Below, piece after piece: positions 1 to 64,000 of a DNA stretch of 64,000 nucleotides. The stretch's first letter is position 1, and every line of letters starts with the position of its first letter. This DNA is from Alitabrizicola rongguiensis (GTDB lineage: Bacteria > Pseudomonadota > Alphaproteobacteria > Rhodobacterales > Rhodobacteraceae): NCBI RefSeq assembly GCF_021491355.1, contig NZ_JAKENF010000003.1, positions 620,001-684,000 of the forward strand, in the 5' to 3' direction. The notes below the pieces were generated by a model. That model saw only the letters and a program-made list of their open reading frames with translations. It had not been told where the DNA came from and ran no database searches. A program made the position numbers and the translations under genes.

Positions 1-215
1 ATCTGACGCGCTGCTGCAAGCAGGCTTCAGGCCGGCCGGCCTCGGCGCTTCTGCATGACAGGGTGCTGTTCGAGGCTAGAAAGCTTCTTTCGGAAACGAC
101 AATTCCCGTCGGCAAGATCGCAGAAAGCTTGGGATTCACGTCGCCCGCCTATTTCACCCGGGCCTTCCAGCACCATACCGGCAAGACGCCGTCGGCCTTT
201 CGTCGCGCGCCTTAA
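1..215 (+). CDS. AraC-family transcriptional regulator, 3' end only
   Basis: The gene is cut by the left edge of the window, so only about 70 C-terminal residues are present, ending at TAA 213-215. The reading frame contains the second helix-turn-helix of AraC/XylS proteins: an ARKLL helix, then IAESLGF, SPAYFTRAFQHHTG and TPSAFRR before the stop. This is the usual C-terminal DNA-binding signature of the family. The ligand-binding part lies outside the window. The gene ends about 245 bp upstream of the ABC-transporter operon on the same strand, so it may regulate that operon; this is inferred from position only. Confidence 0.85.
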   Translation, partial: LTRCCKQASGRPASALLHDRVLFEARKLLSETTIPVGKIAESLGFTSPAYFTRAFQHHTGKTPSAFRRAP

Positions 216-461
216 CGGCGTCCTGCGCCCAACATTCGTCCCGCTGCAAATCCCGCCGCTCTGCCTTAAGCTCAGCTGCAAGGCGCGTCATCGGGACATT
301 CCGACGTCAGATGTCGCAAATAGACCATGATGAGGCGAATCGCGCCGTTGACGCAGGGGCGATTTCTGTGCGGAATGTCGTTAGCGATCGGGTCTGGTCC
401 GGCCCCAAATGCGGCATCCATAAGCTGCTCAACGAGACCAAAGAAGCACAGGGAGATATGC
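216..461. promoter_or_regulatory. Spacer upstream of the ABC-transporter operon, with an inverted repeat
   Basis: No gene is supported here. An open frame in phase with the downstream solute-binding protein runs back into this spacer, but a good ribosome-binding site (GGGAG, 451-455) sits just before ATG 462. The spacer has a 9-bp inverted pair, GACATTCCG at 295-303 and CGGAATGTC at 371-379. It could be an operator or chance; I see no clear -35/-10 pair. Confidence 0.3.
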
Positions 462-2114
462 ATGACTGATACCAAATCGAAAGCCGCTGCGATGCATCCG
501 GCAGCCCGGATGTACGCTGACGAAGTCTCGCAGGGCAAACTGTCCCGCCGCGAATTCCTGACGCGGACCACAGCGCTTGGCGTTTCGGCCGTTGCCGCCT
601 ACGGGCTGATCGGTCTCGAGGCACCTGCGGCCCGCGCACAGGAAACCCCGGTTGCCGGTGGCACTCTGCGGATGGACCAGGAAACAAAGGCGTTGAAGGA
701 CCCTCGCCTGGCCGACTGGTCGCAAATCTCCAACTTCACGCGCGGCTGGCTCGAATACCTCGTCGAGTATGAGTCCGACGGCACGTTCCGCGGCATGCTG
801 CTGGACAGCTGGTCGACCAACGATGACGCGACAGAATACACCCTGAACGTCCGCAAGGGCGTGAAGTGGTCGAACGGCGACGATTTCACCGCCGATGACG
901 TGGTCTTTAACCTCGACCGCTGGACGGATGGCAATGTCGAGGGCAACTCGATGGCCGGCCGCATGTCGGCGCTGCAAGATGCCGCGACCAAGAAGACGCG
1001 TGAGGGTGCGGTCACCAAGGTGGATGACCACACCGTCAAGCTCACGCTTCTTGCGCCCGACATCACCCTCATTGCAGGTATGGCCGACTATCCGGCGGCT
1101 ATCGTCCATCGCTCCTACGATGGTGGCGATCCGTCGGTTAACCCTGTTGGCACTGGCCCTTACATGCCCGAGGTCAACGAAGTTGGCGTGAAGCAGTTCC
1201 TCGTGAAGTCGGACAAACCCTGGTGGGGAACCGAAGTCTATGGGGGGCCGTATCTCGACCGGATCGAGTATTACGATCTCGGTACCGACCCGGCGGCAAT
1301 TCTTGCTGCCGCGGGCTCTGACGAGATCGACGCGACTTGGCAGACGGTCGGCGACTATGTCGACCTGTTCGACGGTATCGGCTGGAAACTCTCGGAAGCG
1401 GTAACCGCTGCGACGATCGCCGTTCGCTTCAACCAGCTCGCGGAAGAGTACAAAGACAAGCGAGTTCGCCGCGGTCTCCAGATGTGCGTGGACAACGCCG
1501 TCGTGCTGGAACTCGGCTATGCCGGGCGCGGCATGAAGGCCGAAAACCACCACGTTGCCCCGATCCATCCGGAATATTACGAACTGCCGCCGCTGGTGGT
1601 CGATCCGGCTGCGGGCAAGGCGATGGTTGCCGAAGCGGGGATGGCCGATCACGAGTTCGAACTGATCTCGATCGACGACGGCTGGCAGACCGGCACCTGC
1701 GATGCGGTTGCTGCGCAGATCCGCGACGCCGGAATCAAGATCAAGCGGACGATCCTGCCGGGCTCGACCTTCTGGAACGACTGGACGAAATATCCCTTCT
1801 CGGCAACGGAATGGAACATGCGTCCGCTCGGCGTGCAGATCCTGGCGCTGGCCTATCGGTCGGGCGAGGCCTGGAACGAATCGGCGTTTTCCAACAAGGA
1901 GTTCGACGAGAACCTCGCCAAGGCCATGGCGATCGCCGACGCTGACCAGCGCCGCGAGGTCATGAAGACGCTCGAGACGATCATGCAGGAAGAGGGCGTC
2001 ATGGTTCAGCCCTACTGGCGGTCGATCTATCGTCACCACAAGGAAAACGTCCACAACATCGACATGCACCCGACGTTCGAGCATCACCACTACAAGTGGT
2101 GGATGAGCGCCTGA
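462..2114 (+). CDS. Tat-exported ABC transporter substrate-binding protein (family 5)
   Basis: The product is a 550-residue periplasmic binding protein of the dipeptide/oligopeptide/nickel class (SBP_bac_5), which delivers its ligand to the permeases encoded downstream. The N-terminus has a twin-arginine signal: Arg29-Arg30 in SRREFLTR, then a hydrophobic stretch and a likely cleavage site after ARA. Export in folded form is therefore expected. The mature part has typical family features such as the [11 protein letters not shown] segment and an NPVGTGPY motif. I chose ATG 462 because GGGAG lies about six bases upstream; an in-frame start at 327 would add about 45 residues ahead of the signal. 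The ligand cannot be read from the sequence, and peptides, opines and sugars are all possible. Confidence 0.9.
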
Positions 2115-2133
2115 TCCGGCTCTGACCTGCGCT

Positions 2134-2159
2134 GGCGGCGGGGGCAACACCTCGCCGCC
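2134..2159 (+). promoter_or_regulatory. Intercistronic hairpin after the binding-protein gene
   Basis: A perfect 7-bp stem (GGCGGCG 2134-2140 with CGCCGCC 2153-2159) lies 20 bases after the stop codon. No T-run follows. Such hairpins behind binding-protein genes commonly protect the upstream mRNA or reduce read-through, which lets the binding protein outnumber its permease. That role is inferred here. Confidence 0.5.
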
Positions 2160-2227
2160 ATTAACTTCCGCCGTCTGACCAAGGTTCGGCTCGGCGAACG
2201 CGCGAGTCGTGGCCCAGGAGCGCCCAG

Positions 2228-3310
2228 ATGATAGTTTTCGTGATCCGTCGCATCCTGACGATGGTCCTGACGGCTCTATGCCTGACCTTCATCGTCTTTT
2301 ACCTGACCAACCTTCCCGCCAACCTGGAGAAGCTTGCAAAGTCCGAGGCCTCCGCCCGGATGTCGGACGAAGACGTGACGAAGTGGATTGAACGCAACGG
2401 CTACGCCACGCCCGTCCTGCAACGCTATGGCGAATGGCTGGGCATCGTTCCCGGCTGGACCCGCACGGAAGAGGGCGTGACCACGGGGCGCTGCATTCCC
2501 CGTGGCTCTGATCCTGCGCTCGCCCCGTCGCATTGCGGCATTCTTCAGGGCGACTGGGGCTTCTCGACCGTGTTCAAGCAGCCCGTCTCCAGCATCATCG
2601 CCGATAGGCTCAGCGCGACCGGATGGCTCATGTTCTGGGTGATGGCGGTCATGGTGCCCACAGCGCTTGTGATCGGCGTGCTGTCGGGGATGCGGGAAGG
2701 CTCCCGGCTTGACCGCGGGTTGTCCATCTTCTCGATCGCCTCGACGGCCACGCCGGAATACGTCTCGGGCGTCGTTCTCATCGCGCTCTTTGCTTCGGCC
2801 ACCACCGGCATCTCGCCCTGGCTGGCAGAGCACGGCTGGATCAGCGGCAAGACGCTGTTCCCCGGCACGGCGACCTCGGCGATGGAGAACATCACCTTCT
2901 GGAATTTCGCGCTGCCGGTCGCGACCATCGCGCTTTACGGCACGGGCTACATCGCCCGCATGACCCGCGCCTCGATGACCGAGGTGATGACGGCCCAATA
3001 CATCCGGACCGCGCGGCTGAAGGGCGTGTCCTTTCCGAACGTCGTTCTCAAGCACGCCCTGCGAAACGCCCTGATCGCGCCCTTCACCGTCATCATGCTG
3101 CAGTTCCCCTGGCTTCTGAACGGCGTGGTCATCGTCGAGACCCTGTTCAACTACAAGGGCTTCGGCTGGACCCTGGTCCAGGCCGCGGGCAACAACGACA
3201 TCGAGCTCCTCCTCGCCTGTTCGGTCGTGGCGGTGTTCGTGGTTCTCGTGACGCAGCTGATCTCGGACATCGGCTATGTCTTCCTCAACCCCCGCATCCG
3301 CGTGTCCTGA
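2228..3310 (+). CDS. ABC transporter permease, DppB/OppB type
   Basis: The 360-residue inner-membrane permease begins with the family pattern: a first transmembrane helix (IVFVIRRILTMVLTALCL) and a periplasmic stretch. The C-terminal core has four or five helices and an EAA-like cytoplasmic loop around TAQYIRTARLKGVSF, followed by KHALRNALI. It forms the channel with the next gene product. The region between helix 1 and helix 2 is longer than in Escherichia coli DppB and contains two cysteines (residues about 89-105). An AGGAG site at 2216-2220 precedes ATG 2228. The gene follows the binding-protein gene by 113 bp and precedes the second permease by 11 bp, which indicates one operon. Confidence 0.9.
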   Translation: MIVFVIRRILTMVLTALCLTFIVFYLTNLPANLEKLAKSEASARMSDEDVTKWIERNGYATPVLQRYGEWLGIVPGWTRTEEGVTTGRCIPRGSDPALAPSHCGILQGDWGFSTVFKQPVSSIIADRLSATGWLMFWVMAVMVPTALVIGVLSGMREGSRLDRGLSIFSIASTATPEYVSGVVLIALFASATTGISPWLAEHGWISGKTLFPGTATSAMENITFWNFALPVATIALYGTGYIARMTRASMTEVMTAQYIRTARLKGVSFPNVVLKHALRNALIAPFTVIMLQFPWLLNGVVIVETLFNYKGFGWTLVQAAGNNDIELLLACSVVAVFVVLVTQLISDIGYVFLNPRIRVS

Positions 3311-3321
3311 GGAGGAAACCG

Positions 3322-4503
3322 ATGGCAGACGCACTCTCCTGGGGTCAGATCTTCGGCCGGATCTTCGTGCAGTTCATTCCGGTCTGGATCGCGCTCGTCG
3401 TCCTTTTCGCCGTCTCGATCGCGTTCAAGCGGCGGCTGGGTCTCTATGGCAAGCTGTTCGACAGCCCGATCGGCATGATCGGCTTCGCGCTGGTCATGTT
3501 CTGGGTCTTCACCGCCTTCTTCGCGCAGATGATCATGACCCAGGATCCCCTGACCCAGGTGTCGGGCATGAAGAACGCCCTGCCCGGAATGCCGGTCAAG
3601 GGCAGTGACGGCGCCTTCTACCTGCTCGGGGGCGACAACCTTGCCCGCGACGTCTTCAGCCGCATGGTGGCGGGCTCGACCATCGTGGTGCAGATCGCGC
3701 CGTTGGCCACCGCGTTCGCCTTCATGGTCGGCGTGACCCTTGGTCTGCCTGCCGGCTACTATGGCGGCAAGCTCGACACGACGCTCAGCTTCCTTGCGAA
3801 CCTGATCCTCGCCTTCCCGGTCATCCTGCTCTTCTACCTTCTGGTGACGCCAGAGATCGCGCAGTCCGGCTTGCCGCAATACATGGGCATGGTCCTGTTC
3901 CTGTTCCCGCTGATCTTCCTGATCGTGCTGGTCAACTCGCGGCTCTACGTGAAGCCGCAACTCCGCAACATGCTGATCGCGGGGATCGTCGTGATCGGCG
4001 GCTGGATCTACCTCGCGCTCCTGTCGGAGCCGGACACGATCTTCAATCCGCTTCCGGCGGCGCTCGACTTCATCAGCGTGCCCTCGAACATCCTGATCGT
4101 GTTCGTCTCGGTTGTGTTCGTGAACGCGCCCACCGTGTTCCGCATCATCCGGGGCCTCGTGCTCGACATCAAGACGCGGGACTATGTCGCTGCCAGCCAG
4201 ACGCGAGGAGAAGGACCATGGTACATCATGCTTTGGGAGATCCTGCCCAATGCCCGTGGCCCGCTGATCGTCGATTTCTGCCTGCGGATCGGCTACACCA
4301 CGATCCTGCTCGGGACTTTGGGCTTCTTCGGACTGGGTCTCTCTCCTGAAAGCCCGGACTGGGGCTCGACCATCAATGCCGGACGCAAGCTTCTGGCCGC
4401 GTTCCCCCATCCCGCCGTCGTGCCGGCACTGGCGCTGATGAGCCTTGTCCTCGGCCTGAACCTGCTGGCCGACGGGCTGCGCGAAGAAAGTCTCAAGGAT
4501 TGA
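3322..4503 (+). CDS. ABC transporter permease, DppC/OppC type, enlarged
   Basis: This 393-residue protein is the second permease subunit. It has an N-terminal membrane region, a GTD-like segment (GGDNLARDVFSRMVAGS) and a C-terminal EAA loop (DYVAASQTRGEGPWYIML, from about residue 286) followed by LPNARGPLIV and a GFFGLGL motif. Usual DppC proteins have about 280-300 residues. The extra length lies roughly at residues 165-265, inside the transmembrane core before the EAA loop, and is strongly hydrophobic, so it probably adds membrane segments. A GAGGAGG ribosome-binding site precedes ATG 3322. It pairs with the upstream permease and the ATPase encoded 95 bp downstream. Confidence 0.88.
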   Translation: MADALSWGQIFGRIFVQFIPVWIALVVLFAVSIAFKRRLGLYGKLFDSPIGMIGFALVMFWVFTAFFAQMIMTQDPLTQVSGMKNALPGMPVKGSDGAFYLLGGDNLARDVFSRMVAGSTIVVQIAPLATAFAFMVGVTLGLPAGYYGGKLDTTLSFLANLILAFPVILLFYLLVTPEIAQSGLPQYMGMVLFLFPLIFLIVLVNSRLYVKPQLRNMLIAGIVVIGGWIYLALLSEPDTIFNPLPAALDFISVPSNILIVFVSVVFVNAPTVFRIIRGLVLDIKTRDYVAASQTRGEGPWYIMLWEILPNARGPLIVDFCLRIGYTTILLGTLGFFGLGLSPESPDWGSTINAGRKLLAAFPHPAVVPALALMSLVLGLNLLADGLREESLKD

Positions 4504-4519
4504 TGCCGGTTCTTCTGGT

Positions 4520-4571
4520 CTTCTTCTGTTCCCAAATATCCCACGGGGGTCCGGGGGTGTGAAACCCCCGG
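4520..4571 (-). repeat. Hairpin-plus-tail intergenic repeat, copy A
   Basis: Read on the minus strand this is an 8-bp GC-rich stem with a 5-nt loop (stem 4551-4558 with 4564-4571), followed by ACCCCCG, then GGGATATTT, then AACAGAAGAAG. Copy B at 15354-15404 on the plus strand has the same order: 8-bp stem, 5-nt loop, ACCCCCG, GGATATTT, AACAGAAGAAG. The loop and stem sequences differ while the tail is nearly the same. Copy A lies antisense between the second permease and the ATPase gene. Function is unknown. Confidence 0.7.
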
Positions 4572-4598
4572 TCCCGCGCCAGCCAAGAGAGGCCCGCC

Positions 4599-6689
4599 AT
4601 GACCGCGAAAACCGATTGGGATCCGACCAAGCCGATTCTCGAGATCGAGAACCTGTCGATCAGCTTCTTCACCCGCCTGCGGGAAATCCCGGCGGTGATG
4701 GACTTCTCCTGCACGGTCATGCCAGGCGAGGCGATGGGGCTCGTGGGGGAATCCGGCTGCGGCAAGTCGACCGTGGCGCTGGCCGTCATGCGCGACCTCG
4801 GCAAGAACGGCCGGATCGTCGGTGGCTCGATCAAGTTCAAGGGCCGCGACCTGACGACCATGTCCGACGAGGAGCTTCGCCATATCCGAGGCTCCGAGAT
4901 CGCGATGATCTACCAGGAACCGATGGCCAGCCTGAATCCGGCGATGAAGATCGGCGCACAGCTTGCCGAAGTGCCGATGATCCACGAAGGCATGGCCAAG
5001 GAGGAGGCCTGGAAGCTCGCCCGCCAGATCGTCGCCGATGTGCGTCTGCCCGACCCCGACCGAATCCTGCGCGCCTACCCCCACCAGTTGTCGGGTGGCC
5101 AGCAGCAGCGGATCGTCATCGCCATGGCGCTGATGTCGAAGCCGGCGCTCCTGATCCTCGACGAACCGACGACGGCGCTCGACGTTACGGTCGAGGCAGG
5201 GATCGTCGATCTGGTCAAGGATCTCGGCGAGAAATACGGCACCTCGATGCTGTTCATCAGCCACAACCTCGGCCTCGTGCTCGAGGTCTGCGACCGGCTC
5301 TGCGTGATGTATTCCGGCGAGGCGGTCGAGACCGGTTCGATCAAGGAGGTCTTCGACCGGATGCGCCATCCCTATACGCAGGCGCTGTTCCGGTCGATCC
5401 CGCTGCCGGGGGCGGACAAGAATTCGCGCCCGCTCGTGGCCATTCCGGGCAACTTCCCCCTGCCCCACGAACGCCCGCCGGGCTGCAACTTCGGGCCGCG
5501 CTGCTCTTACTTCGCCAGCGGGCGCTGCGATGCGCAGGAGATCCCGATGGAGGTGGTTCCGGGAAGCGATCGCCATGCGACCCGCTGCCTGCGATGGGAA
5601 GAGATCGACTGGAACGCGCCCCTGAAGGCGGCCGTGAAGACCGAAAAGAGCGCGATCGGCCGGGTTGTCCTGAAGATGGACGACCTGCGGAAATACTACG
5701 AGGTGTCGGCGGGCCTGTTCGGCGGCGGCGCCAAGAAGGTGGTCAAGGCCAACGAGACGCTTAGCTTCGAGGCACATGAAGGTGAAACCCTTGCCATCGT
5801 GGGCGAATCCGGCTGCGGCAAGTCGACTTTCGCCAAGGTGCTGATGGGGCTCGAAACCGCCACCTCAGGCTCGATCATGCTCTTTGACGAGAACGTGCAA
5901 TCGACCCCGATCCAGAAGCGGAATACCGACACCGTCTCGAAGGTGCAGATGGTGTTCCAGAACCCCTTCGACACTCTGAACCCGTCGATGACCGTTGGCC
6001 GCCAGATCGTCCGCGCACTGGAGATCTTCGGTGAAGGCAAGTCGGATGAAGAGCGTCGCAACCGGATGCTGGAGCTGCTGGATCTTGTGAAGCTTCCACG
6101 TGCCTTTGCCGACCGGATGCCGCGGCAGCTGTCGGGCGGGCAGAAGCAGCGGGTCGGCATCGCCAGGGCCTTTGCCGGCGGAGCAAAGATCGTGGTCGCG
6201 GACGAACCTGTATCGGCGCTCGACGTGTCGGTGCAGGCGGCGGTGACGGACCTCCTCATGGAGATCCAGCGCAAGAACAAGACGACGCTCCTGTTCATCA
6301 GCCATGACCTGTCGATCGTGCGCTATCTCTCCGACCGGGTGATGGTAATGTATCTTGGCCATGTGGTGGAACTCGGCTCGACCGATCAGGTCTTCTCGCC
6401 GCCCTACCACCCCTATACCGAGGCGCTGCTGTCCGCGGTTCCGATCGCCGACACCCACGTGACCAAGCAACGGATCGTGCTGGAAGGCGACATTCCCTCG
6501 GCGATGAACCCGCCGCCCGGTTGCCCCTTCCAGACCCGCTGCCGCTGGAAAAGCAAGGTTCCCGGCGGTCTGTGCGAACGGGAGATGCCGCCGATGAAGA
6601 CGCTGGCGGCCGGTCACCAGATCAAGTGCCACCTGTCGGACGAGATCCTCAACCACATGGAACCCGTCATCAAGATCGCGGCGGAGTGA
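4599..6689 (+). CDS. Fused double ATP-binding protein of the peptide/nickel ABC importer
   Basis: This 696-residue protein carries two complete ATPase domains, equivalent to DppD plus DppF in one chain. Domain 1 has Walker A GESGCGKST near residues 50-58, signature LSGGQQQR near 164-171 and Walker B LLILDEP. Domain 2 has Walker A GESGCGKST near 402-410 and signature LSGGQKQR near 510-517. Each half ends in the oligopeptide-transporter C-terminal region with a cysteine motif, PPGCNFGPRC near 293 and PPGCPFQTRC near 637. It powers the importer made by the three upstream genes. The start at 4599 is preceded by AGAGAGG. The fused arrangement is common in Rhizobiales and Rhodobacterales. Confidence 0.93.
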   Translation: MTAKTDWDPTKPILEIENLSISFFTRLREIPAVMDFSCTVMPGEAMGLVGESGCGKSTVALAVMRDLGKNGRIVGGSIKFKGRDLTTMSDEELRHIRGSEIAMIYQEPMASLNPAMKIGAQLAEVPMIHEGMAKEEAWKLARQIVADVRLPDPDRILRAYPHQLSGGQQQRIVIAMALMSKPALLILDEPTTALDVTVEAGIVDLVKDLGEKYGTSMLFISHNLGLVLEVCDRLCVMYSGEAVETGSIKEVFDRMRHPYTQALFRSIPLPGADKNSRPLVAIPGNFPLPHERPPGCNFGPRCSYFASGRCDAQEIPMEVVPGSDRHATRCLRWEEIDWNAPLKAAVKTEKSAIGRVVLKMDDLRKYYEVSAGLFGGGAKKVVKANETLSFEAHEGETLAIVGESGCGKSTFAKVLMGLETATSGSIMLFDENVQSTPIQKRNTDTVSKVQMVFQNPFDTLNPSMTVGRQIVRALEIFGEGKSDEERRNRMLELLDLVKLPRAFADRMPRQLSGGQKQRVGIARAFAGGAKIVVADEPVSALDVSVQAAVTDLLMEIQRKNKTTLLFISHDLSIVRYLSDRVMVMYLGHVVELGSTDQVFSPPYHPYTEALLSAVPIADTHVTKQRIVLEGDIPSAMNPPPGCPFQTRCRWKSKVPGGLCEREMPPMKTLAAGHQIKCHLSDEILNHMEPVIKIAAE

Positions 6690-6717
6690 CGCCGCGACCC
6701 GATCCGTTCATGCGCGG

Positions 6718-7350
6718 TCAGCCCTGATCGAGAATGACGGCGACGTAGTTCTGGGTTTCTTCGTATTCCGGAACGCCATCGGCGGAATCGACGGCTTCGG
6801 GCCCGGCATTGTAGGCGGCAAGCGCCAGCTTCCAGCTGCCGAACCGGTCATACATCTTGCGCAGGTACTTTGCCCCGCCTTCGAGGTTCTGCTTGGGGTC
6901 GTTGATGTCGACGCCCATCAGTTCTGCCGTGCCGGGCATCAACTGGGCGAGGCCCGTCGCGCCCTTGGTCGAGACGGCCAGAGCGTTCCAGCCGGATTCC
7001 TGCTGGACCAGGCGCAGGAACAGGTCCTCCGGCACACCATGCTTGCGCGCTGCGGCCTTGGCGACTTCGACATACTCGCCTTTGTAGTTTCCCTTGTAGC
7101 GCAGGAAGGACAGGTCCATGTCCCGTCCGCTGTCACCACCCGGGCCGAGGCGGGCGGAGTTGTCGTACTGCGAGGCCAGGCGTGTATCGAGCAGTTCCGA
7201 TTGCTGCGCAAACAGGGCGGCCCGGTTCTTTGTTCCGCCCTTGGAAAACTTAATCCCGTCCGCCTGCGCCTGTCCCGGACCAACCGCGATTGCGCCAGCG
7301 CAAAGTACGAGCGCCCCGATCAGCAGCTTTCGAGCGATCCCTTGCCGCAT
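6718..7350 (-). CDS. Secreted lytic transglycosylase (SLT domain)
   Basis: The 210-residue product has a signal peptide (hydrophobic residues about 9-24, cleavage likely after AQA) and a C-terminal SLT domain. The domain shows the family signature: QQESGWN with the likely catalytic Glu118, [26 protein letters not shown] and [13 protein letters not shown]. It would cleave the glycan strands of peptidoglycan in the periplasm. The N-terminal linker (about residues 30-90) shows no domain I know. The stop at 6718 is 29 bp from the 3' end of the ATPase gene, which is convergent. It looks like a single-gene unit. Confidence 0.9.
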
Positions 7351-7451
7351 CCCACCAGTCCCGCCTTACGGCCCCCGACCCTTGCGGGATGGCCGCTATT
7401 TTTGCGGCACTATAGCGAAAAAAAGCCGCTCCGCCAGAGCCATGGCGAAGA

Positions 7452-8069
7452 CTACTCCGCAGCCTCGGCAGAAGATCGCCCGTTTGGACGTGCGTGCGAC
7501 TGTGCGCCCGGCGCGAGCGACAGGAGCGGGCTGCCAAGAAGGTCCTCGATCAGCAGACTGGTCAGTTGCCCTCGACCCGATGTGCCTGACTTGCGGTAGA
7601 TGGCGTTCAGATGGGTCTTGACCGTGGCTTCGGCCGAGCCGCGCAGCTGCGCAATCTCGGCAATGGAATAGCCCTTGATCGTGAAGGTGGCGATGTCCTG
7701 CTCCGATGCGGTCAGGCCCCAGGTCCGGTAATAGCCTTCCATCACCTCGCCAAGCGCACCCCTGGCGATGCTGAGGCTTTCCTCAATCTGCGACTGGCGG
7801 CGCAGAAGTTTCACCAAGTTGCGCGACAGCATGACGATCCCCGCGATAAGTCCGATCGTCGCCATGAGTTCCGGCAGGATATGTGCATCCTGAAGCGTTG
7901 CCCATCCAACCTCTTCCATGTCGCCCAGCACGTCGGTCAGGAAGAACACCGTGCAGAAGGTCTGGAACAGGATAAGCCCGAGCAACGTCAGACTTTCGCG
8001 GTTGCGGAGGATCGGGTTCTGGCTCGCTCCACCGCTCGGCGACCGCGGCTGCAGGGACTTGAAACGCAC
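7452..8069 (-). CDS. Membrane-anchored LuxR-type transcriptional regulator
   Basis: The 205-residue protein has two hydrophobic segments in its N-terminal half (LTLLGLILFQTFCTVFFLTDVL and LPELMATIGLIAGIVML), then a charged linker and a C-terminal GerE/LuxR helix-turn-helix (LTASEQDIATFTIKGYSIAEIA, then AEATVKTHLNAIYRKSGTSGR). No receiver or autoinducer domain is present, so sensing probably occurs in the membrane or through a partner. It lies just downstream of the cytochrome b561 gene on the same strand (14-bp gap). A shared redox or envelope-stress role is inferred from that neighbourhood. The DNA target is unknown. Confidence 0.8.
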   Translation of the reverse strand: MRFKSLQPRSPSGGASQNPILRNRESLTLLGLILFQTFCTVFFLTDVLGDMEEVGWATLQDAHILPELMATIGLIAGIVMLSRNLVKLLRRQSQIEESLSIARGALGEVMEGYYRTWGLTASEQDIATFTIKGYSIAEIAQLRGSAEATVKTHLNAIYRKSGTSGRGQLTSLLIEDLLGSPLLSLAPGAQSHARPNGRSSAEAAE

Positions 8070-8082
8070 GTCGGATATCCTG

Positions 8083-8622
8083 TCACTCGCCGGATGAGGC
8101 TTCCGGCAAGGACTTGTAGCCCGTCAGCATCGAACGGGGAAGATTCACGCCAAGACGTCGCGATTCCGTGAATACCGCCAATACATGCAGTGCGACCGAG
8201 ATTTCGGCCCAGGTCACAAAGGCTCCGTGCAGTTCCTCGACCCACTCGACTCCGAACCAGGCGACAGTGGTCTGCATGTAGCCTGTCACGCCGATTGCGA
8301 TCAGCGTCAGCAGCAGGTTGTAGATCATCAGCGCGCCAAGCGGCGAGTGGCCCAGATGGATCCGGCGCCGTCCGGTGGCCATTTCCCGCATCTGGTCCAT
8401 CGCGGCAGCAGGATTGGGCGGGAAATCGCTGAAGCGGGCGTGTCGCGGGCCGATGAGGCCCCAGACCAACCGCAGCGCGACCAGCCCCAGCACCGTCAGC
8501 CCGATCGTATGGTGCAGGCTCTTCTCCGGGTTGGTGAAGATCGCGTTGGCCAAGAAGCCGCCGACGACGGACCAATGGAAGATGCGCACGAATGGGTCCC
8601 AGACCCTGACCTTGCGAGGCAT
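8083..8622 (-). CDS. Cytochrome b561-family membrane protein
   Basis: The 179-residue protein begins VRVWDPFVRIFHWSVV, the standard N-terminus of di-haem cytochrome b561/Ni-Fe hydrogenase b-type subunits. It has four hydrophobic segments and histidines placed for haem binding (FHW, LHHTIG, LHGAFV, ALHVLAV). Such proteins pass electrons across the membrane to or from small periplasmic partners. I chose ATG 8622 because GGAG lies nine bases upstream; the frame stays open farther upstream without an equally good start. It sits between the PepSY gene (8701-8958, upstream) and the LuxR-type regulator (downstream), all on the minus strand. Confidence 0.87.
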   Translation of the reverse strand: MPRKVRVWDPFVRIFHWSVVGGFLANAIFTNPEKSLHHTIGLTVLGLVALRLVWGLIGPRHARFSDFPPNPAAAMDQMREMATGRRRIHLGHSPLGALMIYNLLLTLIAIGVTGYMQTTVAWFGVEWVEELHGAFVTWAEISVALHVLAVFTESRRLGVNLPRSMLTGYKSLPEASSGE

Positions 8623-8700
8623 TCGAGTAGACTCCGTTCGAGGGGAAAAGCAGGGCGCGCGTGTCGGGGACAAGGGCACGCGCGCCCTTCGCAAAAACCG

Positions 8701-8958
8701 TCAGTCGGCGGTCTTCACGATGTTCATCTGGTCATCGAGATAAAGCTCGTACGTCTTGCCGTCTTTCACGGCGTAGACTTCGATCATGCCGTCTTCGGTG
8801 GTGACCTTGCGGACTTCATAACCCTGGGCCGTCATCGCGGCGGTCACTTTTTCCTGGGTCGCGGCATCAAGGCTGCCTTCGCTTTCCGCGTGGGCCATCG
8901 GTGCGGTCAGGGCAAGGGCCAGGGCAAGGGCGGCACCGAAACGGGAGGTCTTGGTCAT
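8701..8958 (-). CDS. Small secreted PepSY-domain protein
   Basis: The 85-residue product has a signal peptide (hydrophobic residues about 9-20, cleavage after AHA) and a short PepSY-like domain with the pattern QGYEVRKVTTEDGMIEVYAVKDG, broken here across two strands and ending LDDQMNIVKTAD. PepSY domains are periplasmic and are often found beside b561 cytochromes and two-component regulators. An AAGGA site precedes ATG 8958. The 78-bp gap to the b561 start suggests a shared transcript. Its exact role is unknown; binding a cofactor or inhibiting a partner protein are possibilities. Confidence 0.8.
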   Translation of the reverse strand: MTKTSRFGAALALALALTAPMAHAESEGSLDAATQEKVTAAMTAQGYEVRKVTTEDGMIEVYAVKDGKTYELYLDDQMNIVKTAD

Positions 8959-9183
8959 GTCGTTTTCCTTCAGACGTGTTGCGCCGGGCGGCGGAATGCC
9001 CCCGGACTGCGGCCGACATGAGCCATGCGGCAGTGCAGCGATATCGCCCTGAAGGCCTATTCTGGCATTCTGCAACCGAAGGTGCAGGGGGTGCGGCGGT
9101 TGCGTGCCGGGGGTGGCGGAGATATACCGACCGTTAACCAAGCCGGGGCACAGTCCGGGCACATCAACAGGTCGGAGGCAATC

Positions 9184-9696
9184 ATGGCGGGTTCGGTCAA
9201 CAAGGTCATTCTGGTCGGCAATCTCGGGCGCGACCCGGAAGTCAGGACCTTTGCCAACGGGGGCAAGGTCTGCAACCTGCGCATCGCCACCTCGGAAACC
9301 TGGCGCGACAAGGCCAGCGGCGAACGCAAGGAACGCACGGAATGGCACTCGGTTGCGATCTTCTCGGAACCGCTGGCGAAGATCGCCGAGCAGTACCTGC
9401 GCAAGGGATCGAAGGTTTATATCGAAGGGGCGCTGGAAACCCGCAAATGGCAGGACCAGTCGGGTCAGGACCGTTACACGACTGAAGTCGTGCTGCGGCC
9501 GTTCAGCGGCAACCTGACCCTGCTTGACGGCCGTGAAGGCGGCGGCAGCGGTGGCGGCTTCGACGATCGCAGCGGCTTTGGCGACGACCGGGGCTACCCG
9601 GAAGAGCGCGGCGGCGGTTCGGGCTTTGGCGGCGGGCGCAGCGGCGGTGGTGGCGCGCCGAGCCGCAGCGATCTGGACGACGAGATTCCGTTCTAA
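9184..9696 (+). CDS. ssb: Single-stranded DNA-binding protein
   Basis: The 170-residue protein is SSB, which coats single-stranded DNA in replication, recombination and repair. Residues about 1-110 form the OB fold ([46 protein letters not shown]). A glycine-rich linker follows, and the conserved acidic tail DLDDEIPF recruits partner proteins. GGAGG at 9174-9178 fixes the start at 9184; the in-frame sequence upstream is not SSB-like. It stands alone, with no uvrA visible next to it. Confidence 0.97.
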
Positions 9697-9883
9697 GGCC
9701 TGGAACGCGCCCCGCCCGTCTGACATTCGACTCGGCCGCGGCCTATCTTGTCGGCGCATCCGGCGGGCGTCCGGCTGGAGAGCCGTTCTGTCGACCTGGC
9801 CAAACAGACTTTCCAGACCTGTGGCAGACGGACTGTTTTCGCGACCACATCCGCAAGGCCTGCAGCCCCGCCCGATAGGACTC
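9697..9883. other. Spacer between convergent ssb and idi
   Basis: This 187-bp spacer contains a plus-strand open stretch ending at the TAG just before 9883 that reads in a protein-like way (for example DFPDLWQTDCFRDHIRKAC) but has no start codon I can support. It may be a remnant or chance. No strong terminator hairpin was seen. Confidence 0.3.
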
Positions 9884-10444
9884 TCACCCGGCCGCTGGAA
9901 AGATCCGGTCGCGATGTTCGGCCAGATAGATGCGCAGCCATGGCGTAAACCGCTCGGGCGCGTCGGCGATTTCCCGGGCCAACCCCTCAAGATCGATCCA
10001 GCGCGTGTCCTGCACCTCGTCGGGAACCGGGACCACCTGCAGATCGGGTCCGGCTTCTGCCAGAAGGATATCGACCACCTCGTGTTCGGTCAGCCCGCCA
10101 CCGACATCGGCGCGGTATTCGACCGTTTCGGACAGCACCGGAACCAGCCCCTCGATGCCGAGTTCCTCGCGCAGGCGGCGGGTGGCGCAATCGACGGCGG
10201 TCTCATCCCAATGCGGATGGGTGCAGCAGGTGTTCGTCCACAGCCCAGGCGTGTGATACTTGGAGTCAGCGCGACGCTGCAGCAGGATCTGCCGCCCGCG
10301 TGTCACGAAGACCGAGATGGCCGGATGGCGCAGACCACGGCGATGCACCTCGATCTTGTCGACAGGGACCAGCTCACCGGCAACCCAGGCCGGGATGAAG
10401 TTGTCCGCCGTCAGACGGTCTGACTGGTTCCGGGACCCCGTCAC
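9884..10444 (-). CDS. idi: Isopentenyl-diphosphate delta-isomerase, type I
   Basis: The 186-residue Nudix-fold enzyme interconverts isopentenyl and dimethylallyl diphosphate, supplying the isoprenoid pathway. Family marks are TNTCCTHPHW with the catalytic cysteine, RRLREELGIEG and EHEVVDILL with metal-binding glutamates. The start is taken as GTG 10444, which overlaps the stop codon of the upstream carrier gene (GTGA), with GGAGAG just upstream; no in-frame ATG exists near the expected N-terminus. In phototrophic Rhodobacter this gene follows bchP in the photosynthesis cluster. Here it directly follows an orf428-type carrier instead. Confidence 0.92.
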   Translation of the reverse strand: MTGSRNQSDRLTADNFIPAWVAGELVPVDKIEVHRRGLRHPAISVFVTRGRQILLQRRADSKYHTPGLWTNTCCTHPHWDETAVDCATRRLREELGIEGLVPVLSETVEYRADVGGGLTEHEVVDILLAEAGPDLQVVPVPDEVQDTRWIDLEGLAREIADAPERFTPWLRIYLAEHRDRIFPAAG

Positions 10445-11730
10445 GTTGTCTCTCCCTTCGCTGCGGTCATCTGCAGCCGAGGCTTGTCGGCCTCTGCAAT
10501 GGCGCTCCCGGCGAGCAGCGCCGAGAACAGGAACAATAAGGCTTCCACCATGAAAACCGGCGTGAAGGCAAGCTGAACCGGCAAGACAAGACGCAGGAGA
10601 TCGACCGCAACTGCCCCGAGAAGTCCCCCAAATCCCGACGCAACCGCCTGTGCCGCCCCCCAGATGCCCAGCCTTGTGCCTTCTCGCCCCTCTCGCCCCG
10701 CGCTTGCCAACCGCATCATGGCAGCAACCATCGCCATCGCGAAGACGCCATTGCAGATACCCAGCATGGCAACGAAAGGCAGCAGCCGACCAGCCTGAAG
10801 CGGTCCGGCCAGGCCGATCGCCACCAGCGCCGCGGCCGAGCCGACGCACCCTGCAACGACCCAATGGTGGAGCTTGCCCATCCGCAATCCGGTTGCAACT
10901 ACCCCCGTAGTCGCCATTCCCACCAAAACTCCGCCGCTCTGAACACCTTGCATCCTCGTGGTTTCACCCGGGGTAAAGCCAAAGACGAGCCCTGCATAGG
11001 GCTCAAGGATCAGGTCCTGCAGGAAGTAGGTCGTGATCGACAGGGCCACGAACAGCGCAAGGCGGCGCGCGGGAGGCTCGGCCCATATTTCGGTCAGTCC
11101 CTCGCGCAATGGCTGATGGGTTTCGGGCGGCGTCAGTGGCAGGCGACGCTCGATACCTGCAACAGCCACCACCGCGAGCGCCATTGCCATCGTCGCGACC
11201 AGAAGCACGATCTGGACCAAGCGCGCGGGCGAAAAGGGATCGATCAGCGTCCCGACGATCACGGCGGAGCTCGTACCGCCGAGCAGCAGCATCAGCCAGA
11301 CGACCGTCGCCGCGCCGGCGCGGCGTTCGAACGGTGTAGCTGCGGCGACGAGTGCCAGAAGCGACGTTCCGGCGGCCCCTGCCCCTGCCCCGATCATCGC
11401 ATAGGCGACGACCGACAGCAGCAGGCTCGCCACCGGCATTTCGCCATGGAGCCCGACTGCCAGGGCTGCGAGCACCCCTCCCACGGACAGCAGGGCGACA
11501 CCGGTCAGGATCAGCGGCGTCCTACGCCCGCCCAGGTCAGATCGATGACCCCAGCCGGGACGGGTGAGCTGCAGGATATAGTAGAGCCCGACAAGCAACC
11601 CCGGAACGAGCGCGGGAAGACCGAGCTCGACGACCATCACCCGATTGAGGGTCGAAACCATCAGGACGGTGATCGACCCGATGGCGTAGTTCACAAGGCC
11701 CAGTCGAAACACACCTGCCCAGTTCAGCAT
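10441..11730 (-). CDS. PucC/BCD-family major facilitator (orf428 type)
   Basis: The 429-residue, 12-helix membrane protein resembles the PucC family, which helps deliver bacteriochlorophyll or assemble antenna complexes. It matches best the orf428-type member encoded between bchG and bchP in Rhodobacter. The N-terminus has RLGLVNYAIG, STLNRVMVVELGLPALVPG and TRPGWGHRSDLGGRRTPLI. The gene starts at ATG 11730 and overlaps idi by four bases, giving translational coupling. Neither bchG nor bchP is adjacent: upstream is a copper protein on the opposite strand. Whether the cell is phototrophic cannot be told from this window. Confidence 0.85.
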   Translation of the reverse strand: MLNWAGVFRLGLVNYAIGSITVLMVSTLNRVMVVELGLPALVPGLLVGLYYILQLTRPGWGHRSDLGGRRTPLILTGVALLSVGGVLAALAVGLHGEMPVASLLLSVVAYAMIGAGAGAAGTSLLALVAAATPFERRAGAATVVWLMLLLGGTSSAVIVGTLIDPFSPARLVQIVLLVATMAMALAVVAVAGIERRLPLTPPETHQPLREGLTEIWAEPPARRLALFVALSITTYFLQDLILEPYAGLVFGFTPGETTRMQGVQSGGVLVGMATTGVVATGLRMGKLHHWVVAGCVGSAAALVAIGLAGPLQAGRLLPFVAMLGICNGVFAMAMVAAMMRLASAGREGREGTRLGIWGAAQAVASGFGGLLGAVAVDLLRLVLPVQLAFTPVFMVEALLFLFSALLAGSAIAEADKPRLQMTAAKGETT

Positions 11731-11897
11731 GATCTCTTCCGCTGGTCAGCCACTAACTTCGCCCTCCGACAAGAGCGTGGGACTGGGCGGAAACTCAAGC
11801 CCCAATTCCGGTCCCGCAGCGCAGTGGCAGCCTGACGATGGTTTCTGTTCCTGCCTGAGGGCTTCAATCACCGCGGCAACGCTGCTAGGCATGGCCC

Positions 11898-12275
11898 ATG
11901 CCTGCCCGCCGAACCACCCTTGCGACTTTTGCCCTGAGGCTGCTTCTGGCTTTGGCCTTGGTGGCGACAGGCTGGAGCAGCCGACCACTTCTTCTGGCCG
12001 AAGAGGCAGCGCTCCAGCAGTTCGTGCTGCAGGGCGGATCGATGGCCGATCTCTGCGATGAGACCGGAGCGATCGGCAGCTCCGGTTCGCGACACGGCCA
12101 TGACTGCCAGACCTGCTGTCTGGCCGGTAGCCCGGTGCTGTTGCCCGAACGGTCTGCGATCAGTCACGGTCCTGTCAGGGTCGCTTTGGCAGCACCTGCT
12201 GTTCTGCCGGGATTTCCGGTTCTGGCGCCAGGTTGGAACGCGGCCGCGCCGCGCGGTCCCCCGGGACTGGTCTGA
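11898..12275 (+). CDS. DUF2946-like secreted Cys/His protein
   Basis: The 125-residue protein has an N-terminal hydrophobic signal (FALRLLLALALVATGW) and a Cys/His cluster, HGHDCQTCCLAG, near residues 67-78. This resembles DUF2946 proteins that sit next to periplasmic copper chaperones. It precedes the PCuAC gene by 45 bp on the same strand, so a role in copper handling is inferred. The tail is rich in alanine and proline. Start ATG 11898 is the best candidate; an AGG lies about ten bases upstream. Confidence 0.6.
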   Translation: MPARRTTLATFALRLLLALALVATGWSSRPLLLAEEAALQQFVLQGGSMADLCDETGAIGSSGSRHGHDCQTCCLAGSPVLLPERSAISHGPVRVALAAPAVLPGFPVLAPGWNAAAPRGPPGLV

Positions 12276-12320
12276 GCCGCATTCATCTTCCCACGGAATC
12301 CTGTCTTTCGGAGTTACTCC

Positions 12321-12815
12321 ATGACACTTACGCGTCTTTTCGGGCTGACCGCAGCCCTGTTCGTTGCCACGTCTGCCGCAGCCCATGAATTCAAGGTCGG
12401 CACACTCGAGATCATTCACCCGAGCATTCCCCAGCCCGCCGCAACCGCCATGGCCGCAGGCGGATATTTGGCCATCAGCAACGAAGGCCCCGAGCCTGAT
12501 CGGCTGATCGGCGCCCGGGCCGATTTCGCCAAAGAAACGTCTATCCATGAATCGAAGACCGATGCGGCCGGCGTGACCTCTATGTCGGAGGTCAAGGGCA
12601 TCGACATCCCGCCGGGCGACACCGCCGTGCTTGAGCGGGGCGGCTATCACATCATGTTCATGGGTCTGAGCCAGCCGCTGAAGGAAGGCGACATGGTGCC
12701 GGTTACGCTTATCTTCGAAAAGGCCGGCGAGGTCCCTGTCGAGTTCATGGTCGATCCCGCCAACGGCGAAGCCGACCACTCGCAGCACACCCATTCCAGC
12801 GGCACGGGTGGCTGA
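12321..12815 (+). CDS. Periplasmic copper chaperone PCuAC
   Basis: The 164-residue protein has a signal peptide (cleavage after SAAA, before HEF) and the PCuAC (DUF461) fold. The copper-site pattern is visible: a His-Met pair spaced about 12 apart in HESKTDAAGVTSM, and downstream YHIMFMGL giving the HxM part. These proteins deliver Cu(I) to the CuA or CuB site of cytochrome c oxidase. A His-rich tail (HSQHTHSS) may add a second metal site. GGAG precedes the ATG. It probably forms an operon with the DUF2946-like gene, closed by a hairpin at 12825-12858. Confidence 0.9.
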   Translation: MTLTRLFGLTAALFVATSAAAHEFKVGTLEIIHPSIPQPAATAMAAGGYLAISNEGPEPDRLIGARADFAKETSIHESKTDAAGVTSMSEVKGIDIPPGDTAVLERGGYHIMFMGLSQPLKEGDMVPVTLIFEKAGEVPVEFMVDPANGEADHSQHTHSSGTGG

Positions 12816-12824
12816 ACCTTGTCG

Positions 12825-12858
12825 GGCAGGCAAGGCGTCGACAGACCCCTTGCCTGCC
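12825..12858 (+). terminator. Hairpin after the copper-chaperone gene
   Basis: An 11-bp perfect stem (12825-12835 with 12848-12858, GGCAGGCAAGG and its complement) begins nine bases after the PCuAC stop. No strong T-run follows. It separates the copper genes from tRNA-Gly. Confidence 0.6.
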
Positions 12859-12904
12859 TCCGCCCGATTGGCTACATCCTGCGCATCTGCCTGGCAGAGA
12901 GCGG

Positions 12905-12978
12905 GCGGGTGTAGCTCAATGGTAGAGCCGCAGCTTCCCAAGCTGATGACGAGGGTTCGATTCCCTTCACCCGCTCCA
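12905..12978 (+). tRNA. tRNA-Gly(CCC)
   Basis: A 74-nt cloverleaf with acceptor stem GCGGGTG/CACCCGC, D arm GCTC-AATGGTA-GAGC, anticodon loop TTCCCAA (anticodon CCC), T arm with loop TTCGATT, and an encoded CCA at 12976-12978. The outermost anticodon-stem pair is mismatched. Its 3' half (12942-12978) has a degenerate copy at 13945-13981. Confidence 0.95.
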
Positions 12979-12999
12979 TCTGACTGCTGCAGCTACTCA

Positions 13000-13629
13000 T
13001 CACGCATGACGCGCGCGCCGGCGACGCAGAAGCGCCACGCTACCGATGGCACTCAGCATCAGCACGCCGCCAGCAGGCAGCGGGACCGGCGCCGGAACTG
13101 GTGTGGTCGTGATGTTCGAGAACTCGATCGAGTTGCCCGATGACCAGAAATCGACGCGGTTGAACGTGAAACCCTTCACGGACAACAAAGCGGCACCAAG
13201 TCCTTCCGCCACACCTTTCAGGCTTGCGATGGTGATGTTCAGCGCTGCGCCCGTGACAGTGTCTCGGAGCGTGATCCTGTTGTAGGTATCGACCGAGCCC
13301 CAAAGCAGGCTGAGCGCCGAGGAGCGACCCACCTTCAAGGTCGCCGTCTGACCATCGTGCACGCGAAAATAGGTTGCTCGACGATCAGCATCACTTGCAA
13401 AGGTATCTGCGCCATTTTCGAACGTGGAGCGGTATTGGCCGCTTACACTGCCGGAGACGATATCCGGACCGGCCAGCCAAGAGGCGCCCGACTGCAGATC
13501 GGTGCTTCTCGAAGCGTCAACGAGGTTTCGACCATCGTTCTTGAACGTGATTGTAGCTGCCGAAGATCCTTGAACGGTCGCAACAGCCAGTACGACACCA
13601 AGGACAAAACCACGAAAGGGCGAAGACAT
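13000..13629 (-). CDS. VPLPA-CTERM exported surface protein
   Basis: The 209-residue protein has a signal peptide (FRGFVLGVVLAVATVQGSSA) and at the C-terminus the sorting tripartite signal VPLPAGG, a hydrophobic helix (VLMLSAIGSVALL) and a basic cluster RRRRARH. This is the VPLPA-CTERM variant of PEP-CTERM, processed by a rhodobacterial exosortase that is not encoded in this window. The middle is beta-rich, with no domain I know. I prefer ATG 13629 to the ATG seven codons upstream because an AGG lies nine bases before it and the signal peptide then begins properly. It is the only clear gene between tRNA-Gly and the tRNA fragment at 13945. Confidence 0.8.
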   Translation of the reverse strand: MSSPFRGFVLGVVLAVATVQGSSAATITFKNDGRNLVDASRSTDLQSGASWLAGPDIVSGSVSGQYRSTFENGADTFASDADRRATYFRVHDGQTATLKVGRSSALSLLWGSVDTYNRITLRDTVTGAALNITIASLKGVAEGLGAALLSVKGFTFNRVDFWSSGNSIEFSNITTTPVPAPVPLPAGGVLMLSAIGSVALLRRRRARHA

Positions 13630-13944
13630 ACCATAACACCTTTTTGCCACGGTTCGGGCCGCCCCCGCCTAGAACCCGCCGCAATTGGAACACCCCCGCC
13701 ATATACCTGCCATATTTCAGCCTGTCAAAAATCACGCGTTATCAGCAACCTACGACAGCCGATTGCATTCTGGGACGTGTCCAATAGCTCGACAGATGGA
13801 TTGCGTTGCCATGTTGTGGACACAATCCAACGGCCCGTACGAAAATCATGATTCGCGGCGGCGGCGAATCCCTATGGCCGTGAACCAGGCGACCTCGCGG
13901 CCGTCCTGCCAGATCACCCAGTCATCCGGGCCGCTGCCTGCCCC

Positions 13945-13981
13945 GCTGACGAAGAGGATTCAATTTCCTTCATCCGCTCCA
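13945..13981 (+). repeat. Degenerate copy of the tRNA-Gly 3' half (att-like)
   Basis: This 37-nt block matches the 3' half of the tRNA-Gly gene (12942-12978) at 31 of 37 positions, including the terminal CCGCTCCA. Five of the six differences are transitions. A direct repeat of a tRNA 3' end about 1.0 kb downstream in the same orientation is the classic footprint of site-specific integration into a tRNA gene. No integrase is left between the copies. Confidence 0.75.
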
Positions 13982-14245
13982 ATCGCCATCCTGCAATGAA
14001 CGGCGCCCAGACCGCGCAGTCGCGCGATCCTGGATATTCTGCTGGTCAATTCGGCCGCTGCAGCGCATAGAGAATCGTGACCGTCGGCAATCTTTGTTTC
14101 CCGGCGGAACTTTCTCCGACAAGACGACCCGCTTCACCAAGCCTGAGACGGATGCCACCGCAGGGCGTCTGACATCTGTTTCGTCATTTCGCTTGGCGGG
14201 CGGTCTCGGTCCGCCGCCAGAACATCCCAATGGAAGGACCAGACC

Positions 14246-14431
14246 ATAGGTTTCTCTTCGCCGAAAAAACCGCTCGACCTTGCCGATTTCCTCAGCCGCA
14301 AGGGCATTCCCCGGCGTTCGCGCTACGCCTACTCCAGCCGTGCCGTAGGTGAGTCCGAGCCTGCAGACGAGGACGATGCCGATGCCATTGGCGCGGTCAG
14401 GAGTGGAGGAACGGGCAAGACCGAGGGCTGA
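14246..14431 (+). pseudogene. Short ORF with ATA in place of the start codon
   Basis: A frame of about 61 codons runs from ATA 14246 to TGA 14429. The upstream GGAAGG (14233-14238) lies eight bases before the ATA, the correct spacing for a ribosome-binding site, while no ATG, GTG or TTG exists in frame between the preceding stop (14144) and the end. The product reads like a real protein: SPKKPLDLADFLSRKGIP, then an RRSRYAYSSR basic part and an acidic tail. I cannot assign a family. It may be a gene inactivated by a G-to-A change, or one started at a rare codon. Confidence 0.4.
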
Positions 14432-14647
14432 ACGGCGCGGTCGCCCGGAATTCTTTCCCGCGAAACCAAGGGGTAACGTGAGATCGACGGCAAATCCGCC
14501 GATAGTGCTATCAATCCTCGTGGGTTGCGGATATGACCGCGTGGCACATCTTATTTTCGGACCGCTTCCTTTTCGGCACGGCTTTCGATCTTCAGCTATG
14601 CCAGACCGCTGCGCTGTGTGGGCGGTACTAAGATAAGGAATATCACA

Positions 14648-14854
14648 ATGGCCAATGGCACCGTGAAATGGTTCAACGCAACCAAAGGTTTCGGTTTCAT
14701 CGCTCCCGAGCGCGGCGGCAAGGACGTTTTCGTCCATGTCAGCGCGCTTGAGCGTGCGGGCATCCAGCGTCTTGACGATGGTCAGGCCGTGACGTTCGAC
14801 ATCGAATCCGGCCGTGACGGTCGTGAATCGGCGATGAACCTCGCTCTGGCGTGA
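14648..14854 (+). CDS. Cold-shock protein (CspA family)
   Basis: The 68-residue single-domain protein binds single-stranded RNA and DNA. It has both RNP motifs, KGFGFI near residues 14-19 and DVFVHVSAL near 28-36. The start at ATG 14648 follows AGGAA nine bases upstream. The upstream leader is long and free of genes, as is usual for csp genes, whose 5' untranslated RNA is often regulatory. A rho-independent terminator follows at 14885. Unlike two-domain Csp proteins of some alphaproteobacteria, this one has only one domain. Confidence 0.95.
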
Positions 14855-14884
14855 TCGTCTGATCGACGCGAGACTGCTTTTGAG

Positions 14885-14912
14885 AGGCCCGGGCAGATCG
14901 TCCGGGCCTTTC
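14885..14912 (+). terminator. Rho-independent terminator after the cold-shock gene
   Basis: An 8-bp stem (AGGCCCGG 14885-14892 with CCGGGCCT 14902-14909) is followed by a short T-run. It lies 31 bases after the stop codon. Confidence 0.8.
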
Positions 14913-14996
14913 GCATTCCGGATGGTGGCCGCACCCTTCCCTTCGCTGCGCCGAACCGATAGCCAAGGCGCGTCAACGGCTTCGAAGGAGCATCCC

Positions 14997-15344
14997 ATGA
15001 CCATCACCCGTCTTGAGACCGGCGCGCGCATGTCGAACGCGGTCATCCACAATGGCACGATCTATCTGGCCGGCATTGTCGGTGAGCCCGGCGAAAGCGT
15101 CGGCGCCCAGACCCGTACGATCCTTGCCGAGATCGACCGCCTGCTGGCGCTGGCGGGTTCGGACAAGACGAAGATCCTCAAGGCGCAGATCTGGCTGGCC
15201 GACATCTCGACCTTCGACCAGATGAACGCCGAATGGGACGCCTGGGTGCCTCAGGGCCACACCCCGGCCCGCGCGACCGGCGAGGCGAAGCTTGCGACGC
15301 CCGACTACAAGGTCGAGATCATCGTGACCGCCGCTCAGGCTTGA
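14997..15344 (+). CDS. RidA/YjgF-family protein
   Basis: The 115-residue protein belongs to the RidA superfamily, whose archetype hydrolyses reactive enamines and imines made by pyridoxal-phosphate enzymes. Seen here are GTIYLAGIVGEPGE, the DKTKILKAQIWLADI segment and PARATGEAKLATP, whose arginine aligns with the substrate-binding arginine of the family. The subfamily is uncertain, since many do not act on 2-aminoacrylate. GAAGGAG at 14984-14990 sets the start at 14997. The gene is followed by copy B of the hairpin-plus-tail repeat. Confidence 0.85.
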   Translation: MTITRLETGARMSNAVIHNGTIYLAGIVGEPGESVGAQTRTILAEIDRLLALAGSDKTKILKAQIWLADISTFDQMNAEWDAWVPQGHTPARATGEAKLATPDYKVEIIVTAAQA

Positions 15345-15353
15345 CCCTTGGAA

Positions 15354-15404
15354 GTGGGGGCTGTCTGCCCCCACACCCCCGAGGATATTTCCAAACAGAA
15401 GAAG
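15354..15404 (+). repeat. Hairpin-plus-tail intergenic repeat, copy B
   Basis: An 8-bp stem (15354-15361 with 15367-15374) and 5-nt loop is followed by ACCCCCG, AGGATATTT and AACAGAAGAAG. It starts nine bases after the ridA stop, between convergent ridA and pgi. The layout matches copy A at 4520-4571 (minus strand). In place it could act as a terminator for ridA, but the tail is not T-rich. Confidence 0.7.
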
Positions 15405-15421
15405 GGGTTTGCGGGTCGTTC

Positions 15422-17029
15422 TCAGGCCGTCAGGTAAGCCACCAGCTGCTGAGTAGAGCCGTCCTTGGATGCCGCGCTTTCCTTGCCCTCAAGGATAGGT
15501 GCCAGCGCCAGGGCCAACTCCTTGCCGAGTTCCACACCCCACTGGTCGAAGCTGTTGATCCCGAGGATCACCCCCTCGACGAAGACCCGGTGCTCGTAAA
15601 GCGCGATGATCTGTCCGAGCGTGTAGGGATCGAGGGTCGGATAGGCGAGCGTGGTCGAGGGGCGATTGCCGGGGAAAACCCTATGGCGCGCCTGACGGTC
15701 GAGCTCAGCGCCGGTCAGACCCTTCTTCGCCATGATCGCCCGTGCCTCGTCGAGGCTCCGGCCGCGCAGAAGCGCCTCTGATTGTGCAAGGCAGTTGGCA
15801 ACCAGCAGGCGATGCTGATGGGCGAGCGCGGGTTCGTGGCCGGTCTTGGCCAGCAGGAACTCGCAGGGAATGACGCGAGTGCCCTGATGGATGAGCTGGT
15901 AGAAGGCGTGCTGTCCATTGGTGCCCGGTTCGCCCCAGACAACCGGACCGGAATTGCGCGTCAGCATGGAGCCATCCATGGCCACGCGCTTGCCGTTAGA
16001 TTCCATCTCGAGCTGCTGCAGGTAGGCGGGCAGACGCGACAGGCGCTGGTCATAGGGCAGAACCGCACGGGTGGCATGACCGCAGATCTGATTGTGCCAG
16101 ATCCCGACCAGCGCAAGGAGCACCGGCAGGTTCTGGCGGAAGGGCGCCTCGCGGAAATGCCGGTCCATGGCCGCGCCACCGGCCAGAAAGCGCGCGAAAT
16201 CCTCGGGCCCGATCGCGATCATCAGGCTCAGGCCGATTGGCCCCCACATCGAATAGCGCCCGCCGACCCAGTCCTCGAAGCCGAAGACCCGGTCGGGTGC
16301 GATGCCGAAAGCGGCTGTCTTGTCTGCGGCGGTCGAGACGGCGGCGAACTGCGCCGCCGGGTTGGCTACGCTGGCCGACATCCAGTGCTTTGCCGTCTCG
16401 GCGTTGGTCATCGTCTCGATGGTCGTGAAGGTCTTGGAGGCGACGATCACCAACGTCGTGGTCGGATCAAGGTCCTTCAGCACGTCATGGGCATGGGCGC
16501 CGTCAACGTTGGAGATGAAATGGCAGCGCGGACCATCGGCATAGGGCTCGAGCGCCAGAACCGCCATTGCCGGTCCGAGATCGGAGCCGCCGATGCCGAT
16601 GTTGACCACATCGGTGATCGGTCCGCCCTGCCCGGCAAAGTGGCCGGTGCGGACGGCGGTGGCGAAATCCTGCATCCGGCGGTAGGTCTCCCGCACGGGC
16701 GGCATGACGTTCACGCCATCAACAAAGACATCGGTGTCGAGGTTGCGCAGCGCGGTGTGCAGCACGGCGCGGCCTTCGGTCTCGTTGATCTTTACCCCGG
16801 TGAACATCGCCTCGCGCTTGCCGACCACGTCGGCGGATTCGGCGAGTTTGACAAGCAGATCAATCCCTTCCGCGTCGATGTTCGTCTTGGAATAGTCGAA
16901 GAGCATATCGCCCAGCCGGGCAGTGAAGTCAGCAGCACGCGACGTGTCGCGAAACAGATCGAGGATGGGGCGCTCCTGCACCCGGTCGTGATGCGCGGCC
17001 AAGGCCTGCCAGCTTTTCTCGATGCTCAT
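15422..17029 (-). CDS. pgi: Glucose-6-phosphate isomerase
   Basis: The 535-residue cytosolic enzyme interconverts glucose 6-phosphate and fructose 6-phosphate. Typical segments are [28 protein letters not shown] with the sugar-phosphate loop, [12 protein letters not shown], and near the C-terminus [17 protein letters not shown]. Length is normal for the family. It is the last gene of zwf-pgl-pgi, starting 23 bp after pgl. Together these enzymes channel hexose phosphates into 6-phosphogluconate, as expected where glucose is used by the Entner-Doudoroff route; edd and eda are not in the window. Confidence 0.97.
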
Positions 17030-17052
17030 GCGTTACTCCCGTCTTTCCCTGT

Positions 17053-17724
17053 TCATTCCGCCCAGTGGACGGTCGCATTGGCCAGAACCGCCCTGACCGG
17101 AGCCTCGATCGGCGTCAGGCGCTGCGCCCGATCCAGTGCTTCGCGCTTTTCCGGCCCGGTTATCAGGATATGGATCGACATGGCCCCCTTCAGGACCGGT
17201 GCCGTCAGGGTGATGCGCGGCTCGCCCGCCGTCTGCGCCCTCATGGGCAGGAGGATCGGCGCGCTGTCCGACAGCGCCTCTTCCAGACGGTCCGCGCCGG
17301 GGAAAAGCGAGGCGGTGTGCATGTCGGCGCCCATGCCCAGAAGCAGCACCGAGATGGGCAGATGCGGTGCGATGCCGGCCGCCAGACCGTCCAGCACATC
17401 CTCGGGCCGAGCGGCCTCGGCATGGAGCGGCACCAGCCGGGCATTGGCGGCGCGGTTCACCAGAAGCCGGTCGCGCAGAAGCCGCGTGTTGGAGCGCGGG
17501 CTGTCTTCCGGCACCCACCGTTCGTCGTTCAGGAACACCGCCACATTCGACCAGTCGAGATCGACGCCCGACAGCGTGTCGAAGATCGGTCCCGGCGTCG
17601 TGCCGCCGGGCACGCTGAGGCTGGCCTTGCCTTCAAGCCGCAGCGCCTGACCAAGCTCGCCGGCAATGGTGTTGGCGAGCGACAGCATCATCAGCTCGCG
17701 ATCAGGGTACTCGATCAGGTTCAT
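17053..17724 (-). CDS. pgl: 6-phosphogluconolactonase
   Basis: The 223-residue DevB/SOL-type enzyme hydrolyses 6-phosphogluconolactone, the product of Zwf. It has the family pattern SVPGGTTPGPIFDTL, FLNDERWVPEDSPRSNTRLL and LLLGMGADMHTASLFPG. Its ATG overlaps the zwf stop codon by four bases (ATGA), so the two are translationally coupled. It is the middle gene of zwf-pgl-pgi. Confidence 0.96.
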   Translation of the reverse strand: MNLIEYPDRELMMLSLANTIAGELGQALRLEGKASLSVPGGTTPGPIFDTLSGVDLDWSNVAVFLNDERWVPEDSPRSNTRLLRDRLLVNRAANARLVPLHAEAARPEDVLDGLAAGIAPHLPISVLLLGMGADMHTASLFPGADRLEEALSDSAPILLPMRAQTAGEPRITLTAPVLKGAMSIHILITGPEKREALDRAQRLTPIEAPVRAVLANATVHWAE

Positions 17725-19175
17725 TCGCGGATTTCCCGCCAGCGTCGTCCGTCGCGGTGCATCAGCATAAGCGAGTCGTCCGGGCCGGACGATCCGGGAT
17801 CGTAGGGCTTCGGCCGATCCTCGGAGCTTTCCCAGCCGCCGATAATCGGGTCGGTCCAGGCCCAGGCGGCCTCGACCTCGTCGCCGCGCATAAAGAGCGT
17901 CTGGTTCCCGCGGATCACATCCATGATCAGGCGTTCATAGGCGTCGGGGATATCGGCCCCCTCTTCGCCAAGCGCCTCGGCAAAGGACATGTCGAGCGGC
18001 ACCTGGGTAAGGCGCATACCGCCCGGACCGGGTTCCTTGATCATGACCATCAGGTTCATGCCCTCGTTGGGCTGAAGCCGGATGGTCAGTACATTCTCGC
18101 GCCAGCCGGCCGCATCGTCGAAGATCGAATGCGGCGGTTCTCTGAAGGTAATCGCGATCTCCGACGCACGCGCGCGGAGCTTTTTGCCGGTCCGCAGGTA
18201 GAATGGCGTGCCCTTCCAGCGCCAGTTCGAGATATGGACCTTCAGCGCAATGTAGCTTTCCGTCCGGCTTTGCGGGTTCTCGCTGTCCTCGATGTAGCCG
18301 GGCTGACCGTTCTGGCGGGCATACTGCCCGCGCACGATGTCCTCTGGCCGCACCGGATCAAGGGCGCGGATCACCTTCAGCTTCTCGTCCCGCACGGCGT
18401 TCGGATCGAAGTGATAGGGCGGCTCCATCGCGATCAGGCAGAGCAGCTGCATCATGTGGTTCTGCACCATGTCCCGCATGGCGCCCGACTTGTCGTAGTA
18501 GCTGCCCCGCCCGCCGACGCCGACCGTTTCGGCCACGGTGATCTGCACGTGATCGACATATTGCGAATTCCACAGCGGCTCGAACAGGATATTGGCAAAG
18601 CGCACCGCCATCAGGTTCTGGACGGTTTCTTTCCCAAGGTAATGGTCGATCCGGTAGATCTGCTCTTCGCGGAAATGCGCGGCCAGCGTGGCATTGAGGG
18701 CCCGCGCCGAGGCAAGATCGCGACCGAAGGGTTTCTCGACCACGATCCGGCTTTCCGGCGTCGCAATCTCGAAGGAATGCAGACGTTCGGCAAGATCCCC
18801 GAAAAGGGCGGGCGCGACCGAGAAGTAGAAGGCCGACACGACGCCCGGCCGCATCTCGGCCTTAAGCTTGTCCCATCCGCCGGTGCCCTTGGCGTCGATC
18901 GGCACATAGCCGATCCGACCCAGGAAGGCGTCGATCGTCGCGGCGTCCTTCTTGTCGGTCGAGACGAATTCGTCGATGGCCTTGCGCACCTGTTCGCGGA
19001 AGCCTTCAGGCGTCATGTCCGATCGGGCTGCACCGATGATGCGGCTTTCAGGCGGGATCTGCCCCGCCCAGAAACGCCGGTAAAGTCCTGGAAATATCTT
19101 GCGGGTGGCCAGGTCTCCGGTTGCTCCGAAGATCACAAGGTCGAATGTCTCGACCGGGATGACACGCGAAACCAT
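17721..19175 (-). CDS. zwf: Glucose-6-phosphate 1-dehydrogenase
   Basis: The 484-residue enzyme oxidises glucose 6-phosphate with NADP+ (or NAD+), the first step of the Entner-Doudoroff and oxidative pentose-phosphate routes. The dinucleotide-binding start IFGATGDLATRKIFPGLY and the active-site segment YRIDHYLGKE are both present, with the catalytic histidine expected in the following conserved block. It is the first gene of zwf-pgl-pgi. A perfect 12-bp palindrome lies 32 bp upstream of the start and may be the operator. Confidence 0.97.
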   Translation of the reverse strand: MVSRVIPVETFDLVIFGATGDLATRKIFPGLYRRFWAGQIPPESRIIGAARSDMTPEGFREQVRKAIDEFVSTDKKDAATIDAFLGRIGYVPIDAKGTGGWDKLKAEMRPGVVSAFYFSVAPALFGDLAERLHSFEIATPESRIVVEKPFGRDLASARALNATLAAHFREEQIYRIDHYLGKETVQNLMAVRFANILFEPLWNSQYVDHVQITVAETVGVGGRGSYYDKSGAMRDMVQNHMMQLLCLIAMEPPYHFDPNAVRDEKLKVIRALDPVRPEDIVRGQYARQNGQPGYIEDSENPQSRTESYIALKVHISNWRWKGTPFYLRTGKKLRARASEIAITFREPPHSIFDDAAGWRENVLTIRLQPNEGMNLMVMIKEPGPGGMRLTQVPLDMSFAEALGEEGADIPDAYERLIMDVIRGNQTLFMRGDEVEAAWAWTDPIIGGWESSEDRPKPYDPGSSGPDDSLMLMHRDGRRWREIRE

Positions 19176-19206
19176 GGCTTTCTCCGACCTATGCCGCAGT
19201 GCAGCT

Positions 19207-19218
19207 GTTAGCGCTAAC
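19207..19218. promoter_or_regulatory. Perfect palindrome upstream of zwf, LacI-type operator candidate
   Basis: GTTAGCGCTAAC is a perfect 12-bp palindrome with a central CG, the shape bound by LacI/GalR-family repressors. It lies 32 bp upstream of the zwf start, within the likely promoter region. A sugar-responsive repressor of the zwf-pgl-pgi operon is inferred; no such regulator is encoded nearby. Confidence 0.5.
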
Positions 19219-19299
19219 GCTATCGTTTTCTAGCTACATGGCGCGCGAAAGTCTAGCACCCTGACCGAGGGCGACAAGCTGAATGAGAGCCGTTGGCCA

Positions 19300-19995
19300 T
19301 CAGTCCGCATTCTCGGTCGACCATTCTGCCTTGTGCAGGCCAGGGGCGGCGGCCAGGGCAAGAAGCACACGCTCGGTCGCTGAGGTGTCAGTCGCGGAGA
19401 CCGATAGACCGGCCTTGATTTCCGTAATCCCGTCCTTGCCCCGCGTGCTGGATATCGATGCGAGGGACAGCTGCTGATCTCGCGCCTCGCGAACCAGGGC
19501 GGCCCGCAAGTCCGCTTCCGATTCCTCGTCACAGAGCAGGCGGAGGCTCACCGGTTGTTGCGCCGCATCCCGGGCCAGCAATCGCCGGTCGAGCCAGTAC
19601 ATGACCGGCCGAAGCCCCATATTCACGAACATCACCACGCCGGTGAGCATGACCGCGATCGGATAGGCTTCAATTCCGCAGAGCATCCCCACCGCCGCCG
19701 AACACCAGAGCGTCGCCGCCGTGTTCAGCCCGTGGACAGAGAAACCGTCACGGAAGATCAGGCCGGCGCCAAGGAATCCGACGCCGGAAACGATCTGTGC
19801 GGCGACGCGGGTGGGCGAGCTATCGCCCTGAACCATTGTCGAAAAGAGGACAAAGCTGGCCGCACCAATGGCGACCAGCGCGTTTGTGCGCACGCCCGCC
19901 ATACGGCCCCGCGCCTGCCGCTCCATCCCGATGATGGCGCCGAACAGCATCGCCACCAGCAGCGTGGCAAGTTGGTCGTCCAGTCTTTCGAACAT
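19300..19995 (-). CDS. MgtC/SapB-family membrane protein
   Basis: The 231-residue protein has the MgtC membrane domain in the first 130 residues: LLVAMLFGAIIGMERQARG, GVRTNALVAIGAASF, VSGVGFLGAGLIF and LNTAATLWCSAAVGMLCG, with four or five helices. A C-terminal cytoplasmic domain of about 85 residues follows and has an ACT-like pattern. MgtC proteins affect growth at low magnesium and inhibit ATP synthase in some pathogens; many relatives have no known role. ATG 19995 is the first good start before the membrane domain. Confidence 0.85.
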   Translation of the reverse strand: MFERLDDQLATLLVAMLFGAIIGMERQARGRMAGVRTNALVAIGAASFVLFSTMVQGDSSPTRVAAQIVSGVGFLGAGLIFRDGFSVHGLNTAATLWCSAAVGMLCGIEAYPIAVMLTGVVMFVNMGLRPVMYWLDRRLLARDAAQQPVSLRLLCDEESEADLRAALVREARDQQLSLASISSTRGKDGITEIKAGLSVSATDTSATERVLLALAAAPGLHKAEWSTENAD

Positions 19996-20030
19996 TCCAG
20001 TCGATACCCCGCCCCGGCACGCACTCTGCG

Positions 20031-20615
20031 TCAGGCGTCCAGCTCTGCATCCCAATAGAGGTAATCGAGCCAGCTGTCATGCAGATGGTTCGGCGGGAAC
20101 TTGCGGCCGGCATTCTGCATCTCTTCCGCCGACGGCTGGCGTGGGATGCGGTGCAGGCGCATGCCCGCCTGCTTCAGCGTCTTGGATCCCTTTCGCAGAT
20201 TGCAGGGGGAACAGGCCGCAACCACGTTTTCCCAGCTGGTGATGCCGCCGCGAGACCGGGGAAGCACATGGTCGAAGGTCAGATCTCCCTTCGCGCCGCA
20301 ATACTGGCAACAGAACTGGTCCCTCAGAAAAAGATTGAAGCGCGTGAATGCCACGCGCTTCTGGGGACGGACGAAATCTTTCAGGACGACGACGGAGGGT
20401 ATTCGGAATTCGGCCCTCTGGCTTCGGACGACATGATCATATTCGGCAACGATCGTGACCCGGTCGAGGAAGGCCGCCTTGATCGCCTCCTGCCAAGGCC
20501 AGAGCGAAAGAGGGTAGTAGGACAGCGGACGATAGTCTGCATTCAACACCAGCGCCGGATAATGCCTCAGCGCCGCTGGATCACGTACGAAACTCGTTCG
20601 GAAATCGCCGTCCAT
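20031..20615 (-). CDS. HNH endonuclease family protein
   Basis: The 194-residue protein has a C-terminal HNH module: CQYCGAKGDLTFDHVLPRS, then GGITSWENVVAACSPCNLRKG, which gives the two CxxC zinc ligands, the DH and the N of the fold. The N-terminal half (YPALVLNADYRPLSYYPLSLW) is the conserved leader of a housekeeping HNH family widespread in alphaproteobacteria and cyanobacteria, whose job is not settled. No restriction or phage gene is adjacent. ATG 20615 has GGAG upstream at a long spacing; a GTG 45 bases upstream is an alternative. Confidence 0.87.
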   Translation of the reverse strand: MDGDFRTSFVRDPAALRHYPALVLNADYRPLSYYPLSLWPWQEAIKAAFLDRVTIVAEYDHVVRSQRAEFRIPSVVVLKDFVRPQKRVAFTRFNLFLRDQFCCQYCGAKGDLTFDHVLPRSRGGITSWENVVAACSPCNLRKGSKTLKQAGMRLHRIPRQPSAEEMQNAGRKFPPNHLHDSWLDYLYWDAELDA

Positions 20616-20814
20616 CGTAAGTTCAGACTCCGCTTTCGTCCTGCCTGCCGTCTCCGGCACCAGGGCGGGGAGCCCGCCCCGTTACCCAAAACTATATATG
20701 GCGGTTTCGCGCTGGCAAGCCCCCCGATCTCTTGTGGTGGCCCACCAGCGGTTCGCATGGCCTGTGGATAACCCGGCGCGGTGACGATACGATGACGAAA
20801 GCGGCAGGACTTGC

Positions 20815-21474
20815 CTAGCCAAGCCTTTCCTTGAGGAAACTCAGCGCCACCGACAGCCCGTCTGGCGCGATGCCATGCCCTGTTCCCTGCATGACATGAC
20901 CATAGGTTTCCACGCCCGCCGCGACGAGCGCATTTCCGGCCTTGGCCATGTCATCGAACGGCACGACGGGATCGGCATCGCCATGGATCAGCAGAACGGG
21001 CGGGCGTGATGTGATTTCCGCCTCCAGCCGTTCGGGGGCCAGCAGACGGCCGGAGAACGCGACGATCCCGGCTATTGGCTCAGGGCGCCGCAACGCGACA
21101 TGCAGGCTCATCATCGTGCCTTGCGAAAAACCGACCAGCGCCAGTCGGTCCGGCGTCAGCCCCTCGTCGGCAAGACGCGCGTCCAGGAACGCGTTCAGGT
21201 CTTCGGATGCTGCCTGAAGCCCGGCTGCGGCCTCTGCTTCGCTCGATCCGTCGAGCCAGGGGATGGGAAACCACTGAAAGCCGAAGGGATTGCCAGAGCA
21301 GCGTTCCGGCGCATTCGGGGCGATGAAAACCGTATCGCGCAGATGCGGGGACAGAGGATCGGCAAGGCCGAGCAGGTCTTCGCCGTCGGCGCCATAGCCG
21401 TGCAGGAAGACCACAAGGCTTCCGGCCCGGCCCGAGGCGGCCGCCCGCCGGCCAAATTGGAGTTCACGCGTCAT
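20815..21474 (-). CDS. Carboxylesterase/phospholipase (alpha/beta hydrolase)
   Basis: The 219-residue enzyme belongs to the phospholipase/carboxylesterase group. The catalytic triad is visible: the serine in LVGFSQGTM, the aspartate in HGDADPVVPF and the histidine in GTGHGI. The oxyanion region LVVFLHGYGADGEDL is at the N-terminus. It would hydrolyse short-chain esters or lysophospholipids in the cytosol. AGGAAGG precedes ATG 21474. The in-frame sequence upstream overlaps the neighbouring gene and is not part of the protein. Confidence 0.9.
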   Translation of the reverse strand: MTRELQFGRRAAASGRAGSLVVFLHGYGADGEDLLGLADPLSPHLRDTVFIAPNAPERCSGNPFGFQWFPIPWLDGSSEAEAAAGLQAASEDLNAFLDARLADEGLTPDRLALVGFSQGTMMSLHVALRRPEPIAGIVAFSGRLLAPERLEAEITSRPPVLLIHGDADPVVPFDDMAKAGNALVAAGVETYGHVMQGTGHGIAPDGLSVALSFLKERLG

Positions 21475-21529
21475 CCGCCTTCCTACCTTTCTGGAGAGTC
21501 TGGCCCAAACGTGCTTGCTGACCCGCCGG

Positions 21530-22165
21530 CTAGCCCGTCCGCACGCCTTCCCGCCGTTTCGCGACCCTGTAGTAGGACCACAGGAGGCGGGCCGCAACCG
21601 CGCGCCACGGCGACCAGGCTTCGGCCATCGAGCGAAGCGCCTTTTCCGACGGACGATCGGGCAGGTCGAACAAGAGCCGTGCCGATTCCTGCAGCGCAAG
21701 GTCGCCGGGCGCGAAGACATCGGCGCGGCCAAGAGAGAACATTGCATAGATCTCGGCCGTCCAGCGTCCGATCCCGGGCAGCGCAACCAATCGCTCGACC
21801 ACCTCGCCATTCGGAGCGAGACGCAGTTCGTCATAGTTGAGACCCGCCAGAGCCAGGGCCCGGCCATAGCGCATCTTCTGACGCGAAAGTCCGACCGCAC
21901 GCAGGTCGTCGTCTGTGATCTTGTGCCAGGCCGCTTCCTCGGTCAGCCCCGCCGCCTGAAGCCTGCCCCAGATTGCGGCGGCGGAAGCGGTCGAGACCTG
22001 CTGGCTGACGATCGCGTCGAGAAGTGCGGAAAACCCGTCGGCCCGGCGACGCAGCGGCAGGGGGCCGGTCATGGTCAGAGCCGTCGCAAAACGGGGTTCG
22101 CGCCGCGCGAGCCACTCGGCGCCCTCGGCCACGCAATCCGCCGTTTCGATGATCCGCCCGACCAT
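21530..22165 (-). CDS. DNA-3-methyladenine glycosylase II family (AlkA-like)
   Basis: The 211-residue protein is a HhH-GPD base-excision glycosylase that removes alkylated purines. The helix-hairpin-helix and catalytic region reads LPGIGRWTAEIYAMFSLG followed by DVFAPGDLALQ, with the catalytic aspartate in PGD. It lacks the N-terminal TATA-binding-like domain of E. coli AlkA, so it is of the short type (like yeast MAG). The gene lies 55 bp upstream of the esterase gene and may share its transcript. Confidence 0.9.
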   Translation of the reverse strand: MVGRIIETADCVAEGAEWLARREPRFATALTMTGPLPLRRRADGFSALLDAIVSQQVSTASAAAIWGRLQAAGLTEEAAWHKITDDDLRAVGLSRQKMRYGRALALAGLNYDELRLAPNGEVVERLVALPGIGRWTAEIYAMFSLGRADVFAPGDLALQESARLLFDLPDRPSEKALRSMAEAWSPWRAVAARLLWSYYRVAKRREGVRTG

Positions 22166-22288
22166 GATCCCCTCATATGGCGGAACCGACTCTGACAGCC
22201 GGAAAGAGGACTGTCACGCCCTGCCCTGCCCCCAAAGGCCGAGAGCAGGCCCTTGCCGCTCCTCGCGACGACGCCTAAGGCTTTGCCT

Positions 22289-23503
22289 ATGACCGACTCC
22301 GCCCTGCCCCAAACCTCGGATGCGCTTGCGCGTCGCAACGTCGTCGTGCTGGTCGCCGCCCAGGCGCTGCTTGGCACGCAACTTCCGATGGTCTTCACGA
22401 TCGCCGGTCTGGCGGGAACAACACTCAGCCCAAATCCCTGCTGGGCGACGCTGCCGATCACGATGATGGTTATGGGTTCGATGCTGGCTGCAACGCCCCT
22501 GTCGCTGGTGATGCAGCGCTTCGGGCGGCGTGCCGGCTTTGTTCTTGGCACCTTCGGCGGGTTTGCCGGCGGTGGGCTTTGCAGCTTGGCGCTGCAGCAC
22601 GGCTCGTTCCTTCTGTTTCTTGCCGGTTCGCTGCTGATCGGCCTCTACATGTCGGCGAACGGGTTCTACCGCTTCGCGGCGACCGACCTGGCCAGCGCCG
22701 AGTTCCGGCCGCGCGCGATCTCCTGGGTCATGGCCGGGGGGCTGATGTCGGCCATCATCGGTCCGCAACTGGTCAAGCTGACCTCGCAGGCAATGCTGGT
22801 GCCATTCCTCGGGACCTATCTGGCGGTCATGGGGCTTAACATCGTCGGGGTCTTTCTCTTTGCCTTGCTGCACAGCCCGCGTCCCGTCGCACGACCGCAG
22901 GACGCACCGAAGGGGCGCAACTGGGGCGAGCTTCTTGCCGATCCCTACATTCGCGTCGCAGTGATCTGCGCGACCGTCTCCTACGCGCTGATGAACCTCG
23001 TCATGACCTCTTCGCCGCTGGCCATCGTCGGTTGCGGCTTCACCACGTCGAATGCGGCCGATGTCGTCTCGAGCCATGTTCTGGCGATGTATGTGCCCTC
23101 GTTCTTCACGGGCGCGCTCATTGCCCGCTTCGGAACCGAGCGGATCATGGGCCTTGGCCTCGTGATCCTTGCGGGGGCCGGGGTCGTGGCGCTGATGGGC
23201 GTGTCGCTGCCGCATTTCTTCGGGGCGATGATGCTGCTCGGCATCGGCTGGAACTTCGGCTTCATCGGTGCGACCACGCTTCTGGCCGCGCATCATGCCC
23301 CCGAGGAACGCGGACGAGCCCAGGGCATGAACGATTTCATCGTCTTCGGCGGGGTGACGCTTGCTTCCCTGTCATCGGGCGGACTGATGAATTGCTCGGG
23401 AGGGTCGCCCGAGGCGGGATGGCAGATGGTCAACATGGCAATGCTGCCTTTCCTGATCCTCGCCGGCGGCGCCCTGATCTGGCTGGTGATGAGACCCCGG
23501 TAA
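22289..23503 (+). CDS. Major facilitator superfamily transporter
   Basis: The 404-residue protein has 12 predicted helices. It has an MFS loop 2-3 motif (MQRFGRRAGFVLG) and the repeat-like RFGTERIMGLGL at the start of the second half. The type resembles uncharacterised alphaproteobacterial permeases. ATG 22289 follows AAGG at a proper distance; a TTG start 36 bases upstream is possible. The substrate is not evident. It is divergent from the AlkA-like gene. Confidence 0.85.
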   Translation: MTDSALPQTSDALARRNVVVLVAAQALLGTQLPMVFTIAGLAGTTLSPNPCWATLPITMMVMGSMLAATPLSLVMQRFGRRAGFVLGTFGGFAGGGLCSLALQHGSFLLFLAGSLLIGLYMSANGFYRFAATDLASAEFRPRAISWVMAGGLMSAIIGPQLVKLTSQAMLVPFLGTYLAVMGLNIVGVFLFALLHSPRPVARPQDAPKGRNWGELLADPYIRVAVICATVSYALMNLVMTSSPLAIVGCGFTTSNAADVVSSHVLAMYVPSFFTGALIARFGTERIMGLGLVILAGAGVVALMGVSLPHFFGAMMLLGIGWNFGFIGATTLLAAHHAPEERGRAQGMNDFIVFGGVTLASLSSGGLMNCSGGSPEAGWQMVNMAMLPFLILAGGALIWLVMRPR

Positions 23504-23580
23504 CTTCCCGCTGACCAGATCTGATTGGGGCAGACTTCCCCCGGAGGCTGCGATACCTTCGGGGCGTTGTTAACGAGTCT

Positions 23581-24705
23581 ATGAGTAATCAAATGCGAAT
23601 CGCGACGTTCAACGTCGAGAACCTGTTCCTGCGGGCACGGGTCTTGAACCTCGAAAACTGGACCGATGGCAGGGCGATCCTTGACGCTCATGCCGAACTG
23701 ACGAACCTGCTGGAACAGCCGGTCTACGGCGCGGAAGAAAAGACCCGCATCATCCTTCTTCTCGACCGGCTTGGCCTGCTCCATGCGGACGAGGGACCCT
23801 ACGTCCTTTTGCGCCGCAACCGGGGCGGCCTCATTCGGCGAAACAAGGAAGGGATGGTCGAGATCGTGGCGGGCGGCCGCGACGACTGGATCGGCTGGGT
23901 CGAACTCGTCAGGGAGCCGATCAACGAGGTGGCCATCGAGAACACCGCGAGGGTCATTGCCGACGTCAACGCCGACATCCTTTGCGTCGTCGAGGCTGAA
24001 AGCCGCACCGCCCTGCGCGAATTCAGCGAAATGATGCTGCCCCGCGTCCAGAGCCAGCCCTATGACAACATCATGCTGATCGACGGCAACGACACGCGCG
24101 GCATCGATGTGGGGCTCATGACACGGGCAGGCTATGACATCGGTCTGATGCGCAGTCATGTCGGCGCGGGTGGGCGCAATCACGAGGTGTTCAGCCGCGA
24201 CTGCCCGGAATATGCGGTTCATACGCCCCGTGGCGAACAAATCTGGTGCCTGCTCAATCACTTCAAGAGCAAAGGTTACGGCCGGCCGGCCGAGAGCGAT
24301 GCGCGACGCAGGGCGCAGGCAAAGCTGGTCGCCTCCTACTACCGGCGCCTGCGCTCCGAGGGAAAGGAACATATCGTCGTGATGGGCGACCTGAACGACA
24401 CGCCCGGCTCGGCACCGCTCGCCCCGCTGCTGGAGGAGACCGACCTCAAGGAGATCTCCACCCACCCCGCCTTCTCGACCGGCGAGTTTTCAGGCAAGGG
24501 GACCTTCGGCCTGGGCAATGACAGCCAGAAACTCGATCACCTGCTTCTGTCGCCGGGACTCTTCGCGCGGGTGACCGGGGGCGGCATCTTCCGCATGGGT
24601 GCCTGGCCCGGCAGCCGCGAAAGGCGCTGGACGGTCTATCCCGAACTGGAAAAGCCAATCCAGGCGGCGTCCGACCACCATGCGCTTTGGGTCGACATCG
24701 ACTGA
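23581..24705 (+). CDS. Endonuclease/exonuclease/phosphatase-family protein
   Basis: The 374-residue protein has the EEP fold: RIATFNVENLF at the start (metal-binding Asn and Glu), ADILCVVEAES, LNHFKSKGYG, VVMGDLNDTPGS and the C-terminal SDHHALW with the catalytic His. These residues fit a metal-dependent phosphoesterase acting on DNA, RNA or phospholipids. There is no signal peptide. Residues about 25-110 are an insertion rich in charged residues that is absent from ExoIII-like members. The substrate is unknown. Confidence 0.85.
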   Translation: MSNQMRIATFNVENLFLRARVLNLENWTDGRAILDAHAELTNLLEQPVYGAEEKTRIILLLDRLGLLHADEGPYVLLRRNRGGLIRRNKEGMVEIVAGGRDDWIGWVELVREPINEVAIENTARVIADVNADILCVVEAESRTALREFSEMMLPRVQSQPYDNIMLIDGNDTRGIDVGLMTRAGYDIGLMRSHVGAGGRNHEVFSRDCPEYAVHTPRGEQIWCLLNHFKSKGYGRPAESDARRRAQAKLVASYYRRLRSEGKEHIVVMGDLNDTPGSAPLAPLLEETDLKEISTHPAFSTGEFSGKGTFGLGNDSQKLDHLLLSPGLFARVTGGGIFRMGAWPGSRERRWTVYPELEKPIQAASDHHALWVDID

Positions 24706-24711
24706 GACGGT

Positions 24712-25473
24712 CTACCAGCGCCCCGTCAGCGCAGCCCAGATGAGGCGGCCGCGCCGCCGCGCTTCCGAAAGGCCAAGCCGCCCCTCGCCAACGCGGAGCG
24801 GCTCGGCTGCCGCCTGGGCCAGGATCGGCCCCGTTTGCCAGGTCGCCAGCATCGCCGCGGCGGGCAGGTCTCTCCGCGCGCGACGGGCCTTCGCCAACCG
24901 GTCGAGCCCCCTCTGGGCCAAGGCCGCGACTGCGGCGGGTCGTCCATCGACCAGCGGAAAGCGTCCGCGCGCCTCGAGCACCGGCACCGCGCGCAGGAAG
25001 TTTGCAAGACCCAAGGCCCATCCCGCATCCCGCGCCGCCTGTTCCTCCGTTCCGCCGAGCGCCCGGACCGCCAGCCACATCAGCCCGCCGCCGGTATCCT
25101 CGATGTAAGCGTCGAAGGCCGCCTCGTCGGCGAAAGGTTCGCGGTAGATGTCCCACCGCCGTGCTTCGACCAGCCGGTCGAGCACGTCGCCGGGCAGGCC
25201 CGTCTCGCGGACCACCTCGGTCAAGGGTCCGACCACCTCATGCGCCCGGACCGGACCACCATTCACGGCCGCCTCGGCAATGTCGCGCCACCATTGCAGG
25301 CGCATCTCGGCGATCATCGGTTCCTGCGTGACCCAGGGCGCACGCGCGACCTCGAGGTTGAAGGCGTAAAGCGGGAACAGTTGCGAGCGCGCCGCGACGG
25401 GCGCCGCCATCACCGCAGCGAAGCGGTCGGGATCGCCCCGCTCGACCAGCGCCGCACAGGCCGCGATCGTCAC
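24712..25473 (-). CDS. Squalene/phytoene synthase-family protein
   Basis: The 253-residue protein belongs to the squalene/phytoene synthase superfamily, as shown by LQWWRDIAEAA and YIEDTGGGLMWLAVRALGG. The two Asp-rich metal motifs of true synthases are not clear, so it is nearer the NDUFAF6-type proteins that assist respiratory complex I assembly in mitochondria. The start is GTG 25473, which overlaps the cimA stop codon (GTGA). Participation in isoprenoid synthesis is not supported by neighbours. Confidence 0.75.
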   Translation of the reverse strand: MTIAACAALVERGDPDRFAAVMAAPVAARSQLFPLYAFNLEVARAPWVTQEPMIAEMRLQWWRDIAEAAVNGGPVRAHEVVGPLTEVVRETGLPGDVLDRLVEARRWDIYREPFADEAAFDAYIEDTGGGLMWLAVRALGGTEEQAARDAGWALGLANFLRAVPVLEARGRFPLVDGRPAAVAALAQRGLDRLAKARRARRDLPAAAMLATWQTGPILAQAAAEPLRVGEGRLGLSEARRRGRLIWAALTGRW

Positions 25474-27101
25474 GCGACGGCCACGGGCTGGCCGTGGTCA
25501 CGGATCAGCTTCCAGGTGATCGCGTCCAGAAGCGCCTCGAAGCTCGCATCGACGATGTTGGCCGAGACGCCAACGGTCGACCAGCGCCGCCCCTGCCCGT
25601 CCTCGCTGTCGATGATGACGCGGGTCACGGCCTCGGTTCCCCCTTGCGTGATCCGCACCTTGAAATCGACCAGCTTCATGTCGTCGATCACCGCCTGATA
25701 GGGGCCAAGATCCTTGGCCAGCGCCTTGTAGAGTGCGTTGACCGGACCGCGGTCGGTGCCGTGTTCGTCCATGCTCTCGCTGACCGAGAGCATCTTCTTC
25801 TCGCCGATCTTCACCACCACGACCGCCTCGGAGAGGCTGACCATGTTGTTGTACTTGTTCTTGCGCCGCTCGACCGTCACGCGATAGCGCTTGACCTCGA
25901 AGAACTGCGGCAAGAGGTCCAGTTCCTTGCGCGCGACCAGCTCGAACGAGGCCTGCGCCCCGTCATAGGCATAGCCCTGATCCTCGCGCTCCTTGACGAT
26001 TTCCAGGATGCGTCCAAGGCGCGGGTCCTTCGTCCCGACCTCGATCCCGGCCGCAACAAGGCGGGCGCGAAGGTTCGACTGCCCTGCCTGGTTCGACATT
26101 GGGATCAGCCGCTCATTGCCCACGCGGCCCGGATCGATGTGTTCGTAGGTGGTCGGGTCCTTGAGGATCGCGCTGGCATGGAGCCCAGCCTTGTGGGCAA
26201 AGGCGCTGGCCCCGACGTAAGGCGCGCTTCGCAGCGGCACCCGGTTCAGGATGTCATCGAGCATCCGGCTGACCCGCGTCAGGCCCGCCAGCGCCTTGGG
26301 CGTCACGCCGGTCTCGAACCGGCTGGCATAGGGCTCTTTCAGGAGCAGCGTCGGGATCAGCGTCGTGAGGTTGGCATTGCCGCAGCGCTCGCCCAAACCG
26401 TTAAGCGTGCCTTGCACCTGCCGCGCGCCCGCGTCGATGGCGGCGAGCGAATTGGCGACCGCATTGCCGGTGTCGTCATGGCAGTGGATGCCAAGCCGGT
26501 CACCGGGGATGCCGGCGGCAATCACCTCGGCAGTCACGCGGCCGACCTCCGACGGCAGTGTCCCGCCATTGGTGTCGCAGAGCACGATCCAGCGTGCGCC
26601 TTCCTCAAGCGCGGCCTTCAGGCAGGCCAGCGCATACGCGGGGTTGGCGCGGTAGCCGTCGAAGAAATGCTCGGCATCGAACAGCGCCTCGCGCCCCTTG
26701 GCGACGAGATGGCGGATGCTGAGGCGGATCGAGTCGAGATTCTCCTCGAGGCTCACGCCAAGCGCTGTCTTGACATGGAACTCGTGCGTCTTGCCGACAA
26801 GGCAGACGGCGGGCGTATCGGCGTCGAGCACGGCGGCCAGCACATCGTCATTCTCGGCCGAGCGCCCTGCCCGCTTGGTCATCCCGAAGGCGGTCATGGT
26901 GGCGCGGGTCTGCGGCGCCTCGCGGAAGAACTCGCTGTCGGTCGGGTTCGCCCCCGGCCATCCGCCTTCGATATAGTCCACGCCAAGCGCATCGAGCGCC
27001 CGCGCGATCTGGGTCTTTTCGGCGGCAGAGAACTGCACGCCCTGCGTCTGCTGTCCGTCGCGGAGGGTGGTGTCGAAAAGATAGAGACGCTCGCGGGTCA
27101 T
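25470..27101 (-). CDS. cimA: Citramalate synthase (CimA type)
   Basis: The 543-residue enzyme is of the homocitrate/isopropylmalate synthase family, CimA subclass. It condenses acetyl-CoA and pyruvate to (R)-citramalate, a threonine-independent route to isoleucine. The TIM barrel has LYLFDTTLRDGQQTQG, DYIEGGWPGANPTD, GIHCHDDTGNAVANS and NGLGERCGNANL. The C-terminal regulatory domain (about residues 390-540) is present. ATG 27101 overlaps the stop of the small frame in the hairpin-rich spacer (27098-27385). It is in an operon after cysS and before the squalene-synthase-like gene. Confidence 0.93.
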   Translation of the reverse strand: MTRERLYLFDTTLRDGQQTQGVQFSAAEKTQIARALDALGVDYIEGGWPGANPTDSEFFREAPQTRATMTAFGMTKRAGRSAENDDVLAAVLDADTPAVCLVGKTHEFHVKTALGVSLEENLDSIRLSIRHLVAKGREALFDAEHFFDGYRANPAYALACLKAALEEGARWIVLCDTNGGTLPSEVGRVTAEVIAAGIPGDRLGIHCHDDTGNAVANSLAAIDAGARQVQGTLNGLGERCGNANLTTLIPTLLLKEPYASRFETGVTPKALAGLTRVSRMLDDILNRVPLRSAPYVGASAFAHKAGLHASAILKDPTTYEHIDPGRVGNERLIPMSNQAGQSNLRARLVAAGIEVGTKDPRLGRILEIVKEREDQGYAYDGAQASFELVARKELDLLPQFFEVKRYRVTVERRKNKYNNMVSLSEAVVVVKIGEKKMLSVSESMDEHGTDRGPVNALYKALAKDLGPYQAVIDDMKLVDFKVRITQGGTEAVTRVIIDSEDGQGRRWSTVGVSANIVDASFEALLDAITWKLIRDHGQPVAVA

Positions 27102-27385
27102 TGCTGGTCGGCTTTCAGCATTAGAGCGCCCGAGGACCGATGAGCGGACAGTCCGGTGGACTGTCCGCCGGTCCGATTGGCCGGCGCGCGAGCGCTGGCC
27201 AAGGGGTTCTCCGATTTGGCGATGGTTTGGGCATGGGCGGCGCCTGCCCTGGCGGGTGCGAAAGCGCCCGCCGCCCGGAGGGCGGGCGCTGCCCGTGCGC
27301 TAAGCGCCCGGGCGGGATCGCGAAGAGCGGTCGCGGCGCCCGAGGCGATGGCCTCGGGCTGAGGAAGCCGTGCGGTGCAGGTCAC
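27098..27385 (-). other. Hairpin-rich cysS-cimA spacer with a coupled small ORF
   Basis: The spacer holds three perfect hairpins: 27144-27154 with 27158-27168 (11 bp, loop 3), 27263-27272 with 27281-27290 (10 bp, loop 8) and 27338-27346 with 27351-27359 (9 bp, loop 4). The same stretch can be read as a 95-residue frame from GTG 27385, overlapping the cysS stop (GTGA), to TGA 27098-27100, overlapping the cimA start (ATGA). The translated text is alanine- and arginine-rich and low in complexity, matching no family I know. It is more likely a cluster of REP-like elements than a protein gene, but the coupling at both ends is notable. Confidence 0.5.
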
Positions 27386-28830
27386 AACAGGGCCTCCAGC
27401 TTGGCAGGGTCGAAGTCGGGGCCGGGAATGATCTGAACGTCGGTCTTGCTGATATGGACCTGAGCGCCGCTGTCGATGATTGCTGCCTTCAGTGCGTCCG
27501 CTGAAGACCAATCCTTTCGGGCGCGGAATTCCGCCAAACGAGAACCGAGGATACTCGCAGGTGTGTCGCGGACTGCAGCGGTCGCTTCACCTGAGAATTC
27601 GAGTGTTCCCGCAGCCACGCCGGTGATTGCGGGCAGTGCCCATCCGCCCATCCGCTCGTCCAACAATCCAAGCAGTTGCGCCGATGCCTTCAGGTCAGCC
27701 CAACGCCCCTGCTTGGCCAGCGCGTGCAGCGCGGCAATGGCCCCCGCGGTGTTGATGTCATCTGCCAGCGCCTCGGTCACGGCAGCACTTACCGTGCCAT
27801 CAGCGACATCGATTGACCGCACCTCTCCCCACCATTTGAACAGCGTCGCCTTCGCAGCCTTCGCCTTCTCCTCCGTCCAATCCATCGGCTTGGAATAATG
27901 CGTCTGGAGATAGACAAACCGGATCACCTCGCCCGGCCAGCCCTGATCCAGCAGATCCCGCACGGTAAAGAAGTTGCCCAAAGACTTGGACATCTTCTTC
28001 CCCTCGACCTGAAGCATCTCGTTGTGCAGCCAATACCGGGCAAACTTCCCATGCGGATGGGCGCAGGCGCTTTGGGCGATCTCGTTCTCGTGGTGGGGGA
28101 ATTGCAGGTCGATGCCGCCACCGTGGATGTCGAAGCTCTCGCCGAGCAATTCATAACTCATCGCCGAGCATTCGATGTGCCAGCCAGGACGTCCGCGACC
28201 CCAAGGGCTGTCCCAGCCGGGTAGCGAGTCATCCGACGGCTTCCACAGCACGAAATCCATCGGGTCTTCCTTGAAGGGCGCGACCTCGACCCTGGCGCCG
28301 GCGATCATGTCGTCGACCGATCGGCCCGACAGCGCACCGTAGTTCTGATAGGACCGCACGCGGAACAGCACATGGCCGTCCTTGGCATAGGCGTGGCCCG
28401 AAGCGATCAGCCCCTCGATCATCGCGATCATCGCGCCGATGAACTCGGTCGCGCGCGGCTCGACATTGGGCCGCAGCGCGCCGAGCGCATCCATGTCCTC
28501 ATGATACCAGCGGATCGTTTCCTCGGTCCGCTCGCGGATCAGGTCCTCCAGCGTCCCCGGCGCGCCTGCCGCCTGCCGCCGCAGTGCCTCGGCGTTGATC
28601 TTGTCGTCGACGTCGGTGAAGTTCCGCACATAGGTCACATGCTCGGCCCCGTAGACATGGCACAAAAGCCGGTAGAGCACGTCGAAGACGATCACCGGGC
28701 GGGCGTTGCCGATATGTGCGCGGTCATAGACGGTCGGCCCGCAGACATACATGCGGACAATCGACGGATCGAGGGGGATGAACTCCTCCTTCTTCCGCGT
28801 CGCCGAATTGTGCAGCCGGATCGTGACCAT
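27382..28830 (-). CDS. cysS: Cysteinyl-tRNA synthetase
   Basis: The 482-residue class I synthetase charges tRNA-Cys. It has the HIGH-type motif AHIGNARP, the zinc-site cysteine in YVCGPTVYD, the GWHIECSAM segment and the KMSKS loop [13 protein letters not shown]. The start at ATG 28830 ([16 protein letters not shown]) follows GAGGGA; an ATG nine codons upstream is possible but has a weaker context. It is the first gene of the cysS-cimA-squalene-synthase-like operon. Confidence 0.96.
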
Positions 28831-29020
28831 GTTGTTCCCTCGCGAAGCCGTCTCCAAGCCAACCCGTCTGGCGGGAGCCGGTTTTCGTTCGGGAAGCGAC
28901 GAAAGGACGGGCCCGCCTGACGAAAGTCAGCCGGTAATGCAGCAGATGCCGATGATGCCCGAATGCGTCATGGCCCGCCTTCTATCCGCAGACGGGCCGC
29001 CTTGAAAGGGAAAAGATGCC

Positions 29021-29638
29021 TCAGATCCCCATGCGCGTGAAACTGCGGCGCGCATCAGGTCCGGTGCCAAGCCAGCCGGCAATGGTCTGCGCGACATGGT
29101 AGGTGATCTGCGATTTCTGCGTCTCGCCCCGGGCGCGCGCGGCGCGCATCTGGTTGCCCGACAGAGCCGGAAGCGCCGCGTCGATATCGATCGGAGGCAC
29201 GAGAACTTCCTTGGTGCTGGCGTCGACCACCTGGATCACGAAGTTGATGTTGTGCACGCCCGCATTCGACAGCCGGGTTTCCGCCTCGAAGGTCAGCGCG
29301 TGAAAACGCGTCATGGTCAGTTGCAGGATCACCGGACGCGGCCCGCGCAGACCCTTCGAACCCAGCCTGACCGCATTTTCCATGATCGTGGCGACCTGAG
29401 CGCGGCGGTCGCCGGGCGGATCCTCGCGCCAGACGATATCGGCCCGAGGCTCGAGCGATTTCGCTTCGCTGACCGTCAGGCTTTGCGGCACGTCCACCTG
29501 AACGTCGACCACATGCCAGCCCTTCGTCACCGAGGGCGAGAGAGGCTCGTTGTACCAGGTCTTGAAGCGGCCGGCACAGCCGGACAGGACCAGTGCCGAC
29601 GCGCCGGCAACAAGAAGGATTCGGCGCGATATCGCCAT
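29021..29638 (-). CDS. Lipoprotein of unknown function
   Basis: The 205-residue protein has a lipoprotein signal (MAISRRILLVAGASALVLSG then Cys, lipobox LSGC), so it is tethered to the inner or outer membrane. The mature part has VDVQVDVPQSLTVSEA, VILQLTMTRFHALTFEAE and FVIQVVDASTKEVLVPP, which looks like a beta-sandwich. I do not recognise a functional family. GGAG lies eight bases before ATG 29638; in-frame residues upstream of it are not part of the signal. The gene is not in an evident operon. Confidence 0.75.
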   Translation of the reverse strand: MAISRRILLVAGASALVLSGCAGRFKTWYNEPLSPSVTKGWHVVDVQVDVPQSLTVSEAKSLEPRADIVWREDPPGDRRAQVATIMENAVRLGSKGLRGPRPVILQLTMTRFHALTFEAETRLSNAGVHNINFVIQVVDASTKEVLVPPIDIDAALPALSGNQMRAARARGETQKSQITYHVAQTIAGWLGTGPDARRSFTRMGI

Positions 29639-29795
29639 GAAGGAAGCTCCCGTCAGATGGATCGCGCGCCAGCCCGACGTGCGTTTCGTGTCCATAGCCC
29701 ATGAACCGACCGATATGGTTGCATTTTCTTGTCCCTCGTGAGGCAATCGGCGGGAACCGGCTTCTTTCCCGCATCGCGCGAGTTATGATCCCTTC

Positions 29796-30146
29796 ATGTC
29801 GCGCGACTTCGTAAACATCGTCTCTGCGGCGCTTCCGGGTGCGGAGCATTCCGATCCGTGGGGCGGCGGGCACGATTGCTGGAAGGTCGGCGGCAAGATG
29901 TTCGCCGTGGTCGGTGCGCACGAGGATCACGGAGTCAGCGTGAAATGCGCCGATGTCGAAACGGCGCGGATGCTGATCGATCTCGGGCGGGCCGAGCGCG
30001 CGCCCTACCTGCACGCCTCGTGGATCCGGTTGCCCTGGGGGCGCATCGACGACGACGAGTTGCACCAGCGGCTGCTGATCTCCTACCGGATCGTGCGGGC
30101 GGGATTGCCAAGGAAGGTGCAGGCGGCATTGCCTCCCCTGCCCTAG
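29796..30146 (+). CDS. MmcQ/YjbR-family protein
   Basis: The 116-residue protein has the YjbR fold, with the typical HSDPWGGGHDCWKVGGKMFAV region (shown in parts), SVKCADVETARML, then PYLHASWIRLPWG and DELHQRLLISYRIV. The fold is CyaY-like and DNA binding has been suggested for relatives; the function is unknown. It is divergent from the lipoprotein gene and 55 bp upstream of the PLP decarboxylase gene. Confidence 0.85.
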   Translation: MSRDFVNIVSAALPGAEHSDPWGGGHDCWKVGGKMFAVVGAHEDHGVSVKCADVETARMLIDLGRAERAPYLHASWIRLPWGRIDDDELHQRLLISYRIVRAGLPRKVQAALPPLP

Positions 30147-30201
30147 GCTTGCAGGCCGCGCGCCAGCCATGCAGGAATGCGCGACCGAGGAGAGCCCCTG
30201 A

Positions 30202-31590
30202 ATGAATCACGACGATCTGCGTGACTGGTCCAAGCGGGCCGCGGACTGGGCCCATGCCTATCATGCCACGTTGCGCGACCGGCCTGTCCGCGCCCCGCTG
30301 GTCCCCGGCGCCGTTGCCCGGCATTTGCCTGCAGCGCCCCCCGAAACGGCCGAGCCGATGGAGACGATCTTTGCCGATTTCGAGCGGATCGTGCCGGACG
30401 GGATGACCCATTGGCAGCATCCGCGCTTCTTCGCCTATTTTCCGGCGAATGCCGCACCAGCCTCGATGCTGGCCGAGCAACTGGCCAATGCCATGGCCGC
30501 GCAGGGGATGCTCTGGCAGACATCGCCCGCTGCGACCGAGGTCGAGCAGGTGATGGTGGATTGGCTGAGGCAGGCGCTCGGGTTGCCGGACGGGTTCACG
30601 GGCACCCTTCACGACTCGGCCACGACCGCAACTCTGTCCGCAGTGCTGACGATGCGAGAGCGTGCACTTGACTGGCGTGGGCTGGCCGAGGGGCTGAGCA
30701 ATCTGCCGCGCCTTAGGATCTATGCCTCGGCCGAGACGCATTCTTCGGTCGACAAGGCGGTGCGGCTTTCCGGGATCGGCCAGGACAACCTGGTAAAGAT
30801 TCCGACTGATACACGGAATTCGATGCAGCCCGGCGCCCTGGCCGAGGCGATCACCGCCGACCGGGCGGCGGGGTATCTACCTGCTGGCGTTGTCCTTTGC
30901 GCCGGCGGGACTTCGATCGGGGCCTTCGACCGGATCGCCGACTGCATCGAGGTCGCCCGTCTCCACAGCCTGCCGGTGCATGTCGACGCGGCCTGGGCGG
31001 GATCGGCGATGATCTGCCCGGAGTTTCGGGATCTCTGGGCTGGCGTGGGGGGCGCCGACAGCATCGTCTTCAACCCGCACAAATGGCTCGGCGCGCAATT
31101 CGACTGTGCAGTACAGTTCCTGCGCGATCCCGGGTCGCAGATCCGCACTCTTGGTCTGCGCCCGGCTTATCTCGCCACGCCTGGCGACGAAGAGATCGTG
31201 AATTTCAACGAGTGGACAGTGCCGCTTGGCCGCCGCTTCCGGGCGCTGAAGCTGTGGTTCCTGATCCGCGCCGAAGGGCTGGAGGGCCTGCGCGCCCGCA
31301 TCCGCAACCATGTTGCCTGGGCGGAAGACAGCGCGCGCGCGATCGGGGCCCTCCCGGGGATCGAGATCGTGACGGAGCCCTCGCTGTCGCTGTTCACCTT
31401 CGCGATGGCGGCAGGCGACGCTGCGACCGAGGCCCTGCTGAACCGGATCAACGATGACGGGCGCATCTATCTCACGCCGACGCGGACGGCCGGCCGACTG
31501 GCGATCCGCGTGCAGGTCGGGCAGTTCGATTGCACTGCCGAGGACGTGGCGATGATCCCGCAGGTGGTGGGCGAGTTGCTCGACAAATGA
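30202..31590 (+). CDS. PLP-dependent amino-acid decarboxylase (aromatic type)
   Basis: The 462-residue enzyme is a group II pyridoxal-phosphate decarboxylase. The cofactor lysine is Lys294 in FNPHKWLG. Other marks are THWQHPRFFAYFPANA near residues 71-86, CAGGTSIGAFD and VHVDAAWAGSAM with the cofactor-binding aspartate. This set fits aromatic-L-amino-acid/tyrosine/tryptophan decarboxylases. The substrate cannot be fixed from the sequence. It ends 52 bp before the convergent outer-membrane gene, with a strong shared terminator between. Confidence 0.9.
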   Translation: MNHDDLRDWSKRAADWAHAYHATLRDRPVRAPLVPGAVARHLPAAPPETAEPMETIFADFERIVPDGMTHWQHPRFFAYFPANAAPASMLAEQLANAMAAQGMLWQTSPAATEVEQVMVDWLRQALGLPDGFTGTLHDSATTATLSAVLTMRERALDWRGLAEGLSNLPRLRIYASAETHSSVDKAVRLSGIGQDNLVKIPTDTRNSMQPGALAEAITADRAAGYLPAGVVLCAGGTSIGAFDRIADCIEVARLHSLPVHVDAAWAGSAMICPEFRDLWAGVGGADSIVFNPHKWLGAQFDCAVQFLRDPGSQIRTLGLRPAYLATPGDEEIVNFNEWTVPLGRRFRALKLWFLIRAEGLEGLRARIRNHVAWAEDSARAIGALPGIEIVTEPSLSLFTFAMAAGDAATEALLNRINDDGRIYLTPTRTAGRLAIRVQVGQFDCTAEDVAMIPQVVGELLDK

Positions 31591-31591
31591 A

Positions 31592-31621
31592 TTCGGGCGC
31601 AGGGGGTGCCCTGCGCCCGAA
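31592..31621. terminator. Strong bidirectional terminator hairpin
   Basis: A 13-bp perfect stem (31592-31604 with 31609-31621, TTCGGGCGCAGGG and its complement) with a 4-nt loop lies between the decarboxylase gene (+) and the outer-membrane gene (-), so it can serve both. Confidence 0.75.
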
Positions 31622-31642
31622 GGTTCCGACCCGGGGGGAAGA

Positions 31643-32251
31643 TCAGAACCGGTAAGCGAGCCGCGCCTTGATGGTCATGACATCGCCATCGACGCCGGCA
31701 TTGCCGAAGTCGTTGAACTGGTTCCACAGAACTTCGCCGCCGAGGATCCATTTGTCGGTCAGGGCATAGTCGGTACCGATACCGGCGACCCAGCCGTTGC
31801 TGCTGACGCCATCGCCATTGATCGTGGTGTTGGCGCGGGCGATACCTGCCGTGCCATAGACCAGGGCCCGGCCGTTGGCGACCGGAACGCCGGCCTGCAA
31901 CTTGAAGCGGTAGATCGCGTCCAGGCTCGAATTGCCGGTATCGCCGAGGTCGGCGTTCGACCAGTCGTAATCCGCTTCGGCGCCCGCGACCCAATTGCCG
32001 AAATCATAGCGGTAACCACCAAGGACGCCGCCGATCACGCCACTGCCGTTGGCAATATTGGTGTCGGTGTTGACGTCACCATAGCCTAGCGAGACACCGC
32101 CATAGAAGCCGGTCCAGTTCGCTGCGGGCGTAACCTGCACCACCGGGGCGGCGACGACCGGCTCGGGAACCGGCTGGCTTACACCACCTGCATTGGCAGC
32201 AAGCGGCGCCAAAAGCGCTGAACCCACGGCAAGGGCTGCTATACGTTTCAT
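31643..32251 (-). CDS. Outer-membrane beta-barrel protein (Omp25/RopB-like)
   Basis: The 202-residue protein has a signal peptide (cleavage after ANA) and a proline-rich linker, then an eight-stranded barrel pattern: NWTGFYGGVSLGYGDV at the start, alternating strands such as GGVLGGYRYDFGNWVAGAEA, and the typical terminal ...ARLAYRF ending in phenylalanine for recognition by the Bam complex. Relatives are abundant porin-like or structural proteins. GGAG lies eight bases before ATG 32251. It is a single-gene unit with an about 190-bp upstream region. Confidence 0.88.
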   Translation of the reverse strand: MKRIAALAVGSALLAPLAANAGGVSQPVPEPVVAAPVVQVTPAANWTGFYGGVSLGYGDVNTDTNIANGSGVIGGVLGGYRYDFGNWVAGAEADYDWSNADLGDTGNSSLDAIYRFKLQAGVPVANGRALVYGTAGIARANTTINGDGVSSNGWVAGIGTDYALTDKWILGGEVLWNQFNDFGNAGVDGDVMTIKARLAYRF

Positions 32252-32444
32252 GATCTTTACTCCTGTCTCTCTCGTGCGGCGCGCTTCTCGCGCAGTTCCG
32301 CAGATGCCGGGTCGCATGCGGCGCCCGTGCACGAAGGAGATGGAGGTGTTTCGGGCCAGCCGTAAGGGCAGCTCACGGCCAAGTGAACCAATCGGTACAA
32401 TTTGGCCGATCCGGACCGGCTTGGTCGGCGAGTATCAGCCGATC

Positions 32445-34253
32445 TCAGTTTTCTGATTTAGCTTCCAGAAGAAGCCATTCCTCTTCCGCCGCCATCAGGA
32501 CGGACTGGCGCTCGGCCAGCGCCTCGCTGGCCTTGGCGAATTTCGCAGGCTCGCGCTGATAAAGCCCTTCGGCCGACAGGAATTCGTTGAGCTTCTCGAT
32601 CTCAGCGACGAGCCGCTCGATCACACGCGGCAGATCTTCAAGCCGCTTGCGTTCGGTAAAGGTCAGGGTGTCGGAGGGCTTCTTCACATCCGGCTTCGAC
32701 TCCGGGGCGGATCGCGTTGTTTCCACGCGGATTTCCTGCTCAGGCTCCGGCCGTTGCGCTGCGTAGTCCGACCAGCCGCCAGGATAGACCGTCGCCCTGC
32801 CCTTACCTTCCAGCGCCACGGTCGAGGTCGCGACGCGGTCGATGAAATCCCGGTCATGGCTCACCAGCAGGACCGTGCCGTCATAGTCGCCGAGGATGTC
32901 CTGCAGGACGTCCAGCGTCTCGACATCCAGATCGTTGGTCGGCTCGTCGAGGATCAGAAGATTCGATTCCCTGGCCATGATCCGCGCCAGCAAGAGACGC
33001 GCCTTCTCGCCGCCAGAGAGCGAGCGAACCGGTGCGCGCGCCTGGCGTTCGTCGAACAGGAAGTCCTTGAGATAGCCCACCACATGCCGCGCGGTGCCGC
33101 GCACCATGACCTGATCGGAAGATCCCGAGACCCGCATCGCCGGATCGCCGGTCAGGCTGTCCCAGAGTGTTGCCTCGGGATCGAGTTGCGCGCGCGTCTG
33201 GTCGAAGACCGCGACGGCGAGATTGGTGCCAAGCATGACAGTGCCGGCATCCGGCGCAACCTCGCCGGTCAGCATCTTGAGAAGCGTGGTCTTCCCGATG
33301 CCGTTCGGCCCGACGAACGCCACCCGATCGCCGCGCAGGACGCGCAGGTCGAAATCCTTCACGATAAGCTTGTCTCCGAAGCGCTTTGTCAGCGCCTTGG
33401 CCTCGATCACCCGTTTGCCGGAGACGGGACCGCTTTCAAGCTCAAGCGCCGCCGTGCCCTGCCGACGGATTTGGGCCGCGCGTTCAGCCCGCATCGCCTG
33501 TAGCGCCCGAACCCTGCCCATGTTCCGCTTGCGCCGGGCGCTGATGCCTTCGACCGCCCATTTCGCCTCGGCCTTGATCTTGCGGTCGAGTTTGTGGCGC
33601 GCCTCGTCCTCCTCGGCCCAGATGGTCTCGCGCCAGTCCTCGAACCCGTCGAACCCCGCCTCGCGGCGCCGGACCTCGCCCCGGTCGATCCAGAGCGTCG
33701 CGCGGGTCAGGGCCCGGAGGAACGCGCGGTCGTGGCTGATGAGCACATAGGCCGAGCGCGCAGCCTTGAGTTGGGCCTCGAGCCACTCGATCGCCTCGAT
33801 ATCGAGATGGTTCGTCGGCTCGTCGAGCAGCATCAGTTCCGGCGCTTCCGCCATGAGCTTGGCCAGCGCCGCGCGGCGCCGCTCTCCGCCCGAGGCCTGG
33901 GCCACCGGGGTTTCGGGGCGGAACTTCAGCCCTTCGGCCGCCATGGCGACGCGGTAGGCCTCGCCCTCGGGCAACCCACTCGCAGCGTAATCGCCGAGCG
34001 TGGCGTAGCCGGACAGGTCGGGATCCTGTTCCATGTAGCCGACAGTCACGCCGGCCGGGACGACGCGCTCGCCCTTGTCCGGTTCAACGAGCCCCGCCAT
34101 GACCTTCATCAGTGTCGATTTGCCGGAGCCGTTTCGGCCCACCAGCGCCACACGGTCTCCGGGCTGAACGACGAGAGACAGGTCATCAAAGACCGGATTG
34201 CCGCCGAAGGTCAGCGAGATGCCGTTGAGTTGAAGAAGGGGTGCGCGCGCCAT
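32445..34253 (-). CDS. uup: ABC-F ATPase, Uup-like
   Basis: The 602-residue soluble protein has two ATPase domains and no membrane part. Domain 1 has Walker A GRNGSGKST and signature ASGGERRR; domain 2 has GPNGIGKTT and LSGGEKAR; both have LLDEPTNHLD or ILDEPTNDLD. A C-terminal coiled coil of about 70 residues (KRLEDLPRVIERLVAEIEKL) is the Uup mark. ABC-F proteins act on the ribosome, and Uup is linked to precise transposon excision and ribosome quality. Its gene starts about 125 bp from the olsB stop on the same strand. Confidence 0.92.
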   Translation of the reverse strand: MARAPLLQLNGISLTFGGNPVFDDLSLVVQPGDRVALVGRNGSGKSTLMKVMAGLVEPDKGERVVPAGVTVGYMEQDPDLSGYATLGDYAASGLPEGEAYRVAMAAEGLKFRPETPVAQASGGERRRAALAKLMAEAPELMLLDEPTNHLDIEAIEWLEAQLKAARSAYVLISHDRAFLRALTRATLWIDRGEVRRREAGFDGFEDWRETIWAEEDEARHKLDRKIKAEAKWAVEGISARRKRNMGRVRALQAMRAERAAQIRRQGTAALELESGPVSGKRVIEAKALTKRFGDKLIVKDFDLRVLRGDRVAFVGPNGIGKTTLLKMLTGEVAPDAGTVMLGTNLAVAVFDQTRAQLDPEATLWDSLTGDPAMRVSGSSDQVMVRGTARHVVGYLKDFLFDERQARAPVRSLSGGEKARLLLARIMARESNLLILDEPTNDLDVETLDVLQDILGDYDGTVLLVSHDRDFIDRVATSTVALEGKGRATVYPGGWSDYAAQRPEPEQEIRVETTRSAPESKPDVKKPSDTLTFTERKRLEDLPRVIERLVAEIEKLNEFLSAEGLYQREPAKFAKASEALAERQSVLMAAEEEWLLLEAKSEN

Positions 34254-34315
34254 GATGGCGCGGAGCTAATCGGCGGGGCGCGAAAGGTCAACGGCGCGGC
34301 GGCCGGACGACGTAC

Positions 34316-34377
34316 GAATTTTCTGCGAAAATTCCGGCGCTGGTCGGCATATATCTCGGATTTTTCGCAGAAAAATC
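34316..34377. repeat. Two matching tri-loop hairpins in inverted order
   Basis: GAATTTTC-TGC-GAAAATTC (34316-34334) and GATTTTTC-GCA-GAAAAATC (34359-34377) are each perfect 8-bp stems with a 3-nt loop. They are also near inverted copies of each other, so the whole block can form one longer hairpin or two small ones. It lies between the end of olsB and the start of uup, both minus strand. The AT-rich stems with T-runs on either side could end transcription in both directions. Confidence 0.65.
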
Positions 34378-34379
34378 GC

Positions 34380-35129
34380 CTATCCGGCCACGCCGCGAAG
34401 CAAGCGCGCCCGCGCTGGCGGAATGGCGCGGATCTCGAGCCCGGTAAAGACATGCAGCGTGTCGAGGTCGCGGTCGACAACGGCGTGATCGCTGACCCAG
34501 CCCCCCATCAGCAGATAGGTGCGCAGCAACGGCGGCATCGCCTGCATTGCCCGTTTCGCATCCGGCTTCAGCCGCTTCAGCGCCCGGGCAAATCGGAACA
34601 CGTTCGGCGCCTTGACACGGGGCAGCCAGCGCTTCGGCGCCAGATGCGCCTCCTTCAGCATGGCGAAGGCGTCGAGATAGGCCTCGGCCTCGGTTCCGCG
34701 GAAGGACGAGCAGCCGAACAGCATTTCCACCCCGGTTTCGTCGACAAAGCGCGTCATTGCGCCCCAGGCCACCCGCAGGATGTCGGGGTCCTTCCAGTCT
34801 GGATGGATGCAGAAGCGGCCCATCTCGACCATCGGTCCGTCGAAATCCGACAGCGCCGAGAGGTTGTAATACTGTGCGGAATAGCTTCGTCCGATCTCGG
34901 CCCCGCCCGCCAGCGGCATCAGCCGGAAGCAGCAGACGAGTGTGCCGCTGCGCGCCTCCTCCACCAGCATGTGCTGGCAGACCGCGTCGAATTCATCGGC
35001 ATCCAGACCCTCGGCCTGGACGGCGTTGCGCGCACGGAAGGTCAGATAGCGCAATTGCTGTGCCCGGCGCAGATCGGCCTCTCCCGAGGCCAGACGCGCG
35101 TGATAGCGTCCCTTGCGAAGTGTCAGCAT
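34380..35129 (-). CDS. olsB: Ornithine-acyl-ACP N-acyltransferase (OlsB-like)
   Basis: The 249-residue GNAT-type acyltransferase makes lyso-ornithine lipid from ornithine and 3-hydroxyacyl-ACP, a phosphorus-free membrane lipid of alphaproteobacteria. Segments matching the family are LRRAQQLRYLTF, EFDAVCQHMLV, SYSAQYYNLS, MVEMGRFCIHPD and LFGCSSFRGTE. The partner olsA is not adjacent. GGAGG lies six bases before ATG 35129, so the in-frame upstream extension is not used. Confidence 0.9.
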   Translation of the reverse strand: MLTLRKGRYHARLASGEADLRRAQQLRYLTFRARNAVQAEGLDADEFDAVCQHMLVEEARSGTLVCCFRLMPLAGGAEIGRSYSAQYYNLSALSDFDGPMVEMGRFCIHPDWKDPDILRVAWGAMTRFVDETGVEMLFGCSSFRGTEAEAYLDAFAMLKEAHLAPKRWLPRVKAPNVFRFARALKRLKPDAKRAMQAMPPLLRTYLLMGGWVSDHAVVDRDLDTLHVFTGLEIRAIPPARARLLRGVAG

Positions 35130-35248
35130 CGGCGCCTCCTGCCGAATGACGCGGCTTGCGGCCCGCCAGGGACCGCCTAGATAACACGGGAAGAGTAATC
35201 TGGTCACGTGACAAGGTTGCGAAGCCTGGCCCGTAACGGAGGGAATGG

Positions 35249-35641
35249 ATGGAAAAGATCGTGAAATCGGATGAAGAGTGGCGGGCCGAACTGGACGATC
35301 TGGCCTACAAGGTCCTGCGCAAGCACGGAACCGAGCGCGCCTTCACCCATGACAACTTCCCGAAGGCGCCGGGGGTGTTCCGCTGCGCCGGCTGCGGGGC
35401 GGAGCTCTTCGATCAGTCGACCAAGTTCGACAGCGGCACGGGCTGGCCAAGCTTCTTTGCGCCGATCTCTGAAACTGCGGTCGAGACGACCGAGGACCGC
35501 AGCTGGTTCATGCGCAGGACAGAGGTTCATTGCTCCCGCTGCGATGGCCATCTGGGCCATGTCTTTCCGGACGGCCCGGCGCCCACCGGCTTGCGCTACT
35601 GCATGAACGGCGTCGCCATGACCTTCGCACCGAAGGACTGA
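35249..35641 (+). CDS. msrB: Peptide-methionine (R)-S-oxide reductase
   Basis: The 130-residue enzyme reduces the R form of methionine sulfoxide in proteins. The zinc ligands are in [11 protein letters not shown] and [13 protein letters not shown], with SGTGWPSFF between. The catalytic cysteine is in [10 protein letters not shown] near the C-terminus. No signal peptide is present, so it acts in the cytosol. Its gene is divergent from olsB and is followed by a strong terminator shared with bamE. Confidence 0.96.
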
Positions 35642-35647
35642 CCGATC

Positions 35648-35686
35648 AGGAGGCGATTGGCGCGTCAGGCGCCAGCGCCTCCTTTT
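35648..35686. terminator. Bidirectional terminator with an inner hairpin
   Basis: An 8-bp stem (AGGAGGCG 35648-35655 with CGCCTCCT 35676-35683) encloses a second 6-bp hairpin (TGGCGC with GCGCCA, 35658-35674) and is followed by a T-run. It lies between convergent msrB and bamE. Confidence 0.75.
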
Positions 35687-35689
35687 CGA

Positions 35690-36151
35690 TCAGGGCGGTG
35701 CGTTACCACCGCCGAGAATGCTGTCAGTGCTCATGCGGCCCATGCTGTTCATCAGCTGACGCATGAAGCTAACGCCCTTGATGTTGGATTCGGTGACGCG
35801 GCGGGACAGGACCACGACATTGCCATCCTGCAGGCCGTAGCGCTCGATGTTCGAGACGGTCCCAGCCTCTGCAAAGCTGATGACGACGACCTGACGGTCG
35901 ACTTCCGTCATCGGCTTGATGCCCGACCGCTCGAACCGGCTTTGGACGAAGAACCAGGCATCGTCATTCAGAAGCCCTTCGGCCGAGGGATGGCCGATCT
36001 TCTCTTCGACGGTCTCGCGGGTGTCCTTGCCAACCTCGACCGAGTTGAGTTCCAGATCCGTGGGGGCGTAACCGTGATAGCGATAGATGGGCGTGCAGGC
36101 GGACAGGGCCGCGACCATGGTGCAAACGAGGGCAAAAAGAGCCAGACGCAT
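35690..36151 (-). CDS. bamE: Outer-membrane assembly factor BamE (SmpA/OmlA)
   Basis: The 153-residue lipoprotein belongs to the Bam complex that inserts beta-barrel proteins into the outer membrane. It has a lipobox (ALSAC) near residue 18 and the SmpA/OmlA domain: GYAPTDLELNSVEVGKDTRETVEEKIGHPS (given as the start of the domain, residues about 27-56), then DDAWFFVQSRFER. I chose ATG 36151 because the lipoprotein signal starts there; the frame extends 16 codons upstream. It is divergent from the DUF177-rpmF block. Confidence 0.9.
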   Translation of the reverse strand: MRLALFALVCTMVAALSACTPIYRYHGYAPTDLELNSVEVGKDTRETVEEKIGHPSAEGLLNDDAWFFVQSRFERSGIKPMTEVDRQVVVISFAEAGTVSNIERYGLQDGNVVVLSRRVTESNIKGVSFMRQLMNSMGRMSTDSILGGGNAPP

Positions 36152-36351
36152 GCCGAACCTGACGTGGGGACTGTTCCCCGCGATAGCGCTCGATCCCATG
36201 CCCGGCCTCCTGCTGCCCCTGCGAACCGCTGCGCGCGGCCTCTTGCCTTGCGGATTGCGGATGCGTATCCGAACCTCTAGTCCGGCTTACAGAAGGTCGC
36301 GACGCGGTTCAAGAATGGAACGCGGGCCTAGGCAGCAGCACTCGCCGGATA

Positions 36352-36993
36352 ATGCAACTCTCGCCCTTCGGGATCATTGATGTGACCGGTTCCTCTACGC
36401 TCTCCCACCCGTACCGCGTCACCGCGCTGTCGCCGCGCCGACCGACGCGGTTCGCTCTGCGCCCCTCCGAGGCCGAGCGGCAGGCCCTGGCTGCAGAGAT
36501 CGGCATCCTTGCCATTTCCGAGTTGCGGTTCGAGGGGGAAATTCGCGCCGACGGACGGCACGACTTCCTACTTGAAGGTGGGCTGGAAGCATCGGTCGTG
36601 CAAGCCTGCGTCGTGACCCTCGCCCCGGTCGAGACCCGGATCGCCGAGCCCGTGCGCCGCCGCTACCTGGCCGACTTCACGCTGCCCGACGGCGACGAGA
36701 TCGAGATTCCGCAGGACGACACCGAAGAGCCGCTTGGCTCCGTGATCGATCCGGGCGAGGTGATGATCGAGGCGTTGTCGCTGGCCCTGCCCGACTATCC
36801 GCGAGCGGAAGGCGCCGAAGCCGGCGAAATCGTCCATGCCGCCCCCGGAATTGAACCCCTGCGTGAGACCGATCTGAAACCCTTCGCCGGCCTCGCCTCT
36901 CTGGCAGACCGACTGCGCGCGGCAGAGGCGCCGGACGGAACCAAGCCGGACGGAAAGCCGCGTGACGGAACGGAACCCGAGAGCGAAAGCTGA
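36352..36993 (+). CDS. DUF177 (YceD-like) protein
   Basis: The 213-residue acidic protein carries the DUF177/YceD domain, linked to 23S rRNA accumulation in bacteria and plants. The conserved core is present as ACVVTLAPVETRIAEPV, then RRRYLADF, then EEPLGSVIDPGEVMIEALSLALPDYPR in parts. It stands just upstream of rpmF, as in most bacteria. The start is uncertain: ATG 36352 is listed, and GTG 36382 is an alternative that gives a typical N-terminus. Confidence 0.85.
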   Translation: MQLSPFGIIDVTGSSTLSHPYRVTALSPRRPTRFALRPSEAERQALAAEIGILAISELRFEGEIRADGRHDFLLEGGLEASVVQACVVTLAPVETRIAEPVRRRYLADFTLPDGDEIEIPQDDTEEPLGSVIDPGEVMIEALSLALPDYPRAEGAEAGEIVHAAPGIEPLRETDLKPFAGLASLADRLRAAEAPDGTKPDGKPRDGTEPESES

Positions 36994-37140
36994 GGGACCA
37001 GAAAGGGCTTGCGCCCGATCAGAATCCGGCTATTTTCCGCGCCTCGCTTGCAGGAATGTCCGAGACAGGGTCCGAAACCCGGGCTAAGGATGTTCCAGTC
37101 TGTAAATCAGGGGCCAGTCCCCACTATCCGAGGTTGTGAC

Positions 37141-37347
37141 ATGGCTGTCCCTCAGAACCGTACCACCCGCTCGCGCCGCAACATGCGCCGCGCGCATGAC
37201 GCCCTTGTGGCGGCGAATCCGGCCGAATGCGCGAACTGTGGCGAGCTGAAGCGCCCGCACCACGTCTGCAGCGCCTGCGGCCACTACGACTCGCGCGAAG
37301 TCGTTGCGCTGAAGCAGGAAGTGGACCTGGACGAGGACGCGGCGTAA
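37141..37347 (+). CDS. rpmF: 50S ribosomal protein L32
   Basis: The 68-residue protein begins [19 protein letters not shown], the standard L32 N-terminus, and has two CxxC motifs (CANC and CSAC) for zinc binding. It is a structural part of the large ribosomal subunit. GAGG lies eight bases before ATG 37141. It sits upstream of plsX and fabH, the usual order in proteobacteria. Confidence 0.98.
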
Positions 37348-37374
37348 GCCGTTCCCTCCGTGCGCCGCTGAGCC

Positions 37375-38481
37375 ATGTCGGATAAGAACGACAAGCAGGC
37401 ACCGGGCGGCGCAGCCGTTGTCATTTCGGTCGATGCGATGGGCGGAGATCGCGGGCCCGCGGCTGTTGTCGCGGGTATTCTGCATTCTGCCGAGAAGAAT
37501 CCTGCCATCCGCTTCATCGTCCATGGCGACGAAGCAGAACTCGTGCGGCTGACATCGCGCCACAAGGAGCTGTCGGGTCGGTGCGAAGTTCGCCACGCGC
37601 CGCGTGTCGTCGCGATGACCGACAAGCCGAGCCAAGTGATGCGCCACGGCGAAGGCACCTCGATGTGGTCCTGCATCGACAGCGTTCGTAGCGGCGAGGC
37701 ACATGCGGCGGTGTCCTGCGGCAATACCGGGGCGCTGATGGCCCTGTCGATGATCCGCCTGCGCAAGCTGCCGGGTGTCGATCGCCCGGCCATCGCCTGC
37801 CTCTGGCCCTCGCGCAATCCTGGCGGTTTCAACGTGATGCTGGATGCCGGTGCGGATATCCGCGCCGAACCGCGTGACCTCGTGCAATTCGCCATCATGG
37901 GCGCCGCCTATGCCCGTGACGGCCTGGGACTCGAACGCCCGCGCATCGGCCTGCTGAACGTCGGCATCGAGGAGCACAAGGGACGGGCCGAACTCAAGAC
38001 AGCCCATGACATGATGCCCCGCGTCGCCGAAGCGGGCGGATTCGACTTTGTCGGATTCGTCGAAGGCAACGACATACCCTCGGCCAGGGTCGATGTGATC
38101 GTCACCGACGGCTTTACCGGAAATGTTGCGCTCAAGACGGCCGAAGGGACCGCTCGGCTGATTTCGGATTTCCTCCGCGAGGCCTTCAACGCGACATACC
38201 TGTCGAAGTTCGCGGCGCTGCTGGCGCTCAATTCTCTCAAGCGGTTGCAGAAACGGATGGACCCGCGCCGCGTGAACGGCGGGATATTCCTCGGGTTGAA
38301 CGGCGTTGTGGTGAAATCCCACGGCGGAGCTGACTCAACCGGGGTTTCGGCGGCTATCAAGTTGGCGTTCCAACTCGCGGAATCCCGCTTTCAGGAACGT
38401 ATGGCGGCACGGGTTGCATCGGCGGTGCTGGCCGGGCAGGATGCCCCCTCGGATGGGGCCACAAGCGGTAAGGCTGAATGA
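37375..38481 (+). CDS. plsX: Phosphate acyltransferase PlsX
   Basis: The 368-residue enzyme converts acyl-ACP to acyl-phosphate for the start of phospholipid synthesis. Recognisable parts are [13 protein letters not shown] at the N-terminus, [36 protein letters not shown] and [15 protein letters not shown]. Its start is 27 bp after rpmF and its end overlaps fabH by four bases, so the genes form one operon. Confidence 0.96.
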
Positions 38482-39449
38482 CAATACGCGCCGTCGTAAA
38501 GGGCGTCGGGCATTATCTGCCCGAGCGAGTGGTTCCGAACTCAGAATTCGAAGCGACGATAGATACCAGCGATGAATGGATTCGCAGCCGGTCGGGAATC
38601 GAGCGGCGCCATTTTGCTGCGGAGGGCCAGACGACTTCGGATCTTGGGGCTCGGGCAGCCCGAGCGGCGCTGGCGGATGCCGGGCTGGTCGCGGATGACA
38701 TCGACGCGATCCTTGTGGCGACGTCGACCGCAGACCTGACCTTCCCCTCGGCGGCGACCATGATTCAGGCCGAGCTTGGCATGACGCGCGGCTTCGCTTT
38801 CGATCTGCAGGCGGTCTGTGCCGGCTTCGTCTTCGCCTTGACCCAGGCTCAGGCCCTGATCGTTTCGGGCCAGGCGCGGCGGGTCCTTGTTATCGGGGCG
38901 GAAACCTTCTCGCGGCTGATGGACTGGACGGATCGCGGCACCTGTGTGCTGTTCGGCGATGGCGCGGGGGCGCTGGTTCTGGAAGCCGCCAAGGGCGCCG
39001 GCACTGCCGCCGATCGGGGCATCCTCGCTTCGGACCTGCATTCGGATGGCCGCTTCAAGGACATCCTCTACGTCGATGGCGGCGTTTCGACCGGCAAGAC
39101 CGGGCATCTGCGCATGGCCGGCAAGGAGGTTTTCCGCCACGCCGTTGAGAAACTGGCCGAAACCGCCCATACCGCCCTGGAAAAGGCCGGGCTGTCGAGC
39201 GGAGACGTCGACTGGATTGTGCCGCATCAGGCGAACCTCCGGATCATCAGCGCTACTGCTCAGCGGATGCAGGTCCCGATGGATCGTGTGGTGGTCACCG
39301 TGCAGGACCACGGCAATACATCAGCGGCCTCGATTCCCCTTGCATTGTCGGTCGGCAAGCAGCGCGGGCAGATCAAACCGGGCGACCTGATTGTCACGGA
39401 AGCGATCGGCGGCGGCCTCGCCTGGGGTTCGGTCGTCCTGCGCTGGTAA
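38478..39449 (+). CDS. fabH: 3-oxoacyl-ACP synthase III
   Basis: The 323-residue enzyme starts fatty-acid synthesis by condensing acetyl-CoA with malonyl-ACP. The active-site triad is visible: the cysteine in [11 protein letters not shown], the histidine in PHQANLRI and the asparagine in HGNTSAAS. The [14 protein letters not shown]-terminus is standard. ATG 38478 overlaps the plsX stop (ATGA), giving translational coupling. Confidence 0.97.
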
Positions 39450-39534
39450 GCGCTCTCAACTCGGCTCCACAAGCCATTGATATTGACTTGGGTTTCCGAA
39501 CGCCGCAATCTGACCCGAAAACCGGGGGGTCGGA

Positions 39535-39837
39535 ATGAGTGAACGTACATTGACGCGCATGGATCTGAGCGAGGCCGTGTTCCGTGAAGTCGGGCTTAGC
39601 CGGAACGAATCCGCGCAGCTTGTGGAAGCCGTGCTGCAACACATGTCCGACGCTCTGGCATCGGGCGAAACCGTCAAGATCTCGTCCTTTGGCACGTTTT
39701 CGGTCCGCGACAAGTCGGCGCGGATCGGCCGCAATCCCAAGACTGGCGACGAAGTTCCGATCAGCCCGCGACGCGTGCTGACGTTCCGCCCGTCGCATCT
39801 GATGAAGGATCGCGTTGCTGCCGGCAGCAAGCGCTGA
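39535..39837 (+). CDS. ihfA: Integration host factor alpha subunit
   Basis: The 100-residue protein is the alpha subunit of IHF, a DNA-bending nucleoid protein that works with the beta subunit. It has the DNA-binding-protein-II signature [19 protein letters not shown] and the DNA-intercalating proline in [10 protein letters not shown]. It lies 85 bp after fabH and precedes the MerR gene, as in other alphaproteobacteria. Confidence 0.96.
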
Positions 39838-39884
39838 TCCCCGCCACAGCGGCGGCTGACTGACCGGACCGGAAGGAGGGCCAC

Positions 39885-40778
39885 ATGGAGAAATCGCGCG
39901 AGGCTTTCCGCACAATCAGCGAGGTATCGGAGATTCTCGATACGCCGCCACATGTGCTCCGGTTCTGGGAAAGCCGCTTTCCACAGGTGCGACCGGTCAA
40001 ACGGGCCGGGGGACGGCGCTATTATCGCCCGACGGATGTGGCCCTGTTGTCCGGGATCAAGCGGCTTCTGCACACAGATGGCCTGACGATCCGGGGCGTC
40101 CAGAAGGTTCTGCGTGAACATGGCATCCGGCACGTGATGGCGATGGCCGATGCCCAGCTTGCCGGCGAGGCGAATGTGGCCGAGGCGGTGCCAGTTGCCG
40201 CCACTCCCGTTGAACCGCCAGTCGCGCGGGTGTTGACCTTCCCCGAGCCAGGCCGCGATGCGCCTGCGGCTGGAGACAGGCCGGCAGCGGCGGATAACGG
40301 ACCGAGTGCATTCCCGGAGACGGCTGTAGAGCCTGACGAACTGGTGGACGACTCCGAAGCGGTGGCTCTGGAAGAATTCCAGGTTGAGGAAAGCGTAATG
40401 GCAGAGCCGGAAGACCGGCTCGATGTGGAGGTTTCGCTGCAGCTTACCGAACTGATTGCCGAATTCGTCGAACAAGCCGAATCCGAAGTGGATGAAACGC
40501 CTGCAGCGCCAGAGCTTCCACTGTGGGCGAATGCCGCCCCTCCCGCGCCCCCTGCCCCCGTTCAGGTGCCTGCCCCGCACACCGCGGATCTGGCCGAGGA
40601 TGGCGGCGATGCAGCGGATGCGGCCGAGACGCCGCGCGGCGCCTGGATCGCGACCGAGCTGCGCCGCCTGACCCCGGCGATGGCCGCTCCCTACAGCGCG
40701 GAATTCTCGGCACTCGGGCGTCGTCTTGAAGCGCTGCGCGCGCGTCAGGCCGCTGCAACGCCCACGCGGAAAGGCTGA
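39885..40778 (+). CDS. MerR-family regulator with a long acidic tail
   Basis: The 297-residue protein begins with a MerR helix-turn-helix ([20 protein letters not shown], then [20 protein letters not shown]), with about 70 residues of DNA-binding and helical domain. The rest (about residues 95-290) is a long Ala/Pro/Glu-rich low-complexity tail with no known fold. This gene follows ihfA in most alphaproteobacteria. The effector is unknown; no clustered cysteines for metal sensing are seen. Confidence 0.9.
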
Positions 40779-40839
40779 CCTCTGGCTCTCGCTTTCCTGC
40801 TTGCCCCCGCCCGGAATATCGGTATGTATCCGCCCGTGT

Positions 40840-40917
40840 CGGGCCGTAGCGCAGCCTGGTTAGCGCGTCCGTCTGGGGGGCGGGAGGTCGTGAGTTCGAA
40901 TCTCACCGGCCCGACCA
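40840..40917 (+). tRNA. tRNA-Pro(GGG)
   Basis: A 78-nt cloverleaf with acceptor stem CGGGCCG/CGGCCCG, D arm with GCGC stems, anticodon loop CTGGGGG (anticodon GGG), T arm GTGAG-TTCGAAT-CTCAC and encoded CCA at 40915-40917. Confidence 0.95.
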
Positions 40918-40969
40918 TCTTGAAATCGCCCGTGCCCCCAGGGGTGCGGGCGGTTCCATATCGGGGGGT

Positions 40970-42061
40970 ATGATCCAAGTGTTGACCAGCGGCGTCCTGC
41001 CCTCGCAAACCCTGCGCGCGATGATCGAATCCGGCCAGATCACGGCCACAGCGCCCATCCTGCCTGCGCAGATCCAGCCTGCCTCGATCGACCTGCGCCT
41101 TGGCAGCGTGGCCCATCGCGTGCGCGCCTCGTTCCTTGCCGGCCAGGGGCGAACTGTCGCCGAACGGATCACCGAATTCGGCATGCACGAGATCGACCTG
41201 ACACGTGGAGCGGTGCTCGAGAAGGGCTGCGTTTACCTCGTGCCGCTTATGGAGGGTCTTGCCCTGCCCGAAACTGTCTCGGCGGTGGCCAACGCGAAGA
41301 GTTCAACCGGTCGTCTGGACCTTCTGACGCGGGCGATCACCGATGGCGGGGTCGAGTTTGACCGCATCCCCGCGGGCTATACCGGCCCGCTCTGGGCCGA
41401 GATCTGTCCGCGGTCCTTCTCGGTTCTGGTGCGACCCGGCATGAGGTTGAACCAGATCCGATTCCGCAATGGCCATGCGGCGCTCGACGATGCGGAGCTC
41501 ATGGCGCTGCATGCCAGCGATCCGCTGGTCGACGGCACACCGGTCATCTCGGAAGGTCTTGGCTTCTCGGTCGATCTGCGGCCCGAAAAGGGCGATCTCG
41601 TTGGCTACCGGGCAAAGCCGCATACGGGGGTGATCGACCTCGACAGGATCGGCGTCTATCCCCCTGCCGAGTTCTGGGAAGAGATCCACACCGATCGCGG
41701 CCAGATCATCCTTGATCCCGGCGCCTTCTACATCCTTGTCAGCCGCGAGGCTGTGACGATACCGCCCGCCTATGCCGCCGAGATGGCGCCCTACCTCGCC
41801 ATGGCGGGTGAGTTCCGGGTACACTACGCCGGCTTCTTCGACCCCGGATTCGGCCACCGCGCAGCGCATGGCGCCGGTTCACGCGGTGTGCTGGAAGTGC
41901 GCTGCCACGAGGCCCCCTTCGTGCTGGAGCATGGGCAGGTCGTGGGCCGGCTGGTCTATGAGCGCATGGCCGAGGTGCCGGACCTGCTTTACGGGGCGGA
42001 CCTGAAATCGAACTACCAGGGCCAGGGCCTGAAGCTCTCCAAGCATTTCCGGATGGACTGA
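40970..42061 (+). CDS. 2'-deoxycytidine 5'-triphosphate deaminase, double-domain form
   Basis: The 363-residue protein is of the alphaproteobacterial dCTP-deaminase type, about twice as long as E. coli Dcd, and made of two dUTPase/Dcd-like halves. Half one has ASIDLRLG and NAKSSTGRLDLLTR with the ARS-like catalytic region; half two has LDPGAFYILVSREAV and FDPGFGH. It supplies dUMP precursors for dTTP synthesis by deaminating dCTP. It lies 52 bp after tRNA-Pro and is convergent with scpB, five bases apart. Confidence 0.85.
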   Translation: MIQVLTSGVLPSQTLRAMIESGQITATAPILPAQIQPASIDLRLGSVAHRVRASFLAGQGRTVAERITEFGMHEIDLTRGAVLEKGCVYLVPLMEGLALPETVSAVANAKSSTGRLDLLTRAITDGGVEFDRIPAGYTGPLWAEICPRSFSVLVRPGMRLNQIRFRNGHAALDDAELMALHASDPLVDGTPVISEGLGFSVDLRPEKGDLVGYRAKPHTGVIDLDRIGVYPPAEFWEEIHTDRGQIILDPGAFYILVSREAVTIPPAYAAEMAPYLAMAGEFRVHYAGFFDPGFGHRAAHGAGSRGVLEVRCHEAPFVLEHGQVVGRLVYERMAEVPDLLYGADLKSNYQGQGLKLSKHFRMD

Positions 42062-42065
42062 GGGG

Positions 42066-42710
42066 TCAGTCCTCGAACAGTTCCGATTGTCCGGTTGTCG
42101 CCTCGTCCTCATCATCCGTCTTGTCGGCCCCCGGGAGCGGCCGGCTGTCGAGGAGTCCCGCCTGCCGCAGTTCCTTGATGCCCGGCAGGTCGCGCGCGCT
42201 CTCCAGCCCGAAATGGTCAAGGAACGTCTCCGTCACCACGAAGGTCACGGGGCGTCCAGGCGTCATGCGGCGGCGGCCAAAGCGGATCCAGTCGAGTTCC
42301 AGGAGCTGGTCGATGGTGCCACGGCTTACGGCGACGCCGCGGATTTCCTCGATCTCGGCGCGGGTGACGGGCTGGTGATAGGCGACGATGGCCAAGGTCT
42401 CGATCGCGGCGCGGCTGAGCTTCTTCTGCTCGACCGTCTCCTTGTGCATCAGGTGGCCAAGGTCGGGCGCGGTCCGGAAGGCCCAGGCGTCGCCCACGCG
42501 AACCAGCTGCACGCCCCGCCCTTCGTAGCGGCGGCGCAGATAGGCCAAGGCCTCGGCCGCGTCGCAACCGTGAGGCAGGCGGGCGGAGAGGTCGGCCACC
42601 GTCATCGGCTCGGCCGTGGCGAACAGGATCGCCTCCACCATGCGTTCCTGCTCGGCGATCGGTGGCGCTTCGAACAGGCTCTTTTCCTGCAGCTCGGTCG
42701 TGTCGCTCAT
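42066..42710 (-). CDS. scpB: Segregation and condensation protein B
   Basis: The 214-residue protein is the winged-helix ScpB subunit that works with ScpA and Smc in chromosome condensation. Family marks are MVEAILFATAEPMTVADLSA, ALAYLRRRYEGRGVQLV, LSRAAIETLAIVAYHQPVTRAEIEEIRGV and ETFLDHFGLESARDLP, each only in part. It overlaps scpA by four bases. The acidic tail (TDDEDEATTGQSELFED) is typical of rhodobacterial ScpB. Confidence 0.94.
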   Translation of the reverse strand: MSDTTELQEKSLFEAPPIAEQERMVEAILFATAEPMTVADLSARLPHGCDAAEALAYLRRRYEGRGVQLVRVGDAWAFRTAPDLGHLMHKETVEQKKLSRAAIETLAIVAYHQPVTRAEIEEIRGVAVSRGTIDQLLELDWIRFGRRRMTPGRPVTFVVTETFLDHFGLESARDLPGIKELRQAGLLDSRPLPGADKTDDEDEATTGQSELFED

Positions 42711-43504
42711 GCGCCCCTCTTGCGTATCTGGATGGGTGCGAAGGTCTCGCCTTGGCGGAGTTCGATCTGCCCGGCCTTGGCCAGTTCCAGAACGGCGGCA
42801 AAATGCGCTGCCGTCACGGAGCGCCGCCGCATCGGATTGGTGTCCCAGCCGGGTGGAAGATAGGCGGCAAGGTCGGTCCAGATGCCGGAATAGCTGATGA
42901 GGCCGCGCATTCTTTCGAGCGCCTGCTCCATTGTGAACACATGGTCACGATCCATGACGAAGGGGCGGAATTCGTCCTTGGTCCGGATGCGGGCATAGGC
43001 TTGCATCAGGTCGAGAAGCGTCGCGCTGTACTTGATGCGGCGGATGCGAGTCACGTCCTCGGGAATGCCGCGGCCAAAGAAGTCGCGCCCCTTCTGATCG
43101 CGCGCCATCAGCCGCGCCGCGGCTTCGCGCATGGCCTCGAGCCGTTCGAGCTGGAAGGCAAGATGCGCCGCCAGTTCTTCGGCGGATGGTCCTTCATCAC
43201 TCGGATCCGGTGGCAGCAGAAGGCGGGACTTCAGGTAAGCGAGCCAGGCGGCCATGACCAGATAGTCTGCCGCAAGTTCGATCCGCAACGCCTTGGCCTG
43301 ATTAACGAAACCTAGATACTGCTCGGCAAGCTGCAGGACTGAGATCCGGCGCAGATCGACCTTCTGGGTGCGCGAGAGGGTCAGCAGAAGGTCCAGAGGC
43401 CCCTCAAAGCCATCGACATCGACAATGAGCGCCTCGGCCGCCAATCTGGCCTCGACCGGCAGTACCGTCTCGGAAGAGTCCCAATCGTCGTCGCTGGCCA
43501 TCAA
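42707..43504 (-). CDS. scpA: Segregation and condensation protein A
   Basis: The 265-residue kleisin subunit bridges Smc heads in the condensin complex. It begins with the FEGPLDLLLTLSRTQKVDL motif and contains YLVMAAWLAYLKSRLLLP and a C-terminal winged helix (AAHFAAVLELAKAGQIEL). It overlaps nagZ upstream and scpB downstream by four bases, so three genes in a row are coupled. Confidence 0.94.
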   Translation of the reverse strand: MMASDDDWDSSETVLPVEARLAAEALIVDVDGFEGPLDLLLTLSRTQKVDLRRISVLQLAEQYLGFVNQAKALRIELAADYLVMAAWLAYLKSRLLLPPDPSDEGPSAEELAAHLAFQLERLEAMREAAARLMARDQKGRDFFGRGIPEDVTRIRRIKYSATLLDLMQAYARIRTKDEFRPFVMDRDHVFTMEQALERMRGLISYSGIWTDLAAYLPPGWDTNPMRRRSVTAAHFAAVLELAKAGQIELRQGETFAPIQIRKRGA

Positions 43505-44508
43505 GCCGTACCCCGCCCCTCCATCAGGGCGGAAAGTTCGGCCTCCAGCGCGGCGATGTCAACATGATCCGGCGCCTTCCGCAGGGCCAGAGCGGCCGAC
43601 GCGCGGCGTTGGGCCCTGTCTGTGAGCCGGCCGGCGGCTGCAACTACCTCTTCCATCTCGGGCCGCTTGCCGTTGCAGTGAAGCATGATGTCGCATCCTG
43701 CGGCCCGTGCTGCCGCGGCGCGTTCACCCAGAGTGCCGGACAGGGCTTGCATCGAAAGGTCATCCGTCATCAGAAGCCCATCGAAACCAATGTCTTGCCG
43801 GATAATCTTCACCATCTTCTCGGATGCCGTGGACGGTCGGTCATCGAGAGCCGAGAAGACGATATGCGCGGTCATGCCAAGTGGCAGGTCGCTCAGGGCC
43901 CGAAAGACCGCGAAATCCGTCGCGGCCAGTTCGGTGACCTCGGCCGTCACGCGTGGCAATTCGTGATGGGTGTCGAGCGAGGCACGGCCATGCCCAGGCA
44001 TATGCTTCATCACCGGCAGAACACCGCCTGCCAAGAGACCCTTCGCGACTTCACGCGCAACTTCAATTACGCCGTTCACGTCATTGCCATAACAGCGGTT
44101 TTTCAGGAACGGGTGCGTAACATCGGTTGCCAGATCAGCCGTCGGGGCGCAATCGCCGTCGATACCGACCGCGCGCAGCTCTGCCGCGATCAGCTGGAAG
44201 CGCAGGTTCATCACCCGTGGCGCATTGGGACCCGCTGCAGTGACGGTATCCAGCGGTGGCGCCCATTCGCGCCAGTGGGGCGCGCGCAGACGTTGTACCC
44301 GACCGCCTTCCTGATCGACAAAGATCGGGGCATCTCGCCCGACGGCGTCGCGCAGATCGCCGGTCAGCCGACGAAGTTGCTCGGGAGCCTCGACATTGCG
44401 GGCAAACAGGATGAAACCCCAGGGATTGGCCTCACGAAAAAACGCCCGCTCATCGGCCGACACTGTCGGTTCAAGGCAGCCGAGTATCGTGGCGCCAGTC
44501 GGAGACAT
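43501..44508 (-). CDS. nagZ: Beta-N-acetylhexosaminidase
   Basis: The 335-residue glycoside hydrolase family 3 enzyme removes N-acetylglucosamine from anhydromuropeptides during cell-wall recycling. It shows KHMPGHGRASLDTHHELP with the His on the flexible loop and the catalytic aspartate in LMTDDLSMQAL. No signal peptide is present, consistent with a cytosolic role. It is coupled to scpA downstream and abuts the SPOR gene upstream. Confidence 0.94.
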   Translation of the reverse strand: MSPTGATILGCLEPTVSADERAFFREANPWGFILFARNVEAPEQLRRLTGDLRDAVGRDAPIFVDQEGGRVQRLRAPHWREWAPPLDTVTAAGPNAPRVMNLRFQLIAAELRAVGIDGDCAPTADLATDVTHPFLKNRCYGNDVNGVIEVAREVAKGLLAGGVLPVMKHMPGHGRASLDTHHELPRVTAEVTELAATDFAVFRALSDLPLGMTAHIVFSALDDRPSTASEKMVKIIRQDIGFDGLLMTDDLSMQALSGTLGERAAAARAAGCDIMLHCNGKRPEMEEVVAAAGRLTDRAQRRASAALALRKAPDHVDIAALEAELSALMEGRGTA

Positions 44509-45536
44509 CAGCGCTGGACAACGGGAATGCAGGTGGCGTTCTCGGCCAGCAGCGCCGCGCAGAAGCGGCGGGCATCGGCATCATCATCGAACCCATAGGC
44601 ACGCAGCCGGACAAAGGTGCGCCCCCCTGCAGTGGCGGTCTGGAGCACCATCGACTTCGGCGCGATCAGATCACCGAAAAGCTCCTGCAACTTGACCCAT
44701 TCGGCCTTTGCACCGGCTTCGTCATCGAAGGCGCCAAGCTGAACCAGGCGCGATCCCGGCGTGATGGAAGCGACGTCGATAACGGCGGTGACTTGCGCGG
44801 CTTCGTGCTGGTTTGATGCCGCTTCGGCTGATCCGTCTCCCTCGGGACGGCGTTGCGGGCGGATGGATGCGGAGACCCCGCTTGTATCAGCGACCGAAGC
44901 CGTATCGACCGTACCCAGAGCCTCGGCCAGAGCGCCGTTCACGGCGTCTTCAAGCGCCACGGCGGAGTCTGTCTCGGTTGGGGTGTCGTTGACCGGTGCG
45001 GCGGTCGTCTCGACATCGGGCAGCGCGCCTTCGTCGATTGCAGGTGTCTCGGTGACTTGCTCGACCGGGACCAGTGGCACCAGCGGCGCGACAGATCCAT
45101 CGGTTGACGGCGCGCGCGGCAGCGAGGCGAGAACCGGTGTCGCCGCATCGGCTGGCGCTGCGCTGCCCTTGGCCGCGAGCATCTCGCCCGATGCATCTTC
45201 GGCGGCAAGGTCAAGCGGTTTGGGGGCCAGCACCATCCTCTCGGGCAAGGGCGCTGCTCCGCCCTCGGCCGCGATCTCGTTCACGGACAGCCCGACATGA
45301 GCGGCAATCTCGCCCCCGGGCTCTTGTGGGGCGATGCGCATCGGGCCAGCCATGGCGCGGACAACCGGGATGCCCGAGACGTCGCGGACGGCAAGCTTGT
45401 AGCCCCAGACACCGAGACCGATCACCAGCGCCAACGAGGTCAATGCCCCCGCAATGTTGACGTATGACTGCATCCGGCCCGGCGCCAAATCCTCATGCGC
45501 CGGGACGCCATAATCCTCTTCCGAGTAGATCGCCAT
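44508..45536 (-). CDS. SPOR-domain membrane protein
   Basis: The 342-residue protein has a cytoplasmic N-terminus, one transmembrane helix near residues 27-47 (YVNIAGALTSLALVIGLGV), a long Ala/Pro/Thr-rich periplasmic linker and a C-terminal SPOR domain (about residues 260-340: GSRLVQLGAFDDEAGAKAEW, then FVRLRAYGF). SPOR domains bind denuded septal glycans, so a role in cell division is likely. It is in the argS-SPOR-nagZ-scpA-scpB order typical of Rhodobacteraceae. Confidence 0.9.
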   Translation of the reverse strand: MAIYSEEDYGVPAHEDLAPGRMQSYVNIAGALTSLALVIGLGVWGYKLAVRDVSGIPVVRAMAGPMRIAPQEPGGEIAAHVGLSVNEIAAEGGAAPLPERMVLAPKPLDLAAEDASGEMLAAKGSAAPADAATPVLASLPRAPSTDGSVAPLVPLVPVEQVTETPAIDEGALPDVETTAAPVNDTPTETDSAVALEDAVNGALAEALGTVDTASVADTSGVSASIRPQRRPEGDGSAEAASNQHEAAQVTAVIDVASITPGSRLVQLGAFDDEAGAKAEWVKLQELFGDLIAPKSMVLQTATAGGRTFVRLRAYGFDDDADARRFCAALLAENATCIPVVQR

Positions 45537-45610
45537 GTCTGCCCCGCCCGGCCCGCCTTCAAATTTCGCGGGCTCTCTTGCCTGTTGACCGGCCGGGGCG
45601 CCCTAGCTGC

Positions 45611-47353
45611 TCAGCGCATTTCCTCGACCGGAGTAACACCAAGAATACCAAGACCGTTGGAAATCACAACGCCCACGGCCCGTGCGAGGCCGATTTTCGC
45701 CTGACTTTTCGCGGAATCTTCCTGGATGAAGCGCAGATCTGGGTCGTCATTGCCGCGATTCCACAATCCGTGGAACTCGGAGGCGAGCTCATAGAGATAG
45801 AAGGCGACCCGGTGCGGTTCGTTGTTGCGCGCCGCGATCTCGACCAGACGCGGCCATTCCGCCAGCTTTCCGGCCAGAGCAAACTCTGCCGTATGGGAAA
45901 GCGGCGACAGATCGACCCCTGCCAGAGTGGCGTCATCGCAGGCGATCCCGGCTTCGCGAGCCTTGCGCAGCACCGAATTCACACGGGCGTTCGCATATTG
46001 CACGTAGAAGACCGGGTTGTCTTTGGATTGCTCCAGCACCTTGTCGAAGTCGAAGTCGAGCGCCATGTCGTTCTTGCGGGTCAGCATGACGAAGCGGGTC
46101 ACGTCGGCACCCGCCTGCTCGACCACGTCGCGCAGGGTGACGAAGGTCCCTGCCCGCTTCGACATCTTGAAGGGCTCGCCGTTCTTGAACAGCTTGACGA
46201 GCTGGATGAGCTTCACGTCGAGCGGCACACGGCCATTCGACAGCGCCGCAACCACCGCCTTCATCCGCTTCACGTAGCCGCCATGATCTGCGCCAAGAAC
46301 GTCGATCAGCAGGTCGAAGCCGCGCTGGATCTTGTCGTAGTGATAGGCGATGTCCGGGGCGAAGTAGGTCCAGGAACCGTCCGATTTCTTGACCGGCCGG
46401 TCCACGTCGTCGCCATGCGCGGTCGAGCGGAACAGCGTCTGTTCGCGGGGTTCCCAATCGTCCGGGGTCTTGCCCTTCGGCGGCTCGAGGACGCCTTCGT
46501 AGATCAGGCCCATGCCGCGCAGCGTGTCAATCGCCGCTTCGATCTTGCCGGTGCCGTACAACGCCTTTTCGCTGGAATAGACATCCATCGTCACGCCGAG
46601 CGCGGCCAGATCCTCGCGGATCACCTGCATCATCATCCCGGTCGCGAAATTGCGCACGTCGACCAGCCAGTCGGACTCGGGCTTGTCGAGCAGGCTGGTG
46701 CCATATTTCGCCTTAAGCGCCTCGCCGACCGGAATCAGATAGTCGCCGGGATAGAGGCCGGCGCGGATGTCCGGCTCCAGACCGTTCGCCTCGCGATACC
46801 GCTCGTAAGCAGAGCGGGCGAGGACGTCGACCTGCGCCCCGCCGTCGTTGATGTAGTATTCCCGCGTGACCTGATGGCCGGCGAAATCCAGAAGCCGCGC
46901 CAGGGCGTCGCCAAACACCGCCCCCCTTACATGGCCCACATGCATCGGACCGGTCGGGTTGGCCGAGACGAATTCGACGTTGACCTTCGTCCCCTGCCCC
47001 AGATCGGACCGGCCATAGGCGGCACCCTCGGTCAGGACCGCGTGGACGAGACCGCGCCAGACAGCCGGCGAGAGGCGCAGGTTCAGAAAGCCCGGCCCCG
47101 CCACTTCGGCCGAGGCGATCCGGGGATCGCTCGCCAGTCGCGGCGCCAACTTGTCGGCAATGACGCGAGGCGACAGGCCGGCTGGCTTGGCCAGCACCAT
47201 CGCGGCATTGGTCGCCATGTCGCCATGCGCGGGATCACGCGGAGGCTCGACCGCGACGGCAGAGAAATCGAGACCGGCCGGCAGTTCGCCCGCGGCGGTC
47301 ATTGCGTCCAGCGCGCCGACGACAAGGGCGCGAATGTCGGAAAACAGGTTCAT
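45611..47353 (-). CDS. argS: Arginyl-tRNA synthetase
   Basis: The 580-residue class I enzyme charges tRNA-Arg. It has the N-terminal Add-1 domain, the HIGH-type [12 protein letters not shown], and the KMSK loop [14 protein letters not shown], then a helical anticodon-binding domain ending EEMR. ATG 47353 ([16 protein letters not shown]) fits other ArgS; the frame extends 66 codons farther but overlaps the upstream gene. It is the first gene of the minus-strand SPOR-nagZ-scp block. Confidence 0.96.
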
Positions 47354-47490
47354 GGCTCGTCCCATATGATCAAAATGGCTGTGCCAGAGCCGCTTCGGCG
47401 CGTCAATGCCAAGGTCGGAACTGGACGATTGCCAGACGCCCCGCGCCGCAGCACTCTGTGCCGCGCGGGAAACGGGGAAGGACAGAAACG

Positions 47491-47853
47491 ATGATCGACA
47501 TGAGCCTGATGAAAAAGGATGGAATCCTGATCGTTGCACCCACCGGGCCATTCACCGACGACGACATGGAAGAGCTTCGCGGGACCCTGTCGGGGATGGT
47601 CGCGGACGGCGACGAGGTGAAGGGGCTTCTGATCGACGCCAAGGCCTTCCCGGGTTATGCCGATATCGCCGCCATGTATGCCCATCTCGGCATCATCCGT
47701 GATTTCCATGACAAGATCGCCAGGCTGGCGCTGGTCAGCGACGCGGCCTTTGCCAGTGCCGGCGAGTTTTTCGCCAAGACCATCATGGGGGTCGACGCCA
47801 AGCATTTCCCCGGTTCGCAGCGCGAGGACGCCATCGCCTGGCTTCGCGGCTGA
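47491..47853 (+). CDS. SpoIIAA-like (STAS-fold) protein
   Basis: The 120-residue protein resembles the SpoIIAA-like domain (DUF3478): [54 protein letters not shown] and [16 protein letters not shown]. These small cytosolic proteins are of unknown role. AAGGA lies eight bases before ATG 47491. The gene is divergent from argS and convergent with the antiporter gene. Together these two interrupt the common dgt-argS neighbourhood. Confidence 0.8.
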
Positions 47854-47864
47854 GCCTATCGACG

Positions 47865-49736
47865 TCAGGTCGGAACGGCCTCGCCCTCGCCTTCCGACTC
47901 TCGGGTCGGAGTTGGTGATGCGAGCGGCGCCGGTGCGGCAACGACAGGTCGTGCGGGCAACAGAGCAATCAGCGCATGCCCTGGCGCAAGGTGTGGTGCC
48001 TGCCCGTCGCGAAGCACCCTGATCCGGCCGTTCGGTGCGCAGGTTGCGATCGGAACAGCGTCGGGATGGGCCTCGCTCCAGCGCTCGAAGGGAAATTCGG
48101 GCTTGAAATGCGTGACGGTCACGCGGCCGCCCTTATCCATCATCTCGGACAGCGCATCGTAGGTCAGACGGCTGGCAAAGCTGCGCCCGCTGAGGCTTTT
48201 CGGCAGGGCGTAGCGATGGCTGTCGGCGCGTTCAGGCGCGACCTGGAAGACGTTGTTGCGTCCGAATTCCGGAGCGAGATCCGAGGCGACCAGCGTGTTG
48301 TAGGCATCGTTGTCCGAGGCGACAATCAGGGTGCCGAAGCCGGTCATCTCAAGCGACTGGTCTGCCGCCTCTGCAAGCGCATGGCCGCAATAGACCTTCA
48401 GCCCGGCCAGGCGCGGATGAAGGAGATTGCGCATGTTCAGATCGGTCACGAGAACCGGCACATTTGCGCGGACGAGGGCCTCGCCCAAGGCTGCGGTGAA
48501 CGGCGATCCGCCGACAATCAGCACCCCCGGCGTTTCTGCCACCCGCAGACCCAGAAGTCGCGCAAGGGGGGACAGGGTGAAGCCGTGCAGAACGACGGTC
48601 GAGGACACGACGAGAAAGGCTAGCGGGCCGATGCGGTGCGCATCCTCGATACCGAGATCGGCCAACCACGTGCCAAAAAGCCCCGCCACCGCCATCAGGA
48701 CAACCCCGCGCGGGCCCGTGAAGGCGACGAGAAGGCGTTCGCGCATCGGAATGGGCGTGCCAATCAGCGAAAGGAGCACAGCCGCCGGTCGCGCTACCAG
48801 CACAAGAACCGCGACAAAGGCGACAGCGCGCGCGTCGAGCAGGCGCAGTTCGTCGACGTTCAGATCCGCCGCGAGGATGATGAAAACCCCTGTCACCAGA
48901 AGGATCGTCGCGTGTTCCTTGAAGCGCCGGATTTCCTGATAGGATGGCAGATCGGCATTGGCGATAACCATGCCCAGCACGGTTACGGCAAGAAGCCCGC
49001 CCTCGTGCAGGAGCGAATCCGCCAACGCAAAGACGCCGAGGACAGTGACGAACATGACCGGCACCTTCATGTATTCCGGCACCATGCCCCGCTTGAAGGT
49101 GAGAACGATCGCGCGTCCGACGAGAAAGCCGAGAAGCAGCGCGAAACTGATCCCGACCAGCACCTCGACGAAGGACTCGAAGGCGGTCGAGCGCGAGTGC
49201 AGGACCATCACCGTGGAGAATGCCAGGACCGCGGCCATTGCGCCGAGCGGGTCGTTGACGATCGCCTCCCATTGCAGCATTGCCGCCGGCCGGCGCGCAA
49301 GCCGCGCCTGACGCAGGAGCGGGGCGATGACGGTCGGGCCGGTCACGATCATGATCCCGCCGAAGACGCAGGAAGAGGCCCAGCTCAGTTCGGCCACGTA
49401 GTGGAGCGCGAGCGTCGAGAAGAGCCAGGCAAGCGGCGCCGCCGGAAAGATCAGTCGCCGCACCCCGATGGCCGCATCCGCAAGCGACTTCAGACGGAGT
49501 GACAGGCCGCCCTCGAACATGATGATCGCGACCGCAAGTGTGACCATGGCCTCATGCAGCTTGCCAATGTCCCGGTCAGGTCGGAAGAGGTCCAGCCCGG
49601 GACCGATCAGCACCCCGGTCACCAGCATCAGCACGATCGCGGGCATGTTGAACCGCCAGGCCAGCCACTGTGCGCTTACACCGGTTACCCCGATCAGCGC
49701 CATGATTTGAACTGCCGTCAACAGGTTACCGTCCAC
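47865..49736 (-). CDS. Cation/proton antiporter with C-terminal nucleotide-binding domain
   Basis: The 623-residue protein has about 12 membrane helices in residues 1-390, of the CPA1 Na+/H+ (or K+/H+) exchanger type: GPTVIAPLLRQARL and AIVNDPLGAM with the ion-binding ND pair. The cytoplasmic part has a TrkA-N Rossmann domain (GVLIVGGSPFTAALGEALV, VLVTDLNMRN) and a further C-terminal domain. This layout is that of NhaP/KefB-like exchangers gated by nucleotides. It starts four bases from the dgt stop. Confidence 0.88.
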   Translation of the reverse strand: MDGNLLTAVQIMALIGVTGVSAQWLAWRFNMPAIVLMLVTGVLIGPGLDLFRPDRDIGKLHEAMVTLAVAIIMFEGGLSLRLKSLADAAIGVRRLIFPAAPLAWLFSTLALHYVAELSWASSCVFGGIMIVTGPTVIAPLLRQARLARRPAAMLQWEAIVNDPLGAMAAVLAFSTVMVLHSRSTAFESFVEVLVGISFALLLGFLVGRAIVLTFKRGMVPEYMKVPVMFVTVLGVFALADSLLHEGGLLAVTVLGMVIANADLPSYQEIRRFKEHATILLVTGVFIILAADLNVDELRLLDARAVAFVAVLVLVARPAAVLLSLIGTPIPMRERLLVAFTGPRGVVLMAVAGLFGTWLADLGIEDAHRIGPLAFLVVSSTVVLHGFTLSPLARLLGLRVAETPGVLIVGGSPFTAALGEALVRANVPVLVTDLNMRNLLHPRLAGLKVYCGHALAEAADQSLEMTGFGTLIVASDNDAYNTLVASDLAPEFGRNNVFQVAPERADSHRYALPKSLSGRSFASRLTYDALSEMMDKGGRVTVTHFKPEFPFERWSEAHPDAVPIATCAPNGRIRVLRDGQAPHLAPGHALIALLPARPVVAAPAPLASPTPTRESEGEGEAVPT

Positions 49737-49739
49737 GCT

Positions 49740-50888
49740 TCAGCCCCCGTCAGCACCAAACAATCTTGAATGTTCTTGCAAGGCAAAACGGTCCGTCATC
49801 CCGGCCACATAATCTGCCACCGTCCGGGCCAGTTCGGTCTCGCTCCCAGCCCGGGCCACATCCGCCTGCCATTCGGCAGGCAGGAGTTCGGGCTGCCTGA
49901 GGAAAAGCGGAAAGAGGTCGTTGACCACCTTGGTCACCTTGGCGCGTTCGGCCATCACCGAGGGCGCGCGATACATGCGGGTGAACAGGAAAGACCGGAT
50001 CGCTTTCAGCTCCTGGTAAAGCGGTTTCGAGAAGCGGATCACCGTCGCGCCCATCGCCCGGATCTCCTCGACCGATTTCGGCTGCGCAGCGTCGAGGCGG
50101 TTGCGGGCCACTGCGATCACATCCTCGACCATCCGTCCGAACACCCGCCGCAACGCCTCATGCCGCCGCCGCATCGGGTCAAGGCCGGGATAAAGCGCAT
50201 CGACCTCGGCAAAGGCTGGGCCGGTGACGGGAAGCTCCATCAGGTCCAGTTCGGTGAACAGGCCCGAGCGCAGTCCGTCATGCAGGTCGTGATGCGAATA
50301 GGCCACGTCATCGGCGATCGCCGCGACCTGCGCCTCGGCGCTGGCATAGGTGTTCAGCTCCAGATCCCAGGCCGCATTCACTTCGGCCAGCGCGTAGGCG
50401 TAGGGCGGCTCGACCGGGCCGTTGTGCTTGGCGATACCTTCGAGCGTTTCCCAGGTCAGGTTCAGCCCGTCGAATTCGGCGTAGTGACGTTCCAGCTTCG
50501 TCACGATGCGAAGCGCCTGCGCGTTGTGGTCGAAACCGCCATAGGGCGCCATCAGCGCCTCCATCGCGTCCTCGCCGGTATGGCCGAAGGGCGTGTGGCC
50601 CAGGTCATGGGCCAGCGCGATCGCCTCAGCCAGGTCGGTGTTGAGGTTCAGCACCCCGGCGATAGTGCGGGCGACCTGGGCCACCTCGATCGTATGGGTC
50701 AGGCGGGTACGGTAGTAGTCGCCCTCGTGTTCCACGAAGACCTGTGTCTTGTGTTTGAGCCGCCGGAAGGCCGAGGAGTGGATGATCCGGTCGCGGTCGC
50801 GCTGGAACGGCGAGCGAAAGGTCGACATGCGTTCGGAAAACAGGCGGCCACGGCTGGCATCGGGCTGGCAGGCATAGGGCGCAAGCAT
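49740..50888 (-). CDS. dgt: dGTP triphosphohydrolase-like protein
   Basis: The 382-residue HD-domain enzyme hydrolyses deoxynucleoside triphosphates to the nucleoside and triphosphate. Metal ligands are in RLTHTIEVAQVAR and AIALAHDLGHTPFGHTGEDAM, and further conserved blocks are FDHNAQALRIVTKLE and ADDVAYSHHDLHDGL. The length fits the short, non-E. coli dGTPase class. The N-terminus (PYACQPDASRGR) is also family-typical. It is divergent from erpA. Confidence 0.92.
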   Translation of the reverse strand: MLAPYACQPDASRGRLFSERMSTFRSPFQRDRDRIIHSSAFRRLKHKTQVFVEHEGDYYRTRLTHTIEVAQVARTIAGVLNLNTDLAEAIALAHDLGHTPFGHTGEDAMEALMAPYGGFDHNAQALRIVTKLERHYAEFDGLNLTWETLEGIAKHNGPVEPPYAYALAEVNAAWDLELNTYASAEAQVAAIADDVAYSHHDLHDGLRSGLFTELDLMELPVTGPAFAEVDALYPGLDPMRRRHEALRRVFGRMVEDVIAVARNRLDAAQPKSVEEIRAMGATVIRFSKPLYQELKAIRSFLFTRMYRAPSVMAERAKVTKVVNDLFPLFLRQPELLPAEWQADVARAGSETELARTVADYVAGMTDRFALQEHSRLFGADGG

Positions 50889-50963
50889 GGAGGGCCTGTT
50901 CTTGTCGGTCGTGCTTTTCGAGCCTATATTCGCAACTCAAGAAAATGCCTACGGATTTTCGCC

Positions 50964-51299
50964 ATGCTGACGCTCACCCTGCCACCGAAGGTTACCGATC
51001 GGGCATTTGCCCGGCTGGCCGAGATCGCCGAATTGACCGGCGATGCCCGGCCCTTGCGGGTTGCGGTGGAAGGCGGCGGTTGTTCGGGCTTTCAGTATGA
51101 CATCAAGCTCGACGATCCGACTTCCGATGATCTGGTGATCGAGAAGGATGGCGTGAAAGTGCTGGTCGATTCCGTCTCGCTCCCCTTCCTCGAGAATGCG
51201 GTCATCGATTTTACCGAGGAACTGATCGGTGCACGGTTCGTGGTTCAGAACCCCAACGCAACCTCGTCCTGTGGCTGCGGGACGAGTTTCTCGATGTAG
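50964..51299 (+). CDS. erpA: Iron-sulfur cluster insertion protein (A-type carrier)
   Basis: The 111-residue A-type carrier passes [4Fe-4S] or [2Fe-2S] clusters to target enzymes. The three ligand cysteines are seen in EGGGCSGFQYDI and SSCGCGTSFSM. Orientation next to dgt, divergent, is the same as in other Rhodobacteraceae. ATG 50964 begins the conserved LTLTLPPKVTDRAF; upstream in-frame residues belong to antisense sequence of dgt. IscA and ErpA cannot be told apart with certainty; the name follows common use. Confidence 0.9.
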   Translation: MLTLTLPPKVTDRAFARLAEIAELTGDARPLRVAVEGGGCSGFQYDIKLDDPTSDDLVIEKDGVKVLVDSVSLPFLENAVIDFTEELIGARFVVQNPNATSSCGCGTSFSM

Positions 51300-51380
51300 G
51301 CCGCAGGGCGCCGCCTCTGGCGGTTCCCTTGTCCCGATGTTTTGGGCTAAGACGGTCCCATCAGCCGGAGACCCGCGCCC

Positions 51381-52160
51381 ATGAAACTCGCCACCTTCAA
51401 CATCAACGGCATCAAGGCCCGGATCGAGGCGCTGAGTGACTGGCTGAAGGCGGCAGAGCCGGATGTCGTGGGACTGCAGGAAATAAAGTCGGTCGACGAG
51501 GGCTTTCCCCGCGAGCATTTCGAAGGGATGGGCTACCATGTCGAAACCCACGGCCAAAAGGGGTTTAACGGCGTAGCCATCCTGTCGAAACTGCCGCTCG
51601 AGGATGTGACCCGCGGCCTGCCTGGCGACCCCGATGACGAGCAGGCGCGCTGGATCGAAGCGACGGTGGTTGGCGCCCGCGCCATCCGCTTTGCCTCGCT
51701 TTACCTGCCGAACGGCAACCCGGCGCCGGGCCCGAAATACGACTACAAGCTGTCATGGATGGACCGCATGCGCGAGCGTGCCGCCGCGTTGCTGACCACC
51801 GAGGATCCGGTCGTGCTCGCCGGCGACTACAACGTGATCCCGCAACCGATCGACGCCGCAAAGCCCGAGGCCTGGGTAACCGACGCGCTGTTCCTGCCAG
51901 AGAGCCGCGCCGCCTTCCGGCGCATCCTGAACCTCGGCTATGCCGAAGCCTTCCGCCTCCGCGATCAGGGGTCGGGGCATTACAGCTTCTGGGATTTCCA
52001 GGCGGGCGCTTGGCAGCGCAACAATGGCATCCGCATCGATCATCTTCTGCTCAGTGCGCAAGCGGCCGACCTTTTGCAGGCCGCTGCCATCGACAAGGCC
52101 GTGCGCGGTGGCGAAAAGCCATCCGACCACGTTCCGGTCTGGATCGACCTCGATGCCTGA
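51381..52160 (+). CDS. xthA: Exodeoxyribonuclease III (AP endonuclease)
   Basis: The 259-residue EEP-family nuclease nicks DNA at abasic sites. Motifs: KLATFNINGIKAR (metal-binding Asn), VVGLQEIKSVDEGFP (catalytic Glu), LYLPNGNPAPGPKY, VLAGDYNVIPQPIDA, and RIDHLLLS with the final SDHVPVW. It begins 81 bp after erpA. Function in base-excision repair complements the AlkA-like glycosylase encoded at 21.5 kb. Confidence 0.95.
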   Translation: MKLATFNINGIKARIEALSDWLKAAEPDVVGLQEIKSVDEGFPREHFEGMGYHVETHGQKGFNGVAILSKLPLEDVTRGLPGDPDDEQARWIEATVVGARAIRFASLYLPNGNPAPGPKYDYKLSWMDRMRERAAALLTTEDPVVLAGDYNVIPQPIDAAKPEAWVTDALFLPESRAAFRRILNLGYAEAFRLRDQGSGHYSFWDFQAGAWQRNNGIRIDHLLLSAQAADLLQAAAIDKAVRGGEKPSDHVPVWIDLDA

Positions 52161-52166
52161 GGCGCC

Positions 52167-52568
52167 TTACGGATCCTGACGCGACCGGTGCGACATGATC
52201 GCGCCGATATTCATCTCGATCCAGTCTGTCATTCGGCGCACATGGCCCGCTGCCTCGCGCCCCATCGGTGTCAGCGAATACGAGACATGCGGCGGCACGA
52301 CGTCGAGTGCCCGACGCAGGATCAGGCCGTCACCTTCAAGTTGCTTGAGCGTCTGCGCCAGCATTCGCTCGCTCACGCCACCGATCTTGCGGCGCAACTC
52401 GCTGAAACGCAGTGTCCCGCCTTCGAGGGCGATCAGGACAAGTACACCCCAACGGCTCGTGAGACGTTCAAGGACGCCGCGCGAGGGGCATTCGGGCGAC
52501 AGGAGATCGCCGCGGTTCATGGCGCCAAGAAGCAGGCTGGTTCCCGACGATGCGTGAGTTCCGTCCAT
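52167..52568 (-). CDS. HxlR-family transcriptional regulator
   Basis: The 133-residue winged-helix protein has the HxlR core: SPECPSRGVLERLTSRWGVLVL, in parts, with the conserved cysteine (thiol-sensing in relatives such as YodB and QorR), then LRFSELRRKIGGVSERML and VVPPHVSYSLTPMGREA. It is divergent from the quinone-reductase-like gene, matching the ytfH-ytfG (qorB) arrangement of E. coli. ATG 52568 follows AAGGGGA at a good spacing; ATG 52601 is less likely. Confidence 0.88.
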   Translation of the reverse strand: MDGTHASSGTSLLLGAMNRGDLLSPECPSRGVLERLTSRWGVLVLIALEGGTLRFSELRRKIGGVSERMLAQTLKQLEGDGLILRRALDVVPPHVSYSLTPMGREAAGHVRRMTDWIEMNIGAIMSHRSRQDP

Positions 52569-52601
52569 TCGCATTCCCCTTCTCTCAGCGAAACTAAGCA
52601 C

Positions 52602-52649
52602 TTACACCAGTGTAATTACTCAAATGTACGTACTTCCTTTTCGTAAGTA
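52602..52649. promoter_or_regulatory. Two dyads between the HxlR regulator and the qorB-like gene
   Basis: The 122-bp divergent spacer holds TTACAC-CA-GTGTAA at 52602-52615 and TACTT-N9-AAGTA at 52631-52649. They are the best candidates for the HxlR operator(s), with the second closer to the qorB-like gene. AT content is higher than in the flanks, fitting divergent promoters. Confidence 0.5.
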
Positions 52650-52690
52650 TACCTCTATGTGAGAACCGTCAACCAAGACGGAGTGATTCC

Positions 52691-53554
52691 ATGACCATCG
52701 CCATCACCGGCGCCACCGGCCAACTCGGCCGCCTTGCCATTGCGGCCCTCAAGACGCGGGTCCCTGCATCGGACATCGTTGCACTCGTGCGCGAGCCGGC
52801 CAAGGCCGCAGATCTCGGCGTGAAGGCCGTCGCCTTCGACTATGACAAGCCCGAAGCCCTTCCCGCTGCCCTGAAGGGCGTGGACGTGCTTGTCCTGATC
52901 TCGTCCAACAACGTCGGCGCGCGAATGCCTCAGCATCTTGCGGTGATCGAGGCTGCCAGAGCGGCCGGCGTCGGGCGCATCATCTACACAAGCATCCCCC
53001 ATGCCGACACCACCCCGATGCTTCTGGCTGCCGATCACCGGGACACGGAAGCGGCGATCCTGGCCTCGGGCCTGCCCTACACCTTCCTGCGCAACGGCTG
53101 GTACACCGAGAACCATACCGGCTCGCTTGGTGCCGCCATCGCCGCAGGCGCGCTGATCGGGTCGGCCCGTGACGGCCGTTTCTCGACCGCACCGCGCAAA
53201 GACTATGCCGAAGCGATTGCGGCGGCGGCGGCCCAGCCGGGGCATGAGAACAAGACCTATGAACTGGGCGGCGATACCAGCTACAGCTACGCCGAACTGG
53301 CTGCCGAGGTTTCGCGCCTGACCGGCAAGGCCATTCCCTACAACGACCTGCCCGGCGAGGCCTATGCCGGCATCCTGCAAAGCTTCGGCCTGCCGGAAGG
53401 CTTTGCGACGATCCTTGCCGATTCCGATGCCTGTGCCGTCAATGGCGCCCTGGAGGTTTCGACCGGGGATCTGGCACGACTGATCGGGCGTCCGACGACC
53501 TCTTGGCAATCCGTGGTCGCTGCGGCGCTGGACGACCTGGCCGTGCAGGCCTGA
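52691..53554 (+). CDS. NmrA/QorB-like NAD(P)-dependent quinone oxidoreductase
   Basis: The 287-residue atypical short-chain dehydrogenase starts with the Rossmann motif AITGATGQLGRLAIAAL and contains LISSNNVGARMPQH and LPYTFLRNGWYTENH, the region typical of QorB (NAD(P)H-quinone oxidoreductase 2). It lacks a classic YxxxK pair, as QorB does. Repression by the adjacent HxlR regulator, released by quinones or other electrophiles, is inferred from the gene pair. A strong terminator follows at 53562. Confidence 0.87.
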   Translation: MTIAITGATGQLGRLAIAALKTRVPASDIVALVREPAKAADLGVKAVAFDYDKPEALPAALKGVDVLVLISSNNVGARMPQHLAVIEAARAAGVGRIIYTSIPHADTTPMLLAADHRDTEAAILASGLPYTFLRNGWYTENHTGSLGAAIAAGALIGSARDGRFSTAPRKDYAEAIAAAAAQPGHENKTYELGGDTSYSYAELAAEVSRLTGKAIPYNDLPGEAYAGILQSFGLPEGFATILADSDACAVNGALEVSTGDLARLIGRPTTSWQSVVAAALDDLAVQA

Positions 53555-53561
53555 CCCAGGC

Positions 53562-53590
53562 AAGAGGGGCCGGAGATCCGGCCCCTCTTC
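53562..53590 (+). terminator. Rho-independent terminator after the qorB-like gene
   Basis: A 12-bp stem (AAGAGGGGCCGG and its complement CCGGCCCCTCTT, with the loop around 53574-53577) ends in TT and is followed by a short pyrimidine run. It begins seven bases after the stop codon. Confidence 0.8.
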
Positions 53591-53653
53591 CGCGTTTGCC
53601 ACGGAACCTCCCCGTCCCTAATCTCACCTTGTGAGACGTGGTTCGGAGGGGGA

Positions 53654-54310
53654 ATGAGTGCCGTCATGGATCTGGTCGGGTGGGCGGCAGGCGGCTTCAC
53701 GCTGATCGCCTTCTCGATGAAGACCATGCTGCCGTTAAGGGTGGCGGGTGTCTGCGCAAACCTGTGCTTCATCGCCTACGGGGCCAGCGCCGGGATTCTG
53801 CCCGTGCTGACGCTGCATCTGGCGCTGTTGCCTTTCAACATGTGGCGCCTGGCCGAGCTGTTGGTCCTTCGCCGTCGAACGGCAGAGGCGCGTCGAGGCA
53901 ATCTGCCGCTCGACTGGATCAGCGATATGGTCCGACCAAGAGACTATCCCGACAACGCGGTGATTTTCCGCAAGGGCGCGCCGCCCGACAACCTCTATTA
54001 CCTCGAAAGCGGCCGAGTGCTGCTGGAAGAGGCGGGACTCGAGTTGGGCGCCGGCGAGATCTTCGGCGAGATTGCCTTTTTCAGCGACGCCAAGGAGCGG
54101 ACATTGACGGCCCGCTGTCTTGGTCCCTGCCGCATCGCGCAGATCGGCGAGCGGCAGTTCATGGACCTTTACTACCGCAATCCGGCCTTCGCGCTTTATG
54201 TCGTGCAACTCGTGGCGCGGCGACTCTTGCAGGGCGTCTCGGATCATCCCGAGGCCTATCGTCCCATGTCGGCTACCCGGCCGGATCAGGCCGCTGTCAC
54301 GTCGTACTGA
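53654..54310 (+). CDS. Membrane protein with a cyclic-nucleotide-binding-type domain
   Basis: The 218-residue protein has two or three membrane helices in the first 75 residues (VGWAAGGFTLIAFSM, VAGVCANLCFIAYG, ILPVLTLHLALLPF), a charged linker and then a cNMP-binding domain: DNAVIFRKGAPPDNLYYLESG, then ELGAGEIFGEIAFF, which has the phosphate-binding-cassette Gly-Glu. There is no helix-turn-helix. The architecture suggests a membrane sensor rather than a transcription factor. The end overlaps the convergent FAD monooxygenase gene by 25 bp. Confidence 0.75.
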   Translation: MSAVMDLVGWAAGGFTLIAFSMKTMLPLRVAGVCANLCFIAYGASAGILPVLTLHLALLPFNMWRLAELLVLRRRTAEARRGNLPLDWISDMVRPRDYPDNAVIFRKGAPPDNLYYLESGRVLLEEAGLELGAGEIFGEIAFFSDAKERTLTARCLGPCRIAQIGERQFMDLYYRNPAFALYVVQLVARRLLQGVSDHPEAYRPMSATRPDQAAVTSY

Positions 54311-55446
54311 TAGACCCAGTCGAAGCGGCTGAGGGCAAAGCGCGGGGCGAGCTTGCCGCCGATCTTTAGCGCCAGATGCGCGGCATCGCGCAAGGGGCCG
54401 GACAGGTGATAGGCATGGGCGTTGCGGTTCGCTGCCTCAACAATCCGGCGGCACCGCGCCTCGCGCGCCTGTTGGTACGCCGCCAGTCCCTCCTCTAGGG
54501 AAGAAGCGCCTGCAAGCCGGTCGGCCAGAACCCAGGCATCCTCGAGCGCCATGTTCGCGCCCTGAGCCAGAAAGGGAAGCGTCGGGTGCGCTGCATCGCC
54601 CAGAATGGCGGCTCTGCCGCGATACCATGTCTTTGCGACCGGATGGCGGAAAAGGCCCCAGAGCCAGACCTGCTCTGCCTGTTCCAGCCAGTTGAGCACC
54701 CGGGGTGCGAAGGTCTCGAATGCCAGGCGCAGTTCCATCGGATCGTCCCGCATCGACCAGCTTTCCTCGGTCCAGCGTCGGCGTTCCTCGATCGCCACGA
54801 TATTGCGCAGCGCGCCGCCTCGCAGGGGATAACTGACCAGATGGCGCCCTTCGCCCATGAAGACTTCGGCAACCGCAGGCGCTTCGGTTTCGCAGGGAAT
54901 CAGTGTGCGCCAAGCCACCTGATTGGTGAAGGCCAGCGTGGCCGGGCCATTGAGCGCGGCACGCGTCTTGGAATGCAGTCCATCCGCCCCGATCAGCAGC
55001 CCAACGGAAATGCTGGCTCCCTGGCGGGTGGTCAGGACCGGCGTGTCGCCGGACAGATCGACCGTTTCGATCTGTTGCAGGAGACGGACCTGCGCGCCTG
55101 CGGACCGGGCCCCTTCCGCCAGAATCGCAATCAGGTCGGCGCGGTGAAGGAAACGATAGTCGCGCCCCGACAGATCCATCCGCAGCACCCGTTCATCGGA
55201 CAAACCGTCCCGAAGATCGACTGCCTCGGCCGTGAGACCGGCGGTTTCCAATTCTTGCCCAAGCCCGAGCGCGCGCATCACGGCCGCCCCGTTGGGCGAA
55301 ATCTGCAGGCCCGCGCCCACTTCCCGCAAGGCCTCGGCCTGTTCCAGAACGGTGACCGACGCGCCTTGCAGCGCCAAGGCTCTGGCCGCCGCAAGTCCGG
55401 CAATCCCTGCCCCGAGGATGGTAATCTCCTGGCCGTTCAGGCTCAT
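54286..55446 (-). CDS. FAD-dependent monooxygenase (salicylate hydroxylase type)
   Basis: The 386-residue flavoprotein has the FAD-binding GxGxxG at ITILGAGIAGLAAARALAL, the DG motif LLIGADGLHSKTRA and the GD motif LGDAAHPTLPFLAQGANMALEDA. This places it with group A aromatic hydroxylases and related FAD monooxygenases such as salicylate or 3-hydroxybenzoate 6-hydroxylases. The true substrate is not known. No ring-cleavage genes are nearby. It is convergent with the cNMP-domain gene. Confidence 0.88.
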   Translation of the reverse strand: MSLNGQEITILGAGIAGLAAARALALQGASVTVLEQAEALREVGAGLQISPNGAAVMRALGLGQELETAGLTAEAVDLRDGLSDERVLRMDLSGRDYRFLHRADLIAILAEGARSAGAQVRLLQQIETVDLSGDTPVLTTRQGASISVGLLIGADGLHSKTRAALNGPATLAFTNQVAWRTLIPCETEAPAVAEVFMGEGRHLVSYPLRGGALRNIVAIEERRRWTEESWSMRDDPMELRLAFETFAPRVLNWLEQAEQVWLWGLFRHPVAKTWYRGRAAILGDAAHPTLPFLAQGANMALEDAWVLADRLAGASSLEEGLAAYQQAREARCRRIVEAANRNAHAYHLSGPLRDAAHLALKIGGKLAPRFALSRFDWVYQYDVTAA

Positions 55447-55545
55447 GCTGTCCCCCGGAATGCAAATGGCGCCGGACCTGCGAAGGGTCCGGCGCCAATT
55501 ATCCGTTGCATTGATCCTGCCTCAAGCAGATTGCGACCAGAGCGA

Positions 55546-55968
55546 TCAATCGTCGCGGTGAACCTTCTCGCGCCGCTCGTGCTTCTCTTGAGCTTCGAGC
55601 GTCATGGTCGCGATCGGGCGGGCGTCGAGACGCTTCAGCGAGATCGGTTCACCCGTCATCTCGCAATAGCCGTATTCGCCGTTCTCGATCCGCCGCAGTG
55701 CGGCGTCGATCTTGGCGACCAGCTTGCGCTGGCGGTCGCGGGTCCTGAGTTCCAGCGCCCGGTCCGTCTCTTCGCTGGCCCGATCGGTGATGTCGGGTAC
55801 GTTGCGGGCCGAATCCTGGAGGTTGTCGATGGTCTCGGCACTCTGGTCGAGAAGTTCCTGCTTCCACGTCACCAGCTTGCGGCGGAAGTATTCGAGTTGC
55901 CGTTCGTTCATGAACGGCTCGTCCTCGGCCGGGCGGTAGTCGTCGGGCAGAAAGACTTCGGCTTTCAT
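55546..55968 (-). CDS. dksA: RNA polymerase-binding transcription factor DksA
   Basis: The 140-residue coiled-coil factor binds the secondary channel of RNA polymerase and works with ppGpp. The N-terminal part KAEVFLPDDYRPAEDEPFM is the alphaproteobacterial type, and the coiled-coil tip region is DITDRASEETDRALEL. The zinc-finger region GYCEMTGEPIS then RPIATMT keeps only one of the four classical cysteines, as in many alphaproteobacterial DksA. ATG 55968 has GGAG upstream; ATG 56019 gives 17 extra residues and is possible. Confidence 0.92.
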   Translation of the reverse strand: MKAEVFLPDDYRPAEDEPFMNERQLEYFRRKLVTWKQELLDQSAETIDNLQDSARNVPDITDRASEETDRALELRTRDRQRKLVAKIDAALRRIENGEYGYCEMTGEPISLKRLDARPIATMTLEAQEKHERREKVHRDD

Positions 55969-56170
55969 CACGGCTTTCTCCTGCAGACCGGAGAGTGCGG
56001 AAACGGTGTTCGTACTCATCCGGCATCCCTTCGGGCGCTGCCATATCCCATGACCGGGGGATTGTCACTAGCTGTTGGGGCCGGGTTGCGGCGGAATGGG
56101 GGCATGGGTATGGTCTTTGCGTCCGCCGAGCCCAATCTATGGATGGTTCGGCGCAACCCCCGGGTGTTTC

Positions 56171-57010
56171 ATGCGTTTTTCCTCGACCGATGCCTATATT
56201 GCTTCCGCCGACCTCGCCGTGGCGGTCAATGCCGCCGTGGCACTGGAGCGGCCGCTCCTGGTCAAGGGGGAACCCGGCACCGGAAAGACCGAGCTCGCGC
56301 GCCAGGTGGCGCAGTCGCTCGGGCTGCCGATCCTTGAATGGCATGTGAAAAGCACGACCAAGGCCCAGCAGGGGCTTTACGAATACGATGCCGTCAGTCG
56401 TCTGCGCGACAGCCAGCTTGGCGACGAGCGGGTGCATGACGTGGCCAACTACATCCGCCGCGGCAAGCTCTGGCAGGCCTTTACCGCCCCCGGCAAGGTG
56501 GTGCTGCTGATCGACGAGATCGACAAGGCCGATATCGAGTTCCCGAACGACCTGCTTCAGGAACTCGACCGGATGGAGTTCCATGTCTACGAGACCGGCG
56601 AGACCGTGCGGGCGCAACATCGCCCGGTGGTCATCATCACCTCGAACAACGAGAAGGACCTGCCCGACGCCTTCCTGCGCCGCTGCTTCTTCCACTACAT
56701 CCGTTTCCCCGATCTCGAGACGATGAAACAGATTGTCGGTGTGCACTTCCCCGGCATCAAGGACCAGCTTCTCACCGTCGCGCTCACCCAGTTCTACGAG
56801 GTGCGGGATACGCCGGGCCTGAAGAAGAAGCCCTCCACCAGTGAGGTGCTCGACTGGCTGAAGCTCCTGCTCGCCGAGGACCTCAAGCCAGAGGATCTGC
56901 GCCGCGATGGGAAGAACGCTCTGCCCAAACTCCATGGTGCGCTGCTCAAGACAGAACAGGACCTGCACCTTTTTGAACGGCTCGCCTTCATGGCGCGGGC
57001 GGGGCGCTGA
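56171..57010 (+). CDS. MoxR-family AAA+ ATPase
   Basis: The 279-residue ATPase has Walker A VKGEPGTGKTELARQ, Walker B VLLIDEIDKADIEF, sensor 1 IITSNNEKDLPDAFLRRC and a C-terminal lid domain. MoxR ATPases act as chaperones for metal-containing or membrane complexes and normally pair with a von Willebrand factor A (vWA) protein. Here the vWA partner is at 59621, separated by three genes. ATG 56171 matches other MoxR N-termini; the frame extends 32 codons upstream without support. Confidence 0.92.
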   Translation: MRFSSTDAYIASADLAVAVNAAVALERPLLVKGEPGTGKTELARQVAQSLGLPILEWHVKSTTKAQQGLYEYDAVSRLRDSQLGDERVHDVANYIRRGKLWQAFTAPGKVVLLIDEIDKADIEFPNDLLQELDRMEFHVYETGETVRAQHRPVVIITSNNEKDLPDAFLRRCFFHYIRFPDLETMKQIVGVHFPGIKDQLLTVALTQFYEVRDTPGLKKKPSTSEVLDWLKLLLAEDLKPEDLRRDGKNALPKLHGALLKTEQDLHLFERLAFMARAGR

Positions 57011-57115
57011 TAGCCCGGGTTCGAGACGCCCCCGGCCCATTGACTTCCCCTCCCCACGGGTCCGTCATGAGGGAAATAACCGGGCGGCGCGACTCGCCCG
57101 AGAAACGGGCAGCCC

Positions 57116-58042
57116 ATGAACCAGACCGCAAACCTCGTGATCCGTCGCCTCGAACCGGGTGACGAAGCCGAGTGGCGCCGGCTCTGGACGGGCTATCTCG
57201 ACTATTACGAGACGAAACTGCCCGAGGCGATCTATGCGATCACCTTTGCCCGGCTGCTGGCCGCTGGCCCGAAGGAATTCCAGGGACGGATCGCGCTTCT
57301 CGACGGCAAACCCGTCGGTCTTGTGCATTTCCTGTTCCACCGCTCGTCCTGGAAGGTGGAAGATGTCTGTTATCTGCAGGACCTCTTCACCGACACCTCC
57401 GCCCGTGGGCAGGGCGTGGCGCGGGCATTGATCTCGCGGGTCTATGCCGAGGCGGACGCAGCCGGCTGCCCATCGGTTTATTGGTTCACGCAGGACTTCA
57501 ACACGACGGCGCGGCTGCTCTACGACCGGATCGGTGTGGAAACGCCCTTCATCCGCTACAGCCGCCCTGCCCCCTTCACGACCCCACCGGCGCGGGGCGG
57601 AGCGATCATTCGTCCGCTGTGCTCGGCTGATGAGCCGCAATGGCGTGAGTTGTGGAAAGGCTACCTGACCTTCTATGAAACCGCCCTTCCCGACGAAGTG
57701 ACGGATGCGACGTTTGCGCGGCTTCAGTCCGATGATCCCGACGAAATGCGCGGGCGCGTGGCAGAGGTTTCCGGCCGCCTGGTCGGGATGGTCCATTACG
57801 TCCGCCATCGTCATTGCTGGCGTGATGAAAAGGTGACCTATCTTCAGGATCTTTTCGCTCTGCCCGAGACACGTGGCACCGGTCTTGGCCGGGCCCTGAT
57901 CGAGGCGGTGTATCGCGAGGCTGACCTCAGCGGATCGCCCATGGTTTACTGGCTGACGGCCAGAAGCAACGCAACCGCGCGACAGCTTTACGACAGGATC
58001 GGCGTACTGACACCCTTCATCGAATACGACCGCCCGGAATGA
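57116..58042 (+). CDS. Protein with two GNAT acetyltransferase domains
   Basis: The 308-residue protein has two homologous GNAT domains of about 150 residues. Domain 1 has VCYLQDLFTDTSARGQGVARALI; domain 2 has VTYLQDLFALPETRGTGLGRALI, each with the acetyl-CoA pyrophosphate-binding loop (RGQGVA or RGTGLG). They also share YDRIGVETPFIRYSRP/YDRIGVLTPFIEYDRP. The repeat comes from an internal duplication. Substrates are unknown. It lies between MoxR and the DUF2927 gene, which it overlaps by four bases. Confidence 0.88.
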   Translation: MNQTANLVIRRLEPGDEAEWRRLWTGYLDYYETKLPEAIYAITFARLLAAGPKEFQGRIALLDGKPVGLVHFLFHRSSWKVEDVCYLQDLFTDTSARGQGVARALISRVYAEADAAGCPSVYWFTQDFNTTARLLYDRIGVETPFIRYSRPAPFTTPPARGGAIIRPLCSADEPQWRELWKGYLTFYETALPDEVTDATFARLQSDDPDEMRGRVAEVSGRLVGMVHYVRHRHCWRDEKVTYLQDLFALPETRGTGLGRALIEAVYREADLSGSPMVYWLTARSNATARQLYDRIGVLTPFIEYDRPE

Positions 58043-59430
58043 CCATTCCGCGCCATTTGGTCAGGTTCACCGCGCTGATCCTGACGCTTGCCCTGTCCGC
58101 CTGCGTCGCGCCCGAGACGACGAAGCGCTCGCAGATGCCGCAGATCGCCCTTCCGCCGATGAAGACATTCCCGGTCGTGGCCGCCCCGCCGCCTGGTCGG
58201 AGCAATGCCAGCATTGCCCGCGACCTGATCGAGCTTGAATTCCGCATGGAAACCGGGCGCGATCTGGGGGTTCTGACCCGCTTCGAAGGTCCGATTACCG
58301 TCACCCTGACTGGCGACGTCCCCGACATCGCGCCGATCGAACTTGATCAACTGCTCGGGCGGCTACGGCACGAGGCGGGCCTCGACATCTCGCGGGTGGG
58401 CGAGGGCCCTGCCTCGATCACCGTCGACTTCCTGCCAAGGGCTAAGCTGCACGGTCTGGTGCCCCAGGCTGCCTGCTTTGTGGTGCCTCGCGTCACGGGC
58501 TGGGACGACTACAAGGCGGCGCGCCGCAGCGATCGGGTGGATTGGCGCACCCTGACCGTGCGCGACCGGGCAACGATCTTCGTGCCGTCCGACACCGGCC
58601 CGCAGGAACTGCGCGATTGCCTGCACGAGGAACTGGCCCAGGCGCTCGGACCATTGAACGACCTCTACCGGCTGACGGACTCCGTCTTCAACGACGACAA
58701 CTTCCGCAACGTGTTGACCGGATTCGACATGCTGGCGCTGAAGGTTCATTACGCGCCCGAGATGCACAACGGCATGACAGAAGCGGACTATGCAGCCGCC
58801 CTGCCCCGGGTCTTGCAGCGGCTCAATCCCGGTGGCGGCAAAGGTCGACCCTTGCCCCCCGATCCGACGCCCATGGAATGGAAAGACGCGATCGAGACCG
58901 CTCTCGGCCCTACGGGGACACTCACCTCACGCAGGCGAGCCGCCGCGCGGGCAGTCGAGCTTGCCCGCAACGAGGGGTGGCAGGACTCGCGCCTGGCCTT
59001 CAGCTATTTCGCCTTCGGCCGTCTCAGCCTTGCCGATGAAATCGAGCTTGCCGTCATGGCGCTGCTCGAGGCGCGCTACGACTATGCTCAGCTTCCTGGC
59101 ACCGACATTCAGGTCGCCCATATCGACATGCAGATGGCGGCCCTCGCCCTGTCGCTTGGGCAGGCAGATGATGTCCTCGCGCTGACCTCGCGCGCCATTC
59201 CTGCGGCGCGCAAGGCCCAGAACGCCGCCCTGCTTTCGACGCTGCTGATGTTGCGGGCCGAAGGGATGGAGCTCAAGGGACGCAAATCAGAGGCGAGGGC
59301 ACTGCGCCTCGACAGCCTGAGCTGGGCGCGCTATGGCTTCGGCACGGATGAGGAAGCGGTGCTGCGCATGGGCGAGATCGCCGCGCTCGCCCCGGTGACG
59401 CAAGTCGGCGCGGATGACGCAAGACCCTGA
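58039..59430 (+). CDS. DUF2927 lipoprotein, possible zincin
   Basis: The 463-residue protein has a lipoprotein signal (lipobox LSAC near residue 21) and a DUF2927 domain. The best-conserved part is DCLHEELAQALGPLND (about residues 195-210), where HEE-x2-Q resembles a metal-binding HExxx motif in a helix. The C-terminal third is helical and repeat-like. No enzyme activity is known for the family. ATG 58039 overlaps the double-GNAT stop (ATGA), so the two are coupled. Confidence 0.8.
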   Translation: MTIPRHLVRFTALILTLALSACVAPETTKRSQMPQIALPPMKTFPVVAAPPPGRSNASIARDLIELEFRMETGRDLGVLTRFEGPITVTLTGDVPDIAPIELDQLLGRLRHEAGLDISRVGEGPASITVDFLPRAKLHGLVPQAACFVVPRVTGWDDYKAARRSDRVDWRTLTVRDRATIFVPSDTGPQELRDCLHEELAQALGPLNDLYRLTDSVFNDDNFRNVLTGFDMLALKVHYAPEMHNGMTEADYAAALPRVLQRLNPGGGKGRPLPPDPTPMEWKDAIETALGPTGTLTSRRRAAARAVELARNEGWQDSRLAFSYFAFGRLSLADEIELAVMALLEARYDYAQLPGTDIQVAHIDMQMAALALSLGQADDVLALTSRAIPAARKAQNAALLSTLLMLRAEGMELKGRKSEARALRLDSLSWARYGFGTDEEAVLRMGEIAALAPVTQVGADDARP

Positions 59431-59617
59431 TCCGAAAGGGAAAGGCAAAGCGATGATTATCCTGAGCGCCGCAGTCTTCGGCATCCTCCTTGGCGTGCGT
59501 ACCGCCCGGCAGCGTGGGGGACGACCGATTGACCAATGGCATTACGGCGCGGCCTTCGGCATCGCCTTCGCGGTGATCGGCGTCATCGTCACGGTGATCG
59601 TCAGCCGGGTGACCTGA
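59414..59617 (+). CDS. Small two-helix membrane protein
   Basis: The 67-residue protein overlaps the end of the DUF2927 gene by 17 bp and ends three bases before the vWA gene. It has a short charged N-terminus, then two hydrophobic segments (AMIILSAAVFGILLGV and FGIAFAVIGVIVTVIVS) separated by a hinge rich in Arg and Gly. I do not recognise a family. Its place inside the operon suggests it is expressed with the DUF2927-vWA genes. Confidence 0.7.
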   Translation: MTQDPDPKGKGKAMIILSAAVFGILLGVRTARQRGGRPIDQWHYGAAFGIAFAVIGVIVTVIVSRVT

Positions 59618-59620
59618 GCC

Positions 59621-60805
59621 ATGTTCCTGCCCTTCCTCGACGCACTCAGGCGGAAGGGGGTGCCGGTATCGCTCCGGGAATATCTGACGTTCCTCGAAGG
59701 TATGGCGGCGGGGCTTGTGACCTATGACGCGGATGGGTTCTACTACCTTGCCCGCAGTGCGATGGTGAAAGACGAACGCCACATCGACCGCTTCGATCAG
59801 GCCTTTGCCGAGTGCTTTGCCGGGCTCGAGGCGATCACGCCTGAACAGGTGCTGGAGGCCGTCGACCTGCCGCGCGAATGGCTTGAGAAGCTCGCCGAAC
59901 GCTTCCTCACCGAAGAGGAAAAGGCCCAGATCGAGGCGCTTGGTGGTTACGACAAGCTGATCGAGACCCTTCGCCAGCGGCTTGCGGAGCAGAAGGGCCG
60001 CCATCAGGGCGGCAACAAGTGGATCGGAACCGCAGGAACCAGCCCCTTTGGCGCGCAGGGCTACAATCCCGAAGGTGTGCGTATCGGCCAGCAGGAAAGC
60101 CGCCACCAGCGCGCGGTGAAAGTGTGGGACAAGCGCGAATTCCGCGATCTCGACGATCAGGTCGAAATCGGCACCCGCTCGATCAAGGTGGCACTTCGAC
60201 GGCTGCGCAAATGGGCGCGTGACGGTGCGGTGGACGAACTGGATCTCGACGGCACCATCCGCGCTACGGCGGAACATGGCTGGCTGGATGTCCAGACCCG
60301 GCCCGAGCGCCGCAACGCGGTCAAGGTGATGCTGTTTCTGGACGTGGGCGGCTCGATGGATGCCCATGTGAAGGTTGTGGAGGAGCTGTTCTCGGCAGCG
60401 AAGTCCGAGTTCCGGCACCTGAAGCACTATTACTTCCACAACTGCATCTACGAAGGCGTCTGGACCGAAAACCTGCGCCGGTGGGATAGGCAGACGCCGA
60501 CCTGGGAACTGTTGCGCAGCTTTGGGCCGGACTGGAAGGCGATCTTCGTCGGCGATGCGTCCATGAGCCCCTACGAAATCCTGCACCCCGGCGGCGCGAA
60601 CGAACACTGGAACGAGGAGTCCGGGCAGGTTTGGCTGGAGCGGGTCCGCACACATTGGCCATCCAGCCTTTGGATCAATCCGGTACCAGAGCGCTATTGG
60701 GGACACACTCACTCGATCCGCCTGATCCGCGACATCTTCGAGAACCGGATGGTGCCGATGACGCTCGACGGATTGTCTCGGGGGATCAAGGAACTGGCGC
60801 GGTGA
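59621..60805 (+). CDS. vWA-domain protein of the CoxE/DUF58-like group
   Basis: The 394-residue cytosolic protein carries a von Willebrand A domain in its C-terminal half. The metal-ion site reads FLDVGGSMDAH, which is D-x-G-x-S rather than the usual D-x-S-x-S, as in many CoxE-type proteins. N-terminal marks are FLDALRRKGVPVSLREYLTF, and AGTSPFGAQGYNPEGVRIG occurs just before the vWA domain. It is the expected partner of the MoxR ATPase at 56171. Its stop overlaps the GTG of the next gene. Confidence 0.9.
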   Translation: MFLPFLDALRRKGVPVSLREYLTFLEGMAAGLVTYDADGFYYLARSAMVKDERHIDRFDQAFAECFAGLEAITPEQVLEAVDLPREWLEKLAERFLTEEEKAQIEALGGYDKLIETLRQRLAEQKGRHQGGNKWIGTAGTSPFGAQGYNPEGVRIGQQESRHQRAVKVWDKREFRDLDDQVEIGTRSIKVALRRLRKWARDGAVDELDLDGTIRATAEHGWLDVQTRPERRNAVKVMLFLDVGGSMDAHVKVVEELFSAAKSEFRHLKHYYFHNCIYEGVWTENLRRWDRQTPTWELLRSFGPDWKAIFVGDASMSPYEILHPGGANEHWNEESGQVWLERVRTHWPSSLWINPVPERYWGHTHSIRLIRDIFENRMVPMTLDGLSRGIKELAR

Positions 60806-61134
60806 CCAGGGAGAGCTTGCCGCGATGGGTCCTGCCGGCCTTCGTGGTTGCCGCGGCGGCGACGCTTGCTTTCGGGGGCATCCTGCTGTGGCATGTGCTG
60901 CGTCCCGAACCGCCGGCCGGACCGGTGCAAGACTGGATGACACCCGGCCTGATCGCGCATGTCTACGACCTGCCCAAGTCCGAGATGGAAGCGATCTTCG
61001 GAGAGCCGCAAAGGGATGGCACCAGGAAAAGCGCCAGGACCCTGGCCGAGATTGCCAAGGTTCAGGGGCTGGCCCCGGAGGAGCTTGTCGCCAGGGTGCA
61101 GGCGGCGGTCGACGCCAACAAGGCGCGGCAATGA
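60802..61134 (+). CDS. Small single-helix membrane protein, DedA partner copy 1
   Basis: The 110-residue protein starts at GTG 60802, overlapping the vWA stop (GTGA), and its stop overlaps the next ATG (ATGA). One helix near residues 9-30 (WVLPAFVVAAAATLAFGGILLW, in part) is followed by the motif PVQDWMTPGLIAHVYDLP and a helical end with LAEIAKVQGLAPEELVARVQ. A homologous protein with PVEDWMSP is encoded at 61778-62107, again directly before a DedA gene. The soluble part may fold as a small helical domain. I know no function. Confidence 0.8.
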   Translation: MTRESLPRWVLPAFVVAAAATLAFGGILLWHVLRPEPPAGPVQDWMTPGLIAHVYDLPKSEMEAIFGEPQRDGTRKSARTLAEIAKVQGLAPEELVARVQAAVDANKARQ

Positions 61135-61733
61135 TCGACTCGCTCTACGGCCTTGTGCCCACGCACGGCCCGGGCGTGCTGTTTCTTGCGACCTTCCTGT
61201 CGTGTCTGGCCTTACCGATCCCCTCGTCGCTGTTGATGATGGCGGCGGGCGCCTTTGTCGCATCGGGCGACCTGGCCGCCCTTTCCGTCCTGAGCGCGGC
61301 GCTGGCAGGGGCGCTGATCGGCGACCAGACCGGTTATGGTGCAGGTCGCCTCGGAGGAGCGATGCTGTGGCGGCGCCTGGCGAACAGCCCGACTTCGGGT
61401 CCGATGCTGCGAAAGGCCGCCGATGCGCTTGATCGTCGGGCGACGGCAACGGTGTACTTCAGCCGCTGGCTGGTCAGCGCTCTTGGGCCATACGTCAACT
61501 TTGCCGCCGGCGCGACGCAGGTGAACTGGCGGCGCTTCTCGCTGGCCAGCCTGCTGGGCGAATCGACCTGGGTCCTGCTCTATGTCGGGCTGGGCTATGT
61601 CTTCGCAGCCCAGCTCGACCAGATGGGCGAGACCGTGATTCCCGCGATCGGCTTCCTGGGGGCGGGCATGGTGACGCTGCTTCTGGGCCGGGCGATCTGG
61701 CAATGGTGGCGAAGCAGGACCTCTTCCCTCTGA
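61131..61733 (+). CDS. DedA-family membrane protein, copy 1
   Basis: The 200-residue integral membrane protein belongs to the DedA (SNARE-associated, VTT) family, whose members flip or recycle undecaprenyl phosphate and phospholipids across the membrane. Typical parts are LSCLALPIPSSLLMMAAGAF, GALIGDQTGYGAGRLGG and FSRWLVSALGPYVNFAAGA, with the conserved arginine and the proline-glycine hairpins. It is coupled by ATGA to the preceding small membrane protein. A second pair follows. Confidence 0.9.
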   Translation: MIDSLYGLVPTHGPGVLFLATFLSCLALPIPSSLLMMAAGAFVASGDLAALSVLSAALAGALIGDQTGYGAGRLGGAMLWRRLANSPTSGPMLRKAADALDRRATATVYFSRWLVSALGPYVNFAAGATQVNWRRFSLASLLGESTWVLLYVGLGYVFAAQLDQMGETVIPAIGFLGAGMVTLLLGRAIWQWWRSRTSSL

Positions 61734-61777
61734 CGCCAGGCTTGATCGGGCCCGCCGTGTCGGCGAATGATGACGGC

Positions 61778-62107
61778 ATGACATCTCCGCCATCTGCCAC
61801 GCCCCTGACGCTTCGGTTGATCTTCTGGGTAAGCCTCGCTCTCGGGCTGGCCTTCGCCGCCGATGCAGCGTGGCGCATCCTGAACGACGACGGACGGCGA
61901 CCGGTCGAGGACTGGATGAGCCCGCGCCATGTCATGGCTGTGTTCCATGTGCCCGAAACAGACCTTGGCCGCATCCTTGGCTTCCCGCCCGGCGCCCCGC
62001 CCTTCGCCTCGATCCGCGACCTTGCCCAAGCGCAGGGGCGTAGCGTGGCCGAGGTGATGGCCGAAATCCAGGCAGCGGCCGATGCCCATGCCGGGGATGG
62101 TCCGTGA
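61778..62107 (+). CDS. Small single-helix membrane protein, DedA partner copy 2
   Basis: The 109-residue protein is a paralogue of the one at 60802: one membrane helix (LIFWVSLALGLAFAADAAW), then RRPVEDWMSPRHVMAVFHVP and a helical end with LAQAQGRSVAEVMAEIQ. Shared positions include PV[QE]DWM[ST]P, a later V-[YF]-x-[LV]-P and an AQxQG-like stretch. The ATG at 61778 gives nearly the same length as copy 1; an in-frame ATG at 61703 overlapping the DedA gene is an alternative. Function is unknown. Confidence 0.78.
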   Translation: MTSPPSATPLTLRLIFWVSLALGLAFAADAAWRILNDDGRRPVEDWMSPRHVMAVFHVPETDLGRILGFPPGAPPFASIRDLAQAQGRSVAEVMAEIQAAADAHAGDGP

Positions 62108-62706
62108 TGCAGCACATCATCCATGAACTCAACGCCCTGATCCCGGCGCATGGCGCCTCTGTCCTGTTCGTGGTGGCGCTGATTTCCTGCGCCGGCATCC
62201 CCATGCCAACCTCGGCAATGATGATGGCGGCTGGCGCTTTCATCGCGGCAGGTGACATGCACATGGTGCCAGTGATGATCGCGACGCTGGTCGGCGCGGT
62301 GATCGGCGACCAGATCGGCTTTTTCGCCGGGCGCTTCGGCGGCGAGCCTTTCTGGCAGCGGTTCCATCGAAATCTGCGGCTGGCCCCTACAATGGACCGC
62401 GCCCAGAAGGAACTCGACCGGCGGGCGCTGATTGCGGTGATCATCAGCCGCTTTCCGCTTTCGGCGCTCGGCCCCTGGATCAATCTCGCCTCGGGCGCGA
62501 CGCGGGTCGGATGGAGCCGGTTCTCGCTTGGCGTGCTGATCGGCGACGGGATCTGGATCCTCGCCTATATCGGCGGCGGGTATGTCTTTGCCGACAATGT
62601 CAGTCATCTGAGCGCAAAAATGACCTCGGTGCTATCCGCCGTGGCCTTCCTCGGCCTTGCGATGATGGTCGGCAGAGCCATGTGGCGCAAGCACGAGGAC
62701 GGCTGA
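62107..62706 (+). CDS. DedA-family membrane protein, copy 2
   Basis: The 199-residue protein is homologous to the DedA protein at 61131 (ISCAGIPMPTSAMMMAAGAF, GAVIGDQIGFFAGRFGG, ISRFPLSALGPWINLASGAT). It starts at ATG 62107, overlapping the preceding stop by one base (TGATG), or at GTG 62104. Presence of two DedA-partner pairs in a row indicates a tandem duplication followed by divergence. The family role is flipping of lipid carriers; the two copies could differ in substrate. Confidence 0.9.
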   Translation: MQHIIHELNALIPAHGASVLFVVALISCAGIPMPTSAMMMAAGAFIAAGDMHMVPVMIATLVGAVIGDQIGFFAGRFGGEPFWQRFHRNLRLAPTMDRAQKELDRRALIAVIISRFPLSALGPWINLASGATRVGWSRFSLGVLIGDGIWILAYIGGGYVFADNVSHLSAKMTSVLSAVAFLGLAMMVGRAMWRKHEDG

Positions 62707-62748
62707 TCTGCGCTTGGCGACGGGAGAGATGCGCCCCATATTCGGATC

Positions 62749-63444
62749 ATGTTGAAGTTCCTGCCCCTCTTGCTGATGCTAGCCTATGGCTATGCCATGT
62801 ACCGCTTTTCGGCCTGGCGGACGCTCAAGACGCTTGACGCGCAGTCGCGGCCGCTCGACGAGCCAGGCCTTGCCGTCATGACCGGCAAGATGGCCAAGGC
62901 GCTCGACCTGCCGCAGGTCAAGGTCAACGTGTACGAGATCGGAGCCGTCAACGGCTTGGCCGCGCCGGACGGGCGGATCTTCCTGACCCGCGGCTTCGTC
63001 GAGAAGTACCGGCAGGGCATAGTCTCGGCCGAAGAGTTGGCCAGCGTGATCGCCCATGAGCTTGGGCATGTGGCCCTCGGCCACTCGAAGCGGCGGATGA
63101 TCGATTTCACCGGGGCGAACGCACTGGGGATGCTGCTGATGGCGACACTGGGGCGCTTCGTTCCGGGCATCGGTCCGGTGCTGGTCCGCACCGTCACCGG
63201 CGCCCTGACCGCCCATCTGTCACGGAGCGACGAACACGAGGCGGATGCCTATGCCTCGGCTCTTCTGGTCAGGGCCGGCATCGGCACCGGGCCGCAGAAG
63301 ACGATGTTCCGCAAGCTTGGCGCCCTGACCGGCAGCAGCGGCATGCCCGGAGGCGCACCCGCCTGGCTGGCAAGCCACCCACCAATCGAAGAACGCATCC
63401 GTCGGATCGAAGAACGCGAGACGCGCTGGAGCGTCGAGGCCTGA
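62749..63444 (+). CDS. M48-family metalloprotease
   Basis: The 231-residue protein has an N-terminal membrane anchor or signal (LKFLPLLLMLAYGYAMYRF) and the zinc site VIAHELGHVALGH with a downstream glutamate in SRSDEHEADAYA. It belongs to the M48 group of HtpX- and BepA-like peptidases, which degrade damaged membrane or outer-membrane proteins. It lies 42 bp after the second DedA gene on the same strand, so it may be part of the same transcript. Confidence 0.9.
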   Translation: MLKFLPLLLMLAYGYAMYRFSAWRTLKTLDAQSRPLDEPGLAVMTGKMAKALDLPQVKVNVYEIGAVNGLAAPDGRIFLTRGFVEKYRQGIVSAEELASVIAHELGHVALGHSKRRMIDFTGANALGMLLMATLGRFVPGIGPVLVRTVTGALTAHLSRSDEHEADAYASALLVRAGIGTGPQKTMFRKLGALTGSSGMPGGAPAWLASHPPIEERIRRIEERETRWSVEA

Positions 63445-63477
63445 TCGCCCACTTCCGGGCGGGGCTGCCTTCTGGCC

Positions 63478-64000
63478 TCAGGTCCTGGGGTCAAGCGCCT
63501 TGCCGAGCCGTGGCAGGCTGGCTTTCTTGAGCAGCCGCCGCGCGGGCCAGCTTTCGCCCGACAGCCGCTCCGCCTCTCTCCGCACCGTCTCCACCGCCGC
63601 TGTCACTGCGTCCGGGTTGCGCTGCCAGAGGTCACGAAGGAAGCCGTCAGGGTCGAGCCGCGCGATGCCTTCCTCGGCGAGCAGATGGCGCGGGAAGTCG
63701 GAGGCATTGAAGGTCAGGATCGCATCTGCATGCGAGGCAATCGCCGTCGCCAACACGTGCCGGTCATTTGCGTCGGGCAAAAGAAGCCGGGCCTCGATCT
63801 CGGGATGCTCCGGCATTGCCGCACGGGGAAAGGCAGCGCGGGCCACGGCAATTTCGCCGCGCGCCACCGTCTCGGCACCCTGCCCCAGCTTGCGGGTCGC
63901 CCGCGCCCATTCCTCGAGGATGCGGTCGGACCAGACCGGCTGGTAGAGACCGGCTTGAGCCGCCTTGAGAAGGATCTCGCGCAGGACAGTTGGATAAAGA
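63478..64000 (-). CDS. PIN-domain protein, 5' end outside the window
   Basis: The gene is cut by the right edge; at least 173 residues are present. The visible part has PTVLREILLKAAQAG and PVWSDRILEEWARA, then LLPDANDRHVLATAIASHADAILTFNASDFP, in parts. The D-ND and TFN-x-DFP pattern matches a PIN-domain ribonuclease of the VapC-like type. No antitoxin is visible downstream; one could lie beyond the edge. It may belong to the chromosomal PIN group rather than to a classic toxin-antitoxin pair. Confidence 0.75.
   Translation of the reverse strand, partial: LYPTVLREILLKAAQAGLYQPVWSDRILEEWARATRKLGQGAETVARGEIAVARAAFPRAAMPEHPEIEARLLLPDANDRHVLATAIASHADAILTFNASDFPRHLLAEEGIARLDPDGFLRDLWQRNPDAVTAAVETVRREAERLSGESWPARRLLKKASLPRLGKALDPRT

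Follow-up and report, generated by a model that had tools for sequence, protein, structure and literature searches.

Proteins of the DedA family are described as lipid flippases or scramblases of bacteria and eukaryotes, and the residues given for undecaprenyl-phosphate flippases are the acidic E39 and D51 and the basic R130 and R136, in YghB numbering (PMC10127716). For UptA of Bacillus subtilis, the forms studied were the monomer and the homodimer (PMC11474028), and in the literature covered DedA proteins have so far been treated as stand-alone proteins or homodimers. Small membrane proteins are described beside one dedA gene and on one transporter. MzrA of E. coli spans the inner membrane with one helix and has its C-terminus in the periplasm, and its gene lies 3 bases downstream of the dedA gene yqjA; the protein is reported to work via EnvZ/OmpR, independently of YqjA (PMC2727453). 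AcrZ binds the transporter AcrB and alters its behaviour (PMC7267776).

We analysed a window of 64 kb, meaning the whole stretch of DNA under study, with two successive gene pairs for a one-helix protein (here named S) and a DedA protein. The S-type DedAs are accompanied by a small protein, unlike UptA in the accounts of its studies covered here. S is similar to MzrA in being a small inner-membrane protein with one helix and a predicted periplasmic C-terminus, encoded beside a dedA gene. It differs in gene order, the MzrA gene being downstream of yqjA, and MzrA acts through EnvZ. The likeness to AcrZ is in kind only: no sequence relation is claimed, and S adds a conserved, predicted periplasmic domain. 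Our preferred reading, which we consider probable, makes S a single-helix subunit dedicated to a divergent DedA transporter, which it would touch and may gate.

The S and DedA proteins of the window

Both pairs were found on the + strand at 60802–62706, as in the preliminary description, with S genes of about 110 residues overlapped by DedA genes. S1 (60802..61134, 110 aa) has a GTG start within the end of a CoxE-like gene (4-base overlap), and the ATG of DedA1 (61131..61733) shares four bases, ATGA, with the S1 stop. After a spacer of 44 bases follows S2 (61778..62107, 109 aa). DedA2 ends at 62706 and starts either at GTG 62104, overlapping the S2 stop by 4 bases, or at ATG 62107, overlapping it by 1 base. 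Outside the pairs, also on the + strand, are the CoxE-like VWA protein upstream (59621..60805; PF05762 28.4 bits, cut-off 26.4) and an M48 metallopeptidase downstream (62749..63444).

The two S proteins are related outside their shared motif, as had been claimed (33% identity over S2 residues 16–104, blastp E 5e-10), and S2 retrieved S1 from its own genome with E 1.8e-10. A third match (E 0.09), in a seemingly unrelated frame of 282 aa, was rejected as chance. The AlphaFold2 model of S2 (mean pLDDT 91.6) has a long, predicted transmembrane helix at residues 10–36 (61805..61885) and short helices at 49–56, 60–67, 79–85 and 90–105. Transferred from this model by column map, the transmembrane helix of S1 would span approximately residues 8–34 (60823..60903). 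The motif reads PVQDWMTP in S1 and PVEDWMSP in S2. Its core, located by column map at residues 45–48 of S1 (WMTP, 60934..60945) and 46–49 of S2 (WMSP, 61913..61924), opens the helical domain predicted to be periplasmic. Conservation of S peaks at this motif, on the predicted periplasmic side, and not in the helix, where one F is 94% conserved. The W was kept in 177 of 178 homologues and the M in 176. The N-side was more positive than the C-side in 174/178, and a predicted topology with the N-terminus in the cytoplasm and the domain in the periplasm is well supported by these charges.

No family was assigned to S by Pfam and NCBIfam searches, neither a description of S nor an experiment on it was found in the openly licensed literature covered, and among solved structures a fold search with S2 found none that matched with E ≤0.001. 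The Pfam helix-turn-helix (HTH) families gave scattered matches only, none of them matching more than 2 of the 78 S members; the best had an E of 2e-6, from one member only. DNA binding is unlikely, because the predicted side of the domain is periplasmic. Three weak class-level matches (L057, L058, L060; E 0.004–0.008) were rejected: they are short proteins, matching only in the last helix pair, and we take them to be ribbon-helix-helix proteins. The S domain may resemble the C-terminal tail of DUF4405 proteins.

DedA1 and DedA2, 45% identical, passed the gathering score of the DedA/VTT domain PF09335 (33.9) with 62.3 and 65.8 bits. The AlphaFold2 model of DedA1 (pLDDT 94.4, pTM 0.82) has helices at 2–25/32–44, 50–84, 90–113/116–128, 133–157 and 159–199, a pattern that would fit two re-entrant helix pairs, both packed against a transmembrane helix; its fold search, too, found no matching solved structure at E ≤0.001. 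The profile of S-type DedAs scored the E. coli proteins YabI (88 bits), DedA (87), YohD (66), YghB (45) and YqjA (43) above YdjZ (24), YdjX (10) and YqaA (10). Judged by these scores, the closest branch among the eight E. coli DedA-family proteins is COG0586, the branch of UptA and of E. coli DedA, YabI, YqjA and YghB. YdjZ is listed under COG0398 and YqaA under COG1238 (PMC10127716).

The residues of the undecaprenyl-phosphate flippases were mostly missing. Columns 24 and 33, for E39 and D51, were never acidic in the 178 S-type DedAs, nor were their neighbours 25 and 32. At R136 there was a G in 173 (C in 3, A in 2), and R130 was kept in 109 (T in 47, C in 19, H in 3). The DedAs of the window, with 29.9 and 41.8 bits, were also far below the NCBIfam UptA cut-off of 250. 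The earlier suggestion that S regulates or adapts lipid-carrier recycling is not borne out by these residues; a carrier-lipid role is doubtful, because three of the four are absent. A search for DUF368, the alternative flippases, in 295 genomes of the host's bacterial family found none and so offered no presence-absence contrast.

Pairing, duplication and transfer of the two genes

Homologues of S that mostly lie away from dedA would have counted against a dedicated partner; the opposite was found. After exclusion of four loci (L003, L057, L058, L060), 126 of 131 distinct S sequences had DedA directly downstream, one of them as a fusion, and the remaining five were at contig ends. In named genomes S was beside DedA in 79 of 81 cases, the other two again at contig ends, and at places with sufficient flank in 136/136, a count that omits 17 places with short flanks. 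Seven short S rows (fragments in G148, G172, G177 and G286) were left out; their coordinates place DedA next to them. The two genes overlapped by 4 bases in 96/131, and they are likely translationally coupled. The fusion is a single reading frame of 335 aa, S followed by DedA. When it was aligned with separate S and DedA rows, the S rows were misplaced onto its DedA half.

The other neighbours were less regular. The CoxE-like gene adjoined S in 78 of the 136 places, frequent and not constant, the M48 gene was next downstream in 53, and S and DedA stood without either in 47. Among 15 loci lacking CoxE and M48, the only recurrent neighbours (frames of ≥120 aa, in ≥3 loci) were DedA and one cluster on the opposite strand, which mostly overlaps S.

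S was present in 110 of the 294 genera sampled from the host's bacterial family. With this spread, and with S beside DedA wherever the contig allows, the pairing is not chance. In the converse count, 108 family genomes had a strong S-type DedA, and 107 of these carried S too. Halophilic Gammaproteobacteria carry the pair as well, and so does a plasmid: S2 as query found nothing in the plasmid search, a more typical S one record. S is paired with one DedA branch in many marine and salt-loving bacteria. Among the roseobacters, Yoonia vestfoldensis DSM 16212 (locus L225) and Loktanella salsilacus DSM 16199 (L197) carry the pair.

Duplication of the pair as a unit, proposed from the window, agrees with the trees. 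The second copies of S and of DedA each formed one group, including a second genus (support 94 for S and 100 for DedA; quick trees, SH-aLRT), and the gammaproteobacterial copies clustered in both trees (support 98 each, same method). Joint duplication and transfer are well supported, as are the pairing itself, the one fusion and the charge-based topology. The pairing is not as strict as first described. It held from the side of S, with the 126 of 131 sequences beside dedA, but six DedAs of the clade had no S, so S is not absolutely required. These six were further from the root than those with S (median 5.10 versus 4.23; 6 versus 72 rows).

Co-variation and possible roles of S

Couplings between S and DedA were calculated from 178 pairs. 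They derive from 194 S sets, 188 with a DedA match, minus L056, L066 and eight sets (L141 included) whose DedA stretch was no longer than 150 residues. In profile columns, the couplings S14-D188, S18-D186, S17-D185, S22-D182 and S29-D175 form an antiparallel ladder. It maps residues 10–25 of S1 onto residues 175–188 in the last helix of DedA1 (61653..61694) as placed by the AlphaFold2 model; the corresponding part of DedA2 is residues 178–191, counted from ATG 62107 (62638..62679). The ladder scored 3.35, above all 12 shuffles (≤2.05), and the same helix-pair window ranked first in both random halves of the data. The CoxE subset (122 pairs) gave the same helix pair with 2.76, against 2.06 for S-CoxE and 2.18 for DedA-CoxE. 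Parallel scores of the control gene pairs were 1.94–2.27. The M48 subset (97 pairs) had its best S-DedA score on the same diagonal, at 2.15 hardly above S-M48 (1.99) and DedA-M48 (2.06), all antiparallel. Taken by themselves, the 58 pairs of named genomes missed the ladder, with the best window elsewhere. The co-variation suggests that the S helix touches the last helix of DedA, antiparallel, within the membrane. The loops and the C-tail of DedA carry charges of the sign that an outside N-terminus and an inside C-terminus would predict.

The description of S as a dedicated DedA partner is backed by gene order, the natural fusion and co-variation. In the proposed arrangement, the N-terminus of S would be cytoplasmic and its helix would cross the membrane antiparallel against the last DedA helix. 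The conserved domain would sit in the periplasm above the transporter, as two helix-turn-helix-like units with the WMTP motif at the start. S would most likely hold or gate a DedA in which both acidic positions and one arginine typical of the classical undecaprenyl-phosphate flippases are lost, and the complex may move a lipid, either a phospholipid or a polyprenyl-phosphate lipid, between leaflets. Lipid transport is what membership in the family would lead one to expect. The contact suggested by co-variation makes a second subunit probable for some members of a family so far regarded as working alone. If true, DedA proteins exist in a two-part form, and the constant partner subunit is duplicated and transferred along with the transporter. 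The branch would then allow the roles of the last helix and the outer face of DedA to be addressed directly, and S marks a protein family without Pfam or NCBIfam assignment for which specific residue contacts are predicted.

S could instead be an assembly or stability factor, a chaperone that touches the last helix and has no part in transport. The likely translational coupling would suit such a factor, as would the inferred contact and the DedAs that manage without S, further from the root. We regard it as rather unlikely, as S is most conserved in its periplasmic motif and not in the helix, which points to a function on the outer side. Very unlikely is a signalling protein in the manner of MzrA, which would share the dedA operon and act on another target, such as a sensor kinase, without touching DedA. 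Such a protein is known beside yqjA (PMC2727453), but the linkage of S and DedA persisted in the 47 places without the usual neighbours, and fusion and co-variation exist. Homology of S to MzrA was rejected (E 0.36 against the S profile). Shared descent within one conserved operon, without physical contact, would fit the origin of most loci in one bacterial family and the loss of most or all signal in the weaker subsets, but is highly improbable given that control pairs of the same descent reached 1.99–2.18 antiparallel, against 2.76 and 3.35 for S-DedA, on one helix pair that was identical in the CoxE subset and the full set and first in both halves.

Within the subunit reading, a composite charge site is a doubtful further possibility: a basic residue in the middle of the S helix would face E144 of DedA, an acidic residue newly conserved in this branch, and replace the lost residues, and the S domain would be an outer lid selecting the lipid. 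The S site was R or K in 145/178 and the E144 site acidic in 169/178, and E144 was replaced by R in four of the six S-less relatives. The meeting of the two is proposed from helix positions; no coupling links them, and one could hardly be expected, because both columns are near constant. At the mid-helix site S1 has an I and S2 a D, so the pairs of this genome would have changed the charge arrangement again.

Gene order and constancy of the S-DedA pair

The array S1-DedA1-S2-DedA2 was located on the plus strand at 60802-62706, with a CoxE-like VWA gene before it and an M48 peptidase gene after it. S is a one-helix protein of ~110 residues, encoded before each DedA (PF09335). The S1 start overlapped the CoxE-like stop by 4 bases, DedA1 the S1 stop by 4 bases, and DedA2 the S2 stop by 4 bases (GTG start) or 1 base (ATG start). 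The identity was 33% between S1 and S2 and 45% between DedA1 and DedA2. Pfam and NCBIfam gave no assignment at a meaningful score for S1 and S2, and 78 S family members had only scattered database matches, with 1–2 members per family. The genome had four DedA-family genes, and searches with S did not find it near the other two. At 57116-58042 the window encoded a protein with a tandem pair of acetyltransferase (GNAT) domains.

A DedA gene was directly downstream of S, on the same strand, for 126 of 131 distinct S sequences. The overlap, with starts chosen by script, was 4 bases in 96 cases, 8 in 15 and 1 in 7; the remainder were one fusion and others with DedA within 102 bases. From the five S without DedA, four reached the contig end within 21 bases. 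The fifth (L083) had 201 bases left, and an overlapping frame that by eye begins DedA-like and then stops. In the GTDB genome scan, among the best 80 loci of 147 relatives, DedA adjoined 79 of 81 S matches, the remaining two being at contig ends. DedA was next to S in all 136 places with enough flank, after leaving out 17 with short flanks. Of these places, 78 had the CoxE-like gene upstream, 53 had M48 downstream and 47 had neither.

With S2 as the query, 16 of the 61 genomes searched (own and relatives) had S. A profile built from 22 S proteins recognized it in 111 of 295 genomes of the family Rhodobacteraceae (110 of 294 genera), in 8 of 385 at the class level (the window's own, three clear and four weak) and in 13 of 398 at the phylum level; absences in these counts are not firm, because the search scores only part of each genome's candidates.

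Duplication, transfer and fusion

Quick trees with SH-aLRT support were calculated for S and DedA. The second DedA copies of the window's genus and that of another genus (G064) formed one group (support 100), and the S tree had a matching group (support 94), indicating a joint duplication of S and DedA that apparently preceded the split of the two genera. The first copies, S above all, grouped less clearly. The tandem pair of G064 is found in locus L106. In G006, another genome of the window's genus, CoxE and M48 flanked just one pair.

Halophilic Gammaproteobacteria (Vreelandella, Halovibrio, Halospina and an Ectothiorhodospiraceae strain) had the pair without CoxE and M48. Their copies had support of 98 in both trees and were placed among alphaproteobacterial ones (inner forks 83–87), which suggests, from tree placement, that S and DedA were transferred jointly. 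Upstream of the gammaproteobacterial pair was a membrane protein that we take to be a PsiE relative, adjoining S in L177 (2858-3373) and one gene apart in L172 (444-962). A 60-kb plasmid of Jannaschia sp. M317 (L257) carried the pair, annotated as “hypothetical protein” and “DedA family protein”, between betaine/proline/choline (ABC) transporter genes and, one gene further, a choline dehydrogenase. These neighbors and the halophilic hosts hint at a link to salt stress.

In L056 (832-1839, minus strand), from a genome of the same class but another family (G351), S and DedA formed a single 335-aa protein, S first. This was the only fusion seen, and its DedA part was a long branch in the tree. 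This genome has a completeness of 87% and a contamination of 5%, and the search included no other member of its order, therefore the fusion counts as one case.

Co-variation, topology and a possible mechanism

A mean-field coupling analysis was performed on 178 S-DedA pairs (effective number 149). The top inter-protein couplings, in profile columns of S and DedA (D), were S18-D186 (z 9.6), S14-D188 (7.7), S22-D182 (7.2), S17-D185 (6.9) and S25-D182 (6.6), followed by S24-D3 (6.4), S29-D175 (5.5) and S20-D178 (5.3). All but S24-D3 fell on an antiparallel ladder pairing the S helix with the last DedA helix, equal in strength to the best couplings within DedA. The antiparallel score was 3.35, versus at most 2.05 in 12 partner shuffles, and the largest raw coupling 2.20 versus 1.39. 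Because shuffling alone produced single couplings with z as high as 7.2, little weight can be given to any one of the weaker couplings.

In controls that keep descent, the antiparallel score for S-DedA was 2.76, versus 2.06 for S-CoxE and 2.18 for DedA-CoxE (122 pairs). With M48 (97 pairs) it was 2.15, versus 1.99 for S-M48 and 2.06 for DedA-M48, without a clear excess yet on the same diagonal. The same S-DedA helix pair had the top score in each random half (2.57 and 2.72) and for the 120 pairs outside named genomes (3.43); for the 58 pairs from named genomes the best score lay elsewhere (3.10). Together, this is good, although not final, evidence from sequence co-variation that the S helix contacts the last DedA helix.

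In 174 of 178 S proteins, the residues preceding the helix carried more positive charge than those following it, pointing toward S having its N-terminus inside and its domain outside. For DedA the mean charges were −1.1 (N-terminus), −1.2, +3.9, +1.4, −1.2 and +2.4 to +2.7 (C-tail), a pattern that fits an N-terminus outside and a C-terminus inside. Both topologies are consistent with an antiparallel contact as well as with the gene order in the fusion. AlphaFold2 gave confident models for S2 (pLDDT 91.6, pTM 0.68) and DedA1 (pLDDT 94.4, pTM 0.82), and the coupled DedA residues fell in the last helix of the latter (159-199).

The constant pairing, the joint duplication and transfer, the one fusion and the charge pattern are well supported. 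In the mechanism we propose, the S helix would touch the last DedA helix, S could gate or select at the periplasmic face, and the complex may move a lipid. C-terminal dimerization helices of DedA are mentioned in part of PMC10127716, thus S might replace or adjust a homodimer contact. UptA is described as monomer-dimer in vitro in an excerpt of PMC11474028. The nearest known arrangement found was MzrA beside yqjA in E. coli, where, according to a section of PMC2727453, MzrA acts independently of YqjA. Among the titles listed in searches of openly licensed literature, there was no paper on S.

Residues of the S-type DedA and copies without S

By profile score, the S-type DedA grouped with the COG0586 members of E. 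coli. Residues E39, D51, R130 and R136 (YghB numbering) mark undecaprenyl-phosphate flippases, as stated in part of Todor et al. 2023 (PMC10127716), and the four lie together on the re-entrant loops, as stated in part of PMC7818093. In 178 S-type DedAs, E39 was replaced by S in 170, D51 by S in 162 and R136 by G in 173, and R130 was retained in 109 and changed to T in 47 and to C in 19. Nearly constant instead were C25 (173), P31 (178), D65 (177), P120 (178), N123 (168) and E144 (162). DUF368 flippases were found in none of the 295 family genomes (control genomes, 3 of 14 positive).

A profile of S-associated DedAs, searched against the family genomes (E up to 1e-25), matched 122 places in 116 of 295 genomes, and 113 of these places were at 2e-54 or better. 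S was also present in 107 of the 108 genomes with a strong match, the exception being G080. Four S genomes had no strong DedA match: in G034 and G036, S was at the contig end; in G246, DedA adjoined S (L070), with a match covering only 65 residues; and in G272 (L141/L152) both genes looked broken by frame changes, as if lost together. G233, which has an S-DedA pair, carried a second DedA without S in a CoxE-like/DedA locus (L241), its last helix aligning only partly. From the nine weaker places, those in G154, G195, G205 and G210 were inside the S-type clade, without S, and the other five were outside it, with acidic residues in the E39 column as well as the D51 column. In L241, L243, L244 and L245, the CoxE-like gene was directly before DedA, at the expected S position. 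The median root distance was 5.10 for S-less versus 4.23 for S-bearing DedAs (6 versus 72 rows; p 3e-5, rows non-independent), and the E144 position was R in four of the six S-less DedAs.
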